Source: Desulfuromonadales bacterium (GTDB lineage: Bacteria > Desulfobacterota > Desulfuromonadia > Desulfuromonadales > JAGXHI01). Taken from it: DNA of 64,000 nt. Positions within the stretch are counted from its first letter, which is position 1. Each line of letters starts with the position of its first letter. Where the stretch lies: NCBI GenBank assembly GCA_024636295.1, contig JAGXHI010000045.1:1-64000 (forward strand). The letters are read 5' to 3'. The notes under the pieces are model-generated. The model made no database searches. It was not told the DNA's origin and saw only the letters and a list, made by a program, of their open reading frames with translations. This document shows positions 1-64,000 of this stretch, in pieces. A program made the position numbers and the translations under genes.

Positions 1-2
1 TC

Positions 3-460
3 TACATCGAGCCCTGGCGGGCGCGGGCCTTTCCCGTGCTCAAGGACCTGATGGTGGACCGCGGCGCGCTCGAGCGCATCATCCAGGCCTACGGCTATAT
101 CTCGCCGCACACCGGCGGGATTCCCGACGGCAACGCCATCCTCGTACCCAAGCCCAAAGCCGACAAGTCCATGGACGCCGCCGCCGCATCGGCTGCGGGG
201 CCTGCATAGCGGCCTGTCCCAACGCCTCGGCGATGCTCTTTACCGCGGCGAAAGTCTCGCACCTGGGACTTCTTCCCCAGGGAGAGATCGAAGCGGCCCG
301 GCGGGTCAAGGCCATGGTCAAGGCCATGGACGCCGAGGGTTTCGGCAACTGCACCAATCATTACGAATGCGAGAAGGCCTGCCCCAAGGGGATCAAGGTG
401 ACCTTCATCTCCCGGATGAACCGGGAGCTCATGAAGGCCCTGCCCCAAGGGGAGCGCTGA
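3..460 (+). pseudogene. Fumarate reductase/succinate dehydrogenase iron-sulfur subunit, 5'-truncated by the window edge, with an apparent -1 frameshift near 186
   Basis: Frame from 3 encodes [34 protein letters not shown]...MDAAA; a frame from 188 continues [32 protein letters not shown]...[17 protein letters not shown] to a stop at 460. The two join at the expected first Cys codon of the Fe-S motif. Confidence 0.8.
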
Positions 461-490
461 GAGAGCCTGAAGGCGAGGTGCTGAGTATCC

Positions 491-521
491 GGGGCGGTTC
501 CAACAGGGGCCGCCCCTTTTT
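491..521 (+). terminator. Rho-independent terminator after the FrdB/SdhB-like gene
   Basis: GGGGCGG-ttccaacaggg-CCGCCCC followed by TTTTT. Confidence 0.75.
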
Positions 522-634
522 CGAGACGAAATTTTTGTACGTTAGGGATATCCTGCGTACCCTTTAAGAGCCCGGAAATGTTTGACATGGGTACGGAGGT
601 TCTTTAGGATGGGGAGAATTTTCAATTCCGGAGA

Positions 635-1615
635 TTGATGCTGTCTATGGAAAAAGCCCAGGCTCTCCTTCAAAATGAAATGAAACGGGTGGAAGCCCAG
701 TTCAAGCAGGATCTCTCCTCGGAAGTCCCGCTCATCCCCAAGGTTGGCGAATACGTACTGGCCAGCGGCGGCAAGCGGATTCGGCCTCTGCTTGTTCTGC
801 TGTGCTCCAGGCTCGCCGGGTATTCAGGTGATGCCCATATCGGCCTGGCCAGCGTCGTCGAATTCATTCATACCGCCACCCTGCTTCATGACGATGTGGT
901 GGACGGGGCCGTACTCAGGCGCGGGAATGCTTCGGCCAATTCGGTGTGGGGAAACGAGGCCTCGGTTCTAGTGGGAGATTTCCTGTTCGCCAAATCTTTC
1001 GCCCTCATGGTCAGGGGCGGGAATCTCCGCATTCTCCAGGTTCTTTCCGATACGACCACCATGATGGCCGAAGGGGAAGTGCTCCAGTTGATCAGCACCT
1101 GTGATCTGGACCTGGACGAAGACCGGTACATCACCGTGGTCAAGAACAAGACCGCCATACTCATCGCAGGCGCCTGCCAGTGCGGCGGCATTCTGGGAGG
1201 GGTGAGCGAGCAACAGGAGAACGCCCTCAACGTCTTCGGAATGAAGCTCGGGATTGCGTTTCAGTTCATGGATGACGCCCTTGACTATATTGCAGAGCAG
1301 TCGGAATTTGGAAAAACAAGGGGGCGCGACCTGGCAGAAGGCAAGATGACCCTACCCCTGATCCATGCGCTGAAAAAATGCGATCCGTCGGAAAAAGATC
1401 GGATCGGACTGATCATAGAGAGCGATGAATTATCCGAAGCCGAAATTGATTGGGTCGTATCTTTCATTAATGCATACGGCGGTATCGAATACACTCGCAG
1501 GCGGGCGCAGGAACTGGTGGAATCCGCCAAGGATTTATTGAAGGTCTTTCCTGACAACGAGGATAAAGAAGCCCTTTTTGAACTGGCGGATTACGTCGTC
1601 AGCCGCCGAATGTAA
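635..1615 (+). CDS. ispB: Polyprenyl (octaprenyl-type) diphosphate synthase
   Basis: GGKRIRPLL and LLHDDVVD and FQFMDDALDY motifs of trans-isoprenyl diphosphate synthases. Confidence 0.9.
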   Translation: MMLSMEKAQALLQNEMKRVEAQFKQDLSSEVPLIPKVGEYVLASGGKRIRPLLVLLCSRLAGYSGDAHIGLASVVEFIHTATLLHDDVVDGAVLRRGNASANSVWGNEASVLVGDFLFAKSFALMVRGGNLRILQVLSDTTTMMAEGEVLQLISTCDLDLDEDRYITVVKNKTAILIAGACQCGGILGGVSEQQENALNVFGMKLGIAFQFMDDALDYIAEQSEFGKTRGRDLAEGKMTLPLIHALKKCDPSEKDRIGLIIESDELSEAEIDWVVSFINAYGGIEYTRRRAQELVESAKDLLKVFPDNEDKEALFELADYVVSRRM

Positions 1616-1650
1616 AAACAGAGTATAGAGTATATAATAAATATTAAAAT

Positions 1651-1688
1651 TGCCTTTCGTGGAATCCTCCGAAGGGCATTTTTTTTTG
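1651..1688 (+). terminator. Rho-independent terminator
   Basis: GCCTTTCG...CGAAGGGC hairpin followed by a long T run. Confidence 0.75.
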
Positions 1689-1849
1689 GACTGCGCACCG
1701 CCGGATCTTTAAACTCGAGTACTTTCTCGTGCCCCCCTAATGACGGCTGCCTCGCCCTGGGTCCGGCGGCAATCGCTGCGAGGCAAACGTCCTGATTGCC
1801 ATTTCAGAATTAATCTTTTCACGCCTGCAGGTTCCTCTGGCACAGAGGG

Positions 1850-4150
1850 TTGAATATGTTTAGAATGGAAGGATTCATTTCTCTTGATTCCGGGCGTCTG
1901 TTGCATATGTACGATCCAAATGAAAATCCCGGTCTGCTACAGGATGTTCTGAATGCCTGTTCAGACCTCCTTTTTCTGGTTCGATTCCCGTCGGGCGAAA
2001 TTATCCAGGTCAATGAGGAAGCCGGACGCAGTCTGGGAATCTGCCCTGGTGAGATTCCTCTTTTCAGTTGGGAGGAGATCACGGATTTTCCGCTGGAGAC
2101 CCTCGCGGGGGGCGATACTTTTCGGATCCGTCTGAGGGGCGGTTCGGGCCAAAAAGTCGAAGCGAAGGCTTTCGCCCGGAAGTCGAGGACGGATGAATCA
2201 CTTCTACTGGTGAAGGCACAGGATCTGCCCGACCCTGCTATCGGATCTACGGATACGGAGAAGGCGCTCAAAACCCATCAGATCCTGCTCCACTCCCTTC
2301 TCAATTCCATCGATAATGCCGTTCTGGCGCTTGACCGCGATTTCCGGGTCATCTACTTCAACAAGGAATATCTGCGGCTCTATCCATTCGGGCGCAAATT
2401 CATGAACCGCCGGCCCCATATGAAGGAGATTATAAGCCGGGCCTGTGAAATCGGCATCTATCCGGAGGAACAGAGGGAAGAACTGACTGCGAGGCGGTTC
2501 GATCACCTGCGCGATGCCGGGGAGCATGGTCTTTTCAAGATCCCTCGCCAGGACGGTATCGTCGTCGAGGGATTTGCGACAAAGCTTCCCATGGAAGGTT
2601 ACCTGATCACCTATCGCGACATCACGGAACAGAAAAGATCGGAAAAAAGGAGTCGAGAGGCCTATAGCGCGCTGGAAATGGCGAATGATCGCTTAAATGG
2701 CATCATTGAAGGGACACATGATCCAATTGCCGCTATGGATATGAGTTACAGGTTCCTTGCATTCAACAGCGCTTATCGGGTCCACCTCAACCGACATTTT
2801 CAGATTCGACCCCGGTTGGGAGAGACACTTTCTCAGGTATTCTCTTCAAGGCCGGAGGATTTGCAGGCCGCCATGGACACGTGGAGCCAGGCGCTCAATG
2901 GTGAGACCTTTACCAGGATATGGCACAGGGCGGATGAAGAAGGGCGAACCTTTCATTATGAGGTCTCCTTCAATCCCATATGGGATGAAAAAGGAGAACA
3001 GATCGGCGCCTCACACATTCTTCGGGACATTTCGGAGCGCCAGCGGAACGAGGACGCCTTGCGGCAGGCTCTGCAGGAGACGGCCGCCGCGAAGGACCGG
3101 ATCGATGCCATTCTCAAATCCGTAGTCGATGGGCTCATGGTCATGGACAACGAAAGCCGAATTATTTTGATGAATCGCGCATCCGAGGAACTCCTGGGTT
3201 TTCGCTTCGTGGAGGCGGTCGGCCGGTTTCTGGAGGATTGCCTGCAGGATACCGATCTGAAGGAGAAACTCTCGACGACACTCCTCCAAAGCAATCCTTC
3301 CCAGCAGGTGGATTTTCTCCTGCCGACAGCGGATCCTGAAAATCCAAGGACCATTCAGGCCCGAACTTCGGTTATGCTCAGCAGGGAAGAGAAAAAGACA
3401 GGAACCATTATCATCCTTCAGGATGTCACCCGGGCGCGCGAAATCGAACGGATGAAAACGGAGTTCGTCTCAATGGCCGCCCATGAACTGCGAACCCCCC
3501 TGACCTCCATCAGGGGGTATTCGGAACTTCTGCTGAACAGGGATTTCTTCGGGGATTTTCCGCCTGAGCAGCAACAGGAATTTCTGCGGGAAATTCAGGA
3601 CAAAACGGAAGTTCTGACCAGAATCATAGAGGACATGCTGAATATCAGCCGGATTGAATCGGGGCAGTGCATCCCTCTTGAAATGAGAGAATTCCGGATG
3701 GATGAACTGATTCGTAAAATCGTCGGGCATTATCGCATGCAGCATCCCGCCTACCGTTTCGACCTTGAATTAGCGGCCAGGGGCGACGGTCCTGTTTGCG
3801 CCGATCGACACAAGGTACTGCAGGTTCTGGAAAATCTCCTCAGCAATGCCGTCAAGTATTCTCCGGCAGGGGGCCAGGTCAGGATCAGCGGACATGCCAC
3901 TCCCACCTGCTATGAAGTGGCGGTGGAAGATGAAGGCATCGGAATGACCCCGGAGCAGGTCGAGCGAATTTACGATAAATTCTACCGCGCCGATTTTTCT
4001 ACCACAGCCTACGGCGGCCTTGGGCTCGGGATGAGCATCGTGAAAAACATCATCCAGAGTCATGGCGGTCAGATCGAAGTGTGGAGCCGTCCTCATCAGG
4101 GAACGAAAGTTTTCTTCAGCATTCCCCTGGGACGAGACGGATTCTGTTGA
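1850..4150 (+). CDS. Multi-PAS sensor histidine kinase
   Basis: Several PAS/PAC-like segments (HILRDISERQ, YRDITEQK), HisKA H-box MAAHELRTPLTSIRGYSELLL, HATPase DRHKVLQVLENLLSNAVKYS and GGLGLGMSIVK. Confidence 0.9.
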   Translation: MNMFRMEGFISLDSGRLLHMYDPNENPGLLQDVLNACSDLLFLVRFPSGEIIQVNEEAGRSLGICPGEIPLFSWEEITDFPLETLAGGDTFRIRLRGGSGQKVEAKAFARKSRTDESLLLVKAQDLPDPAIGSTDTEKALKTHQILLHSLLNSIDNAVLALDRDFRVIYFNKEYLRLYPFGRKFMNRRPHMKEIISRACEIGIYPEEQREELTARRFDHLRDAGEHGLFKIPRQDGIVVEGFATKLPMEGYLITYRDITEQKRSEKRSREAYSALEMANDRLNGIIEGTHDPIAAMDMSYRFLAFNSAYRVHLNRHFQIRPRLGETLSQVFSSRPEDLQAAMDTWSQALNGETFTRIWHRADEEGRTFHYEVSFNPIWDEKGEQIGASHILRDISERQRNEDALRQALQETAAAKDRIDAILKSVVDGLMVMDNESRIILMNRASEELLGFRFVEAVGRFLEDCLQDTDLKEKLSTTLLQSNPSQQVDFLLPTADPENPRTIQARTSVMLSREEKKTGTIIILQDVTRAREIERMKTEFVSMAAHELRTPLTSIRGYSELLLNRDFFGDFPPEQQQEFLREIQDKTEVLTRIIEDMLNISRIESGQCIPLEMREFRMDELIRKIVGHYRMQHPAYRFDLELAARGDGPVCADRHKVLQVLENLLSNAVKYSPAGGQVRISGHATPTCYEVAVEDEGIGMTPEQVERIYDKFYRADFSTTAYGGLGLGMSIVKNIIQSHGGQIEVWSRPHQGTKVFFSIPLGRDGFC

Positions 4151-4256
4151 AAGCATCAACGTTTTGCATTATAAGGTCGAAAACAACTTCAGAGTCCTGG
4201 AATTTAACCTGTATGCGGTTTTCCTCCGGCGGCCGCCGCACCGTCCCAGAGGACGA

Positions 4257-5003
4257 ATGAGAACCGAACTTCAGCTTGATATTCTGCCGCAGCCTGATGA
4301 GACCTCCTGCGGCCCAACCTGCCTGCACGCACTTTACCGCTACTATGGCAGCGACATCAGCCTGGAGCAGGTCGTTCGTGAAGTATCCATGCTTGAAGAA
4401 GGTGGGACTCTGGCCGTATGGCTGGCGTGCGATGCTCTGAGACGGGGGTTTTCGGCCACCATATATACTTACAAACTGCAGCTTTTCGACCCCACCTGGC
4501 TCATCCCCGGAGGTCCCGACCTGCGGGAAAAACTTCGCGCCCAGATGCTGTTCAAAAAGAACGATCCAAAGCTGGTTGCCGCAAGCCGCGCCTACATCGA
4601 ATTCATCGATCTCGGCGGCCTGCTTTGCTTCGAGGATCTGACCCCAGGGCTGATCCGCCGGCACCTGAAACAATCTATTCCGGTTCTTACCGGACTGAGT
4701 GCCACATATCTTTATCGCAGCGCTCGCGAATTCGGATTCGAGGGAGATTTCGATGATATCCGCGGGGAACCGGCCGGGCACTTTGTTGTGCTGGCAGGAT
4801 ACGACCGCGGGCGGCGCACCGTACTGCTGGCCGATCCTCTCCATTCCAATCCTGTTTCCGAGGGCCGGTTGTATGAAATGAACATTCATCGGGTGATCTG
4901 TTCCATCCTGTTGGGCGTGCTTACCTATGATGCCAATCTTCTAGTCATTCGTCCCCCCAAAAAGAAAAAGGACCGCTTGCATGCCGACGCTCATCGTCGT
5001 TGA
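4257..5003 (+). CDS. C39/papain-like cysteine peptidase-family protein of the ATP-grasp cluster
   Basis: LPQPDETSCGPTCLHALYRYYG (Gln...Cys), GHFVVLAGYD (His) and LADPLHSN (Asp) pattern of C39-like peptidases. ATG at 4257 is a better start than the ORF start at 4062, which overlaps the kinase. Confidence 0.75.
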   Translation: MRTELQLDILPQPDETSCGPTCLHALYRYYGSDISLEQVVREVSMLEEGGTLAVWLACDALRRGFSATIYTYKLQLFDPTWLIPGGPDLREKLRAQMLFKKNDPKLVAASRAYIEFIDLGGLLCFEDLTPGLIRRHLKQSIPVLTGLSATYLYRSAREFGFEGDFDDIRGEPAGHFVVLAGYDRGRRTVLLADPLHSNPVSEGRLYEMNIHRVICSILLGVLTYDANLLVIRPPKKKKDRLHADAHRR

Positions 5004-6456
5004 CGACCCGCGAAAATGGGTTCTTGACATTCCAGAAGTCGAAGTGGTCCCGGCACGGGCCTACCTGACCGACCCGACCTATGCCGAACGGCGTCGGGCG
5101 AAGGTGTTCAATCTCTGCCGATCCTATAAATACCAGAGTATCGGATATTACGTTTCCCTGCTGGCCACCGCCAGGGGTCACAAACCCCTGCCCGGCGTCA
5201 CCACGATTCAGGACTTGAAGTCGGGCTCTCTCATCCGCGGATTTTCCGAAGAGCTCGATCAGCTTATCCAGAAAAGCCTGGCGCCGCTTCAGTCGAGGGA
5301 ATTCGTACTGAGCATCTATTTCGGCCGAAACCTCGCCAAAAGGTATGACCGGCTGAGCCAGCAGCTCTTCAATCTTCTCCCCGCCCCTCTTCTTCGTGCG
5401 ACCTTCGCCTTGCAGGAAAAGAGCGGAAAATGGCAGATGCTGAGCATTACCCCCGTGGCGGCAAGCGAAATCCCCGAGGACCATCGCTCTTTCGTGCAGG
5501 AGGTAGCCCGGGATTTTTTTAAAGCGCGCAGGCGCGGCACCGAGAAGCGCGCCTCCGGTTATGATCTGGCCATCCTGGTTTCCCCCGATGAAAAGGAGCC
5601 TCCCTCCAATGAACGCGCTCTTCAGCGGTTTCTTCGCGCTGCCGATGCCGTGGGGATGAATGCGGAGTTCATAGGGCGGGAGGATTTCGGCCGCCTGTCG
5701 GAATTCGACGGCCTGTTCATCCGGGAAACCACCAACGTAAACCACCATACCTATCGTTTCGCCCGCAAAGCCGCTGCGGAAGGGCTCGTCGTGGTGGATG
5801 ACCCCGAATCGATCCTCAAGTGCACCAACAAGGTCTTTCTGGCTGAAATCCTGGAGCGCAACAAAGTCCGGATCCCCCGCACATTGATTGTCCATCGCAG
5901 CAACCGTGATCGGGTCGAGACCGAACTGGGGCTGCCGTGCATTCTTAAACAGCCGGACAGCTCCTTCTCGCGTGGCGTGGTCAAGGTGGAGACAACAAAG
6001 GAACTTCGGGACGCGATAAAGGGATTACTGGAGAAGTCCGATCTGATCATCGCCCAGGAGTTTCTTCCCACCCCTTTCGACTGGCGCATCGGTGTTTTCG
6101 ATCGGCAGCCTCTCTATGCCTGCAAGTATTACATGGCAAAGGAACATTGGCAGATTCTGAAGCGGGATGCTGGAGGGCGGAAATGTGATGAAGGACGGTT
6201 CGAGACCCTGCCGGTGGAGCATGTGCCGACGCAGGTTCTCCGCACTGCTCTCCGGGCGGCAAATCTCATCGGGGACGGTCTTTACGGGGTGGATCTCAAG
6301 GAGGTCGGGAACCGTGTCTACATCATCGAAGTGAATGACAATCCCAATATCGATGCCGGGGTGGAAGATCAGGCGCTCAAAGAGGAAATCTACCTGCGCA
6401 TCATGCGGGTGCTGCTGCGAAGGATTGAAAACAGCAAAACCGGATTGAGGGCATGA
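4981..6456 (+). CDS. RimK-like ATP-grasp ligase with RLAN-type N-terminal domain
   Basis: C-terminal ATP-grasp signatures: CILKQPDSSFSRGVVKV, IIAQEFLPTPFDWRIGVFDRQPLYACKYYM, YGVDLKEVGNRVYIIEVNDNPNIDAG; ~200 aa N-terminal extension. Overlaps the preceding CDS by 23 nt. Confidence 0.85.
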   Translation: MPTLIVVDDPRKWVLDIPEVEVVPARAYLTDPTYAERRRAKVFNLCRSYKYQSIGYYVSLLATARGHKPLPGVTTIQDLKSGSLIRGFSEELDQLIQKSLAPLQSREFVLSIYFGRNLAKRYDRLSQQLFNLLPAPLLRATFALQEKSGKWQMLSITPVAASEIPEDHRSFVQEVARDFFKARRRGTEKRASGYDLAILVSPDEKEPPSNERALQRFLRAADAVGMNAEFIGREDFGRLSEFDGLFIRETTNVNHHTYRFARKAAAEGLVVVDDPESILKCTNKVFLAEILERNKVRIPRTLIVHRSNRDRVETELGLPCILKQPDSSFSRGVVKVETTKELRDAIKGLLEKSDLIIAQEFLPTPFDWRIGVFDRQPLYACKYYMAKEHWQILKRDAGGRKCDEGRFETLPVEHVPTQVLRTALRAANLIGDGLYGVDLKEVGNRVYIIEVNDNPNIDAGVEDQALKEEIYLRIMRVLLRRIENSKTGLRA

Positions 6457-7706
6457 GCCGCAGGAGGCGACTGCATCTTTTCGAAGGATTCGGGGTCGAG
6501 CTGGAATACATGATTGTCGATCGGGAGTCCTTCTCCGTGCGGCCCATCGCCGACCGCATCCTCAAAAACCCCGCCGGCGATATCGTTTCGGAAATCGAAG
6601 TCGGTCTTCTTCGGTGGTCAAACGAGCTGGTTCTTCATGTCCTGGAATTGAAGACCAACGGTCCGGCGCCCTCTCTCTCCGGTCTGGGGAAAGTATTCTC
6701 AGAGCATATCGGTCGGGTCAATGCCCTGCTGGAGCCCTTCGGGGCGGTTCTCATGCCGGGGGCCATGCATCCCTGGATGGATCCTGCCCGTGAGATGCGG
6801 CTCTGGCCCCACGAAAACAGCACCATTTACGATGCATACAACCGCATCTTCGGCTGCAGGGGCCACGGTTGGGCCAACCTGCAGAGCGCGCACCTGAATC
6901 TTCCTTTTGCCGGCGATAGCGAGTTTGCCCGACTGCACGCCGCGGTCCGGCTGTTGCTTCCCATTCTTCCTGCTCTGGCCGCCTCCTCTCCGGTCATGGA
7001 GGGAGCGATCACAGGTTTTCTCGATACCCGACTGGAAGTCTATCGGCTGAACCAGCGCAGGGTCCCCTCCGTCGCGGGCCGTATCATTCCCGAACCGGCC
7101 TCCGGACGCACCGAATACCGCCGAAATATCCTGAATCCGATGTACGAGGAAATCGCCTCCCTGGATCCCGAGGGTGTCCTGCGTCATGAATGGCTCAATT
7201 CGCGGGGTGCCATCGCCCGATTTGAGCGCAGCGCCATAGAAATCAGGATCCTCGACGTTCAGGAACATCCCGCGGCGGACCTGGCCATTCAGGCGTTGAT
7301 CGTAAAAGTCCTTGAAGCCCTTGTCGGAGATGCATGGATTCCCCTGGACCTTCTCCATTCCTTGCCAGTCGAGTCCCTGTCGCCGATATTTCTGCAGACG
7401 GTCCGGGATGGAGAGGCTTCCATGATTGAGGATTCCCTCTACCTGTCCGCCTTGGGGTTTTCGGGAGGTCGCTGCACCGCCGGTGAATTGTGGAGTGATC
7501 TTTCCACCCGGCTCTTTCCGAAAGGGTCGATGGAGGACGTCGAATTCGGTCCCGCTCTCCAGGTCATACTGGAGCAGGGGACACTCGCCCGGAGGATCCT
7601 CAAAGCACTCGGAACAGAACCCGGTTCTGGCCGCCTTCGGAAAATCTGCCGCTCTCTCTGCCGCTGCCTCGCGGAAGGGGCCTCCTTCCAGCCGCACACT
7701 CTCTGA
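6453..7706 (+). CDS. GCS2-family glutamate-cysteine ligase homologue
   Basis: GVELEYMIVD, ELKTNGPAP, MHPWMDP, HGWANLQSAHLNLPF, SAIEIRILDVQEHP, all GCS2-like. ATGA overlap with the ATP-grasp gene. Confidence 0.8.
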   Translation: MSRRRRLHLFEGFGVELEYMIVDRESFSVRPIADRILKNPAGDIVSEIEVGLLRWSNELVLHVLELKTNGPAPSLSGLGKVFSEHIGRVNALLEPFGAVLMPGAMHPWMDPAREMRLWPHENSTIYDAYNRIFGCRGHGWANLQSAHLNLPFAGDSEFARLHAAVRLLLPILPALAASSPVMEGAITGFLDTRLEVYRLNQRRVPSVAGRIIPEPASGRTEYRRNILNPMYEEIASLDPEGVLRHEWLNSRGAIARFERSAIEIRILDVQEHPAADLAIQALIVKVLEALVGDAWIPLDLLHSLPVESLSPIFLQTVRDGEASMIEDSLYLSALGFSGGRCTAGELWSDLSTRLFPKGSMEDVEFGPALQVILEQGTLARRILKALGTEPGSGRLRKICRSLCRCLAEGASFQPHTL

Positions 7707-7798
7707 TTCTTCTCCTTCCGCTACAGCGGTTTCTCCTTTTTTGGCCGGCTGGACATCCTCCTGGTATACTTGTTCCGACGGCCTGACAAGGAGGCTAT

Positions 7799-8815
7799 AT
7801 GAAGGAAGCACTGTTCTGGGAACGAAAAGAGGATCAAAAGGTTCACTGCTCTCTTTGCCGGTTCCGCTGCCTCATTGCCGAAGGGCAGCGGGGTATCTGC
7901 GGGGTCCGGGAGAACCAGGCGGGCGTCCTCTATACGCTCGTGTACGGCAGAAGTATCGCCGAATCCGTCGATCCCATCGAAAAAAAACCACTATTCCACT
8001 ATTATCCCGGCTCCCTCAGCTTTTCAGTTGCCACCGCAGGGTGCAATTTTCGCTGTCTGCACTGCCAGAATTACCAGATCGCTCACCTTCCCCGCACCAG
8101 TCGGACGATCGCCGGGCACGATCTTCCCCCGGAGGAGATCGTACGCAAAGCGGTGGATGCGGGATGTCGCAGCATCTCCTATACCTACACGGAGCCGACG
8201 ATTTTTTACGAGTATGCCCTGGATACGGCGGTTCTCGCCAAAAAGCAGGGGCTCGGCAATGTCTTCGTCACCAACGGCTATATCACCGAGGAGGCACTCA
8301 CCCGAATTGCGCCTTATCTGGACGCTGCCAACGTCGACCTCAAGGGGTTCACGGAAAAATTCTACAGGGAGGTCGCCGGCGCCACACTTCAAGGCGTCCT
8401 CGATTCCCTCAAGGTCTACCGGAAACTCGGCATCTGGATCGAGGTGACCACACTGATCATTCCAGGCCACAACGACAATGAGGCGGACCTGAAGGGAATC
8501 GCCCGCTTCATCGCGGAGGAACTGGGACGTGAGGTCCCCTGGCATGTGACGGCCTTTTACCCCACCTACAGGCTTCAGGACCGCCCTCCGACTCCGGTGG
8601 AAACTCTTCGACGGGCCCGGGATATCGGTCTGGACGCTGGACTCAGATATGTTTACGAGGGAAACATTGCCGGAGAGGGAGGGGAGAACACATTCTGTCC
8701 CTCCTGCGGACGGGAGGTGATTGAACGCTTTGGATTCCGTCTGGGGGAAATACAAATTATCAACGGAAGATGCTCCTTCTGCAAAGAGCCTCTGGACGGC
8801 GTGGGACTGGAATGA
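7799..8815 (+). CDS. amrS: AmmeMemoRadiSam system radical SAM enzyme
   Basis: CSLCRFRCLIAEGQRGICGVREN, radical SAM CNFRCLHCQN, YTEPTIFYEYALDT, VDLKGFTEKFYRE, CPSCGREVIER. Confidence 0.92.
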   Translation: MKEALFWERKEDQKVHCSLCRFRCLIAEGQRGICGVRENQAGVLYTLVYGRSIAESVDPIEKKPLFHYYPGSLSFSVATAGCNFRCLHCQNYQIAHLPRTSRTIAGHDLPPEEIVRKAVDAGCRSISYTYTEPTIFYEYALDTAVLAKKQGLGNVFVTNGYITEEALTRIAPYLDAANVDLKGFTEKFYREVAGATLQGVLDSLKVYRKLGIWIEVTTLIIPGHNDNEADLKGIARFIAEELGREVPWHVTAFYPTYRLQDRPPTPVETLRRARDIGLDAGLRYVYEGNIAGEGGENTFCPSCGREVIERFGFRLGEIQIINGRCSFCKEPLDGVGLE

Positions 8816-8931
8816 AGGAAGCGTTTGACAGGATAGAACGACCTGTTAGATTTTCATTAGGAGATCCTCGACGAGGCGAGTTCCGGTGCTTCGGGAGAGT
8901 GACTTTAGATTGAAAAGGAGGATGGTGAAAT

Positions 8932-9288
8932 ATGGATGAAATGTCCGAACATCTGCAGAGTCTGGTGAAGCCTATCTTTCCCCCGCAGGCGATGGTTCAG
9001 ACCATGAGCCGTTCCGGTGGATACCTCATCTCCGCATCCTGGCGGCTCGGAAGCGGCCGAATGGATAACTGGTCAAAGGAAATTCAGGTGTTGATACCGT
9101 CCGAGGTGGCCGAGCGGTATGCAAAGCTCAACGAGAAGGGAAAGAGCAAGGCGGACGCCAATCTCGTGTCCTTCATAAAGCTGAAGCTGAGTGACTTCAG
9201 GCCGGAGCACGATCGACCCCGTTTTCTGCTCCCACCCGTTGAAACCTGGGAAATCAAATTCGAGGATATTTTCCCTCCCCGAAAGTAG
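8932..9288 (+). CDS. Hypothetical protein (118 aa)
   Basis: AAGGAGG-like RBS upstream, uninterrupted ORF; no family recognised. Confidence 0.6.
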   Translation: MDEMSEHLQSLVKPIFPPQAMVQTMSRSGGYLISASWRLGSGRMDNWSKEIQVLIPSEVAERYAKLNEKGKSKADANLVSFIKLKLSDFRPEHDRPRFLLPPVETWEIKFEDIFPPRK

Positions 9289-9312
9289 ATTCCGAGGGGG
9301 GAGGATCGCCGG

Positions 9313-11268
9313 TCAGGGCCCGCGGAGAAAATCACGTGCCCTTCGGACATCGGCTTCTCCTCCAAGGAGCATCAGGGTGTCCCCCCGCTCCAGGACCAGA
9401 TCGGCCGGGGGACTGAAAATTGTGCGCTCCCGGCGAATGATTCCCACCACCATAGTACCCGTACGGGTGCGGAAGGCCAGGTCTGAAAGACTCTTGCCAA
9501 GACAGGGCGATCCCTCCGGAACAGCCAGAAAGTCAAGGCTTCCCCCCTCCAGGACCGAAAAGCCCCCGGCAGGGGTTTCTTTTTTCTTCAGCAGTCGATC
9601 GTAGTGCTCGGAGCGCAAGGCTGTGAGCAGCTGGATGATTCGGCCTTCTGCGATCTCGAAGCGACGAAGAAGCGAGGCCGAGAGATGGAGGCTGGCCTCC
9701 AATTCATCGGGAACGATTTCATCGGCGCCCAGGTTGCTGAGGTGGTCCAGTTCAAGCATGAAGCGGGTGCGTGCAAGAATATAAATATCCGGATTCATGT
9801 CTCTGGCTGTCTGAATGGCGCGGGCCAGAGCCGAGGGATCGTTGATGGCCAGCACCATCGCTCTCGCCTTGTCGATTCCCAGCTCCTTGAGGACCGTTGA
9901 TGAGGTGGCATCTCCGTACACGATAAATTCACCCGACCGGCGGGCATTTCGCACGGTCTCCCCATTCAGTTCTACATGAAGATAGGGAATATTCATTTCC
10001 CGCAACACCCTTCCCACTGTTTGCCCGGACAAGCCATATCCCGCGATGATTGCATGTCCCGTCAGATTTGCGGTTTTTTCCTCGACCTCCGGGGCGCCCT
10101 CTCCCAACCCTCCCCAGGAAGGAAATGCGGCCGCAACGGCGGGGGCATAGCGAACGAGAAGGGGAGTGACCACCATGCTGAGGGCGATGATGGCCAGAGT
10201 GATCTGGTAGGCTTCCTCGGGAATGAGGTCCAGCCCTTGAGCCTGACGCAGGAGCACGAAAGAAAATTCTCCCACCTGAAAAAGAAACAGACCGGTCAGA
10301 ACGGCGATACGCAGGGGATACCTTGAGAAAATAGCGGCGATTGCTCCCGAGAAGATCTTTGCTGCGCTCAGAAGAAGGAAAAGCCCGAGAAGCAGGGGCC
10401 AGTTTTCCGAGAGCATGTGAACGTTCACCAACATCCCGATGGAAATGAAGAAAAGGGCCAGGAATGTGTCCCGAAACGGGAGAATGTCTGAAAGCGCCTG
10501 ATGGGCGTAAGGAGATTCCGCAAGAGCCAGCCCTGCAAGAAAGGCCCCGAGTGCGAGTGAAAGTCCTGCAATAGAGGTGATCCAGGCGGTCGCAAGGACC
10601 ATGGCAAGAATGGACAGGCGGAAGAGTTCCGGGGATCGGGTGCGAAGAAGTCCCCTCAAAAGTGGTTGCATCAGGTATCGTGCGAAAAGAAAGAGCAGGC
10701 CCAGAAGAAGAACGCTCCTTACAATGTTTGTGGGTGAAAATTCCCCCGTCCTTCCCCCGAGAAAAGGAAGAGCAATGAGGAAGAAAACCACGCAGAGATC
10801 CTGAAACAGAAGAATGGCCAGGGAGGTACGTCCGTGTGCGGTATCCACCTCTCCTCGCTCCAGAAGCAGCTTCAGTACGATCGCTGTGGATGAGACGCAA
10901 AGGGCCATGGCCAGAGATCCCGCCGCTCCAGCGGGAAGTCCCATCCAGAGGGTCGCGGCAAAGACGAGTATCCCTGTGATCAGGACTTGCGTGCCACCTC
11001 CGACCAGCATCAGTTTCCTGAGCCGCAGCAGGCGAGTGAAGGAGAATTCCAGGCCGATAGTGAACAGAAGGAGGATGACTCCGATTTCTGCCATGGCCTC
11101 CACCTCGTGGACCGCTTTGATCAGGTGAAGGCCATAGGGACCGGCTATGATCCCGGTGATCAGGTATCCGACGATGGGAGAGAGGCGCAGGCGGGTGAAC
11201 AGGTAGCCTCCTCCCAGTGCGAGGGTGAGCAGGACAAGAATATCCCGGAGAAAGCTGAGATCGGGCAT
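9313..11268 (-). CDS. CPA2-family monovalent cation:proton antiporter with C-terminal TrkA-N/TrkA-C (KefB/KefC-like)
   Basis: Multi-TM Na/H exchanger region (ALGAFLAGLALAESPYAHQ) followed by HAIIAGYGLSGQTVGRVL Rossmann domain. Confidence 0.92.
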   Translation of the reverse strand: MPDLSFLRDILVLLTLALGGGYLFTRLRLSPIVGYLITGIIAGPYGLHLIKAVHEVEAMAEIGVILLLFTIGLEFSFTRLLRLRKLMLVGGGTQVLITGILVFAATLWMGLPAGAAGSLAMALCVSSTAIVLKLLLERGEVDTAHGRTSLAILLFQDLCVVFFLIALPFLGGRTGEFSPTNIVRSVLLLGLLFLFARYLMQPLLRGLLRTRSPELFRLSILAMVLATAWITSIAGLSLALGAFLAGLALAESPYAHQALSDILPFRDTFLALFFISIGMLVNVHMLSENWPLLLGLFLLLSAAKIFSGAIAAIFSRYPLRIAVLTGLFLFQVGEFSFVLLRQAQGLDLIPEEAYQITLAIIALSMVVTPLLVRYAPAVAAAFPSWGGLGEGAPEVEEKTANLTGHAIIAGYGLSGQTVGRVLREMNIPYLHVELNGETVRNARRSGEFIVYGDATSSTVLKELGIDKARAMVLAINDPSALARAIQTARDMNPDIYILARTRFMLELDHLSNLGADEIVPDELEASLHLSASLLRRFEIAEGRIIQLLTALRSEHYDRLLKKKETPAGGFSVLEGGSLDFLAVPEGSPCLGKSLSDLAFRTRTGTMVVGIIRRERTIFSPPADLVLERGDTLMLLGGEADVRRARDFLRGP

Positions 11269-11397
11269 GGAGTTTTCCGGTCGGGTTGCGGGATTTGAAG
11301 AATTTTAAGGCAAGGCTCGATCACGACGCCAGGCCGGAGGATGTCAACGCCATTAAATCATAGCAGAGGTCGAGGGCTGGACAATCATTTCCATAAT

Positions 11398-12750
11398 TCA
11401 GGTATCCCCTCCGGAGGGTGGAGTCTCCTCTTTAGGGACTTCCTCATTTTCAGTTTTGCGGCGGCGCCAGTAATTCAGGCGCTCTGAAATCAGTTTTTCG
11501 TATCCACGGTTCGTAGGCAGGTAAAAACGACGTCCGCGAAGTTTCTCGGGCAGATATTCCTGGGGCGCGAATCCCCCTTCATAATCATGGGCGTAGCGAT
11601 AGTCTTTCCCGTAATCGAGATCCTTCATCAGATGTGTGGGGGCGTTCCGGATATGAAGCGGCACCGGCAAAGCTCCATTTCGGCGGACTTCGGAAAGGGC
11701 TTTTTCGATTCCCCTGTAGGAGGCGTTGCTCTTGGGCGCGGTGGCCAGGTAAGTTGCAGCCTGTGCGAGATTGATCCGCGCCTCGGGCATGCCAACGAAA
11801 TGAACCGCCTGCTGGACGGCCACCGCCACCTGGAGAGCACGCGGATCGGCATTTCCCACGTCTTCCGATGCGAAAACAATCATCCGGCGGACGATGAACA
11901 GGGGGTCTTCCCCGGCCTCGATCATTCGTGCCATCCAATACAGGGCCCCGTCCGGATCGGAGCCGCGCAGGCTCTTGATGAAGGCCGAAATGACATTATA
12001 ATGCTCCTCGGCGCCCTTATCGTAAAGCAAAGCCTTTTTCTGCAGGGCTTCCCGGGCTGTTTCAAGAGTGATCGTTCCCTCGGAGGCCGTGGCTGCGGCG
12101 ACTTCCAGGGCATTGAGGGCGATGCGGGCATCTCCGTCGGCGTATTCGGCAAGGAAATCAAGAGCCTGCTCCTCGGCTCGCAGCCGGCGGTTTCCCAATC
12201 CCCGTGGATCCGCCATCGATCGCCGGAGAAGAATGCCGATTTCCTCCGGCTCCAGGCGGTGGAGAACGAGAACCCGGGAGCGGGAGAGCAGGGCCGAATT
12301 CACCTCGAAAGAAGGGTTTTCAGTGGTTGCTCCGATCAGAATGACGTCTCCAGACTCGACGTAGGGAAGAAAAGCATCCTGCTGCGCCTTATTGAAGCGG
12401 TGGATTTCGTCTACAAAGAGAAGAGTCCTGCGCCCGTGGAAGGCCCTGTCCTCCCGGGCCCTGGAGACGATCTCCCGGATTTCTTTAATGCCTTGCAGAA
12501 CGGCGGAGAAGAAGACGAACTGGCTGCGCGTGGAGTTGGCGATGACCCGGGCCAGGGATGTTTTTCCCGTACCCGGCGGGCCCCAGAAAATCAGTGAAGT
12601 CAACTGGTCCGATTCGATCAGGCGCCTCAGTGCTTTGTCTTTATCCAGGAGATGATGCTGCCCCACCACCTCGTCCAGGGTGCGTGGTCGCATCCGTTCC
12701 GCCAGGGGGGTTGTTTCCTCCCGGCCGGTATTCTGTTCGAAAAGTTCCAT
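11398..12750 (-). CDS. rarA: Replication-associated recombination protein A (AAA+ ATPase)
   Basis: PLAERMRPRTLDEVVGQHHLL, WGPPGTGKTSLA, FVDEIHRFNKAQQDAFLPYVE. Start trimmed to the ATG at 12750 from homology pattern. Confidence 0.92.
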   Translation of the reverse strand: MELFEQNTGREETTPLAERMRPRTLDEVVGQHHLLDKDKALRRLIESDQLTSLIFWGPPGTGKTSLARVIANSTRSQFVFFSAVLQGIKEIREIVSRAREDRAFHGRRTLLFVDEIHRFNKAQQDAFLPYVESGDVILIGATTENPSFEVNSALLSRSRVLVLHRLEPEEIGILLRRSMADPRGLGNRRLRAEEQALDFLAEYADGDARIALNALEVAAATASEGTITLETAREALQKKALLYDKGAEEHYNVISAFIKSLRGSDPDGALYWMARMIEAGEDPLFIVRRMIVFASEDVGNADPRALQVAVAVQQAVHFVGMPEARINLAQAATYLATAPKSNASYRGIEKALSEVRRNGALPVPLHIRNAPTHLMKDLDYGKDYRYAHDYEGGFAPQEYLPEKLRGRRFYLPTNRGYEKLISERLNYWRRRKTENEEVPKEETPPSGGDT

Positions 12751-12907
12751 CACCAGATTTCTGTCAAGGCTGTAAAGGGAGACAGGTTCGACTTTAGCAC
12801 AGGGGAAAGCCGCCCACAAGCGCGGGATGGCAGCGATACCAGCGAATGCGGATGGACTTCGATTGCTCCTTGTGCTACATTTCAGCTCACGGCACAGGGA
12901 GAATTTC

Positions 12908-13762
12908 ATGAAAAAAGTAGGAATTTACGCCAAGCGGAACCACCCTGATGCAGTAAGGGTCGCTCGTGACATTATCGAATGGCTCCGGACAAGAAACATA
13001 GAGGTTTTTCCTGAAAATAACCTCGCCGTTGAATTGGGAGATATAGAGGGATACCCCGGCGGCTCTATTCCCGCCATGGTTCATCTGATCATCGTCCTCG
13101 GCGGCGACGGGACTCTGATTTCCGTAGCGAGGGAAGTCGGGGATATGCACACTCCGATTCTCGGCGTCAACCTGGGAAGTCTTGGGTTTCTGACGGAAAT
13201 CACCCTCCAGGAACTCTATCCGACTCTGGAGGAAGTGATCAGGGGAAACTTCAATGTCACCTCACGGTTGATGCTTCAGGGCATAGTTCGGCGTGATGGA
13301 AAGGAGGTCGGCCGTTATCGGGTTCTCAACGATATCGTGATCAACAAGGGCGCACTTGCCCGAATGATCGATATGGAGGCCTGGGTCGACGAAATCTATC
13401 TCACCACCTTCAAGGCCGATGGCCTGATCATCTCCACACCCACCGGCTCCACGGCCTATAATCTGGCGGCGGGAGGGCCGATCATTTTCCCCGGGCAGCA
13501 TTGTCTGGTCATTTCCCCTATCTGTCCGCACATGCTGACCAATCGGCCCATTATCGTGTCGGATGAATCCCTGATAAAAATCGAAGTCAAGTTCCAGGAT
13601 GAGGACGTGGTCATCACCGCCGACGGACAGGTCGGCATGCCTCTGCAGGGTGGGGATATCGTTGAAATTCGCAAATCCCAGGCCTACACCCTGCTGGTCA
13701 AAAGCCCCTCGAAGGATTATTTTCAGGTGCTTCGCACCAAACTCCATTGGGGTGAAAGGTAG
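12908..13762 (+). CDS. nadK: NAD kinase
   Basis: VLGGDGTLISVAR, LGVNLGSLGFLTE, STPTGSTAYNLAAGGPI. Confidence 0.95.
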   Translation: MKKVGIYAKRNHPDAVRVARDIIEWLRTRNIEVFPENNLAVELGDIEGYPGGSIPAMVHLIIVLGGDGTLISVAREVGDMHTPILGVNLGSLGFLTEITLQELYPTLEEVIRGNFNVTSRLMLQGIVRRDGKEVGRYRVLNDIVINKGALARMIDMEAWVDEIYLTTFKADGLIISTPTGSTAYNLAAGGPIIFPGQHCLVISPICPHMLTNRPIIVSDESLIKIEVKFQDEDVVITADGQVGMPLQGGDIVEIRKSQAYTLLVKSPSKDYFQVLRTKLHWGER

Positions 13763-13823
13763 GAACGGCACGAGGGCCAAGGTTCAGCTTAAAACCCAGC
13801 ACTAAAACTTGAAACTGTCTTTT

Positions 13824-15548
13824 ATGCTTACCGATCTCATCATACGCAATTTCGCGATTATCGACAGGGTCCACGTCCGATTCGGCGCAGGCTTCAACGT
13901 CCTTACGGGGGAGACGGGCGCCGGAAAATCGATTATTATCGATGCGGTGGGCCTGCTGCTGGGAGACCGTGCCCGGCCCGATCTGATCCGGGCGGGTGAA
14001 GACGAGGCGGTGGTCGAGGGGATGTTCGATATTTCCCGAAGTCCAGGCTTGTGCCGCGAATTATCCGAAAGCGGATTTGATTCGGGGACGGAGCTCGTTG
14101 TCAGAAGACTCGTGGCGCGCAATGGGAAAAACCGGGTTTACGTCAATGGCTCGCTGGCAACCCTGGGACAGTTGCAGGAGATTACCGCAGGCTTGATGAT
14201 CATTTATGGTCAGCACGAACAACAGAGTCTGCAAAAGATCGAAACGCATCTCGACCTGCTCGACAGGATCGCAGGCGCCGAAGGGGAATTTCATTCCTAC
14301 TGTCAGGCCTTCGCCCGGATCGCTGAGTTGAAGGATAGGCTTTTCAGCCTGGATGAGGCCGAACGTGATCGCCAGCGCCGCCTGGACATGCTTCTTTTCC
14401 AGAGCCGGGAGATCTCTGAAGCGGCTGTTACCCCCAAAGAAGAGGAAGAGCTGATTTCCGAGCGGCTGCTGCTGCAGAATGCCGAACGACTTGCTGCGGC
14501 GACCCGGGGCGGGTATGACCTTCTCTATGGTGAGGAAGGAGCTGTGGTCGAGCGCCTGGATGAGGCCGCAGCAGCTCTGGAGGCGCTTTCCGGAATCGAT
14601 GCCGATCTCGATGAAATGGCGAAGACGGTACGGTCCTCCCAGTATGCCCTGGAGGATATCGCGGCCAACCTTCGGAATTATGCCGGAAAAATCGATTTCG
14701 AGCCCGGCCGTCAGAATGCGGTGGAGGAAAGGCTGGCGCGGATATCGTCCCTGAAGAAAAAATACGCGCCGACAGTCGAGGAAATTCTTGTCTTCAAGGA
14801 GAGGATCGACAGAGAGATCGAGGAGCTTTCAGATCTTGAGGCGAGCCGGGAGACGCTGCAGGGGAAGCTTGCCGCGGCAGAAAAGGAGCTGAGGGAGTTG
14901 GGAGAGGCTCTTTCCATGAGTCGACGGGACTCCGCGCATCTTCTTTCAAAAGCTGTGGAGAAGGAGCTTCGGGACCTTGTGATGGAAAAAGCGCGTTTTG
15001 AAGTCCGCATCTCTCCCCTTTCCCAACCTGGTCCGAGGGGTCTTGAAACGATCGAATTCTATCTGTCTCCCAATCCTGGAGAGGGTTTCAAGCAGCTCGC
15101 CCGGGTTGCCTCCGGCGGAGAGCTGTCCCGGATCATGCTGGCACTCAAAAGGGCGGTGCCGCAGGGGGATGGAACGGCAACCCTCATCTTCGACGAAGTG
15201 GACGCCGGAATCGGGGGTGTGGCGGCATCCGCGGTTGGCGAGAAGCTCCATGGTCTCGCAGGAGGATTTCAGGTGCTGTGCGTGACCCACCTTCCCCAGG
15301 TGGCGGCCTTCGCCGATTCTCATTATCGCGTAGAAAAGCGTGAAGCGGATGGTCGGACCCTGACCGATCTGATTCCGCTGAATGGCGAGGAACGGATCGG
15401 TGAAATGGCACGAATGCTTGGCGGCGCACAAGTGACCGAGCGCACTTGGGAGCACGCCCGTGAAATGATCTCAAGGACCACATCCCGGAGTCGGTCCGAG
15501 TCCCACGGGAGCATCCTTGCAGCCGGGGCCGGGAAAGGGTCGACATGA
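13824..15548 (+). CDS. recN: DNA repair protein RecN
   Basis: FGAGFNVLTGETGAGKSIIIDAVGLLLGDR, ASGGELSRIMLALK, DEVDAGIGG. Confidence 0.95.
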   Translation: MLTDLIIRNFAIIDRVHVRFGAGFNVLTGETGAGKSIIIDAVGLLLGDRARPDLIRAGEDEAVVEGMFDISRSPGLCRELSESGFDSGTELVVRRLVARNGKNRVYVNGSLATLGQLQEITAGLMIIYGQHEQQSLQKIETHLDLLDRIAGAEGEFHSYCQAFARIAELKDRLFSLDEAERDRQRRLDMLLFQSREISEAAVTPKEEEELISERLLLQNAERLAAATRGGYDLLYGEEGAVVERLDEAAAALEALSGIDADLDEMAKTVRSSQYALEDIAANLRNYAGKIDFEPGRQNAVEERLARISSLKKKYAPTVEEILVFKERIDREIEELSDLEASRETLQGKLAAAEKELRELGEALSMSRRDSAHLLSKAVEKELRDLVMEKARFEVRISPLSQPGPRGLETIEFYLSPNPGEGFKQLARVASGGELSRIMLALKRAVPQGDGTATLIFDEVDAGIGGVAASAVGEKLHGLAGGFQVLCVTHLPQVAAFADSHYRVEKREADGRTLTDLIPLNGEERIGEMARMLGGAQVTERTWEHAREMISRTTSRSRSESHGSILAAGAGKGST

Positions 15549-15994
15549 TACGAAAAGCGCGAATTGCAGACGCAAAAATCATCCATCGGCTCCTGATCGG
15601 GTACGCCCGGGAGGGTCTGATGCTTTCCCGATCTCTTCCCGAAATTTACGAGACGATACGGGATTTTTACATCTTCGAGGAGAATGAAGAGGTCTTGGGT
15701 ACGGTCTGCCTGCACATATGCTGGGACAATCTTGCGGAGGTCCGCTCCCTGGCCGTGGAAAAGGGGCATGAAGGGAGGGGTATCGGCCGCTCGCTGGTGA
15801 AATCCTGCCTTGAAGAAGCGCGGCAGTTAGGGCTTACAAGGGTGTTCGCCCTGACCTACCGGGCCGACTTTTTCTTCAGGCTTGGATTCAGGATGATTGA
15901 AAAATCGGAGCTGCCTCAAAAAATATGGGGAGACTGTATGAAATGCGCCAAATTTCCCGAGTGCGACGAAACAGCCGTGAGCATTGATTTGTAA
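15545..15994 (+). CDS. argA: GNAT-family N-acetyltransferase (short ArgA-like N-acetylglutamate synthase)
   Basis: GNAT core VRSLAVEKGHEGRGIGRSLVKSCLEEARQLG; LGFRMIEKSELPQKIWGDCMKCAKFPECDE as in short ArgA-type enzymes; 4-nt overlap with recN. Confidence 0.75.
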   Translation: MIRKARIADAKIIHRLLIGYAREGLMLSRSLPEIYETIRDFYIFEENEEVLGTVCLHICWDNLAEVRSLAVEKGHEGRGIGRSLVKSCLEEARQLGLTRVFALTYRADFFFRLGFRMIEKSELPQKIWGDCMKCAKFPECDETAVSIDL

Positions 15995-16157
15995 CTGGCG
16001 CATCTTTTGCTATAGCTATAGGGAGTGGGTGAAGACCGGGCGGAACTGAAAAATCCTTGACAGAAATGCCCAGCTTCTCTTATTAATGAGATTGTCTGCA
16101 ATATTGAATTGTATTGAATTGTAATTGAACCTCTGGCTGATCGTCAAGGAGGGCAGT

Positions 16158-17027
16158 TTGTCTCCACGGAAGTACACCCTTCTCATCATCCCCGAAGGAT
16201 CGCACCGGGTACGCCGCTTCAGCATCAAACGGGGAATTATTCAATCCGCTCTGGGTGGGGTGGTTATCTGTGTCCTTGCGCTTTCCCTTCTGATATTTGA
16301 CTATTCCCGCATTCATTTCGACCGAAGCGAACTTCGTCGACTACAGGCGGAAAATCTTCGCCAGCGCAATGAAATCCAGACCCTTGCCGCCGACCTCCAG
16401 AATCTGCGCAAGGAAATGGTGATCCTGACCCAGAACGACGCCAAGGTTCGGGTACTGGCAAATTTAGCCAAACCCAAGTCCGACGGCACGGCTGGAATGG
16501 GTGGCCCTCCGGAGGAGGAAACAGTCGCCGAATTTTCCGAATTGCAGCGCCAGATCGACCAGCTCCGCAGAACTATCGATCTGAGGAGGGAAAGCCAGGA
16601 GGAAATCCGTGGTTTTCTCAACGACCAGCGGTCGATGATGGCCGCCAAGCCGGAAGGGGTGCCCGTCAAGGGATGGATGACTTCAAAGTTCGGGATGCGC
16701 AAATCCCCCTTCACCGGAAAGCGTAAGATGCATGAAGGGGTTGATATCGCCGCTCGGACAGGAACTCCGATTCATGCAAGTGCGGACGGAATCGTCAGTC
16801 AGGCCCGTACCGCTCCCGGATACGGAAAACTGGTGGTGATCGATCATGGTTACGGGTACAAAACCTATTACGCCCACAATTCCAAAATCCACGTCAAGGT
16901 CGGTCAGCGGGTGAAGCGGGGGGATCAGATTTCCGCAGTAGGAAATACCGGCAGTTCCACCGGTTCACACCTCCACTATGAGGTGCGACTGAACGGTGTG
17001 CCCGTCAATCCCAACAAATATTTCTGA
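16158..17027 (+). CDS. M23-family metallopeptidase (LytM-type)
   Basis: HEGVDIAARTGTPIHASADG, YGKLVVIDHGYGYKTYYAHNS, GSSTGSHLHYEV. TTG at 16158 preceded by AAGGAGGGCAG is preferred over the ATG at 16125. Confidence 0.85.
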   Translation: MSPRKYTLLIIPEGSHRVRRFSIKRGIIQSALGGVVICVLALSLLIFDYSRIHFDRSELRRLQAENLRQRNEIQTLAADLQNLRKEMVILTQNDAKVRVLANLAKPKSDGTAGMGGPPEEETVAEFSELQRQIDQLRRTIDLRRESQEEIRGFLNDQRSMMAAKPEGVPVKGWMTSKFGMRKSPFTGKRKMHEGVDIAARTGTPIHASADGIVSQARTAPGYGKLVVIDHGYGYKTYYAHNSKIHVKVGQRVKRGDQISAVGNTGSSTGSHLHYEVRLNGVPVNPNKYF

Positions 17028-17066
17028 TTTTTCAAAATGCCTCATGCGATGTCGTTGCCACACCTG

Positions 17067-17098
17067 AAAAGGGGGCAGGTGATCTCCTGCCTCTTTTG
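17067..17098. terminator. Bidirectional terminator between convergent genes
   Basis: AAAAGGGGGCAGG-tgatct-CCTGCCTCTTTT. Confidence 0.75.
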
Positions 17099-17109
17099 CT
17101 TAAGTCGCG

Positions 17110-17571
17110 CTAGATATTTTTCAGCTCCTGGATTCGCCTGATTCTGTCTTCAATACTCAAGTCGGACCCGCCTTTCCATTCCATAATCTGAAGAACAACA
17201 CCGTTGGTTTCTTTCGGACGTAAAACAACTTCCCTTCGGTTTGAAAATTCATCCATTAATGGGATTTCAAACCCTTGAAATTCCGCGGAATTGATGAATT
17301 CATCGAGATTATCCACTTCGAGCCCGAGGTGATGAATGCCTTCTCCGCGTTTCTCTATAAACTTGCTGACGAACCCTTCCTTTTCAACAGATTGAATAAG
17401 ACTCAGTATATTTTCTCCGATCTGCACATAGGAAATTTTTACCGTACCGGCTTTCTCAACGAGAATCGTTGTTCTGATATGATGGGCATTGAGGAGTTTC
17501 ACAAAGATTTCCGTAGCCTGGTTTACATCCTTTACTGCAATTGCCAGGTGGTCGATTCTTTTAACGTGCAT
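17110..17571 (-). CDS. mce: Methylmalonyl-CoA epimerase (VOC family)
   Basis: VKRIDHLAIAVKDVNQA, GEGIHHLGLEVDNLDEF, GVVLQIMEWK. Confidence 0.85.
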   Translation of the reverse strand: MHVKRIDHLAIAVKDVNQATEIFVKLLNAHHIRTTILVEKAGTVKISYVQIGENILSLIQSVEKEGFVSKFIEKRGEGIHHLGLEVDNLDEFINSAEFQGFEIPLMDEFSNRREVVLRPKETNGVVLQIMEWKGGSDLSIEDRIRRIQELKNI

Positions 17572-17969
17572 GTTTCCTCCTGTTTTTTTCGGGGGAAAAT
17601 ACCTTTGGCGGGAGCCAGCATGCCAGGGACTACATTATGGCTGCCGAATGAAGTTGTCAACGAATAAGGATGGTGTAATTAGCATTACCCAATTTTTGGA
17701 ATATTTCCAGATTTCGCAGACAGGGCAACTCCTCTGAGCCGTCACATTGATGGCTGTCGCTCAGGCTTTCAAAAACGCCTGACACAAGGGCAACTGAAAG
17801 AGACATTTAAAACAGTTTCAGATAGGGATCCCGCTCTTTCGTGGATCCCCTTTTTGCGCAGCTCCCTGATCCACTCTTGTGGGAGCTCCTGCGGTGTGCT
17901 AGAATTCCGTGCTAGTTTTCGGCGGTTACCCTCCCTTGAAATCTCCCAAAATCTCCGATGGAGAACTGA

Positions 17970-20660
17970 ATGATACAAGCACTTGTGAAAAAAGTTATTG
18001 GAAGCAAAAACGAGCGTGAACTCAAGCGCATGCAGCCCCTGGTGGATCATATAAACTCTCTCGAATCCGATTTCGAGTCGCTGACTGATGCGGAACTCTC
18101 CGGAAAGACGGCGGAGTTCCGGCAACGCATGGAAAAGGGTGAAACCCTCGATGACCTGTTGCCCGAAGCCTTCGCCGTGGTAAGGGAAGCCGGCAAGCGG
18201 GTTCTGGAGATGAGGCATTTCGACGTGCAGTTGATCGGAGGCATGGTGCTTCACTCCGGCAAGATCGCCGAGATGAAAACCGGTGAGGGGAAAACCCTCG
18301 TGGCGACGCTACCGTGCTACCTGAACGCCCTTGCAGGAAAGGGCGTCCATGTGATTACCGTCAATGATTATCTTGCGCGGCGTGACTCCGAGTGGATGGG
18401 CCGGATTCATAAATTCCTGGGCCTCTCAGTCGGTTGCATCGTTCACGGTCTGACCGAACTGCAGCGCAAGGAAGCCTACGTTTGCGATATCACCTATGGT
18501 ACGAATAACGAATTCGGCTTCGATTACCTTCGGGACAACATGAAGTTTTCCCTGGAGGATTACGTTCAGCGGACACATCGTTTCGCCATCGTGGACGAGG
18601 TCGATTCCATTCTCATCGATGAAGCCAGGACCCCCCTGATCATTTCGGGTCCCAGCGAAGCATCCAGCGAGCTCTATTATGAAGTGAATCGGATTATCCC
18701 CATGCTGAAAAAAGGGGAGGTGATTGAGAACCGGGACGGCAAGCTCGGCCAGACGACGAAGGAATATACCGGTGATTACACAGTGGATGAGAAGGCGAGG
18801 TCCGCCGCTCTCACCGAGGATGGCGTCGCCAAGGTGGAGAGGCTCCTGGGTATCGAGAATCTGTATGATCCCCGCAATATCGAGCGCCTCCATCACGTGA
18901 ATCAGGCTCTTAAGGCTCATGCCCTCTTCCGCAGGGATGTAGATTACGTCGTCAAGGAAGGCGAGGTCCTCATTGTCGATGAATTCACTGGTCGTCTCAT
19001 GCCTGGCCGCCGCTGGAGCGACGGTCTGCACCAGGCGGTAGAGGCGAAAGAAGGTGTCAAGATCGAAAGTGAAAACCAGACCCTGGCCACCATCACTTTC
19101 CAGAATTACTTCCGCATGTATGAAAAGCTGGCGGGGATGACGGGAACCGCCGATACCGAGGCCGCCGAATTTCACGAAATCTACAAACTCGACGTCATGG
19201 TGATGCCGACAAACCAGCCCATGATCCGGCAGGACAATTCCGATGTCATCTACAAGACGGAAAAGGAGAAGTTCCAGGCTGTTATCGAGGATATCGTGGA
19301 AAGCTACGAGAAGGGACAGCCAACGCTGGTGGGAACCATTTCCATCGAGAAATCGGAAGTTCTGGCCGAGATGCTCAAAAAGCGCGGCATTCCGCATAAC
19401 GTTCTGAACGCCAAGCATCACGAGAAAGAGGCTGAGATCGTTGCCCAGGCTGGGCGCAAGGGCGCGGTGACAATTGCCACGAATATGGCTGGCCGCGGCA
19501 CCGACATTATTCTGGGAGGCAACCCGGAGATGCTCGCAAGGCGGGAGTCGGCTGTCGCCGAGGACCCGGAAGCGGCTTATGGCCTTGCGCTGGAAAAATA
19601 CCGCCGAGTCTGCGCGGAGGAGAAGGGGGCGGTGCTTCAGGCGGGCGGTCTTTATATCATCGGGACGGAACGACATGAGTCCCGGCGGATCGACAATCAG
19701 CTTCGGGGCCGTTCGGGGCGCCAGGGCGATCCGGGGAAAAGCCGCTTCTATCTCAGTCTCGAAGACGACCTGCTTCGCATTTTCGGTTCCCATCGTGTAG
19801 CTTTCGTCATGGACAAGCTCAAGATACCCGAGAATGAGCCGATCGAACACGGGATGATTTCCAAGGCGATAGAAAACGCTCAGAAAAAGGTGGAGGGGCA
19901 CAATTTCGATATTCGAAAGCATCTCATCGAATACGATGACGTGATGAACCGCCAGCGGGAAGTTATCTATACCCAGCGCAGGGAGGTGCTTGCCGGTGAA
20001 AATATCCGCGAAATGATCGTTGGAATTCTCGAGGAGACGGTGGAAGACATGATAGCCACCTTCTGCCCGGAGAAGACTCCCTCCTCCGAATGGACCTGGG
20101 ACAGTCTGCTGGAAGATTTCCGCACCATGTTCCACTTTGAACCGGATATCTCCAGGTTCCGCACCGACAATGCGTCCCGGGAAGAGCTGGAAAGCTCTTT
20201 GAAAGAGCAGGTCATGGGCCGGTTCTCGGAACGGGAGGAGGAGTTCACTCCTCCGGTCATGGCTCATCTCATGAAAGTCCTTCTGCTGCAGACTGTCGAC
20301 AGCCAGTGGAAAGATCACCTGTTGTCCATAGATCATCTCAAGGAAGGGATCGGTCTGCGGGGTTACGGTCAGCGTAATCCCAAACAGGAATATAAACGAG
20401 AAGCCTACAACCTCTTCATGGAAATGATGGGACGCATCCGTCATGAGGTGGTTCAGAAACTTTTCCGTGTTCAACTCGCCCAGCAAGAGGACGTGAACCA
20501 GATGGAGGCGGAGCAGCGCAAGCGTAAGCTGACCCTGAACCGTGTCGGGGGCGGAGAGCAGGAGAAGAAGCCGGTAACCCGGGAAGAGGAAAAGGTCGGA
20601 AGAAACGATGCCTGCCCCTGCGGGAGCGGAAAAAAATACAAGAAATGCTGTGGCCGATAA
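17970..20660 (+). CDS. secA: Preprotein translocase subunit SecA
   Basis: [36 protein letters not shown]-terminal [14 protein letters not shown] zinc motif. Confidence 0.98.
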
Positions 20661-20701
20661 CATTCTGAAACGTGACATCATTCTGACAGGGAATCTCCCC
20701 C

Positions 20702-21895
20702 ATGGGAAGAGAAGAGGATAAAGTCAAGGGATTCAAGTTCGCGGCGAGGGCCGCGGGTATCCGCAAATCTGGTCGGCTGGATGTCGCGATGATTTATTCC
20801 GAGGTTCCCGCCACGTGCGCGGGAGTATTCACCACCAACCGGGTTGTGGCCGCCCCTGTAACGGTCAGTTCCCCTCGTATCCGCAAAGGTCTCTGTCAGG
20901 CGGTGGTGCTCAACAGCGGCAATGCTAATGCGTGCACGGGCGACCAGGGGCTCCGTGACGCCCTGCGTTGCGCAGAAGTCGCCTCGCATGCCCTCGGAAT
21001 TCCGGAGGATCTCGTAGCAGTTTCATCCACGGGGGTTATCGGAGTGCCTCTGCCAATGGAAAAATTGGAGCGGCATGTCTCTCTTCTGCCCGGTCAGCTC
21101 AAGGCCAACGAAGCGGATGCGACAGCCCAGGCCATCATGACCACCGATTCCTTCCCGAAGATGTCCTTCTCCAAAGCGGAAGAGCCGGAGGATTATGCGA
21201 TAATGGGGATCGCCAAGGGTGCAGGGATGATTCATCCCAACATGGCGACCATGCTGGCCTTCGTGCTCACCGATGCCCAGGTGGACGGCGATTTCCTCGA
21301 CGCCGCTCTCCGAAGGGGGGTGGATCGGTCCTTCAACATCATCACCGTGGATCGCGATACCAGCACGAACGATATGGTCCTTGTCCTGGCTAACGGCCTC
21401 GCCGGAAACCGGGTCATCCTGGAAGGCGATCCGGAGGCGGAGCGTTTTGAACGCCGCCTTCAAGCGGTCCTGCTCGAATTGGCCAAGATGATTGTCCGGG
21501 ATGGAGAAGGGGCAACCAAGCTCGTGGAGATCCGGATCACAGGTGCGGCGGATTTGGAAGACGCCCGCAAGGCCGCTTTCAGCGTTGCCACCTCCAATCT
21601 TGTGAAAACCGCGTTTTTCGGCGAGGACGCAAACTGGGGACGAATCATCGCTGCTGTCGGGTACTCCGGTGCTCAGGTCGACCCGAACCGGGTGGAAATC
21701 CGCTTTGAGGATGTCGTCATGGCTCACGGCGGAATTGCCGTCGGGGGCGATTCCGAGGCCCGGGCCACGGAAATCCTCAAACGCCCTGAGTTTGTGGTAA
21801 CGGTCGATCTGGGACTCGGAAATGGAGAAGGTGCCTACTATACCTCCGATTTGACCTATGACTACGTGAAAATCAACGCGGCGTATAGAACCTGA
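20702..21895 (+). CDS. argJ: Bifunctional glutamate N-acetyltransferase/amino-acid N-acetyltransferase
   Basis: LNSGNANACTG, GMIHPNMATMLAFVLTDA (ATML cleavage region), GEDANWGRIIAAVGYSG. Confidence 0.96.
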   Translation: MGREEDKVKGFKFAARAAGIRKSGRLDVAMIYSEVPATCAGVFTTNRVVAAPVTVSSPRIRKGLCQAVVLNSGNANACTGDQGLRDALRCAEVASHALGIPEDLVAVSSTGVIGVPLPMEKLERHVSLLPGQLKANEADATAQAIMTTDSFPKMSFSKAEEPEDYAIMGIAKGAGMIHPNMATMLAFVLTDAQVDGDFLDAALRRGVDRSFNIITVDRDTSTNDMVLVLANGLAGNRVILEGDPEAERFERRLQAVLLELAKMIVRDGEGATKLVEIRITGAADLEDARKAAFSVATSNLVKTAFFGEDANWGRIIAAVGYSGAQVDPNRVEIRFEDVVMAHGGIAVGGDSEARATEILKRPEFVVTVDLGLGNGEGAYYTSDLTYDYVKINAAYRT

Positions 21896-22112
21896 AAGCC
21901 ATAGCTGCAGACAGCAATCAACTATCTTGCTCTCGTCGGCATCCTCAATCGAAAACACCTTTCTGAAGCCGACCGTCACATCAGGCCAGTTCACTGTCTA
22001 TGTGAACAGGCGGTGGAGTGGGGATTCGCATCCGTCCGTATCCCTACTTTTTCTGTGGCGGGGGCCCGTTTCGCCTAAACAATTATGAAAGAATGGCACC
22101 TGGAGAACGCCG

Positions 22113-23294
22113 GTGGACACTGCTGATTATCGTCGCGTCGTCCTGATCGTTCTGGACGGTGCAGGGGCGGGGGCTCTTCCCGATGCGGCTGAATACGGAG
22201 ATGAAGGGGCAAACACGCTTCTCCATGTCGCCCAAAGCTGCGGCGGATTGCACCTTCCGGTCCTGGAGCGGCTCGGACTGGGAAATATTCTGTCCCTTCC
22301 CGGCATTCCTCCCGCCCGGCATCCTGCCGCCGCCTTCGGCCGGATGTCGGAGCGTTCCGCGGGCAAGGACACCGTCACAGGGCACTGGGAGATTGCCGGC
22401 CTGATCCAGGAGGAGCCGCTGCCCACTTTCCCGGAGGGATTTCCTCCGGAAATCATCGAAGCTTTCCGACAGCAGACCGGATTCGAACCTTTGGGAAATG
22501 TGGCCGCCAGCGGCACGGAAATTCTTCGCCTGCTCGGAGAGGAACACCTGGCCACCAGTCGGCCCATCGTCTACACCAGCGTGGACTCCGTCTTTCAGAT
22601 TGCCGCACATGAAAAGGTTATCCCCGTCGAACAACTCTATCAGCTTTGCCGGACCACCCGGCGTATTCTCGATCCTTACCGGGTCTGCAGAGTGATTGCG
22701 AGACCTTTCGAAGGAAGCAGGGCCAGCGATTTCCGGCGAACTTCCCGCCGAAAGGATTTTTCCCTTCCGCCTCCCGGTAAGACGCTTCTCGATAAACTGC
22801 AGGATCAGGGAGTTCACGTGATCGGAATTGGAAAGATCGGAGATATTTTCGCCGGGCGGGGCATCGACCGGTCCATTCCCACCAAGAGCAATGCCGACGG
22901 CGTCACGGCCACCCTGCGTATTCTCGGCGAAGTCCCGGAGGGGTTGATCTTTACCAATCTGGTTGATTTCGATATGCTGTTCGGGCACCGGCGCGACGCC
23001 AGGGGGTTCGGCCGCGCACTTGAGAAATTTGATGCAGAACTGCCCCGTCTGATGGCGAGCCTCAAAGAAGACGACCTGCTGGTGATTACGGCCGACCATG
23101 GATGCGATCCGACAGCACGGGGTACGGACCATACTCGCGAGCACGTTCCTCTTCTGGTGTGGTCTAAAAAGCTTTCCCGTGGACGGCCTCTGGGGTCCCG
23201 GAGCTGCTTCTGCGATATTGCAGCGACCATAGCCGAGGCTCTGGGTATTTCCTTCGGCGGGGGGAGAAGTTTTCTGAGGGATCTGGAGGATTAA
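22113..23294 (+). CDS. deoB: Phosphopentomutase (GTG start)
   Basis: VVLIVLDGAGAGALPDAAEYGDEGANTL, GKDTVTGHWEIAG, VDFDMLFGHRRD, ITADHGCDPTARGTDHTRE. Confidence 0.95.
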   Translation: MDTADYRRVVLIVLDGAGAGALPDAAEYGDEGANTLLHVAQSCGGLHLPVLERLGLGNILSLPGIPPARHPAAAFGRMSERSAGKDTVTGHWEIAGLIQEEPLPTFPEGFPPEIIEAFRQQTGFEPLGNVAASGTEILRLLGEEHLATSRPIVYTSVDSVFQIAAHEKVIPVEQLYQLCRTTRRILDPYRVCRVIARPFEGSRASDFRRTSRRKDFSLPPPGKTLLDKLQDQGVHVIGIGKIGDIFAGRGIDRSIPTKSNADGVTATLRILGEVPEGLIFTNLVDFDMLFGHRRDARGFGRALEKFDAELPRLMASLKEDDLLVITADHGCDPTARGTDHTREHVPLLVWSKKLSRGRPLGSRSCFCDIAATIAEALGISFGGGRSFLRDLED

Positions 23295-24055
23295 ACGCCC
23301 CGGGAAAAAAAGGGCGCCGGTCGATGGGAAATATCAGAGTTCAGCGTGACCTCACGGGCAAATTCCCGGTGAAGGAATTCTTCCAGGGTACGCCGATTTT
23401 CCTCAGACATGGAAAGGAACTCCACCCCGACGCCCTGAAGATAATTGTTCCGGGGATCGGGCGGAACATAATAAAGAATGCTGCCTTCGAGTTCCAGCTC
23501 CTTGCCCATCCCCATCAGGGGCAGGATAACCCGCAGACGGTCGCCTTTTTTCACGCGGGAGCCGCTTTTGACGAAAAGACCCCGGCTGCTCAGGCTAAGA
23601 ACCTCGGCGAGCCCTGACGTTTCACCATTGCAGAACATGCCGGGAAGCCTGACTGTCAGCCGAAGGTTTTTACGGGGATATTTCATCAGATGCTTCTGGA
23701 TTAATTCAAAAAGTCCGAAAAGATCGATCGGAAGTTCAAGAGTTTCGTGCGGGATGCGAATATGAGAGTATTTCCCGGCATCCCGCAGAACCACAAGGGG
23801 CCGCTTCTCGACCCCGACTTTTCGCTCCACCGCATCTGCTAATCCGGACAAGTTCCTTTCCAGGAGGTCCGTTCCCAGGATAAGCAGGTCCGGAGCGGTC
23901 GCTTCAAGAAAAGCAAGTATCTGTTCGTGCCGGGATGACGCAACGACACGGTATCCCCAGTTTTTCAGAACAAGTTCGAGCGTCGAAAGAAGATCTTCGC
24001 TGCCGGCGCCCACAAGAATCCGTTTCATGCTGAGTTCTCCCTTCAGAAATTTCAT
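23291..24055 (-). CDS. Receiver-like plus PilZ-domain protein
   Basis: Receiver-like N-terminus (KRILVGAGSEDLLSTLELVL...DLLILGTDLL) and PilZ-like C-terminus (SLSSRGLFVKSGSRVKKGDRLRVILPL). Confidence 0.7.
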   Translation of the reverse strand: MKFLKGELSMKRILVGAGSEDLLSTLELVLKNWGYRVVASSRHEQILAFLEATAPDLLILGTDLLERNLSGLADAVERKVGVEKRPLVVLRDAGKYSHIRIPHETLELPIDLFGLFELIQKHLMKYPRKNLRLTVRLPGMFCNGETSGLAEVLSLSSRGLFVKSGSRVKKGDRLRVILPLMGMGKELELEGSILYYVPPDPRNNYLQGVGVEFLSMSEENRRTLEEFLHREFAREVTLNSDISHRPAPFFSRGV

Positions 24056-24186
24056 TTGTTCTCGAACTTAGTAGGAATTTTCTAAATGGGCAAGAAAAAA
24101 GAGCAATTAGGATGAATTCATCAGCTTATGCATTCCATTACGAAGTCTGATCTACCATAAAACCGCTCAAGAAAAGGAGGTCGAAC

Positions 24187-24573
24187 ATGAAGAGATCTGC
24201 TGCGATTTTTGTCTGCCTGGCCCTTGCGGGAATTTTTTCCACTCCGGTTCTGGCGGTGGAAGTCGAAGAGGCGCTCGTCACCGCCGGAATTGTGGACCGT
24301 ATGCCTGCCGAAGTTCTGGAGAGCTATCCCGTTACGGTGGAAAAGCTCTACTGCTTTACGAGAATCACAGGAGCGGTGGGAGAGACCTCCGTCATCCATG
24401 TCTGGTATCATGAAGAGGAGGAAATGGCGCGGGTGGAACTTCCTGTCCGCTCTCCAGACTGGAGAACATGGTCATCCAAAACTATTCTTCCGTCCTGGAC
24501 CGGGGACTGGAAGGTTGAAATTCTCGATAGTGAAGAAAATCTTCTCGCGACCGTCCCTTTCAGCCTTTTCTGA
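24187..24573 (+). CDS. Secreted DUF2914-type protein
   Basis: Signal peptide; LYCFTRITGA...VIHVWYHEEEEMARVELPVRSPDWRTWSSKTI...GDWKVEI. Confidence 0.65.
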   Translation: MKRSAAIFVCLALAGIFSTPVLAVEVEEALVTAGIVDRMPAEVLESYPVTVEKLYCFTRITGAVGETSVIHVWYHEEEEMARVELPVRSPDWRTWSSKTILPSWTGDWKVEILDSEENLLATVPFSLF

Positions 24574-24586
24574 TGCGGATGGACAG

Positions 24587-24850
24587 ATGAAGCAAATCCT
24601 GGCAAATTCGGATATCGCGGAAATCGAGATTTCGGTCCCATCGGGGCGCCGGCATCTCAGAGCCTGTCTGCGCCTGGCCGGAGGAGGGGAAATCGTTTTG
24701 CAGGAGGCTACCGTCGCGGCGCTGGTCCGGGGGTTTATCTCCGTAAAGACCCACCCGGTGCGGGAAAGTCTTCGATTGACGGGGAAAAAGATGGAACCGG
24801 GAGAAAAAAAGAAGGATTTTGCGGACTGGCAGTTTGTTGAAGATCAGTAG
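24587..24850 (+). CDS. Small hypothetical protein (87 aa)
   Basis: ORF immediately downstream of the DUF2914-type gene, ending before a terminator. Confidence 0.5.
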   Translation: MKQILANSDIAEIEISVPSGRRHLRACLRLAGGGEIVLQEATVAALVRGFISVKTHPVRESLRLTGKKMEPGEKKKDFADWQFVEDQ

Positions 24851-24885
24851 TTTACGAGAGGTTCTTCGTCCGGATGTCGATAATC

Positions 24886-24918
24886 AAAAAAGCGCCCCGT
24901 TTGGGACGCTTTTTTGAT
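24886..24918. terminator. Rho-independent (bidirectional) terminator
   Basis: AAAAAAGCGCCCCGTTTGGGACGCTTTTTT. Confidence 0.8.
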
Positions 24919-24935
24919 TCAAGACCCGGCAGAGC

Positions 24936-25373
24936 TTATTTTTTCTTGCGCCCTTTTCCACGAGCTGCACGGGCTTTGGCCAGGTTTTCCCCGAGACCGC
25001 GATCCACCGCCATCTGTCGGCGGCTTTCGGAATAGGATCGGGCGGCGAGAGGCTGGGTGCGGGGAATATCGAACTGCTTCCGGTATTCCCCCGGTTTCAT
25101 CCCGTGGGCTGTTTTCAGGTGCCGCGCAAGGGTTTTCATCTCCTTGCTGCAGATCATGCAGATGACCTTATCCTTCCCGAAAGCTTTTTTTCTGGAAACG
25201 GCAGGCTCGGTCTCCTCGGCAGGCAATTCACTCTCTCTGAATTCACCTTTTTCGATTGCGGCAAGAGCCTTTCCAACCTCGGAAAGTTCCGCAAGAAGTT
25301 CTTCTTTGGTCATGGGTGTCGTCGAAGCATGAGCTGCGACGATTTCGGCAGTCATTTCGAGCAGAGTTGCCAT
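24936..25373 (-). CDS. MucR/Ros family transcriptional regulator
   Basis: VICMICSKEMKTLARHLKTAHGMKPGEYRKQFDIPRTQPLAARSYSESRRQMA: Ros/MucR zinc-finger pattern. Confidence 0.9.
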   Translation of the reverse strand: MATLLEMTAEIVAAHASTTPMTKEELLAELSEVGKALAAIEKGEFRESELPAEETEPAVSRKKAFGKDKVICMICSKEMKTLARHLKTAHGMKPGEYRKQFDIPRTQPLAARSYSESRRQMAVDRGLGENLAKARAARGKGRKKK

Positions 25374-25728
25374 TTGTTTTGCCTCCTTATTTAATGGGTG
25401 AATAAATGAATGCACAAAGTTGGATTAGTAATACAAGAAATGATAATAAAATCAAGATAAAAGTAAAATCTTTAAGTAAAGAATGATGTTTTTACGTCAC
25501 TCGATTTATTCAAGGATCTTTAAAGCCTTCACAGACCCTCTTTCTATTTTCAATTCTCTGATTTTTTATGGACAGCATTCATTTACATCCGCCCGAGAAA
25601 ATTTGTGAAAGGTGCGTGAATTCTGCAGACTTGAATTTTTAAGATATTGTAAAAACACTTTTTAGTGAATTTGAAGGAATGCCAGGGGGAAGATGATTTT
25701 TTTACAGAATTTTTAAACATACAAAGCT

Positions 25729-25756
25729 TATAAACCCTTGAATTTGCCGGTTTATA
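25729..25756. promoter_or_regulatory. Perfect 8-bp inverted repeat (TATAAACC-N12-GGTTTATA) just upstream of a TTGACA box
   Basis: TATAAACC 25729-25736 and GGTTTATA 25749-25756; TTGACA at 25760-25765. Confidence 0.5.
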
Positions 25757-25870
25757 GTGTTGACACTGATAAAGTGGTATGGTAGTTTGATGACGATTTG
25801 CGGGGGATTAGTTTTCTCTCCGTCACCGGGAGACCCGGTTTTTTCCCCTCTGGGAACAAGGAGGCATCGG

Positions 25871-27337
25871 ATGAGCAAGAAGCTGTTGTTGGCCGACGAC
25901 AGTATTACGATTCAAAAAGTTATAGGCATCACTTTTGCGCATGAGGACTATGAGCTGATTATCGCGGATAATGGGGATGCCGCGCTGGAAATGGCCAGAA
26001 ATACTCGGCCCGACCTGGTGCTCGCCGATGTCTATATGCCCGGCAAAAACGGCTATGAGCTCTGTGCCGCGATCAAGAAGGATCCAACTCTGAAAAGGGC
26101 GCCGGTTCTTCTTCTGAGCGGAACGTTCGAGTCTTTCGACGAGAAAAAAGCTGAGGCTTCCGGCGCGGACAGCTGGATTTCCAAGCCGTTCGAATCGCAG
26201 GCCCTCATTGACCGGGTGGAAGAACTCCTGGCCAATGTTCCAGTGGAAATTCCCGAAGATGTCGAAACTGCTCCAGAAGAAACGATCCGATTAGAGCCGG
26301 CCGCGATGGAAGCACCAACGGAAGATACGATCTCCCCCCGGATGGATCTTCCGGATATCGAAGCGGATATGTGGGATGAGCTGGATCTGTCCGAAGAATT
26401 GATGGAGCAGGGCTCGGATATCGAGAGGGACTCCGATTTCGGGAACATCGAAGATATCGAGGAGGATTGGCCCGAGGAGGAAAGCGAAGAAGAAGGAGAT
26501 ACGGAGCTCTGGGGAGCCGTCTCCTTCAGCGAAGAAGACCTGGGCGAGGACATTGAATCAGAGGAGGACCTCTTCGAAGAAGATGATTTCTGGGAGAGCG
26601 ATCAGGATTTGACGCCGGAGCAGAAAGAGGAGCTCGCCTTTGAAGAGCCGGAGGAGTCATTTGCGGGACTGGGCGAGGATCGTTCGCCTCGGAGCGCGGA
26701 AGATCTGACCTTCCAGGCGCCGGAGCCTGATGAGATTCCGGATGAAGAGATCCTTCCGCTGGAGGATGTCGATATCCTGGAAGAAGAGAGTCTCGGGGCG
26801 GATGACTGGGAGGAGGAATTCGAATTCCAGGACGAGGAAGATGGATTTTCTGAAGATATTTCCTCCTCCCTTCGTGAAGTGGAAGTTGACTCTGCCGGTG
26901 GCGAGGTTTTCTCCTTTGAGAAGTTGAGCGATGAGAATAGCGAACTCGAAGCTCCGGAAGAGCAAAAGGGGGGGGATTTCGGGATTTCTGATCCGGAGGA
27001 AGAATTTCCAGAACTGGAAGAGGATTTCGACGCCTTGGAGGTTGACGAAATTGCATCCGAAGGGATTCCCGGAACCGAGAGTGTCGATTTTCTTCCTCGT
27101 ACGGCCGGGGTCTTCGAATCGGCAAATCAGTCCGCTTCGGTTTCCGAGCAAGTGGAAAAGCAGGTTCAGTCACTGGATGAAGAGGAAATCACAAGGATCG
27201 TGGAAAAAATTGCCGGGGCCGTAATAGAAAAAATGGCCAATTCCGTGCTCGAGAAAATTGCATGGGAAGTGGTCCCCGATCTGGCTGAGAGCATGATCCG
27301 CGATGAAATTCGTAAGATAAAAGAAAAAGCACAGTAA
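25871..27337 (+). CDS. Response regulator with a long highly acidic linker and conserved-looking C-terminal helix
   Basis: Receiver domain KKLLLADDSITIQKVIGITFAHEDY...DLVLADVYMPGKNGYELC...SKPFESQALIDRV; ~300 aa E/D-rich region; C-terminal ITRIVEKIAGAVIEKMANSVLEKIAWEVVPDLAESMI. Confidence 0.85.
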   Translation: MSKKLLLADDSITIQKVIGITFAHEDYELIIADNGDAALEMARNTRPDLVLADVYMPGKNGYELCAAIKKDPTLKRAPVLLLSGTFESFDEKKAEASGADSWISKPFESQALIDRVEELLANVPVEIPEDVETAPEETIRLEPAAMEAPTEDTISPRMDLPDIEADMWDELDLSEELMEQGSDIERDSDFGNIEDIEEDWPEEESEEEGDTELWGAVSFSEEDLGEDIESEEDLFEEDDFWESDQDLTPEQKEELAFEEPEESFAGLGEDRSPRSAEDLTFQAPEPDEIPDEEILPLEDVDILEEESLGADDWEEEFEFQDEEDGFSEDISSSLREVEVDSAGGEVFSFEKLSDENSELEAPEEQKGGDFGISDPEEEFPELEEDFDALEVDEIASEGIPGTESVDFLPRTAGVFESANQSASVSEQVEKQVQSLDEEEITRIVEKIAGAVIEKMANSVLEKIAWEVVPDLAESMIRDEIRKIKEKAQ

Positions 27338-27363
27338 AAAAAGAGGGACCAGGGCCGTGGGCC

Positions 27364-27416
27364 AAAGGTCCGAGGAAAAAGCCTGAATCGGCTGTTTTAT
27401 CCTCGGGCCTTTTTGC
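27364..27416 (+). terminator. Rho-independent terminator
   Basis: AGGTCCGAGGA...TCCTCGGGCCTTTTT. Confidence 0.65.
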
Positions 27417-27512
27417 CATCGTTCATATTGACGGTATGATTGGGGATTGCTAAAATCCCCATTTCTTTTTGCCTTGTCCGAATCGTAATCCCCCTCGAAG
27501 GATTAAAAGAAT

Positions 27513-30170
27513 ATGGAAAAACAGCTGCCCAAAGGCTACGAGCCCCATGATGTCGAGGAGAAATGGTACACCCGGTGGGAGCAGTCCGGTATTTTTCATG
27601 CCGACGAGAAATCCCCCTTGCCTCATTATTCCATCGTCATTCCGCCGCCGAACGTCACCGGCGTGCTGCATATGGGCCATGCCCTGAACAACACCCTCCA
27701 GGATATCCTTTGCCGCTGGAAGCGCATGTCCGGTTTCGAGGTGCTCTGGATGCCGGGCACCGATCACGCCGGAATCGCCACACAGAATGTTGTCGAGAGG
27801 CAGTTGACCGAAGAGGGCAGGGACCGCCATGAAATAGGGCGCGAGAAATTCATTGAACGTGTCTGGAAGTGGCGCGAGGAATCGGGCGGACAGATCATCA
27901 ATCAGCTGAAAAGGCTCGGAGCCTCCTGCGATTGGGAGCGCGAGCGCTTCACCATGGACGAGGGTCTTTCCCGGGCGGTGCGCGAGGTTTTTGTGCGCCT
28001 CTATGAAGAAGGCCTGATTTACCGGGATAATCGCCTGATCAACTGGTGCCCCCGGTGCCACACGGCTCTTTCCGATCTTGAGGTCGAGCACGAAGAAAAG
28101 AAGGGGCGCCTCTGGCACCTGCGTTATCCCGTGCAGGGGACCGATCGGTATCTTATCGTCGCTACCACCCGTCCCGAAACCATGCTCGGCGATAGCGCTG
28201 TGGCGGTAAACCCGGCAGACGAGCGCTATTCCGACCTGATCGGCAAAAAAGTGCTGCTCCCGCTGATGGAGCGGGAAATCCCCATCATTGCCGACGGATA
28301 CGTCGATATGGAGTTCGGTTCGGGTGCGGTGAAAATCACCCCGGCACACGATTTCAACGATTTCGAGATCGGCAAACGCCACGGGCTTGAATTCATTAAT
28401 ATTCTGGACGAATCCGGCAACATCAATGAGAACGGCGGCTCCTACAATGGGCAGGAGCGGTATGAGGCGCGTGCCAATGTCGTGGCCGATCTGGAAAGCC
28501 GGGACCTGCTGGAGAAAATCGAGGATTACGCCAATGCCGTCGGCGAATGCTATCGCTGCAGGACGGTCATTGAGCCGTACATGAGCAAGCAGTGGTATGT
28601 GGCGGTAAAGCCGCTTGCAAAAGAAGCCATGGCCGCCGTCGAAGACGGCCGCACCAGAATCGTTCCTGCACAGTGGGAGAAAACCTATTTCGAGTGGATG
28701 GTCAATATTCAGGACTGGTGCATCAGCCGTCAGATCTGGTGGGGCCATCGCATCCCCGCCTGGTTCTGCGACGATTGCGGAGAGATTACCGTCTCGCGAG
28801 AAGATGCCCGCGTCTGCGCCCATTGCGGCGGAACCAGCATTCATCAGGAGACCGACGTCCTCGACACCTGGTTCTCCAGCGCCCTGTGGCCCTTCTCGAC
28901 CATGGGATGGCCGGAACAGACCGAGACTCTGGCCAAATTCTATCCGACGAGTTGTCTGGTCACAGGCTTCGATATTCTGTTTTTCTGGGTGGCCCGCATG
29001 ATGATGATGGGCCTCAAATTCATGAAGGAGGTTCCTTTCGTCGAGGTCTATATTCACGCCCTGGTGCGCGATGCCGAAGGGCAGAAAATGAGTAAAAGCA
29101 AGGGCAACGTCATCGACCCGCTCAATATTATCGATGAGCACGGGGCCGATGCCTTTCGCTTCACTCTGGCTGCCTTTGCTGCCATGGGCCGGGATATCAA
29201 GCTCTCCACGGAACGTATTTCAGGATATCGGGCTTTCGTGAACAAACTATGGAACGCGAGCCGTTTTGCCCTTATGAACCTGGAGGAATTCAATACCTCG
29301 GATGTCGAACTTGAAGGAATGGAATTTTCAACTGCCGACCGGTGGATTCTGACCCGCCTCACCGAGACGGAGCGGGAGGTCAATCGCGCATTGTCGGAGT
29401 ACAAGTTCAACGACGCCGCCTCCGCCTTGTATGCCTTTACCTGGCACCAGTTCTGCGACTGGTATATCGAACTGATCAAGAATGACCTGTACGGTGAAGA
29501 CCCGGGATCGAAAAACAGGGTCCAGAAAGTCCTTTTCACGGTCCTTGAACGGCTTCTTCGCCTGCTGCACCCCTTCATGCCCTTCGTGACGGAGGAGATC
29601 TGGAACTCACTGCCAGGTGAGCGCCCGAAGCGATTCATCCTTCAGGCCGATTATCCCGCAGGTGGAAGCATCCCCACCGATACCCAAGGGGCGGATCGCA
29701 TGGAAGCACTCATGGCGATCATCCGCAGCATTCGGAATATTCGCGGCGAAATGGACCTGCCTCCAGGAAAACAGATCACCACGATTCTGGATTGCCGGAC
29801 CGAGGCGGCCGCGGAAATGGTGCGGGCGGGACGGGAATATATTCGAACCCTCGCGCGTGTGGATGAACTGATCGTCGGAGTCGGGGTCGAGCGTCCCGAA
29901 AAGTCCGCCACACAGGTGGCCGGAGAGGTGGAGGTGCTCATCCCCATGGCCGGTCTGATCGATATGGAAGAGGAGGCGCAGCGCCTTCTCAAAGAGATCG
30001 GCAAGATAGAAAAGGATGTGACCTTTTTCCGTAAAAAGCTGTCCAATGAGAAATTCGTCTCAAATGCCCCTCCTCAGGTCATTGAAAAAGATCGGGGGAA
30101 AATGGCCGCAGCGAAAGAAAAACTTGAAATTCTGCAGAACAGCCTGAAAAAAATCCGGGCGATGATGTAA
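27513..30170 (+). CDS. valS: Valyl-tRNA synthetase
   Basis: PPPNVTGVLHMGHALN (HIGH), GQKMSKSKGNVIDPL (KMSKS), C-terminal coiled coil. Confidence 0.98.
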   Translation: MEKQLPKGYEPHDVEEKWYTRWEQSGIFHADEKSPLPHYSIVIPPPNVTGVLHMGHALNNTLQDILCRWKRMSGFEVLWMPGTDHAGIATQNVVERQLTEEGRDRHEIGREKFIERVWKWREESGGQIINQLKRLGASCDWERERFTMDEGLSRAVREVFVRLYEEGLIYRDNRLINWCPRCHTALSDLEVEHEEKKGRLWHLRYPVQGTDRYLIVATTRPETMLGDSAVAVNPADERYSDLIGKKVLLPLMEREIPIIADGYVDMEFGSGAVKITPAHDFNDFEIGKRHGLEFINILDESGNINENGGSYNGQERYEARANVVADLESRDLLEKIEDYANAVGECYRCRTVIEPYMSKQWYVAVKPLAKEAMAAVEDGRTRIVPAQWEKTYFEWMVNIQDWCISRQIWWGHRIPAWFCDDCGEITVSREDARVCAHCGGTSIHQETDVLDTWFSSALWPFSTMGWPEQTETLAKFYPTSCLVTGFDILFFWVARMMMMGLKFMKEVPFVEVYIHALVRDAEGQKMSKSKGNVIDPLNIIDEHGADAFRFTLAAFAAMGRDIKLSTERISGYRAFVNKLWNASRFALMNLEEFNTSDVELEGMEFSTADRWILTRLTETEREVNRALSEYKFNDAASALYAFTWHQFCDWYIELIKNDLYGEDPGSKNRVQKVLFTVLERLLRLLHPFMPFVTEEIWNSLPGERPKRFILQADYPAGGSIPTDTQGADRMEALMAIIRSIRNIRGEMDLPPGKQITTILDCRTEAAAEMVRAGREYIRTLARVDELIVGVGVERPEKSATQVAGEVEVLIPMAGLIDMEEEAQRLLKEIGKIEKDVTFFRKKLSNEKFVSNAPPQVIEKDRGKMAAAKEKLEILQNSLKKIRAMM

Positions 30171-30227
30171 TCCTGCGTCGGGGCGATAATGCCCTGCCAT
30201 TTCTCCTCAAAACCACCCCAGGGGATC

Positions 30228-31514
30228 ATGAAACCGTCGTCCGTTATTCTTTTTCGCGTTTTTCCGCCTTTTGCACTCGGGTTTCTTCTTTCTTATCTCT
30301 TTCGCACGGTCAATGCGGTTATCGCTCCGGACCTGATGGGCGACATAGGACTGGAGCCGGCACAGCTCGGACTGCTTACCTCCGCTTATTTCCTGTCTTT
30401 TGCCGCCTTTCAACTTCCCCTGGGGGTGTTGCTGGACCGGTACGATCCCCGCCGGGTTGAGGCGGTGCTTCTGCTCTTTGCCGCCGCAGGAGCTTATGTT
30501 TTTTCACAGGCCGATACGATGACCATGCTCGTGGTCGGCCGGGCGCTTATAGGCTTTGGAGTTTCGGCCTGTCTGATGGCAGCATTTAAGACCTTCACCA
30601 TATGGCTTCCTCCCGAGAAGCTGCCTCTTGCCAACGGCGTACAGATGGTATTCGGGGGTCTCGGCGCACTTGCGGCCACCGCTCCGGTGGAGGCGGCACT
30701 TTCCTTCACGGACTGGCGTGGCGTTTTCCTGGCCCTTGCCGTTTCGGCTGTCGTGATCTCCATAATAATACTTTTCGTTGTGCCCCCATCAAAGGAACGT
30801 CCTTCCGGAGAAACTTTCCGGCAGCAACTGAAGGGCATACGGATGGTTTTCACCAGTCGCATCTTTTGGCAGATCGCTCCCTGGGCCATCGCGGCACAGT
30901 CGGCCTATCTTTCCATACAGGGGCTCTGGTCCGGACCCTGGCTTCGGGATGTCGCCGGATTCGATCGTGAAGCGACGGCTTATGTCCTGTTGCGAATCGC
31001 CGTCGCCATGACCATCGGTTATTTAGTCTTCGGCGCTCTGGCGGAGAGACTCTCCCGCCGCGGCATAAAACCCTCGACGGTAGCTGCTGTTGGAATGGGC
31101 CTGTTCATGACGGTGCAGCTTTTCCTGATCTTTCCCGGTCTCTTCCCGGCGGCGCCCGTCTGGATGGCCTTCGGATTTTTCGGTACGGCGTGTTCACTTC
31201 CCTACGCCGTTCTTTCCCAGAATTTTCCGCGGCATCTGAGCGGTCGCGCGAATACAGCCCTGAACCTGTCGATGTTCTTCTGCGCATTCATAGCCCAGTG
31301 GAGTATCGGAGCCATCATCGGCCTCTGGCCCGGAACGGCCGCAGGCGGCTATTCCGTGATTGGCTATCAGACCGCATTCGGGGCGTTCCTGGGGCTGGAA
31401 CTGATAGGGGCCGGATGGTTCTTCCTGTCCGAAAATATGTCCCGACGGAAGGAAAGCGGAAAACCGGCTGGAGAATGGTGTTCCGCAGCGATCAAGGGAG
31501 AAGACCTGAAGTGA
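30228..31514 (+). CDS. MFS transporter
   Basis: 12-TM-like hydrophobic profile, GVLLDRYDPRRVEA between helices 2 and 3. Confidence 0.8.
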   Translation: MKPSSVILFRVFPPFALGFLLSYLFRTVNAVIAPDLMGDIGLEPAQLGLLTSAYFLSFAAFQLPLGVLLDRYDPRRVEAVLLLFAAAGAYVFSQADTMTMLVVGRALIGFGVSACLMAAFKTFTIWLPPEKLPLANGVQMVFGGLGALAATAPVEAALSFTDWRGVFLALAVSAVVISIIILFVVPPSKERPSGETFRQQLKGIRMVFTSRIFWQIAPWAIAAQSAYLSIQGLWSGPWLRDVAGFDREATAYVLLRIAVAMTIGYLVFGALAERLSRRGIKPSTVAAVGMGLFMTVQLFLIFPGLFPAAPVWMAFGFFGTACSLPYAVLSQNFPRHLSGRANTALNLSMFFCAFIAQWSIGAIIGLWPGTAAGGYSVIGYQTAFGAFLGLELIGAGWFFLSENMSRRKESGKPAGEWCSAAIKGEDLK

Positions 31515-31600
31515 GGAAACAAACTCCAGCTGATGGCCCCTCGCACCGCAGCGGACAGCAGTGATAGAAGTTCAGGAAAATTTCTCGAGGAAAGTTAGAT

Positions 31601-32023
31601 ATGCCCGAATCTATTTTTCAGATTGATCTTCAGGTCCGCGATTATGAATGCGACATGGAGGGGATCGTCAACAATGCCGTCTATCAGAACTACCTGGAGC
31701 ATGCACGGCATGAATTTCTGAAGAACATGGGGCTCGATTTCGCCCGCCTCACCCGAGGAGGTATCAATCTGGTGGTGATAAGGGCCGAGCTCGATTACCG
31801 TTTCTCCCTGAGGAGCGGGGACCGATTCCGCGTCAGCCTTCATCTGAAGCGCCTTTCCCCTCTTCGTTTCGTTTTCGTCCAGGAAATCGAACGACTTCCG
31901 GACAACAAACGAATCATGGAGGCCAGAATCATTGGAACCTCTCTGAATGCCAATGGACGTCCCTTTCTGCCCAAAGAAATCGAAGCGCTTCTTTCACCCG
32001 CCCGTCCGGTCACATCAAAATAA
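31601..32023 (+). CDS. Acyl-CoA thioesterase (4HBT fold)
   Basis: DYECDMEGIVNNAVYQNYLEHARHEFLKNMGLDF. Confidence 0.8.
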   Translation: MPESIFQIDLQVRDYECDMEGIVNNAVYQNYLEHARHEFLKNMGLDFARLTRGGINLVVIRAELDYRFSLRSGDRFRVSLHLKRLSPLRFVFVQEIERLPDNKRIMEARIIGTSLNANGRPFLPKEIEALLSPARPVTSK

Positions 32024-32026
32024 AGA

Positions 32027-32048
32027 AGCCGGGAAAAACATCCCGGCT
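32027..32048. terminator. Hairpin between convergent genes
   Basis: AGCCGGGA-aaaaca-TCCCGGCT. Confidence 0.55.
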
Positions 32049-32083
32049 CCGTTAAATCCTTCATCCGATAACAACGCTTCGGA

Positions 32084-32944
32084 TCAGTATTTACGTTCTG
32101 GTGTTTGTTGCTGCCGCTCCTGTTGTTGATTCATCTGATTCTGATGTGGTTGATCCTTCTTCATCTGTTTCTGTTGCTCGTCCTGCCGGCGTTGTCTCTG
32201 TTCTTCCTGGAACTTAGGCGAAATGCCGAAGAATTCTTCTGAATCGAGTCCCAGAGACTCGAGAGTCTCTCGATTGATCTGGCCTGTAGCCACAATCCCT
32301 TGTGATTGCTGAAATTCGCGAAGCGCCTGCTCCGTCTTCGGTCCGTAGAGGCCGTCAACCGGTCCCACTTCATGGCCGTGCTCACTAAGTTTTTTCTGAA
32401 GTTCCTTGACGTCTTCCGAGCGTAACTTGCCCTGGCCTCTTTTCACAACCTGCTCGTCGCCACCTCCGAATTGCACCCGGTCCCTGCCGATCTGCTGCGG
32501 ATCCTTCTGCTGATCCCTGCCGAGTTGCTGCTGGTCTTTGCCGAATGCGGGAGATACGCCTAAAAACTCCTGCTCCTTGATTTCCACATCCAGGGCCTGA
32601 AGGGTCTGGCGGTTTATGTTTCCGGATGCCGCAATTGCTTCATCCAGCTGGAATTCGCGAAGGGCTTCACTGGTCCTGGGACCTATGATTCCGTCCACCG
32701 AACCCACATCGTATCCCCTGTCTTTCAGGGTCTCCTGAATCTCTCTAACCTGACTGTTGGAAAGTTGCCCGGATGCAATCTGCTGTGATCCCTGCTGCTG
32801 GGAACCTGCGCCAATTTGGCGTTCCTGCCCCAATTGAGCGCTTCCGCTCTGTTTGGTTGCCTCATCCCCGCGGCTCAATGCCTGACCGGCGAAGAAAAGG
32901 CTCCCAGAAAAAGCCAGAAGGGTAATCGAAACCAGATATCTCAT
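32084..32944 (-). CDS. Secreted Gln-rich protein with two peptidoglycan-binding-like repeats
   Basis: Signal peptide; repeats QVREIQETLKDRGYDVGSVDGIIGPRTSEALREFQ and DVKELQKKLSEHGHEVGPVDGLYGPKTEQALREFQ; Gln-rich tail. Confidence 0.8.
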   Translation of the reverse strand: MRYLVSITLLAFSGSLFFAGQALSRGDEATKQSGSAQLGQERQIGAGSQQQGSQQIASGQLSNSQVREIQETLKDRGYDVGSVDGIIGPRTSEALREFQLDEAIAASGNINRQTLQALDVEIKEQEFLGVSPAFGKDQQQLGRDQQKDPQQIGRDRVQFGGGDEQVVKRGQGKLRSEDVKELQKKLSEHGHEVGPVDGLYGPKTEQALREFQQSQGIVATGQINRETLESLGLDSEEFFGISPKFQEEQRQRRQDEQQKQMKKDQPHQNQMNQQQERQQQTPERKY

Positions 32945-33179
32945 CTTGCTCTCCTTTTTTCGTATGGAATTTTTAGTCATTTTCCTTCCGTCAACGCTAC
33001 GGTTGCGAAACCAATCGACAGACAGTTTGGCGATGACCCATGGTTCTTTTCTATCACTCATCAAATGATTGTCAAGAAATAAAAAGAACTATAAAACAAG
33101 TATTTAAGGGTTGATAAATGAATATTTCATGATATCTGCCAAGGTGCAAAATTGCTGTACAGAATAAACCCCAGGCACA

Positions 33180-33207
33180 GAAAAAGCCGGGCGTTTCCGC
33201 CCGGCTG
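33180..33207 (-). terminator. Rho-independent terminator for the minus-strand PRC-barrel gene
   Basis: Minus strand GCCGGGCGGAAACGCCCGGCTTTTT. Confidence 0.75.
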
Positions 33208-33317
33208 CGTTGTTTACGTTTTAGTCCTGTCGTTCCGTCCTGTTATTGTTTCTGCTGCTGGGGTTGCTGTTGTTGCTTCATCTGATTCTGCTGCTCCTGT
33301 TGTTTCATTTGCTCCTG

Positions 33318-33971
33318 CTATTTCTGTTGCTGCTGCCCTTCCCAATAAGGGGAGACGCCGTAGTATTGATGGATTTCACGTCCCTGGTTGCGATCGAGGG
33401 TTTTCTTCAGGTCCCCCTGGGGGGCTTGCTTCAGTTGATCCTTGGTGACATTGAGGACCAGAACGGGTCCCTGCTGCCCCGCCTGAGCCTGCTCCGTTGG
33501 TTGCATTTTCAATGCATTCCAGGGCACCACGACTTTTTCCCCGCCGATTCCCCAGAACCCGCCGGATGTGAGAACCACGTATGCGACCTGGCCTGCCTGG
33601 GTGTCAATGACGACCTTATCGATCGAGCCGACTTCCTCGCCTTGCTGGTTCTGGATTTTCATGCCTTGGATATCGTCAGAGTTTTGCAGCTGCTGAGCGT
33701 ATTGATCCTGTTTCTGCTGCCCGGCGGCCATCTTCGGTTGCTCCTGTCCGGTTTGCTGCTGCTTTTGCTGCTGTTCCTGATCTGTCATCTGTTGTTTCTG
33801 GTCCTTCTTCTGGGAAAGTTCCTGCTTTTCCTCTTTGACATCCTGTTTTTCCTGTTGAAGAGTTTCCTGTTTTTCCTTTTTCTGATCCTCTTGGTGGGTT
33901 GCGGCAAAAAGATTAGGCGCAAGGGCCAGGCTGGCTGATAGTGCGACGGCTGTTAGCATATGCAGTTTCAT
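33318..33971 (-). CDS. Secreted Gln-rich PRC-barrel-like protein, ending at an amber codon inside a Gln-rich tail
   Basis: Signal peptide; MKIQNQQGEEVGSIDKVVIDTQAGQVAYVVLTSGGFWGIGGEKVVVPWNALKM. TAG at 33318-33320; same frame stays open to TAA at 33243-33245. Confidence 0.8.
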   Translation of the reverse strand: MKLHMLTAVALSASLALAPNLFAATHQEDQKKEKQETLQQEKQDVKEEKQELSQKKDQKQQMTDQEQQQKQQQTGQEQPKMAAGQQKQDQYAQQLQNSDDIQGMKIQNQQGEEVGSIDKVVIDTQAGQVAYVVLTSGGFWGIGGEKVVVPWNALKMQPTEQAQAGQQGPVLVLNVTKDQLKQAPQGDLKKTLDRNQGREIHQYYGVSPYWEGQQQQK

Positions 33972-34134
33972 CTTTTCATCTCCTTGATTTGCGTTAGAAA
34001 TTTAAGTTCCGCCCTGTGTTTCTTATACAGGTTTACCTCCATATCGCAGAAAGTCAAATCGGCCTGAAAAAATTTGCGGAGATGAAAATAGCTGTTTTTT
34101 AGAGGAATTTCTCTTTCGAGGTGAGCTCGCAGAA

Positions 34135-34383
34135 TCAGGGTGTCAGCACGATCTTGATTCCCTTTTTCTCACGGCTTTCGAACAGACGGTAAGCCCCTGG
34201 CGCTTCGTCGAGTTTCATATGGTGGGTGATGATCCGGGAAGGATCGATATCGCCTCGCTCGATTCTCTCCAGCAGAGGTTCGAAATAATTGTGAACGTGG
34301 GATTGCCCCATGCGTACGGTGAGCCCCTTGGCAAAGGCCGCCCCCACCGGAAATCCGGATTCGGGTGGGGTCTCTGGCCTCAT
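34135..34383 (-). pseudogene. 3' remnant of a zinc-dependent alcohol/formaldehyde dehydrogenase
   Basis: FPVGAAFAKGLTVRMGQSHVHNYFEPLLERIERGDIDPSRIITHHMKLDEAPGAYRLFESREKKGIKIVLTP matches the C-terminal part only; the rest of the gene is absent. Confidence 0.75.
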
Positions 34384-35954
34384 CGGGCATGAAGTGGCAT
34401 CCTTTCTCGGGATTCAGGTCCTCCCTGCGGAGAAAGGGTCGAAGAGGCCGTACTGGTGTTGCTCCCGAAAAACACCATCGGCACCGGCCGGGAAGGTCCA
34501 GTCGCGGGCTTGAGCGCCATATCGGTATAATCCTTTTCAACTCTCTTCCTTTCCGGATGTGGAAAAGAGTTTATGTAAGCCGCCACATCCAGAGCCTCTT
34601 CTTCGGTGAGAGCCGGGCGCTGCCGGGGTGTTCCCAATGGCATGTTGCTCCGGATAAAATCTGCAGCGAAAGAGATTTGATGCATCGGGGAGCCATTTTC
34701 ATAACTTTCCGGACCCCGGAGCGGTGCAACGATCCGGCGTCCCGGCCCCATGTCGCCGCTGCTCCGATAACCTCCGCCGTCACTCGCATGGCAGCCCTGA
34801 CAACGGACCCGATAAATCCGCTCTCCTTCCGCCGGCCAGGCCCTCAGGTCCGAAGACCGAACTCCTGCGATTGGGGGGGCGGACTGATTCCGAGCCGTTT
34901 CTCTGGTCTTGTCGGGTGGCGCTGTGCTGGTTCGCTCAATGTCGGACAGGGTGGTCAGAAACTGCAGAATGGCAAGAATCTCCTCGCCGCTCAACTCGAT
35001 ATGGAGTTGACGATCGCCCATCCGTTCGATCGCCTCAGGAAGGGTGGGAACTTTTCCATCGTAGAAATAAGGTGCGGTCAGCAGGATGTTGCGCAGTTGA
35101 GGGCCACGTAAAGTTTTCTGGCCGGAACCCTTCCCAGGTTTATTATTTCCTTCATTCACCTCTCCTTCACTGGCCGAACGAAAGGTCCCGCCCAGGAGCG
35201 GTCCGTCATGACACTGAACGCATTTCCTTTCGATGAAAATCCGAAGTCCCTCCTTCTCATTTTTCGTCAGGACCTCCTGTTGCCCCTGAAGGTAAAGGTC
35301 GAATCGGTCGTGCGTGGTCAGTGTCCGCAGGTAGGCTCCGATAGCCTGAATCGCGTTTTCCCGGGAAAATGGATTTTCCGCCTCTGGAAAAGCGCGACGG
35401 ATAGCCCACGAATACAGTTTATTCTCCTCGAGAGGCTCTATGGAAAGGGACAAATGAAAATTCTCCACTTCCGGCACTTCAGGCGCATCGATAACTCCGT
35501 TTCGGCCGTCCTGGAAAAGGCCAGACTGGAAACCGGCATTCAAAACGGTCGGAGCGTTGAGGAGACCGGTAATGGTTTCCCGTCTCGTCGGAACGGGCAG
35601 GTTATCCGCACCCCCGCGCCTGAAATCAACAGGATGACAGTTATTGCAGGATCGTCTTTCAGACGAAATTTCCGGAGAGAAGAAAAGAGCTTCTCCCAAT
35701 CGCACCATCGCCGGCGAGTCTTGCTCGGCGCCAGGCATTTCCTCAGGGAGAATAGCGAAGGACGTCCTGGCCCGTTCAAACAGCCGCTGCTCGGGATTCG
35801 ATTCCGGTTCGGGGGGGGAGGCGGGTTGCTGGGCCGGCGATTCTGCTTCTTGTCGTGATGCGGGATCGGCCCGGTTGCCTGCGCAACCCGCGAACAATAG
35901 AGTGAGCATTGCAGATACTGCAATGCACGGCAAAGCACTCCTCTTCCATTTCAA
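34380..35954 (-). CDS. Cytochrome c peroxidase-type multihaem lipoprotein (3 CxxCH), 3' end apparently frameshifted near 34505
   Basis: CNNCH, CVQCH, CQGCH; LLNAPTVLNAGFQSGLFQDGR; lipobox LLFAGCAG. An alternate frame gives a better C-terminus. Confidence 0.85.
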   Translation of the reverse strand: MKWKRSALPCIAVSAMLTLLFAGCAGNRADPASRQEAESPAQQPASPPEPESNPEQRLFERARTSFAILPEEMPGAEQDSPAMVRLGEALFFSPEISSERRSCNNCHPVDFRRGGADNLPVPTRRETITGLLNAPTVLNAGFQSGLFQDGRNGVIDAPEVPEVENFHLSLSIEPLEENKLYSWAIRRAFPEAENPFSRENAIQAIGAYLRTLTTHDRFDLYLQGQQEVLTKNEKEGLRIFIERKCVQCHDGPLLGGTFRSASEGEVNEGNNKPGKGSGQKTLRGPQLRNILLTAPYFYDGKVPTLPEAIERMGDRQLHIELSGEEILAILQFLTTLSDIERTSTAPPDKTRETARNQSAPPIAGVRSSDLRAWPAEGERIYRVRCQGCHASDGGGYRSSGDMGPGRRIVAPLRGPESYENGSPMHQISFAADFIRSNMPLGTPRQRPALTEEEALDVAAYINSFPHPERKRVEKDYTDMALKPATGPSRPVPMVFFGSNTSTASSTLSPQGGPESRERMPLHAR

Positions 35955-36062
35955 GGCGGTCGCCTCCTTCCAATCTGAAATTTCCGGAAAGAAAAACTAC
36001 CGGACACGCCGGACCTCTTCCACCTTTCTTTATGGCCAGTCCGTTCCTTGGCGGAATGAGGC

Positions 36063-36572
36063 TCAGGCGAGCTTTTTCATCGACTCTTCGATAAACGCCG
36101 GAATGTCCCCCGGATTTCGGCTGCTGACGAGATTCCCGTCCACGACCACTTCCTGATCCAGGAATTCTGCCCCGGCATTTTTGATATCCTGCTTCACGGA
36201 TTTGTATCCGGTCATTCTGCGTCCTTTCACGACCTGTGCGGTGATCAGCAACTGGGCGGCATGGCAGATGGCGAATACGGGCTTGTCGCTCTTGACGAAA
36301 TCGCCCGCAAAGCGCACCGCATCCTCGTGGATTCGGAGTTTGTCCGGGGAATAGCCGCCGGGGATCAGCAGTGCGTCGAAATCCGCTATTTTGGCTTCTC
36401 CGACAGACTTGTCGATCTTAACCGGCGTCTGGCTCTTTTTCCCCTGGACCGTCTGGCCAGCTTCGATCCCGATATGAATGAGCTCATGTCCTTTTTCCCT
36501 GAAGGCTTTCGCCGGCTCCGTATATTCCGAATCCTCGAAATCGTCCGTCAGGATGACTGCTATTCTGGCCAT
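36063..36572 (-). CDS. DJ-1/PfpI family protein
   Basis: VILTDDFEDSEYTEP, LLIPGGYSPDKLR, PVFAICHAAQLLI. Confidence 0.92.
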   Translation of the reverse strand: MARIAVILTDDFEDSEYTEPAKAFREKGHELIHIGIEAGQTVQGKKSQTPVKIDKSVGEAKIADFDALLIPGGYSPDKLRIHEDAVRFAGDFVKSDKPVFAICHAAQLLITAQVVKGRRMTGYKSVKQDIKNAGAEFLDQEVVVDGNLVSSRNPGDIPAFIEESMKKLA

Positions 36573-36767
36573 GAAGACTTTCTCCTTTTCGTTTGGCATT
36601 AAGATGAATTAATAAAGATTAGTCTATGGTGAGTTCTTTCTTTGTCAAGCGTGGAAGACAATCGACCAGGGAGTCCAGAAGTTCCAAATATCAACTTGTT
36701 TTTTAAATAAAAAAGATTAATATTCAGCTATTGAAAGCCTATGAAGGGGCTGAACTCCGGAGGGTGA

Positions 36768-38168
36768 ATGACCCTTTTTCTGCTGAGTTTGTCCATTTTT
36801 TTTCAGGTGCTTGCCACCATCCTTGCATTGCGATTGATTCCACTCTCCCGAGGTCGCTTCGCCTGGATTCTCATAGCTGCTGCCTTTACCGTTCGTGGAT
36901 TTCGGCTGATAGTCGAATTTTATCTGGTGGTTTTTCAGGACCTTCAAACGAACCTGATTGATGAAATATTCGCTCTCACGGTTTCCTCCCTGAGCGCGAC
37001 CGGCGTCTTCTGTATCGCTCCAATTTTCAGAGCTTTCAGGAAGGCGGAGGAGGACAGGGAAAATCTTCTGCGAGAAATCGAACACCGTGCGGGAGAGCTG
37101 GATGCCACCATCCATTCCATTGCGGATGCATTGGTGATATACGGTCCTGATGGGGAGGTTCTGCGGTTGAATCCCGCGGCCGAAAACCTTTTTTCGGATG
37201 CCTCTGACGACCGGAATCATTCGGTGGCGGAGCGGCTGGAAGGATTTCAGATGAGGACCCCCGAGGGTAGGACGATTCATCCCAAGGAGGGCCCCGCGCA
37301 GAGGGCTTTGAAAGGCGAGGCGACTTACGGAACGGTACTTTCCATGCAGCGGATCGACGGGAAAACCATCTGGATCTCCACGAGCGCGGCGCCGATACGA
37401 AATTCGGGAGGAGATATCATGGGTGTCGTTGTAACTTTCACGGACATTACCCCATTGCGAGAGTTGCAGGCAGAGCTCGAAATCACTCTCCACACCATCT
37501 CCCACGATCTTCGTTCCCCTCTTACTGTTGTGCAGGGGCATACCGATCTTTTGTGGAAGCATGCAGCAAAAAAAGAAATCGATGGCGTTGTGTCCCTTCA
37601 TCTGGAAGCGATTCGGGAGGCCTGCATCAGGATGAATGGGATGATTCAGGATCTCGTGGAAACGGCACGGCTGAAGGGCACGGAAATCCAGCTTCGGCGC
37701 AGACCAGTGAATCTGCAGTCCTTTTTTTCCGAAATGCTCTCCCGGGTGCGGCTGGTACTGGAAATTGACCGGGTGAAAGCGGAATTTCCATCCGATCTTC
37801 CTCCGGTCAATGCCGATGTGGAGCGACTGGAGAGAATATGGTTGAACCTCATCGCCAATGCCCTTAAATACTCTCATCCCGGCACGCCGGTGGAAGTCGA
37901 AGCGCGGGCCGAAGGCGAACAGGTGGTGATTTCAATCAAGGATCGAGGATACGGAATTTCCCTGGAGGAGATGGAAAGTATATTCCAGCGGTTTTATCGT
38001 GCCAGGGAAGGCCGGATGAAAGAAGGAACCGGCCTCGGCCTTTATATCGCGAAAAAGCTGGTGGAGGCACACGGAGGCAGTATCGGGGTAAGGAATCGTC
38101 CGAAAGGGGGAAGTGTCTTTTTTTTCTCACTCCCCGTGGCCCGGGAGAAATCCCTTCCGGAAAAATAA
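36768..38168 (+). CDS. Membrane-anchored PAS sensor histidine kinase
   Basis: N-terminal TM helices; PAS with VVVTFTDITPLRELQ; H-box HTISHDLRSPLTVVQGHTDLL; HATPase GTGLGLYIAKKLVEAHGG. Confidence 0.9.
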   Translation: MTLFLLSLSIFFQVLATILALRLIPLSRGRFAWILIAAAFTVRGFRLIVEFYLVVFQDLQTNLIDEIFALTVSSLSATGVFCIAPIFRAFRKAEEDRENLLREIEHRAGELDATIHSIADALVIYGPDGEVLRLNPAAENLFSDASDDRNHSVAERLEGFQMRTPEGRTIHPKEGPAQRALKGEATYGTVLSMQRIDGKTIWISTSAAPIRNSGGDIMGVVVTFTDITPLRELQAELEITLHTISHDLRSPLTVVQGHTDLLWKHAAKKEIDGVVSLHLEAIREACIRMNGMIQDLVETARLKGTEIQLRRRPVNLQSFFSEMLSRVRLVLEIDRVKAEFPSDLPPVNADVERLERIWLNLIANALKYSHPGTPVEVEARAEGEQVVISIKDRGYGISLEEMESIFQRFYRAREGRMKEGTGLGLYIAKKLVEAHGGSIGVRNRPKGGSVFFFSLPVAREKSLPEK

Positions 38169-38383
38169 TGAAGATATCCGGACAAAGTGGTGACACCGAT
38201 TGAATATCAACGGGCCCTTATCAGGAAAAAACCTGCATGAGAGGGGCTATCGATAGTCCCCCGGTCGCTGTTGAGAGCCTGCGGGGCTGTGTTATGCTGG
38301 GTGTGGAGGCGGGGTGATCGACAGATTCAGCCCATTCGATGATATTCCGTTCACCGGTTGAACTCCGGAGGAAGGAGAGCCAC

Positions 38384-38725
38384 ATGACGGAACAGTTTGC
38401 TTTCAATATCCATGCGGAACTCTACGAAAACAAAGACGGTGAACTGGCCATCCGTTTTGCAGACGAAAAAGTATTCCGGGGCGTGGGAGGCGAGGAAGGA
38501 AGGCGTTTTCAGACAGATGTCATGAATCTGCTGCAGAAAGGGGAACGGCCGGAGCAATGGCGGGAAATGCCCCCCCATAAACTCCTGTATGCGGAAAGCT
38601 GGCATTGCATCAGCCGCCTTGGCTACATCGATGGAGACGAGAGCAAGCCGGCCCTTGAACTGGAAGTGGAACAGGGGGAGATCGGGTACAGGGGAAAGGT
38701 ATATCTCGCGGATATTCTGCACTAG
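38384..38725 (+). CDS. Hypothetical protein (113 aa)
   Basis: Uninterrupted ORF with a GGAGG-type RBS (aaggagagccac). Confidence 0.55.
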   Translation: MTEQFAFNIHAELYENKDGELAIRFADEKVFRGVGGEEGRRFQTDVMNLLQKGERPEQWREMPPHKLLYAESWHCISRLGYIDGDESKPALELEVEQGEIGYRGKVYLADILH

Positions 38726-38994
38726 ACTGGAGGACTTGCGTCATCTCTTTTCGTCATCTAAATTCATCGAGCATTCCCCAAAAATATTTCTCCAATAACC
38801 AATAATCGGTTTGGTAAAATTCCGGCCCCCCTTGAGCCTCGGGATCGGACGTGTTAACCTGAGTCAATTGCCGGACGGTCCGGGTTCGGGTGAATGGGAG
38901 CCTCTTTTCGCCGGACCGCCAACGGGGATACGCGATCGATGGATCAGATCTGTTTCCCCGCAAAAACACATAATCTTAAGTGAAAGGTGGAAAA

Positions 38995-39423
38995 ATGGCA
39001 CAGGCAAAACAGGGCGATACCGTGAAAGTCCATTACACAGGCAAGTTGCATGACGGAACGGTGTTCGACAGCTCCATTGAGAGGGAGCCCCTGGAATTCA
39101 CCCTGGGCGAAGGAAACATCATCCCCGGCTTCGAAGAAGCGGTAGTGGGAATGAATTCCGGAGAAAAAAAGACGGTGAGAATCGATTCCGAAAAGGCTTA
39201 TGGTCCGCGCCGACCCGAAATGGAGGTCGAAGTAGACCGTCAGCAGTTCCCGGAGGATCTGGATCCTCAGGTCGGACAGAGGCTGCAGGTCAATCAGGAT
39301 GCGGGTGGAACGATGATTGTTGCGGTCACGGATGTCTCGGATGAGAAGGTCACCCTGGACGCCAATCATCCTCTGGCTGGAGAGGACCTGACTTTCGAGA
39401 TCAAAGTTCTCGAAGTCGGTTGA
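38995..39423 (+). CDS. FKBP-type peptidyl-prolyl isomerase (SlyD-like)
   Basis: [62 protein letters not shown]. Confidence 0.93.
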
Positions 39424-39448
39424 CCACCAGGTTTCATACGTTTTTACC

Positions 39449-39477
39449 GCCTGCCCGATTCCGGGCAGGCTTTTTTA
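39449..39477. terminator. Bidirectional terminator between convergent genes
   Basis: GCCTGCCCG-att-CGGGCAGGCTTTTTT. Confidence 0.85.
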
Positions 39478-39479
39478 AC

Positions 39480-39935
39480 TTATCTCCCGTATTTTCCCAT
39501 GAGTTCGCCCTGTGCCAGAATATGATCCTCCATCTCCTGGAGGAGTTTCTTTTTCGTGGCGCCGGGTTCAAGATCCATCTCCCTGTCGAGGGCATAGATC
39601 CTGAAAAAGTAGCGGTGAGTTCCGCCCGGTAGACAGGGACCGCCGTATCCGATCTTGTTGAAATCGTTTTTCCCCTGGCGTGCACCATTGGGCAGTGTTT
39701 TATCGCGACGCATGTCCTCCGGGAGTTCACGGGTGTCGGGAGGAAGGTTGTAAATTACCCAGTGCACCCATGTTTTCCCTGGCGCATCGGGGTCATCCGC
39801 GATCAGGGCCAGACTGCGGGCGCCCTCGGGAACATCGCCCCAGGAGAGAGGGGGCGACACATCATCTCCGTCGCAGGTGTAATGAGCCGGAATCATTCCG
39901 CTGCGAAAGACGGGACTTGTGATTTCGATGGCCAT
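39480..39935 (-). CDS. YbhB/YbcL family (Raf kinase inhibitor-like/PEBP) protein
   Basis: IPAHYTCDGDDVSPPLSWGDVPEGARSLALIADDPDAPGKTWVHWVIYNLP. Confidence 0.92.
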   Translation of the reverse strand: MAIEITSPVFRSGMIPAHYTCDGDDVSPPLSWGDVPEGARSLALIADDPDAPGKTWVHWVIYNLPPDTRELPEDMRRDKTLPNGARQGKNDFNKIGYGGPCLPGGTHRYFFRIYALDREMDLEPGATKKKLLQEMEDHILAQGELMGKYGR

Positions 39936-40079
39936 TGGTCGAGCCTCCCGGATTTTGTAAATGAACTGTGATAAAAGTGAGGATCTTCTTCGCCTCCGGA
40001 GGATCAGAAGATCCGGTGAACCTTTATCCTGTCTCCTCGATTCTCCCGGACTTCGAGTATAGCAACTCTGGCAGCAATT

Positions 40080-40802
40080 TCAGTCATCGATGACCCGTTT
40101 TGAGTGTTCGAGATATTTCCATTCTTCGTTGATCCGGAAATATCCGGTGGTGAAAAATATGAGGACTTCCGGAAGATCATAGTAGCCGCCGATCGCTAGA
40201 ATGAATTGGACCCGGTCTTCGGTCTCCGGCCGCATGGACGCCAGGATCGCCGGGCCCGAGGCATAGCTCATTGCGACGATTCCGGCTCGGCCTTCCGGAG
40301 TGAGCTCCGGGCGTTCTACAAGCCAGGCGAAGGCCTCGGCCACCTCCCGGATGTTGCCGCTGTGCACCCGCTGTTCGCGGAGACTCGGGATATCCGGGAC
40401 GAGGACCGCGAAATGTGCGCGTGCCAGAGTTCGGGCGAAGGAGACCACTCGAGGGTCGTTTTTGCCCTTTGGGGCCGCGCCGGGAACGAGCAGAATCCCC
40501 GCCTTCACCCCTTCTCCCGGGAAATAGATATCTGCGAAGTAATTTTTTTCGCCCGAGACGAAAGGAACCTCCTGGCGCAGCGGCTCGGGTGTTCTTTTTT
40601 TCAACAGGCTCGCCTCGTCTTCCGCCGCAATATCCGCCAGCACCAGGAGCGATTCCCAGGCTCTTCCCGGCGAGCAGGCCGACAGCATCAGGAAAACAGG
40701 AAAGAGAACCGTTGCAACCGCGATTTTCCCTGGCATGAAATCAGTATACCAGCCCGGATCAGGGAAGGGTGAACTCCTCCTTTCCGGGGTTTTTCTATTT
40801 TT
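40080..40802 (-). CDS. Alpha/beta-hydrolase-like lipoprotein, possibly C-terminally truncated
   Basis: Lipobox MLSACS; YFADIYFPGEGVKAGILLVPGAAPKGKNDPRVVSFARTLARAHFAVLVPDIP; GIVAMSYASGPAIL nucleophile-elbow-like segment. Start uncertain. Confidence 0.6.
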   Translation of the reverse strand, partial: KNRKTPERRSSPFPDPGWYTDFMPGKIAVATVLFPVFLMLSACSPGRAWESLLVLADIAAEDEASLLKKRTPEPLRQEVPFVSGEKNYFADIYFPGEGVKAGILLVPGAAPKGKNDPRVVSFARTLARAHFAVLVPDIPSLREQRVHSGNIREVAEAFAWLVERPELTPEGRAGIVAMSYASGPAILASMRPETEDRVQFILAIGGYYDLPEVLIFFTTGYFRINEEWKYLEHSKRVIDD

Positions 40803-41311
40803 CATTTGACCCCACCGGCTCCAGTTGATAATTCTGACGATCAATTGATGGAAAAGATCCGGAGGTTTGGCCGCGAGTTCAGGGGAGAATGGACATGAGA
40901 TGGATTCTGCAGATCATCGTGCTGCTTCTGTTACTGTTACTCCTGGCCGTTACGAATCCCGGCGCGGAAGTTCACCAGGAAGCGATCGGCCAAAAAATCG
41001 GCAAAAAACACGGCGCCCTGGGGAAGATCGGAGGAGAGATGTACTCCAGCCTCTTTACCTATAAGGATTATGTTTTTTTCTCTCTGACCCGGTTCGATGG
41101 GGAAATTCGGAGTGTTGGCGCTCTGGGTTTTGTTGTTCCCTTCTGAAGCGGATCAGGCAATCCCAGGATTTCTTCGATGGCATCCCGTCACAGGAATCCT
41201 TCGGCAAGATTTCCCATCGACCCGTTATACTCTCAAGAGGAAGACGAACGGATCGGGCGACCGATATATCCTGGGCCCGCTTCCACACGAGAAGACTGAC
41301 TGCAATAAAAA

Positions 41312-41785
41312 ATGGATGAATATATTATCGTCGCCATGACGCGGAATCGGGTCATCGGCAAAGAAACCGCCATGCCGTGGCACATTCCCGAGGAACTGAA
41401 GCTCTTCAAAAAACTGACCCTGGGCAACACGGTGGTCATGGGGCGAAAAACATTCCTCTCCATAGGTCGCCCCCTGCCACAGAGACACAACATCGTGGTC
41501 AGCGCCTCCCTCTCCGGCGGCGAAGGATACGAAGTTTGCAGGACCCTGGATTCGGCGATGGCGCGGGCGAGGGATTACCGACGGGATATCTTCTATCTCG
41601 GCGGGGTCGGTATTTTCGAGGCCGTCCTGCACCGTGCGGGGTATATGCATGTTTCATGGATCAAGGAGGATTATGCCGGTGATCTTTATTTTCCGGAATT
41701 CGACGAAAGCGCCTGGGCGTTGTTGAGCAGCCGGGATTTCCGCGAATTCAGCCACGCGCTCTATCGGAACCTGAACCCCACCTGA
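41312..41785 (+). CDS. folA: Dihydrofolate reductase
   Basis: IIVAMTRNRVIGKETAMPWHIPEELKLFKKLTLGNTVVMGRKTFLSIGRPLP; FYLGGVGIFEAVL. Confidence 0.95.
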   Translation: MDEYIIVAMTRNRVIGKETAMPWHIPEELKLFKKLTLGNTVVMGRKTFLSIGRPLPQRHNIVVSASLSGGEGYEVCRTLDSAMARARDYRRDIFYLGGVGIFEAVLHRAGYMHVSWIKEDYAGDLYFPEFDESAWALLSSRDFREFSHALYRNLNPT

Positions 41786-41796
41786 GCGGAGCAACG

Positions 41797-42663
41797 ATGC
41801 ATCCGAAACCAGTACTTATCATTCACGGCGGGGCCGGCCGCATCGAGGAAGGCGGAATCGATCTGCTCGAGTACCGGAAGTCACTCGGTGAGATCGTCAG
41901 AGCGGGGTACAACCGATTGCAGAAAGAGGGCGCCCGCGCGGCGGTTCTTCATGTCGTTCGCCTCATGGAATCGGACGAGCGCTTCAATGCCGGCCACGGC
42001 GCTCGTCTTCAGCAGGACGGAAGGGCCCGTCTTTCGGCATCTCTGATGGATTCGTGCTCAGGCCGTTTTTCCGGAGTCATCAACGTGGAGAATGTTGAAC
42101 ATCCGATACTGCTGGCGGCGCTTCTCTCCCATGAAAATAACCGGGTGCTCGCCGGCGCCGAGGCGACCGCCTTCGCGCGCCGCCAGGGGATGAATTATTT
42201 CAATCCGGTGACGCCGGTGCGGCAGACGGAATATCGCCGGCGCCTGACAGCCGAACATGGAACCGTCGGGGCGGTGGCTCTGGACAAAACGGGTGTGATC
42301 TGTGCGGGAACTTCCACCGGGGGGACGGGGTACGAAATGGCCGGTCGGGTCAGCGACAGCCCCACGGTGGCCGGAAATTACGCCTCGGCCGAGGCGGGGA
42401 TCTCCTGCACCGGAATCGGAGAGCAGATCGTGGATATGGCTGCCGCGGCCCAAGCGGTCGCAAGAATTGAAGAAGGACGGGATGTGGCGGAGGCCGTGAG
42501 AAAGACGATAGCGGAAGGAATCGTTCGGGGATATCGCTTCGGAATGATCGCTCTCGATCGACAGGGACGCACCGCCATCGGCGAAACACCTGGAGTGCGG
42601 GTGACCTGGGCCCGATGCGACGGGGAGAAACCAGAGCTCTTTTCCATTGGGGCAGAAGAATGA
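41797..42663 (+). CDS. Isoaspartyl peptidase/L-asparaginase (Ntn hydrolase)
   Basis: VLIIHGGAGRIEEG, autocleavage EHGTVGAVALDKTGVICAGTSTGG. Confidence 0.92.
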   Translation: MHPKPVLIIHGGAGRIEEGGIDLLEYRKSLGEIVRAGYNRLQKEGARAAVLHVVRLMESDERFNAGHGARLQQDGRARLSASLMDSCSGRFSGVINVENVEHPILLAALLSHENNRVLAGAEATAFARRQGMNYFNPVTPVRQTEYRRRLTAEHGTVGAVALDKTGVICAGTSTGGTGYEMAGRVSDSPTVAGNYASAEAGISCTGIGEQIVDMAAAAQAVARIEEGRDVAEAVRKTIAEGIVRGYRFGMIALDRQGRTAIGETPGVRVTWARCDGEKPELFSIGAEE

Positions 42664-43136
42664 GGGGAAATCTTCTCCTCGGGATCATCTCCGATACTCA
42701 TGGACTCTTACGCCCCGGGGCGGTGGAAATTCTGCAGGACTGCGACCATATCGTTCATGCCGGTGATATCGGCAGCCTCGAAATACTCGTGCTCCTCCAG
42801 GCGATCGGACCTCTCACCGCCGTTCGGGGAAATGTGGATGCCGGAGGATGGGCTCAGGCCCTGCCGGAAACCGAGGTTGTGAATATCGGTGCCCGGCTCC
42901 TCTACGTCCTGCACGATCTTGCGGCTCTGGATCTCGTTCCCGAAGCGGCCGGCATTCATGTCGTGATCAGCGGCCATTCTCATCGTCCCGAGATAGTCCG
43001 CAGAAACGGTGTCCTTTACCTCAATCCCGGAAGCGCCGGACCCCGGAGATTCCATCTTCCCATATCGATGGCCGTTCTGGAGATATCGCCGGAGCAGAAA
43101 ACCATTCACCCCCGACTGATCAATCTGGCGGATTGA
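42660..43136 (+). CDS. YfcE/MJ0936-type metallophosphoesterase
   Basis: GIISDTHGLLRPGAVEIL, DHIVHAGDIGS, VRGNVD, VVISGHSHRPEI, LYLNPGSAGPRRF. Confidence 0.9.
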   Translation: MRGNLLLGIISDTHGLLRPGAVEILQDCDHIVHAGDIGSLEILVLLQAIGPLTAVRGNVDAGGWAQALPETEVVNIGARLLYVLHDLAALDLVPEAAGIHVVISGHSHRPEIVRRNGVLYLNPGSAGPRRFHLPISMAVLEISPEQKTIHPRLINLAD

Positions 43137-43304
43137 AGGATTCTCGCCTTTTTCCGTTGCCCCGCATCTTTTCAAAACGTTTCTGTATGCCATAATTAAG
43201 TAAACGCGGAAGTGTTGCAGTAACCCCCGTGGTGAAATTCCTGATTTCCCCCCGGAAGGGGTCACCCATTCACTGGAATTTGAATTTATTCAAAAGGAGA
43301 AAAG

Positions 43305-43682
43305 ATGGCTTTTTCGATGATTCACATCTGTTTTCGGGTCCGTGATCTCGAAGCGTCAGAGACATTCTACCGAGAGGCATTCGGTTTCGAAGTTTCCCGG
43401 CGGCGGGATTTCCCCGATGCCAAATTCACCCTTCTTTATATGAAGGCGCCGGGATCGCCATTTGAACTGGAACTCACCTATAATTACGGCAGATCCGAGC
43501 CCTATGTCATCGGCGACGGCTATTCCCATTTCGCCGTGTCGACCGATAGTATCGAGGATGCCCACCGCCGGCATGAGGACGGTGAATTACATCCGGAGCC
43601 GATCAAATCGATTGGTGGGGGAACGAAGCTGTATTTTCTGACCGATCCCGACGGCTACCGCGTGGAAGTGGTTCAGGCCTGA
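43305..43682 (+). CDS. Lactoylglutathione lyase/VOC-family protein
   Basis: MIHICFRVRDLEASETFYREAFGFEV...YLTDPDGYRVEVVQ-type ending. Confidence 0.85.
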   Translation: MAFSMIHICFRVRDLEASETFYREAFGFEVSRRRDFPDAKFTLLYMKAPGSPFELELTYNYGRSEPYVIGDGYSHFAVSTDSIEDAHRRHEDGELHPEPIKSIGGGTKLYFLTDPDGYRVEVVQA

Positions 43683-43719
43683 TCAGCGGGCAATCGGTGA
43701 AAATAAAAAGGAGAAACGA

Positions 43720-44100
43720 ATGAAACTAAGTGACTATTTCGAAAGCACGGGAGGAATCGGCGTTCTGTCCACAGCGGATGGCGAGGGAAAGGTGGATGCG
43801 GCCATTTACGCCCGTCCCCATATCCTCGAAGATGGCACAGCCGCTTTCATCATGATGGACCGGCTGACCCATCGCAACCTTCAGTCCAACCCCCACGCCG
43901 CATATCTTTTTATACAGGAGGGACACGGCTACCTGGGGAAGCGCCTCTTTCTCACCAAGATCCATGAGGAAAAGGACACCGAGCGTCTGGAGGAGATCCG
44001 CCGCAAGTCCAGCCTCTTCGAGGAAGAAATCCGGAATGAGAGCAAGTACCTTGTTGTTTTTCGGATCGAGAAGGAACTGCCCTTGGTCGGAGGGGGTTGA
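43720..44100 (+). CDS. Pyridoxamine 5'-phosphate oxidase-family protein
   Basis: GVLSTADGEGKVDAAIYARPHILEDGTAAFIMMDRLTHRNLQSNPHAAYLF. Confidence 0.8.
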   Translation: MKLSDYFESTGGIGVLSTADGEGKVDAAIYARPHILEDGTAAFIMMDRLTHRNLQSNPHAAYLFIQEGHGYLGKRLFLTKIHEEKDTERLEEIRRKSSLFEEEIRNESKYLVVFRIEKELPLVGGG

Positions 44101-44210
44101 TTTTCCTTCAGCATCCTGTCAAGCCCCTCTGGTACTTCCAAATCCAAGGCGCTTACCCGGTGACCCTGAATTCCTCGTCCTCCGGGCGAAGGTAAATCCG
44201 GGTCTTCATT

Positions 44211-44590
44211 TCATCCGGAATGTCCAGTCCTCAGCCTTCCCGCGCGGAGGCCTTGATCGCTGCCAGCCCCTCTGCGCTTTTCTGAAGCGCCCGGTCCCGG
44301 GCTTCGTTTCCCGCATCCAGAATCGTTGCGGCTAATTTCCCGTACTCCGAAGACCGCGTGGCCCCGGTCCAGGAATAGATCGAAATTCTCCCGATCGAGC
44401 CACTCTCGAATCCGATTCCGAACTTCTGCCGTACCGTAATCTCCCCAGTGCTCCAAAATCACCCAGGAAATGATGGGGGCAGTCTGGATGCCTTCCGGCA
44501 AATGGAGATTATGGAACCAGGGACGGAGGTCCTCGATCTGCTGCACGATTTCGGCCCGAGTCCCGGCACTGTTTTCAATGGAGTCTTTCG
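44211..44590 (-). pseudogene. Remnant of a SAM-methyltransferase-type gene fused to an unidentified fragment, with a probable frameshift
   Basis: QQIEDLRPWFHNLHLPEGIQTAP resembles the N-terminus of CmoB-like methyltransferases but no SAM-binding domain follows. A second frame encodes KLAATILDAGNEARDRALQKSAEGLAAIKASAREG*. Confidence 0.5.
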
Positions 44591-44606
44591 GGGATTCAAT
44601 AAGGAT

Positions 44607-45215
44607 TTATTCGAAAAAAGGGAAGTTTCCGGTGTTGTTGATGCAGAAAATGCGCGGGCCGTAATCATGCACGGCAACCACGCTGACGGAGGCCAGGCTG
44701 ATATGCAGCCGAAGGGCAAAATCAAGGGGAATGCCTGCATAATGTCCGATGACCGTCTTGATCGGATCGCCATGGCTGAAAAGGGCGATGACTTTATCAG
44801 GGAATTCCTTGCGAAGCTTCTCGATGGAGGTCACCATCCGATTCTGGACTTCCACCATGAGTTCACCACCGGGAATCCGTGTGCCGCTTCGAAAGGTGTT
44901 GAAATGCCGCCATTCTGGATCGTTCTCAAGGTCCTCGAAGCTCCGGCCGGCCCATTCGCCGAAATCTATTTCGGTAATATCCTCCATAATCCCGATCTCC
45001 AGGCCGAGATTGCGGGCCAGAGGTTCCGCCGTTTCCCGGGTCCGTTCCATGGGACTGCTGAAAATAGCCTGAATGGGCACTTCGGAGAGGCGCTCGACAA
45101 GTTTTTCCGCCTGGTCTTTGCCTGTGGCGTTCAGATGTATGCCACTCTTGCGACCGGCAAGGGTGCGTCCCACCACATCGTTATGTCCATGTCTTATCAG
45201 CAGGAAGACGGCCAC
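44607..45215 (-). CDS. Histidine phosphatase (phosphoglycerate mutase-like)
   Basis: FLLIRHGHNDVVG, IFSSPMERTRETAEPLA, DFGEWAGRSFEDL, VIALFSHGDPIKTVI. Confidence 0.9.
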   Translation of the reverse strand: MAVFLLIRHGHNDVVGRTLAGRKSGIHLNATGKDQAEKLVERLSEVPIQAIFSSPMERTRETAEPLARNLGLEIGIMEDITEIDFGEWAGRSFEDLENDPEWRHFNTFRSGTRIPGGELMVEVQNRMVTSIEKLRKEFPDKVIALFSHGDPIKTVIGHYAGIPLDFALRLHISLASVSVVAVHDYGPRIFCINNTGNFPFFE

Positions 45216-45676
45216 TGGTATTTTCCTTTGCCGTTCATGCCCACGCCGGAACTGGTTGTTTTTTTGGTTTTATTTCTCTCAGGGAGAAGATAGCGATGGG
45301 TCACTTCGGCCGCGAGGGCTGCAAATTCTTCCGGAAACATCGGAGGACTTGTGTAACAGGGACGTTTTCCCCGGGTCGGTGTCGTAAAGCAGAGAGTCAG
45401 GGTGATATCGAAATCCTTCAGCCAGTCCAGGGGAAATCCGTATACCGCCACTGCATCCAGCAGATTGAGAAGGCCATAGCTTTTGAGCCGCCGGATGAAA
45501 TTCGGATCGATGGGAGAAACCCCTCCGAGCACCAGCTGCATTTCAGGGCAGAGCTCCCTCACCGTCTCTGCCCCAAGACGGGTCATCAAGGTGAATTCCT
45601 TCCATTCTGGATCCATCTGGAAATCCCAATGGGACAAATTATTCGGATCATTCCAGAATTTTACAGCCTCGATCAT
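45197..45676 (-). pseudogene. Rearranged remnant of a TIM-barrel glycoside hydrolase (beta-xylosidase-like)
   Basis: MIEAVKFWNDPNNLSHWDF (WNEPN-like) and FDITLTLCFTTPTRGKRPCYTSPPMFPEEFAALAAEVTHRYLL; short, and block order appears permuted. Confidence 0.5.
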
Positions 45677-45838
45677 TCAAATACCCATCTTGGAAAAAGA
45701 CCAGTTTTTTACTGACCCAAATCTAACATGAACGGCGGATGTGTCAAGGAGGAGGGACAGTCGGAATCAGGGGCGCCCGAGGACGATAGGATCATCGGTG
45801 CTGATGGTCGGACTCGTCTCGCGTCTTACGAACTCCAC

Positions 45839-45946
45839 AGGCGGATAGTTCACCACGATTTCGGCTTCGGACTCGCGGAGAATACGGACCACATCTTCGT
45901 GCCCCGGCTGGGGCAGGGAAGAGATTTCCTCGGGATAACGTCGCAT
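45839..45946 (-). pseudogene. Short remnant resembling inositol-3-phosphate synthase
   Basis: MRRYPEEISSLPQPGHEDVVRILRESEAEIVVNYPPV resembles the DVVRVLRESG..VVVNYLPVGSE region; no flanking homology in one frame. Confidence 0.4.
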
Positions 45947-46163
45947 ATGGCTGGACGAGTTCTTTGATCCAGGGCAATACATCACTACCGTGACAAATCG
46001 CCGGAAGACGCCGTCGGTCTGCTGCATTGGCGAATCGGTGGATATGAGCCGAGAGATCTCGAAGTGGTTGCCGCCCCGCTTGCAATGGAAGCGTTCTCCG
46101 ATACGCTTGGAAGGAAAACGATGATCCGCAAAACTACCTTGGGCCGCCACATCCGGAGGCGAA

Positions 46164-46535
46164 ATGAAACAGACGTCCTGGATTTACAGTTGGTTTAAGA
46201 TCTTTCTTTTCGGAGCGGTACTGATCGGGGCAGGATGCGCAAGCACGGAACCCAGACCGGAGCCGGTTACCGTACAAAAGATCCTTGACATGACACGAGC
46301 CGGACTCTCTTCCGAGGAAATTATTGCTGAAATCCGGAGCTCGGGAACGGTCTACAGGCTGGATGAGGCAAGGCTGACGGACTTGAAGGGTCGCGGTGTT
46401 CCTGATGACGTTCTCAATTACATGCAGAAAACCTATCAAGAAGAAAAGAGCCGTCTGAACGGACGTTCCATGACCCCGGCCGGGCCGGGCCTATTGTATG
46501 GGGGAAAACCCTCCGACTGGCCCTACGCCAGATAA
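46164..46535 (+). CDS. Small hypothetical lipoprotein
   Basis: Lipobox [33 protein letters not shown]. Confidence 0.65.
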
Positions 46536-46605
46536 TTCCGCCGGGAGTCTGCACGCTTCAGGGGCGGTATTGAGCTCCCGCAATTCCAAAGAGGTTCGAG
46601 CGACA

Positions 46606-46932
46606 ATGTCATGGTCCTTTCTTTTTCTCGCAGGCTGTTTTGAGGTCGTCTGGGCGATCGGACTTAAATTTTCGGATGGATTCAGCAGGCTGGCGCCTAG
46701 CCTGGTGACCATTGTCGCCATGGGGATCAGCTTTCTTTTGCTGGCCCAGGCGCTGAAGACAATTCCCGTAGGAACCGGGTATGCCGTCTGGACCGGCATC
46801 GGAGCGGTCGGGACGGCGCTGCTGGGAATCATGGTTCTCGGTGAACCCGCAAGCCCGTGGAGAATCTCCTGCATTCTCTTGATCGTTGCCGGGATTGTGG
46901 GGCTGGGAGTATCTTCAGGATTTGAGAGCTGA
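46606..46932 (+). CDS. Small multidrug resistance (SMR/SugE-like) transporter
   Basis: [22 protein letters not shown]...[29 protein letters not shown]; four TM helices. Confidence 0.9.
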
Positions 46933-46982
46933 AGCTTCCAGGGAATCAGGTGGTACAGGATTATAAAAACAGACTTGAGAAA

Positions 46983-47249
46983 ATGGAGGACGAAATGGCA
47001 AAGAAACACGGACCCACCATCAAAGATGACGAGCAGTATGAAGAACTTCGGAAGCAGGGAATGAGCAAGGAAAAGGCGGCTCGTATTGCCAATACCCCAA
47101 GGAAGGAAGCCGCAAAAAAAGGTGGTGAATCGGCAAAATATGAGGAGTGGAACAAGGATGAATTATATCAGAAGGCGAAGGAGGTCGGGATCGAAGGACG
47201 CTCCAATATGAAAAAGGAGGAATTGATCGATGCCCTCCGGCACCATTGA
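46983..47249 (+). CDS. Small Rho-N-domain-like protein
   Basis: WNKDELYQKAKEVGIEGRSNMKKEELIDALR SAP/Rho-N-like motif. Confidence 0.75.
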   Translation: MEDEMAKKHGPTIKDDEQYEELRKQGMSKEKAARIANTPRKEAAKKGGESAKYEEWNKDELYQKAKEVGIEGRSNMKKEELIDALRHH

Positions 47250-47270
47250 AAACTGCTGGAGTGATTGTTC

Positions 47271-47837
47271 TCAACCCTGGAAATGATCCGCAAGTATCCG
47301 GATTCCGATGAGGATCAGAAGTACGCCCCCGAAGATTTCCACCTTCTTGCCCCAGAGGGCGCCGATTTTGCTGCCCAGCAGCATTCCTGCCACCGTAAGG
47401 GCGGCGCATACGATTCCGATCAGAAGGGCGGGAGCCCAGATTGCAACTCCGAGGGCGGCCAGGGAAAGTCCGACCGCAAGCGCGTCGATGCTGGTGGCCA
47501 CCGACAGGACCAGCAATGTCCAACCCCGGGTCGGGTCCGAAGGTCGTTTAGCCCCCGGAGCGTTATTTGAACCCGCCTCGCGGATCATTCGCACTCCGAC
47601 CAGCACCAGAAGGACGAAAGCCACCCAGTGGTCAAAGGCGGAAATCCATCGATGGATGCTCATCCCCGCCAGCCATCCAAGCACCGGCATCAGTGCCTGA
47701 AAAAGACCGAAATGGAAACCGAGGCGAAAAAGGTGCCTGGGCGTCACCGAAGTGAGTGTTATTCCCGCTCCCAATGCCACCGCAAAGGCATCCATTGCCA
47801 GAGCGACCGCAATTCCCAACAGTGTCGGCCATCCCAT
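47271..47837 (-). CDS. mntP: Manganese efflux pump MntP
   Basis: GIAVALAMDAFAVALGAGI and LSVATSIDALAVGLSLA paired motifs. Confidence 0.92.
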   Translation of the reverse strand: MGWPTLLGIAVALAMDAFAVALGAGITLTSVTPRHLFRLGFHFGLFQALMPVLGWLAGMSIHRWISAFDHWVAFVLLVLVGVRMIREAGSNNAPGAKRPSDPTRGWTLLVLSVATSIDALAVGLSLAALGVAIWAPALLIGIVCAALTVAGMLLGSKIGALWGKKVEIFGGVLLILIGIRILADHFQG

Positions 47838-48093
47838 CCGAAATTCCTTCCTCTTAACCCGGAGCATTTTCCCGTTGCCCACTGAAAATGTCAACATTCA
47901 ATCCGGTGGACCCCCGGTGAGAGTCGAAGAGGCTTGCCAAAAGTCCCACGTAAAGTATAGGATGGGAGTTCGGTTGAGGAGCGGTTCTTCTCTCAGCAGC
48001 TTCATTCGCGGTGGTGTGAAAATTTTCCGCGGATGTTTATAGCGAAAATGCATAAAGGGTATCCTGGAAGGGAAAAATAGAAGGGAAAAATCC

Positions 48094-48882
48094 ATGAGAA
48101 TGATTCTTATAACCCTGATCTTCGTCCTCCTCGCTTTTACCGGGGTTCATGCCTTTACTCCCGAAGGGTGCGGCACCGGTAAGTGCACCGATTGTCACAG
48201 CCTTTCAGTAGAAGAAGCAGGTGGTCTTCTGGAGAAGGGCGTGGACAAGGTCCTCAGTGTCGGATCTTCCGAGGTGCCTGGTCTGTGGCTGGTCGAAGTG
48301 GAAAAGGCAGGACAAAAGTTTCCCATCTATCTCGACTATTCCAAGTCGTACGTTATTGCCGGCAATGTGATCCGGCTTCAGGACAACGAAAATATCACCG
48401 CCCGGGAAAAGGCGCGCCTGAACAGAGTGGACGTTTCAAAAATTCCCTTGGAGGATGCCCTGCTGGTGGGGAGTCCTCAAGCCTCCACCAAAGCGATCGT
48501 ATTTACAGATCCCGAATGTCCTTTCTGCAAACGGCTTCACCATGAGCTGAAGGAAGTCGTGAGGCGGGATTCCGGGATCGCATTTCTGATCAAGCTCTTT
48601 CCCTTGGAAAGGCATCCCAACGCCTACCCGATTTCAAAAAGTATCGTGTGCAATGATTCCCTCCAGATGCTGGAGGACAGCTTCGAAGGGAAGCCCGTCC
48701 CTCCGCCGCTTTGCAAAACCGATGCGATCGATGAAAATATCGCCCTGGCGGCCGAATTGGGGATTCAATCCACCCCGACGCTGATCCTGCCCGATGGGAC
48801 GGTTCTTCCCGGATATAAAAAGGCGGATGACCTGCTGACCGTTCTCGGTTCCCGAAACTCGCCGGCCACTGCGGGCAAATAA
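48094..48882 (+). CDS. DsbC-like thiol:disulfide interchange protein with N-terminal CxxCH
   Basis: Signal peptide, CGTGKCTDCHSLS, IVFTDPECPFCKRLHHELKEV, IQSTPTLILPDGTVLPGY. Confidence 0.85.
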   Translation: MRMILITLIFVLLAFTGVHAFTPEGCGTGKCTDCHSLSVEEAGGLLEKGVDKVLSVGSSEVPGLWLVEVEKAGQKFPIYLDYSKSYVIAGNVIRLQDNENITAREKARLNRVDVSKIPLEDALLVGSPQASTKAIVFTDPECPFCKRLHHELKEVVRRDSGIAFLIKLFPLERHPNAYPISKSIVCNDSLQMLEDSFEGKPVPPPLCKTDAIDENIALAAELGIQSTPTLILPDGTVLPGYKKADDLLTVLGSRNSPATAGK

Positions 48883-48948
48883 CTTGCTTTCATGGCGGAG
48901 ATCTGCTAAATCTTCGCTGATTTAAGTATATAAGGGAGGAAAATCCTG

Positions 48949-49716
48949 ATGAAGTTGATGGAAGGGAAACGCGGTCTTATTTTCGGTCTGGCCAACGAGA
49001 TGAGTATCGCGTGGGGGATTGCAAAAGAATTGAAAGCACAGGGCGCGGAACTTGGGTTTACCTATCTGAACGAAGCCCTTGAAAGACGGGTGCGCCCCCT
49101 GGCTGAAAGTCTGGGTGCGGATCTGATCGTCCCCTGCGATGTGGCCAGCGACGAAGATATCGAAAGAACCTTTGATGCCGCGAGGGAGCGCTGGGGAGAG
49201 CTGGATTTTGTGGTTCATTCCGTTGCCTTCGCAAATCGGGAAGATCTGAAGATTCCGTTCAGTCAGACCAGCCGCGACGGATTCAAACTTGCCCTGGACA
49301 TCAGCGCCTATTCGCTCGTGGCAGTCGCCCGCAGGGCGATCCCCCTGATGAAAGAGGGCGGCAGCATCGTTTCCATGACCTACCTGGGATCGCAGCGGGT
49401 GATTCCAAACTACAATGTCATGGGGGTGGCAAAAGCCGCTCTGGAGGCTTCTGTACGATATCTGGCCGCTGAACTGGGGGAGCAGAATATCCGGGTCAAC
49501 GCCGTTTCCGCCGGACCCATCAAAACCCTGGCCGCTTCCGGCATTGCCAATTTCAGAGAGAAACTGAAGCTGATGGACGAGCGCAGCCCCATGCGACGCT
49601 GTATTTCACAAGAAGAGGTCGGAAAATCCGTCCTGTACCTGCTGTCCGATCTTGCCAGCGGTGTGACAGGGGAGATTCATTACGTGGATGGCGGGTATAA
49701 TATACAAGGGGCCTGA
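48949..49716 (+). CDS. fabI: Enoyl-[ACP] reductase (NADH)
   Basis: GLIFGLANEMSIAWGIAKELKAQGAELGFTY, YNVMGVAKAALEASVRYLA, VNAVSAGPIKTLAASGI. Confidence 0.95.
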   Translation: MKLMEGKRGLIFGLANEMSIAWGIAKELKAQGAELGFTYLNEALERRVRPLAESLGADLIVPCDVASDEDIERTFDAARERWGELDFVVHSVAFANREDLKIPFSQTSRDGFKLALDISAYSLVAVARRAIPLMKEGGSIVSMTYLGSQRVIPNYNVMGVAKAALEASVRYLAAELGEQNIRVNAVSAGPIKTLAASGIANFREKLKLMDERSPMRRCISQEEVGKSVLYLLSDLASGVTGEIHYVDGGYNIQGA

Positions 49717-49741
49717 TTTCTCTTCATCCATAATGCACCGA

Positions 49742-49769
49742 AGAGGGCCTCGCAGGCCCTCTTTTTTTT
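49742..49769 (+). terminator. Rho-independent terminator after fabI
   Basis: AGAGGGCCTcgcAGGCCCTCTTTTTTTT. Confidence 0.85.
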
Positions 49770-49785
49770 CCCAAAGGGGAAGGAT

Positions 49786-51429
49786 TTGATTCACGGAAAT
49801 ACCACGGGATTAAAGCCCAGTCAGCTTCAGGCGCTGGAGCGCATCTACCGCCGCCGAATTCCCTCCGATCAGGTTATCACTCCCGAACTGGCGCGATTCA
49901 TTGCTGAGCGTTCACACGATCTGCGGCGTCAGGTGGGCATTATCGCCGATCGCCAGGGGACGGTTCGGTATGTGATCGTGGGGGATGACCGGGAAATAGT
50001 GATTCCCGATCTTTCGAATTACGGTCTGGGGCGCAGCGGCTTGCGGGGGCTGAGATGTATCCATACGCATTTAAAAGGGGAGACCCTTTCCCGGGACGAT
50101 CTCAACGATCTGGCCCTGCTTCGGCTCGATATGATGGTGGCCCTCACCCTGGATAAGGATGGGCAGCCCGAGAAAATCCATTATGCGCACATTCTCCCTC
50201 ACAACCCCGAGGGAAGGAGCGTCGAGGTTCTTGAGAATCCGTCCATCCACGGATTCGATCTGAACCTTGCATTCTTTCTCCGGTCTCTCGAAGCGGAGCT
50301 GGAGCAGAAAGCCGCGGAGACCGTCGATCTTTCCGACGGACGAGAGAGGGCGATTCTTATCTCCGCGAGCACCGAGCCCTGGCAGGAGACCGCGGATTCC
50401 CTGGATGAGCTGTCCGAGCTTGCCCGAACAGCCGATGTGCTGGTGCTGGACAGGGTGGTGCAGCGCCCACGCCGACTGAATCCCAAATACCTCATGGGAG
50501 AGGGCAAAATCAAGGAAGTGATTATCCGTGCCCTGCAGGAGAGGGCTACCCTGCTGATCTTTGATCAGGAGCTTTCCCCGGCTCAGGTGCGGGCCATCTC
50601 CGAGATCACAGAGATGAAGGTCATCGACCGCACCCAGCTGATTCTGGATATTTTCGCCCGGCGGGCCCACACCCGGGACGGAAAGGTTCAGGTGGAGCTT
50701 GCTCAGCTGAAATATATTCTGCCCAGGCTGACCGGTCGGGGGATCGCCTTTTCTCGACTGATGGGAGGTATCGGCGGACGCGGGCCGGGAGAAACCAAGC
50801 TCGAAATCGATCGACGGCGCATCCGCGACCGGATTACCCGACTGGAGAACGAACTCAAGTCCCTCTCGCGTGGCCGCCTGCAGCGGCGTCAGCGCCGAAT
50901 CCGTGCGGGAGTGCCCATTGCATCCATCGTCGGATATACCAATGCCGGAAAATCGACCTTGCTCAACGCCCTGACCCAGAGCAAGGTCCTGACGGAAGAC
51001 CTGCTTTTCGCCACCCTGGATACGGCCACTCGCCGCCTGAGGTTTCCCCAGGAGCGGGAGGTCATCATTACCGATACAGTTGGTTTCATTCGGAAACTCC
51101 CGAAAAGCCTCCTCGGAGCATTCAAGGCGACTCTGGAGGAGCTGGAAGACGCCGATCTGCTTTTGCACGTCGTTGATCTCTCCAATCCGCGATTCGAAGA
51201 ACAAATCCGGGCGGTCGAGCGCGTCCTGGACGATCTAGATCTGAACCGAATTCCCCGACTGCTTATTTTCAACAAGATCGACATGGTGCCGGAGGCGGAA
51301 GTCTCCGCATTCCGCCGTCGATTCGAAGCCGTTCCCGTCAGCGCCAGAAACCGTCGAACCTTTGCTCAGCTGCTCTCCGAGCTTGAACGACGCCTCTGGC
51401 CCCATCAAGCAGAAACCCTTGACATGTAA
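49786..51429 (+). CDS. hflX: GTPase HflX (TTG start)
   Basis: PKYLMGEGKIKEV, GGIGGRGPGETKLEIDRRRIRDRI, VGYTNAGKSTLLNALT. Confidence 0.95.
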   Translation: MIHGNTTGLKPSQLQALERIYRRRIPSDQVITPELARFIAERSHDLRRQVGIIADRQGTVRYVIVGDDREIVIPDLSNYGLGRSGLRGLRCIHTHLKGETLSRDDLNDLALLRLDMMVALTLDKDGQPEKIHYAHILPHNPEGRSVEVLENPSIHGFDLNLAFFLRSLEAELEQKAAETVDLSDGRERAILISASTEPWQETADSLDELSELARTADVLVLDRVVQRPRRLNPKYLMGEGKIKEVIIRALQERATLLIFDQELSPAQVRAISEITEMKVIDRTQLILDIFARRAHTRDGKVQVELAQLKYILPRLTGRGIAFSRLMGGIGGRGPGETKLEIDRRRIRDRITRLENELKSLSRGRLQRRQRRIRAGVPIASIVGYTNAGKSTLLNALTQSKVLTEDLLFATLDTATRRLRFPQEREVIITDTVGFIRKLPKSLLGAFKATLEELEDADLLLHVVDLSNPRFEEQIRAVERVLDDLDLNRIPRLLIFNKIDMVPEAEVSAFRRRFEAVPVSARNRRTFAQLLSELERRLWPHQAETLDM

Positions 51430-51486
51430 GCTTTTTTTGTTTAGCCTTGGGAGTCATTGAATGCATTTTTTTCAGGAGGATTTTTG

Positions 51487-53406
51487 ATGAAATGGCGGTT
51501 TTTGCTGGTGTTGCCATTAGTGGGAGGGTGCGCATTACACAACGGCCCCGTTCCTTCCGTTCCAGTTTCTGAAACTGTTCCATCCCGCATCGAATCCAAA
51601 GTGCTCGAATCCGACGCTGCAGCCGCCGATTCCCTCCCTGCAATTCTTCCCTCGGGACGGGTGCTCTGGTCGCTTCAAACCGGTTTATTTTTTCCCGAAA
51701 CCCTTCATGCATACAGTCTCCTGAGTGAAATCGATTCACTGCCCCTTGATCCCGAGGCGTTGAGCGAGGACCTTCCTGATCCGGAAACGCTCGATGACAA
51801 TCGGGTGCTTTCAGGTGTCGGCGTGAATCCGCCGGAAGATGAAGGCAAGACGATCGTCCCCCCCGCTGTTACATACGATTTCCCCGTGGTGGAGAATGAA
51901 AAAGTTCGTTACTTCATCGACTATTTCACCGGACCGGCACGCAAGACCTTTACCCGCTGGATGGAGAGATCGGGGCGATACCTGCCGATGATGAAAACGA
52001 TTTTCGAGGAGGAAGGGCTGCCCCAGGACCTCGTTTATCTGGCCATGGTGGAGTCGGGTTTCAATCCCAGGGCTTACAGCTGGGCTCATGCCGTTGGTCC
52101 CTGGCAGTTTATTGCGAGCACCGGAACCATGTACGGCCTCGAAAGCGACTGGTGGCGGGATGAGCGTCGGGATTTTGAAAAATCCACCCGTGCCGCCGCC
52201 CGTTTTCTCAAGCAGCTTTACGTCACCTGGGACGACTGGTATCTGGCGGTGGCATCCTACAACGCCGGCGCCGGGAAAATCTCCCGTGCCATAAAAATGT
52301 ACAACACCCGGGATTTCTGGGAACTGAGCCGTGGTCGCTATCTGCAGACGGAAACCAAGAATTACGTCCCCAAACTGCTGGCGGTTCTGCTGATCGCCAA
52401 AAATCTGGAAGATTACGGATTTCACGACCTCGAATATCATTCGCCTCTTTCTTACGAAGTAGTGGAGGTCCCCACTTCCACCGATCTCGAGCTGGTAGCC
52501 AAACTCTGCGAAATTGATTACGAAGAAATCAAGGATCTGAATCCGGAACTTCTGCGCTGGTGCACTCCGCCGGGAGTCCGGAATTATCCGGTGCGGATTC
52601 CGGCGGAAAAAAAGGATATCTTTGAAGAAAAATACTCCCTTGTTCCTGAAACAGAGCGCGCCAATTACCTTCGGCACCGGATTCGAAGCGGCGATACCTT
52701 GCTGGGATTGGCCCATAAATACAATGTGCGGGTTCAGGATATCAAATCACTGAACAACATCCGGAATCCAAAGGCCCTGCGAATCGGCGCCAATCTGATT
52801 CTTCCTCGCAAGGAAGGACTCAGCAGCAAGCCTCTTGATGAATTGCGCGACGATTATGATCGGACGCGGCGTCGCACATATACGGTTCGCGGGGGAGACA
52901 GCCTCTGGTCCATCGGACGTAAATTCAGTATAAGCGAAAAGCAGTTGCGCGTCTGGAATAAGCTGGGTTGGAGCAACACCATCCGTCCGGGCCAGGTCCT
53001 CGCCGTATCTCAAAAGGGCGCCCCGTCACAGTCGCGCGCAACGTCGACGGCAAAGACCGGAAAGTCCGCCGTTGAGACCAGTTATAAGGTTCGCTCGGGA
53101 GATAATCTGTGGAAAATCGCCCGAGCCCATGGAGTCGGTGTCGACCAGCTTCGCAGCTGGAACAATTTGTCCACGAAGCACGTCCTGCAGCCTGGGGACA
53201 GGCTAAAAATCAAGGGAACGGCCTCTTCCGAAGACGTTCGGAAGATTGTTCACCAGGTCCGATCGGGCGACACGCTTTGGGATATCGGCCGGCATTACGA
53301 TGTGAGAGCCCGCGAAATCATGGACTGGAACAATCTTGCGGAAAACCACATTCTCCGCCCCGGCGAGCGGTTGACCATCCTGGTCCCTTCCGGCCAGAAA
53401 AGCTGA
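51487..53406 (+). CDS. mltD: Membrane-bound lytic transglycosylase D-like protein with LysM repeats
   Basis: Lipobox LVGGCALH; MVESGFNPRAYSWAHAVGPWQFIASTGTMYGL; LysM repeats (HRIRSGDTLLGLAHKY, YTVRGGDSLWSIGRKF, YKVRSGDNLWKIARAH, HQVRSGDTLWDIGRHY). Confidence 0.93.
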   Translation: MKWRFLLVLPLVGGCALHNGPVPSVPVSETVPSRIESKVLESDAAAADSLPAILPSGRVLWSLQTGLFFPETLHAYSLLSEIDSLPLDPEALSEDLPDPETLDDNRVLSGVGVNPPEDEGKTIVPPAVTYDFPVVENEKVRYFIDYFTGPARKTFTRWMERSGRYLPMMKTIFEEEGLPQDLVYLAMVESGFNPRAYSWAHAVGPWQFIASTGTMYGLESDWWRDERRDFEKSTRAAARFLKQLYVTWDDWYLAVASYNAGAGKISRAIKMYNTRDFWELSRGRYLQTETKNYVPKLLAVLLIAKNLEDYGFHDLEYHSPLSYEVVEVPTSTDLELVAKLCEIDYEEIKDLNPELLRWCTPPGVRNYPVRIPAEKKDIFEEKYSLVPETERANYLRHRIRSGDTLLGLAHKYNVRVQDIKSLNNIRNPKALRIGANLILPRKEGLSSKPLDELRDDYDRTRRRTYTVRGGDSLWSIGRKFSISEKQLRVWNKLGWSNTIRPGQVLAVSQKGAPSQSRATSTAKTGKSAVETSYKVRSGDNLWKIARAHGVGVDQLRSWNNLSTKHVLQPGDRLKIKGTASSEDVRKIVHQVRSGDTLWDIGRHYDVRAREIMDWNNLAENHILRPGERLTILVPSGQKS

Positions 53407-53542
53407 GACCGCCGCATCTTGATTCCCTCGTTCGCGGCCTCCCATATCTTTTTCGGAGGAGGGCGGACGGGGTTTACTTTTGATAAGGACGTTGGTAGAC
53501 TCACCACGTTTTTAAATCTGCCGAAAGGACTGCACCCCCCGC

Positions 53543-54268
53543 ATGTACAACCTGCTCATTTCACTGGTATTTTCCACGATCGTCGCACTCTTGGTCGAGT
53601 TCTTCACGGATTGGAATTTCTGGATTCCTTCGGCAATCGGACTTGTAGTCTTTACGGCGACTTACATTCTGCTTATTCGCCTGATCATGAAAAAGGTCTC
53701 GGCTCTGATGGAAACCGCTCAGCGGGATATCCAGGCGGGCCGTACTGAGAAGGCGGTTCAGAACCTGAAAAGCGGATTTCGGTATGCACGCTGGCAGTTT
53801 TACATCCGAGGACAGATCAACGCCCAGATCGGCATGATTCTTTATCTGAAGAGAGATTTCGCAGCGGCCATGGAATACCTGCAGAAGGGATTCGTCCGCC
53901 ACTGGGTGGCCATGGGAATGCTCGGAGTCTCCTACATGAAACGCAACAAGCCGGCCAAAATGATCGAAACGTTCGATAAGGCAACAGCGGCCAACAAGAA
54001 GGAACCCATGTTGTGGAATTTGTACGCCTTCTGCCTCGAGCGTATTGGTGAGCGGGATAAAGCCGTTCAGGTTCTGGAAAAAGGGTTGAAAAAGACCGGG
54101 GGGGATGAACGGCTTCAGGCAAATCTGGAAGCCCTGAATACGGGCCGGAAAATGAAGATGAAGGGCTACGGGGACCTCTGGTATCAGTTCCATCTGGAGA
54201 AACCCGGTGCTCTTCTTAAACAGCAAACCCGTGCCGTTCAGGGGCGGCGCAAGATCGTTCGTAGATAA
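53543..54268 (+). CDS. Membrane-anchored TPR protein
   Basis: Two N-terminal TM helices and TPR-like repeats. Confidence 0.75.
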   Translation: MYNLLISLVFSTIVALLVEFFTDWNFWIPSAIGLVVFTATYILLIRLIMKKVSALMETAQRDIQAGRTEKAVQNLKSGFRYARWQFYIRGQINAQIGMILYLKRDFAAAMEYLQKGFVRHWVAMGMLGVSYMKRNKPAKMIETFDKATAANKKEPMLWNLYAFCLERIGERDKAVQVLEKGLKKTGGDERLQANLEALNTGRKMKMKGYGDLWYQFHLEKPGALLKQQTRAVQGRRKIVRR

Positions 54269-54270
54269 CG

Positions 54271-54969
54271 ATGGCCGGTCACAAAAAAAAAGGAAAAAGA
54301 AAAAGTGTTCGAGGCCCCTTCAGCCAGCTGAAGGGGTTTCGCGTTTCGGAGCCAGCGGGACTTGAAATCTCGGTGAAGACAGGAAAGGTTCGCCCCCCTT
54401 CGGATAAGCCTCCACCGGAGAATGAAGATCTCTTTCTTCGGGAAATGGCTCGACTGGGAGTTGAGCCTGAAAAAGAAGATGTTTTTTCAACGGAGCAGCG
54501 GTCAGGTGAAAGAAAACCTGATGGTGCGGTGGAGAAGGCTGCAGAGGAAGATATGGAATGGCTCCTGGAGCAGCTGGGACGGCTCGACATTGTATTCGAG
54601 GACCGTCATCCGAAAGAGGAAGAAGAGGTTGTATCTGCCTCCAGGCGCATGAAGCGGCTTCGCCAGGGACGGTTGAAACCGGAGGCCACCCTTGATCTGC
54701 ACGGATTGGACCGGCATGGCGCGCGCCAGCGGATCCGTTTCTTTCTCGAAGATATGGTGTGGCAGGGGCGCAAAACTGTTCTTATCATTACGGGGCGTGG
54801 ACTTGGATCGGGCGAAGAAGGACCGGTTCTTCGCTCCGAGGCGGAGCGATTTCTTTCGAACGAAGGACGCACTTGGGTTCTGGAGTGGGGAAGAGCGCCG
54901 CGCAGTTATGGAGGAGAGGGTGCTCTCATTGCCTTTCTCCGAAGTCAGGCATCAACTGCAAAGAAATGA
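54271..54969 (+). CDS. Smr-domain protein
   Basis: LDLHGLDRHGARQRIRFFLEDMVWQGRKTVLIITGRGLGSGEEGPVLR. Confidence 0.88.
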   Translation: MAGHKKKGKRKSVRGPFSQLKGFRVSEPAGLEISVKTGKVRPPSDKPPPENEDLFLREMARLGVEPEKEDVFSTEQRSGERKPDGAVEKAAEEDMEWLLEQLGRLDIVFEDRHPKEEEEVVSASRRMKRLRQGRLKPEATLDLHGLDRHGARQRIRFFLEDMVWQGRKTVLIITGRGLGSGEEGPVLRSEAERFLSNEGRTWVLEWGRAPRSYGGEGALIAFLRSQASTAKK

Positions 54970-54996
54970 AGGAGCCGCTTTCCGGCTCCTTCTGAA
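54969..54996 (+). terminator. Hairpin following the Smr gene
   Basis: AGGAGCCGctttCCGGCTCCTT (stem GGAGCC/GGCTCC). Confidence 0.6.
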
Positions 54997-55049
54997 TTCT
55001 TTCAATAGGGATTAAGACGAGCAGTATGCGTAGCTGAACCCCGCGTACA

Positions 55050-57581
55050 TCAGCTCTGGGTGTCCTCGGCTTCTGCTTCCGATGTGCCGCCTTGAGATGT
55101 TTCCCTTGAATTCTCTCGGGTGGCCTTATTGGAGGTTTCTGCCGGAACTCCTTTCGGAGTGGATTTTCGCCCTCTGGCGCCCCCTCGCGAACCGGATTTT
55201 CTCTTTTCTCCCTGCGGCTTGGAAACCGCATTCACAGCTGCGTTGGAGGGATCCGGCAGTGCCTCGGAGATCTTCGATTCATCCTGTCCGGAATTATTTC
55301 CTTCCTGGTTCTCTGACTTTTGCACAGTCCCTTGTCGTCGGCTTCCGGCAGATCGGGAAGGCCGCCTTCTTCGGCCTGGTGCGGCTGTTTTATCCGATTC
55401 TCCTTCTCCCGCTTCCGGGAGGGAATTCCCCATTGCGCCAGCCGCTTCCGACTCTTTTGGTTCGGAAGAAACGGTAGCCTCTCCACTTCTTTGATCCTCT
55501 TCCAGAGAAAAGTCGAAGGTAAAGATGACCTCCCTTTGAGGTCTGCGCGCAGGGCGGTTCATAGCTTTCGTTTCGTCGGGCAGGGCCGAGGTGCTCACAG
55601 GCTCGGGTGCTTTTTCATCGTCGGTGCGCGATGGTTTCCTCTCCAGGGCGGAAGACGTTTCTATCCTTTCCTGATTCTGCGGAGAGACCGGGGCGGGAGA
55701 GGAGGGCTCCACGACCGAATGCCCGGGCGCCGTTTCTGTTGAGGCCGAAGATGCAGAGATCGCCTCCTCCGATGCGGCCGGCTTCTTCCGCCTGCGCCTC
55801 CTCCTCCTCTTTTTGACTTCTTCTCCCGGAGAGGCGCCTGTTGTCTCCTGATGCTGTTCCTCCCCCTGGTTCTCTTCGGGGGCAGGAGCGGCCTGAGGAG
55901 GAATTTCTTCGGGCGCTGCTTCGGTTGCCGGTTGCGGCTCCTCGGTGGCGATGGGTTCCTTCTTCTTCCTGCGCCGCTTCCTTTTCTTTTTGGTGGTCTC
56001 GTCGCCACTTTCAGAATCTACCGCGGCGAGGGCCTCCGGGGATTGAACAGGCACTGACGGATGCGCCTCGACCGGCTCCGCGGCCTTGGCCGGCTCTTCC
56101 TCCCGTTTGTGGAAAGTAATTTCGGATTGTCCGGCGATAAGGTCGGGGCGACCCTTGATGGAAAGAAACAGGTTATGCTGCCTTTCGATCTCCAGGAGTT
56201 CCTCGCGCTTCATATTGAGAAGATAGGTGGCTACCTCCAGGGGAACTTCCCCTTCAATACGGCCGTACTGCCCACGCGCCATGCTGGCATAAACATTACG
56301 GAGAAAGGCAATCGCCTGGGCTTCCGGACTCTTGATCCGACCGGTTCCTTCGCAATGGGGACAGATCCGGAAGGCTCCTTCCGCCAGGGTGGCCTTAATC
56401 CGTTGACGGCTCATTTCAAGCAGGCCGAACTGACTGATCTTTCCAACCGTGACACGAGCTTTATCGGCCTTGAGAGCATCCTTCAGGCGTTTTTCAACCT
56501 CCCGGATGTGCTTGCGGTCACGCATATCGATAAAGTCGATGATGATCAGCCCCCCCAAATCCCGCAGACGGAGCTGTCGAGCGACTTCCTCGGCCGCTTC
56601 GAGGTTTGTCTTGTAGGCCGTGGCCTCCACGTTCTGCTCGGAAGACATTTTCCCCGAGTTCACGTCGATTGCCACCAGAGCTTCGGTCGAATCGATGACG
56701 ATCGATCCCCCCGAAGTCAGGGTGACCTTGTTTTTGGTTATGGTCTCGATCTGTTCCTCGATCTGATAACGGGAAAAGATGGGACGGCGCTCCTGGTGGA
56801 GCTTGACCAGTCGCGCATATTCGGGCATCACGACCTGGAAAAAATCCACGGCCTCCTGAAAAACCTTTGGATCGTCGACGAGGACTTCCTCCATGTCGGA
56901 GCTGAAGTAATCGCGAATGGAGCGGATGACCAGGTTCGATTCCTTGTAAATCAGGGCGGGCGCGCGTACCTGTTTTTCAATGGTTTGAATTTTTTCCAGC
57001 ACCCGCAGCAGGTAATTATAGTCTCTTTTCAATTCCTCCTTTTTCTGTCCGATTCCCGCAGTGCGGACGATGTATCCATTTTCCTTTGAAAGATCGAGGG
57101 AATTCATTATTTCCTTCAGCTTTTTTCGCTGGGCTTCCTCCTCGATTTTTCTGGAAATTCCCTTGGTGTCGCTATCGGGCATCAGAACCATATAACGGCC
57201 AGGGAGGGAGAGATAGGTTGTCAGCGCCGCGCCCTTGGTGCCGCGTTCTTCCTTAACCACCTGGACCAGTATTTCCTGGCCTCTTCGCAGCAGATCATTG
57301 ATTCGGGGCCTGCTCCGATTTTCCTGGGAGGATTCGGCCGCTTTGAAAAAGGAGGGATGGATTTCGCCTATCTGGAGGAAACCGAGCCTCTCGGCCCCAT
57401 AATCGACAAAAGCGGCTTGCAGCCCGGTTTCCACCCGGACCACCACCGCTTTGTAGACATTTCCACGAGTTTGTTCCCTGCCGGCGATTTCAATATCGAG
57501 TTCGGACAGGATGCCGTCATCGACAATGGCCACCCGGTTTTCTTCGGGATGGGTGGCATTAATCAACATTTTTTTGGTCAT
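55050..57581 (-). CDS. Ribonuclease E/G with long low-complexity C-terminal tail
   Basis: NATHPEENRVAIVDDGILSELDIEIAGREQTRGNVYKA, IDVNSGKMSSEQNVEATAYKTNLEAAEEVARQLRLRDLGGLIIIDFIDM, CPHCEGTG zinc link, R/K-rich tail. Confidence 0.93.
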   Translation of the reverse strand: MTKKMLINATHPEENRVAIVDDGILSELDIEIAGREQTRGNVYKAVVVRVETGLQAAFVDYGAERLGFLQIGEIHPSFFKAAESSQENRSRPRINDLLRRGQEILVQVVKEERGTKGAALTTYLSLPGRYMVLMPDSDTKGISRKIEEEAQRKKLKEIMNSLDLSKENGYIVRTAGIGQKKEELKRDYNYLLRVLEKIQTIEKQVRAPALIYKESNLVIRSIRDYFSSDMEEVLVDDPKVFQEAVDFFQVVMPEYARLVKLHQERRPIFSRYQIEEQIETITKNKVTLTSGGSIVIDSTEALVAIDVNSGKMSSEQNVEATAYKTNLEAAEEVARQLRLRDLGGLIIIDFIDMRDRKHIREVEKRLKDALKADKARVTVGKISQFGLLEMSRQRIKATLAEGAFRICPHCEGTGRIKSPEAQAIAFLRNVYASMARGQYGRIEGEVPLEVATYLLNMKREELLEIERQHNLFLSIKGRPDLIAGQSEITFHKREEEPAKAAEPVEAHPSVPVQSPEALAAVDSESGDETTKKKRKRRRKKKEPIATEEPQPATEAAPEEIPPQAAPAPEENQGEEQHQETTGASPGEEVKKRRRRRRRKKPAASEEAISASSASTETAPGHSVVEPSSPAPVSPQNQERIETSSALERKPSRTDDEKAPEPVSTSALPDETKAMNRPARRPQREVIFTFDFSLEEDQRSGEATVSSEPKESEAAGAMGNSLPEAGEGESDKTAAPGRRRRPSRSAGSRRQGTVQKSENQEGNNSGQDESKISEALPDPSNAAVNAVSKPQGEKRKSGSRGGARGRKSTPKGVPAETSNKATRENSRETSQGGTSEAEAEDTQS

Positions 57582-57771
57582 GAGGTCGTCTCCGGCCGGC
57601 CCTCGGGACGGCCATACAAAGTTTTTCGGCGCGCGAATTTAAGTCCGTTTCCGGTCGACCCGCCGAATGAAGCAGTCGGCGAGGATTCCATTTCTCGGGT
57701 GCGCCGCCGATAAGGGGCGCTTCCCGGAGAGAGGGAGCCCTGCCTGAAATTCGTGTTTTGCTCTATTTACA

Positions 57772-57878
57772 AGGGCGTATCGCCCCTGGAGCTCAGAAGG
57801 GTTTTATGAAACCTCTGTAAAGTACAAACTATATCAGACTCCGCGGCATTTGAATAGAGGGATCCAGGGGTACGCCCT
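57772..57878. repeat. Imperfect inverted repeat enclosing an inner hairpin, upstream of the RNase E/G gene
   Basis: AGGGCGTAtcgCCCCTGG (57772-57789) vs CCAGGGGTACGCCCT (57864-57878); inner CAGAaGGGTTTtatgAAACCtCTG (57794-57817). Confidence 0.55.
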
Positions 57879-58092
57879 CAAACAGATTCTCTTGTCAACT
57901 CCAGAGGGGTTGAGGAGGCGCCACAGGGGGTTGCGCCTGGACAGGTCAAGATGTGAGGATTCCGGAACACCCGGCCGGAGACGCTCATCAGCTTTTCGTG
58001 GCCATGAAGACCTGTGAAAGGATAAACGAGAGGGACCCGGGCGGGGGATTTGAAGGTTTCCGCCAGAGCTGCATTTGTGTTATAAAAAGACC

Positions 58093-60021
58093 ATGCTTCA
58101 GTTGAAAAAAATCACTAAGGATTTCGGTGCACGCCGCCTTTTTTGCGGTATTGACTGGCATATTCGCCGGAGCGATCGGATCGGTTTGTGCGGAGAGAAT
58201 GGTGCGGGCAAAACGACCCTGCTCAAGATTCTCGCCGGAATGATTTCACCAGACGATGGCGAAGTGCAATTCCCCCGGGGCGCAACCTTCGGGTATCTTC
58301 CTCAAGACGGTCTGGAACACAGCGGCCATACGCTTTTTGAAGAAGCGCGCTCGGCTTTCGAAGATCTCCTGGAGATAGAGGAGGAGCTTCGCCGCCTTGA
58401 ACATTCGATTGCCGAACTCCCCGACGAGGAAGCCCTTTCACGATACGCGACGCTTCAGGAGATGTTCCGCCAGCGCGACGGATACCTCATGGAGGCCGAG
58501 GTCGGGCGCGTACTCCACGGTCTCGGATTCTCCGAAGGGGACCTGGAAAAACCTTGCAGTCACTTCTCGGGTGGCTGGCAGATGCGAATCGCCCTGGCCA
58601 AGCTGCTTCTAAGAAAACCCGACCTGCTGCTTCTGGACGAACCCACCAACCACCTGGACCTTCCCGCGCGCGACTGGCTCGAGGATTATCTGCACGGCTA
58701 TCCCTCGTCCGTCGTTCTGGTCTCCCATGATCGATTCTTCCTGGACAAGGTCGTGGGCAAGATCGTGGAAGTCTGGAACGGCGAGCTGAGTGAATATCCC
58801 GGCAATTACAGTACATATCTCCGGGAGCGCGAACAGAGGATCGCCGCACTGAAGGAGGCGAAGGTGCGTCAGGATGAGGAAATCGGACGCATAGAAGCAT
58901 TTGTCCAGCGTTTTCGATACCAGGCCAATAAAGCCTCCCTGGTACAGAGTCGCGTCAAGCAACTTGAAAAAATTGAACCGATCCGGATCCCTCCGTCCCG
59001 AAAGAGAATCGCATTTCGATTTCCGCCGCCGCCCAAGGGCGGCAAAAAGCTCCTGGAACTCTCCGGAATCGAACACGGCTACGGCGATCTCTCCGTGCTG
59101 AACGGTGTCAATCTCACGGTGGAACGGGGCGAGCGGATCGCCCTGGTGGGAGCGAACGGAGCGGGAAAATCCACGCTGATGCGTCTGCTGGCGGGAGTGG
59201 AGGGCCCCCGGCGGGGTTGCCGCATTGAGGGTCACAATCTTGTCGCGGCTTATTTCGCCCAGGATCAGGCCAGAATTCTTAACCCCGAATGGAATGTGCT
59301 GGAAGAAATCACCCGGGCGGCGCCCTTCGACATGGTCCCGAAGGTGCGAGATATTCTGGGATCCTTTCTGTTCTCCGGAGACGATGTCCACAAAAAAACC
59401 GCCGTTCTCTCAGGCGGGGAACGCAACCGTCTGGCTTTGGCCATTCTTCTGCTGCGCCCGGCGAATCTGCTTCTGCTGGATGAGCCGACCAATCATCTCG
59501 ACCTGCAATCCAAGGACGTGCTCCTCCATTCCCTGAAGGGATATTCGGGCTCTCTCGTTTTCGTTTCACACGACCGCTATTTCGTCGACGCCCTGGCCAA
59601 CCGGGTGATTGCTGTCGGTGACGGCGGGATAGAATCTCATCCCGGCAATTATGAGGATTTTCTTCGGAGCAGGGTCGCAAAGGGAGAAACCGGCCACAGC
59701 GAACTTCGGGTGGAGCAGGTCGCGGTGAAGGCGCCGGCCGGCGCCGAAACAGGTGGGGAGGGAGAACGCCTCTCCTACGAAGAACGAAAAGAGACGAAAA
59801 AACTCGAACGACGCCGGCAGAAGGAACTGGAGGAAGTTGAAACGACCATCGAGAAGCTTGAAGGAGAACTGAGCGACCTGGAGCGGGAGATGTCCGATCC
59901 GGCATTGTATCAGGATGGTGCACGGGCGCGCACTTTCTCTCTGCGTCATCAGGAAATACAGGAGCAAATAGCTGATTTATATGTAAAGTGGGAAAATTTG
60001 AACTTGGCCGATACGGCCTGA
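58093..60021 (+). CDS. ABC-F family ATPase
   Basis: Two ABC domains (GENGAGKTTLLKILAG, GANGAGKSTLMRLLAG), LLLDEPTNHLDL twice, no TM segments, C-terminal coiled coil. Confidence 0.93.
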   Translation: MLQLKKITKDFGARRLFCGIDWHIRRSDRIGLCGENGAGKTTLLKILAGMISPDDGEVQFPRGATFGYLPQDGLEHSGHTLFEEARSAFEDLLEIEEELRRLEHSIAELPDEEALSRYATLQEMFRQRDGYLMEAEVGRVLHGLGFSEGDLEKPCSHFSGGWQMRIALAKLLLRKPDLLLLDEPTNHLDLPARDWLEDYLHGYPSSVVLVSHDRFFLDKVVGKIVEVWNGELSEYPGNYSTYLREREQRIAALKEAKVRQDEEIGRIEAFVQRFRYQANKASLVQSRVKQLEKIEPIRIPPSRKRIAFRFPPPPKGGKKLLELSGIEHGYGDLSVLNGVNLTVERGERIALVGANGAGKSTLMRLLAGVEGPRRGCRIEGHNLVAAYFAQDQARILNPEWNVLEEITRAAPFDMVPKVRDILGSFLFSGDDVHKKTAVLSGGERNRLALAILLLRPANLLLLDEPTNHLDLQSKDVLLHSLKGYSGSLVFVSHDRYFVDALANRVIAVGDGGIESHPGNYEDFLRSRVAKGETGHSELRVEQVAVKAPAGAETGGEGERLSYEERKETKKLERRRQKELEEVETTIEKLEGELSDLEREMSDPALYQDGARARTFSLRHQEIQEQIADLYVKWENLNLADTA

Positions 60022-60022
60022 A

Positions 60023-61339
60023 TTGGTGAAGGGAATGGACAGGGAAGAACCTTTCGTCGTGACGGTAGCCAGTGAAAAGGGGGGGGTGGGGAAAACCACC
60101 CTGGCTCTCAATCTGGCCGTTTACCTCAAAGCGCTATGCGAGGATCTCCCCGTTACGGTGGCATCCTTCGACAACCATTTCAGCGTGGATGGGATGTTCG
60201 CCATCGGTCCGCGCAGAGCCGGAACGGTGGCCGGATTGTTCTCCGGCGTTCCAGCCTCTGACCTTGCTCGTCTCGGCGAGTACGGCGTCCAGTTCCTCCC
60301 CTCGGCCCGGGATCTCCAGGCGCCGGACGACGATTCCCTTCACCTCAGGCGCGCCATAGCCCGCTCCGGCCTGCCGGGCCTGATCATTCTGGATACCCGC
60401 CCCATTCTTGATTATTTCACCCGCAATGCTCTTTGCGCGGCCGACCTGATTCTGGTTCCTGTCAAGGACCGTCCATCCCTGGTGAACGTGGCAACCCTCC
60501 GTAGCGCTCTGGGAGCACCTGAATCCCAGGATCGGATGTGGATTGTACCTTCTCTCGTCGATGGGCGACTGAAACTGAGAAATGGGATCGGCGTGGGGGA
60601 ATTCCTCACTCTTTCCGCCCGCGAGAGGGGATATCGGGTCCTCGACTTCTGTATTTCAAAAAGCCCTAAGGTGGAGGGACTGGCAACCGGCTTGTCCGGG
60701 CGCATTCATCCCGTCCTGACCCGGGCCCGCTCCACCGCTGTGCATCAGCAGTTCCGGAAGGTCGCCTCTTTTGTCCTTTCGAAATTCCAGGAGCCCGGCC
60801 GCTCCCGTACGACTCTGGAAAAAGCGGGAGAGGCGGGGAATTTTCCGCCTGGAAAAGTTCGAAAACTGGTTGCGGAGTGCCCCGTGTGCCGGAAAAATTC
60901 GACGGAGGATATCGGTCATTTTTTTCTGCATCTTCGAACCCGGCGGCGGGGGATGCTTCACGGAGCGTGTCTTCATGCTCTTCTTGAAAAACTGGAAACC
61001 CCCGCACCCGAGTCCGCCGATATTCTGATCGTGGAAACCCCGGAGGAGTATGCCGCCTCTGAGGGGGTGCTTCTGCATTTCTTCGAGAGCGAAGAAGAGG
61101 ATCTGACCCGCGAGACCCGGGCGGGAAACAGCCGTCTCCTGTCGGCCTGCCTGGAGGGGGTGATCGGGCGAAAGAGCGAGGAATGGTTTCGCGAGGTGAT
61201 TTTCGTCTCTTTGGAGGAGAACCGCCTTTCCGGATTTCTGACCGGAAAGGCGGGAGAAGATTTTATGGCCCTGCGCAGGAAAGCCCTGAGATCGGCTGTC
61301 GGAAGAGAACGGCGGACCGGACCCCCCGGGGCGTTCTGA
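60023..61339 (+). CDS. ParA/MinD-like ATPase with Cys/His-rich C-terminal region
   Basis: VASEKGGVGKTTLALNLAVYL deviant Walker A; CPVCRKNSTEDIGHFFLHLRTRRRGMLHGACLH. Start may be 60035. Confidence 0.8.
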   Translation: MVKGMDREEPFVVTVASEKGGVGKTTLALNLAVYLKALCEDLPVTVASFDNHFSVDGMFAIGPRRAGTVAGLFSGVPASDLARLGEYGVQFLPSARDLQAPDDDSLHLRRAIARSGLPGLIILDTRPILDYFTRNALCAADLILVPVKDRPSLVNVATLRSALGAPESQDRMWIVPSLVDGRLKLRNGIGVGEFLTLSARERGYRVLDFCISKSPKVEGLATGLSGRIHPVLTRARSTAVHQQFRKVASFVLSKFQEPGRSRTTLEKAGEAGNFPPGKVRKLVAECPVCRKNSTEDIGHFFLHLRTRRRGMLHGACLHALLEKLETPAPESADILIVETPEEYAASEGVLLHFFESEEEDLTRETRAGNSRLLSACLEGVIGRKSEEWFREVIFVSLEENRLSGFLTGKAGEDFMALRRKALRSAVGRERRTGPPGAF

Positions 61340-61369
61340 TGATACGCTCTGTCCCTCTTTTCTTCTTTT

Positions 61370-62311
61370 CTACTCCGAGCCGGGCGTCGTTTCCTGCCTG
61401 GTAGCAACCACTGTTTCCAGGGGGACCAGTACGATCTGGATTCTACGGTTTTGCGCCCTCCCTTCCGGGGTTTCATTGTCCGCGATAGGGCGGTAAGGTC
61501 CATATCCGCAAGCGGCCAGTCGTTCTCCGGGGATTTCAACCTGTTCCTGGAGGAAGTGAACCACATTGGCGGCCCGGGCGTTGGACAGTTCCCAGTTGGT
61601 GGGGAATCTGTCCCTCAGACGCGAGCTGATGGGCACATTATCCGTGTGGCCCTCCACCCTCACTTCCTTGTCCTCCACATTCGTCAGAATGTCTCCCACC
61701 CGCCGCAGAACTTCGAGTCCTTCCTTTTTGATATCGGCCTGGCCCGAATCAAAGAGGATGCTCTCCACCATGTTGACCGTGAGCTTGCCCTGAAGCTCCG
61801 AAATGGTCACTTCGCCTCGCTTGATTTCCGCTTCCATTTTTTCGGTCAATTCATTGAAGGTGCTGCTCATCTGGGCGATGCGTGCTTCACGGGCGAGGCG
61901 CTCCTGCTCCACCTGCTGCTGAAGGTCGGCGATCTGAGTCCGAAGTCCGCGATTGACCTCCTCCAGAGAGTCGATGGTCCGGCGCATCTCAGCCATGGCC
62001 TCTCCGGCTTCGGCGCCACGGGCCGTCAACACGTTTTCGATCCGCTCCACGTCCGTCCTCGCCCTGACAAGATCCTGTTTCAAGGCGGCATTCCGACCGA
62101 TTGTCTCCCTTAATTCTGCTTCTAATTCGGATTTTCTGTTTTCGAGAGACTTCTTTTCCGCCTGAACCTGTTGTAATTGGAACTGCAGCTCGCGATTATT
62201 CTCTCTTAGAAGACTTGTTTCATTTACTTTCTGCTCGTAGGTCTGCTTACTGACGCAGGCGCTGAAAAGGGGAATCAGGACCAGCAGGAATATCACTGTG
62301 GAAAAACGCAT
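61370..62311 (-). CDS. OmpA-family lipoprotein with coiled coil
   Basis: Lipobox LFSACVS; ILFDSGQADIKKEGLEVLRRVGDIL...EGHTDNVPI...NWELSNARAANVVHFL. Confidence 0.9.
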   Translation of the reverse strand: MRFSTVIFLLVLIPLFSACVSKQTYEQKVNETSLLRENNRELQFQLQQVQAEKKSLENRKSELEAELRETIGRNAALKQDLVRARTDVERIENVLTARGAEAGEAMAEMRRTIDSLEEVNRGLRTQIADLQQQVEQERLAREARIAQMSSTFNELTEKMEAEIKRGEVTISELQGKLTVNMVESILFDSGQADIKKEGLEVLRRVGDILTNVEDKEVRVEGHTDNVPISSRLRDRFPTNWELSNARAANVVHFLQEQVEIPGERLAACGYGPYRPIADNETPEGRAQNRRIQIVLVPLETVVATRQETTPGSE

Positions 62312-62590
62312 GTTCGGGACTCCTTTTCTTTTGTATGGCGCTCAAGCTGTATAAGTTTTCCTGCCGAATGCTCCGACAGTCATCCGTCGCCGCCTTCTGT
62401 AACCCGGAGAGGGGTCTTGTCCAGCGTTCAGAATTTGTGTCGCACGGATCGAACGGGATGTCAAGCGCGGAACCATTGTCCTGCCACTCAAGGACACCAT
62501 TGAAAAGGGGATGGTTCCCGGCTTTTCGGTTGCGGGGCGGAAATGGACTGTGGTATAAAAATACCATTTATTAAAGGAATCGGAGTCGGG

Positions 62591-63415
62591 ATGTTGGATT
62601 TACAATGCGTCATCCGAAATGCTCTTCAGGAGGATATCGGCCCCGGAGACATCACCACCCAGGCCGTGGTGAGCCCGGGCACAGGCGCTCGGGCCGAATT
62701 GATTGCCAAAGAAGAGTTCACCCTGTCCGGTCTCGATGTGGCCAGACAGGTTTTTCTTTTTCTGGATCCAGCGATCGCCTTTGAAAAGCTTTTCGAGGAT
62801 GGTTTCAAGGTCCGAAGCGGCGAGGTTCTGGCATGGCTGAAGGGAGATGCCTCACTTCTTCTTCAGGGAGAGAGGGTTGCTCTGAACTTCCTGCAGCGGA
62901 TGAGCGGGATTGCCACTTTGACCGCACTTTTCGTCAATGAAATCGAGGGGACCGGAGCGTCCATTGTCGATACGCGGAAAACCACTCCCGGATTACGAGC
63001 ACTTGAGAAATATTCGGTCCGCATGGGAGGCGGAAGAAATCATCGAACGGCCCTTTACGATGGCGTTCTGATCAAGGAAAACCACATCGCCGCCGCCGGA
63101 GGGATTGCTTCGGCCGTAAAACGGGCGCGGCAACGCGCGCCCCACCTCTACCGCATCGAGGTGGAAACCCGCAATCTGCAAGAGGTCGAAGAAGCCGTGG
63201 CCGCCGGCGCGGATATTATCCTCCTGGACAATATGGATACCTCCACCTTGCGAGAGGCGGTGGAATTGATCGACGGTCGGGCACGCACCGAGGCCTCCGG
63301 TGGCGTGACACTGGAGACGGTCCGGGCGATCGCCGAAACCGGCGTCGATTTCATATCCGCCGGGGCACTGACACACTCGGCCCAAGCCATGGATATTTCA
63401 ATGCTTTTCCGCTGA
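62591..63415 (+). CDS. nadC: Nicotinate-nucleotide pyrophosphorylase (carboxylating)
   Basis: EDIGPGDITTQAV, VDTRKTTPGLRALEKYSVRMGGGRNHRTALYDGVLIKENHI, EASGGVTLETVRAIAETGVDFISAGALTHS. Confidence 0.96.
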   Translation: MLDLQCVIRNALQEDIGPGDITTQAVVSPGTGARAELIAKEEFTLSGLDVARQVFLFLDPAIAFEKLFEDGFKVRSGEVLAWLKGDASLLLQGERVALNFLQRMSGIATLTALFVNEIEGTGASIVDTRKTTPGLRALEKYSVRMGGGRNHRTALYDGVLIKENHIAAAGGIASAVKRARQRAPHLYRIEVETRNLQEVEEAVAAGADIILLDNMDTSTLREAVELIDGRARTEASGGVTLETVRAIAETGVDFISAGALTHSAQAMDISMLFR

Positions 63416-63521
63416 AGATGGTCCGCTTCGGTCCGGCGTGATCGCCCGGTGGAGTTTCCGCGGGCAACGAACCTCTATAAAATCCGTATTTCTGTTCAGC
63501 TCCGGAGGAAAAGTACCTGCC

Positions 63522-64000
63522 ATGTCGTCGGAAGCCCAGTTCCAGATCCTTCACTTCCTGCGGGAGAAACGAGGTGAATTCGTTTCCGGCGAAGAGATCA
63601 GCCGCTCAATCGGAGTTTCCCGAGCGGCGGTCTGGAAGCGGGTCCGTCTGTTGCGGAGGCTCGGGTATTCGATCGAGGCAGTTACCTCCCGGGGATATCG
63701 CCTCCTGGCTTCGGCCGATACCCTGATCCCGGGTGAAATCCGCGAAGGACTGAAAACTCGCGTCATTGGTCAGAAAATCATCTATTTCGAAGAGACCGAC
63801 TCCACAAACATGCGAGCTCAGGAACTCGGCAGAAGCGGCGCCGTCGAAGGAACCGTGATCGTCTCGGATTGCCAGACTGCAGGACGGGGTCGGCTTGGAC
63901 GAAGCTGGGCCTCCCCCCCCGGGGTTAATCTCTATACTTCCGTGCTCCTGCGTCCGCCCATTCTCCCCCAGGAAAGCACTCAGCTCACGTTCCTCTCTGC
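63522..64000 (+). CDS. birA: Bifunctional biotin-[acetyl-CoA-carboxylase] ligase/repressor, 3'-truncated by the window edge
   Basis: N-terminal HTH (SGEEISRSIGVSRAAVWKRVRLLRRLGYSIEAVTSRGYRL) then IYFEETDSTNMRAQELG...QTAGRGRLGRSWASPPGVNLYTSVLLRP; open to the window end. Confidence 0.93.
   Translation, partial: MSSEAQFQILHFLREKRGEFVSGEEISRSIGVSRAAVWKRVRLLRRLGYSIEAVTSRGYRLLASADTLIPGEIREGLKTRVIGQKIIYFEETDSTNMRAQELGRSGAVEGTVIVSDCQTAGRGRLGRSWASPPGVNLYTSVLLRPPILPQESTQLTFLS

Follow-up and report, generated by a model that had tools for sequence, protein, structure and literature searches.

The C39 peptidase, RLAN/RimK-type ligase and GCS2 genes of a Desulfuromonadales bacterium form the core of a conserved, predicted amidoligase cassette

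A three-gene locus and its protein families

The window analysed here is a stretch of 64,000 nucleotides from a Desulfuromonadales bacterium, and near its start three genes lie next to each other on the + strand: a C39-like papain-fold cysteine peptidase (P0001, 4257..5003, 248 aa), an RLAN plus RimK/LysX-type ATP-grasp amide ligase (P0002, 4981..6456, 491 aa) and a GCS2-type carboxylate-amine ligase (P0003, 6453..7706, 417 aa). The first two overlap by 23 nt and the last two by 4 nt (ATGA), as the original prediction had described, and AGGA/GAGGA-like ribosome-binding sequences precede the starts of the peptidase and the RLAN ligase. No promoter-like site was detected directly upstream of the cassette, in a scan that performed little above chance. 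A recent foreign origin was ruled out because the GC content of the cassette (0.56-0.60) is near that of its neighbours (0.53-0.58). On the upstream side lies a PAS histidine kinase gene (1850-4150) and on the downstream side one for an AmmeMemoRadiSam radical SAM enzyme (7799-8815); across phyla, neither of the two is a conserved neighbour of the cassette.

The original prediction had proposed a cysteine peptidase, an ATP-grasp ligase with an N-terminal extension and a GCS2 enzyme, that is, two amide-bond formers and one peptidase, and the Pfam family assignments agree with it. P0001 matched Peptidase_C39_2 (3e-10) and Peptidase_C39 (9e-9), and its AlphaFold model (pLDDT 92) was matched in Foldseek by the C39 domains of PCAT1/ComA, the pseudomurein endoisopeptidase PeiR and phytochelatin synthase Alr0975, the last at E about 6e-4 and weaker. 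The motifs named in the earlier reading proved to be the active site, as Q12, C18, H175 and D193 (the catalytic triad and oxyanion Gln) are invariant in 38 homologues. With these residues in a papain fold, P0001 is assigned, from sequence and model, to the C39-type peptidases. It is a stand-alone protein in which the Pfam scan found no ABC domain, no PF11814 (DUF3335) and no GNAT domain, and no signal peptide was apparent by eye.

For P0002, Pfam placed RLAN (PF14401, 3.5e-49) at residues 25-174 and RimK (PF08443, 8e-8) from residue 283, and by this arrangement, PF14401 N-terminal to a RimK-type ATP-grasp, the protein is classified as a member of the RLAN-RimK ATP-grasp family. Residues K284, K323, D438, E450, N452 and N454 are invariant in a 46-row alignment. 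Foldseek matched the C-terminal ∼300 aa to RimK, LysX, ArgX and Ddl; the best matches span the ATP-grasp part only, and the fold of the RLAN domain was not covered by them. The 25 families listed for P0002 did not include the NAGGN synthetase model TIGR03103. P0003 is classified as a GCS2 ligase on its match to PF04107 (6e-25, 88.7 bits versus a cut-off of 21), and E16, E18, N57, E58, E65, H106, N142, Q144, N149, R256, R259, E263 and R265 are invariant in 35 homologues, including the conserved E-x-E / E-x-R core of the family (E16, E18, E263 and R265). The homologues used for residue conservation were mostly 45-70% identical to the window proteins, and, as judged from these alignments, the catalytic residues of the cassette are intact.

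Conserved linkage and a fourth gene

The occurrence of the cassette was examined by a scan with one genome per species, which gave 238 ligase relatives, of which the best 80 were taken; a uniform profile scan was then applied to 91 ATP-grasp loci with enough flanking sequence. All three genes were present in 66 of the 91 loci and GCS2 in 78. The most common arrangement was C39, GCS2 and an FGase-family gene beside the ligase (56 loci), followed by C39 and GCS2 without FGase (10), GCS2 only (10, mostly in Fibrobacter and Planctomycetota), GNAT (10), GCS2 and FGase without C39 (2), none of these partners (2) and C39 only (1). It should be noted that GCS2-type loci are over-sampled in these counts, because the query that retrieved most of the loci was the ligase of the window itself. 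The GCS2 set spans about 15 named phyla, including one Woesearchaeota metagenome-assembled genome (MAG), and since many of the genomes are MAGs, claims about any single phylum are soft. The linkage is thus conserved far outside the Desulfuromonadales lineage, and the possibility raised in the original prediction, that the genes co-occur in this lineage only, does not hold. These results place the window genes at the core of a conserved amidoligase cassette consisting of C39, an RLAN/RimK-type ligase, GCS2 and usually FGase.

The gene order and single strand of the window were kept in nearly all GCS2-bearing loci. In 73 loci the median spacing was -4 nt at both junctions, and the RLAN-GCS2 junction was exactly -4 in 38 of them. 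The spread is patchy: RLAN was found in 17 of 395 genomes of the phylum, and within the order a GCS2-type ligase occurred in 14 of 58 genomes and a GNAT fusion in three more. Several individual loci may be mentioned. The Woesearchaeota MAG (L049) carries the RLAN ligase and GCS2; eight Fibrobacter loci (L071, L073-L077, L079 and L080) have RLAN and GCS2 without recognisable C39 or FGase, F. intestinalis (L078) being the exception with all four genes; and a 9 kb plasmid record of Legionella adelaidensis (L149) begins with consecutive genes annotated as RimK-family, GCS2 and FGase. Anti-phage defence was ruled out as a role, as there was no PADLOC match and the matches to phage records were two weak ATP-grasp ones only.

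The original prediction did not see the fourth gene. In 56 of the 66 loci with C39 and GCS2, the gene after GCS2 encodes an FGase-family amidohydrolase, and the window order, C39, RLAN ligase and GCS2, is that of the four-gene cassette minus FGase. Within the order, each of the 14 genomes that carry both the ligase and the cassette GCS2 also has FGase, versus 5 of the 44 remaining genomes (Fisher p 1e-9, without correction for phylogeny), and it adjoins the cassette in 13 of the 14, the exception being the window genome. At the corresponding position the window has a gap of 92 nt (7707..7798) before the radical SAM gene, which is too short for an FGase. The only FGase in this genome, of the same subfamily, lies alone on another contig (P0004, G000:C16:92444-93166, the same gene as L113:6445-7170), with a cytochrome c peroxidase-like gene as its neighbour. 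Another genome (G014, L138) has a lone FGase in a similar setting, so the window genome's copy may be a long-established paralogue and not one that has moved. Its recruitment from a cassette was also considered, but gains no support from the FGase tree, in which lone and cassette FGases intermix. The absence of FGase beside 10 of the 66 C39 and GCS2 loci and beside the window cassette suggests that this gene may not be essential.

The FGase linkage bears on the possibility that the system serves amine detoxification or utilisation, with the ligases glutamylating amines and the hydrolases releasing products as in gamma-glutamylation pathways. Enzymes of both the GCS2 and the FGase family act on glutamyl or acyl-glutamyl compounds, which would fit this role; however, the cassette has no conserved association with an oxidoreductase, aminotransferase or transporter gene, and we consider the proposal improbable.

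Alternative partner sets and the glutathione question

Two alternative partner sets were found with the RLAN ligase: either a stand-alone C39 with GCS2 (and FGase), or a GNAT, which is often fused to either the ligase or the C39. No locus contained both GCS2 and GNAT (78 versus 10 loci in the 91-locus scan), and a partner-blind sample of the phylum gave 14 GCS2 versus 3 GNAT (Fisher p 0.0015). The GNAT is fused to a DUF3335 peptidase in Desulforhopalus (L081), Azospirillum (L148) and, by sequence, Tistrella (L150); it stands alone beside the RLAN ligase in L069, L164 and L165, and is fused to the ligase in G041, G032 and G241. Neither GCS2 nor FGase was found at the GNAT-type loci, and a profile of the cassette GCS2, run without a positive control, detected nothing in six GNAT-type genomes. 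The GNAT-fused peptidases matched DUF3335 at e-84 to e-91, and the window C39 gave no match to this family. It had been suggested that the window system, lacking the GNAT fusion, is a reduced variant. This view is not upheld: stand-alone C39 with GCS2 is a major form, with its own peptidase family, and GNAT is an alternative that never accompanies GCS2. An apparent case of both in L161/L162 was discarded, as the L162 GNAT is RimI-like, fused in frame to the start of a PGK-like ORF region and about 3 kb from the cassette, and was judged unrelated.

In the ligase tree, the Desulforhopalus ligase with its GNAT-C39 partner groups with the GCS2-type ligases L161/L163 at 100/100, the ligase of the GNAT-type isolate L069 also falls among GCS2-type ligases, and a single clade of GNAT-type ligases was rejected (AU p 3e-7). 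As GNAT-type ligases are nested in the GCS2 clade, the tree indicates that the partner module was exchanged while the ligase lineage stayed. The partner GNATs retain the acyl-CoA motif (R/Q)xxGxA/G and score with the model of RimI (S18 N-acetyltransferase), and that of Desulforhopalus weakly matches the NAGGN synthetase model TIGR03103. In G041 and G032, which belong to the same order, the gene immediately downstream of the GNAT-RLAN-ATP-grasp fusion encodes a SET-domain protein (L114:4628-5215 and L115:6722-7357, respectively), possibly a link to protein-lysine methylation.

A comparative genomic study of 2009, by Iyer et al. in Mol Biosyst 5:1636, reportedly predicted RLAN-RimK amidoligase neighbourhoods. 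The present system is of a kind already predicted there, and our analysis is a refinement of that prediction, in which the exclusivity and exchange of GCS2 and GNAT were measured. The window shares with those neighbourhoods the RLAN and ATP-grasp ligase, a papain-like peptidase and amide-forming partners, but it has a stand-alone C39 instead of DUF3335-GNAT, as well as GCS2, and no adjacent FGase. The 2009 study is cited for the DUF3335-GNAT fusions in later work (PMC10318531). No biochemistry of RLAN ligases was found in the literature searched.

Glutathione synthesis by GshA type 2 and GshB resembles the cassette in using GCS2 and ATP-grasp enzymes in series, and the original prediction had recognised that the two ligases might simply be glutathione enzymes. 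The present data disfavour this outcome. P0003 scored 33 versus 249 bits with the glutamate-cysteine ligase equivalog TIGR02048 and 11 versus 463 bits with TIGR01436, and the cassette GCS2 and ligase are both far below the relevant glutathione-type cut-offs. The same genome encodes a GSH-S_ATP protein elsewhere and, on contig C66, a separate GCS2-family glutamate-cysteine ligase homologue (28% local identity to P0003; it scores 407 bits with the plant-type model of glutamate-cysteine ligase, just under the cut-off of 463). Because of these separate glutathione genes, synthesis of glutathione by the cassette appears unlikely. In one relative (G048) the cassette GCS2 was the only GCS2 detected, so that this comparison does not separate the glutathione and cassette roles for all genomes. 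A broader version would be a glutathione- or phytochelatin-like thiol metabolism, in which gamma-Glu-Cys made by GCS2 is extended with a third residue by the ATP-grasp enzyme and then transpeptidated by the papain-fold enzyme, as phytochelatin synthase does. The same order of reactions as in GshA and GshB and the match of the C39 model to Alr0975 speak for it, but the separate genes and the low GshA scores weigh against it, and the GNAT that replaces GCS2 in related loci would not make gamma-Glu-Cys. We therefore regard it as having little chance of being correct.

Candidate functions of the cassette

Our preferred, still tentative reading is that the cassette builds and recycles a short, N-capped, non-glutathione peptide. 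First, GCS2 would use ATP to acylate an amino acid or amine at its amino group with a cap that is likely gamma-glutamyl. Second, the free carboxylate would be linked to a further amino acid or amine by the RLAN/RimK-like ligase, again at the cost of ATP, so that the product would have the shape of glutathione. Finally, the C39 Cys hydrolase and FGase might cut amide bonds of this product in its maturation, in transpeptidation or in turnover. At GNAT-type loci, GNAT would take the place of GCS2 as the capping enzyme and add an acetyl-type cap, as in N-acetylglutaminylglutamine synthesis. The same capping step is suggested for both enzymes by the facts that each acylates amines and that one is exchanged for the other.

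The RimK/LysX/ArgX group adds residues to carboxyl groups (see also PMC12239564), and this activity together with capping would resemble that of Ngg in NAGGN synthesis. In the synthesis of the osmolyte NAGGN, Ngg catalyses the N-acetylation as well as the formation of the peptide bond, and its operon includes an aminopeptidase (PMC8070244). A capping acyltransferase, a peptide-bond former and a peptidase are found in one operon (AsnO, Ngg and the aminopeptidase; PMC8070244), as in the cassette, and the GNAT-ligase fusions of the relatives resemble Ngg in layout. However, NAGGN synthesis involves another ATP-grasp subfamily, the window uses GCS2 rather than GNAT, and no AsnB-type gene is among the conserved neighbours.

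A further step would be to see one RLAN lineage with two interchangeable N-capping modules (GCS2 for gamma-glutamyl and GNAT for acetyl), each with its own hydrolases, as a new class of capped small-peptide systems in at least 15 phyla; this generalisation is more doubtful than the capped peptide itself. If true, it would point to a widespread, so far undescribed small peptide that might act as a stress solute or cofactor. The linkage, the FGase and the GCS2/GNAT exchange turn a vague idea of peptide tagging into a testable question, namely whether the same substrate is capped by both enzymes.

The capped peptide is favoured by the cross-phylum linkage with its coupled junctions, by the co-occurrence of FGase in the order and by the lack of a precursor peptide conserved across phyla. 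This lack also bears on maturation of a RiPP or graspetide, in which the ATP-grasp enzyme would modify a ribosomal peptide and the C39 peptidase remove its leader. Although RiPP clusters often contain C39 and ATP-grasp genes (PMC8939145), the cassette has neither a conserved ABC transporter nor, across phyla, a conserved short ORF next to it, and the C39 lacks an ABC domain; this role is very improbable. Against the capped peptide are the loci without FGase, the ten GCS2 and RLAN loci without recognisable C39 and the lack, among the neighbours, of a transporter or biosynthetic gene pointing to a metabolite.

The other main alternative is reversible tagging of proteins or peptides, in which the ligases would add amino acids such as Glu to a protein end or side chain and C39 and FGase would remove them, in the manner of RimK on ribosomal protein S6 with RimB. 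The ATP-grasp part is closest to RimK/LysX, and the partner GNATs score with RimI; proteins are the usual substrates of RimK and of RimI-like GNATs, a point in favour of tagging over the capped peptide. SET proteins usually methylate proteins, and the SET-domain genes adjoining two GNAT-ligase fusions would also suit this role. On the other hand, the known GCS2 enzymes act on free amino acids, P0002 is far under the cut-off of the S6-glutamate ligase RimK model NF007764 (16.4 versus 331 bits), and no gene for a carrier or target protein is conserved beside the cassette. The S6 tail encoded in the genome is acidic (...EESASAEESA), which is not decisive for S6 as the target. We consider tagging rather unlikely and rank the small capped peptide above it.

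Precedents for a RimK-fold ligase paired with a peptidase are RimK/RimB, which lends tagging some weight, and RloA/RloC (PMC12239564), but their peptidase is a retropepsin, while the window has a Cys peptidase of the C39 type, an extra RLAN domain and GCS2 as a second ligase. The Anbu operon is likewise a conserved multi-gene cassette with an ATP-grasp enzyme and a hydrolase and a hypothesised role in tagging, though its protein set differs (alphaE, transglutaminase-like and Ntn hydrolase) (PMC6376114).
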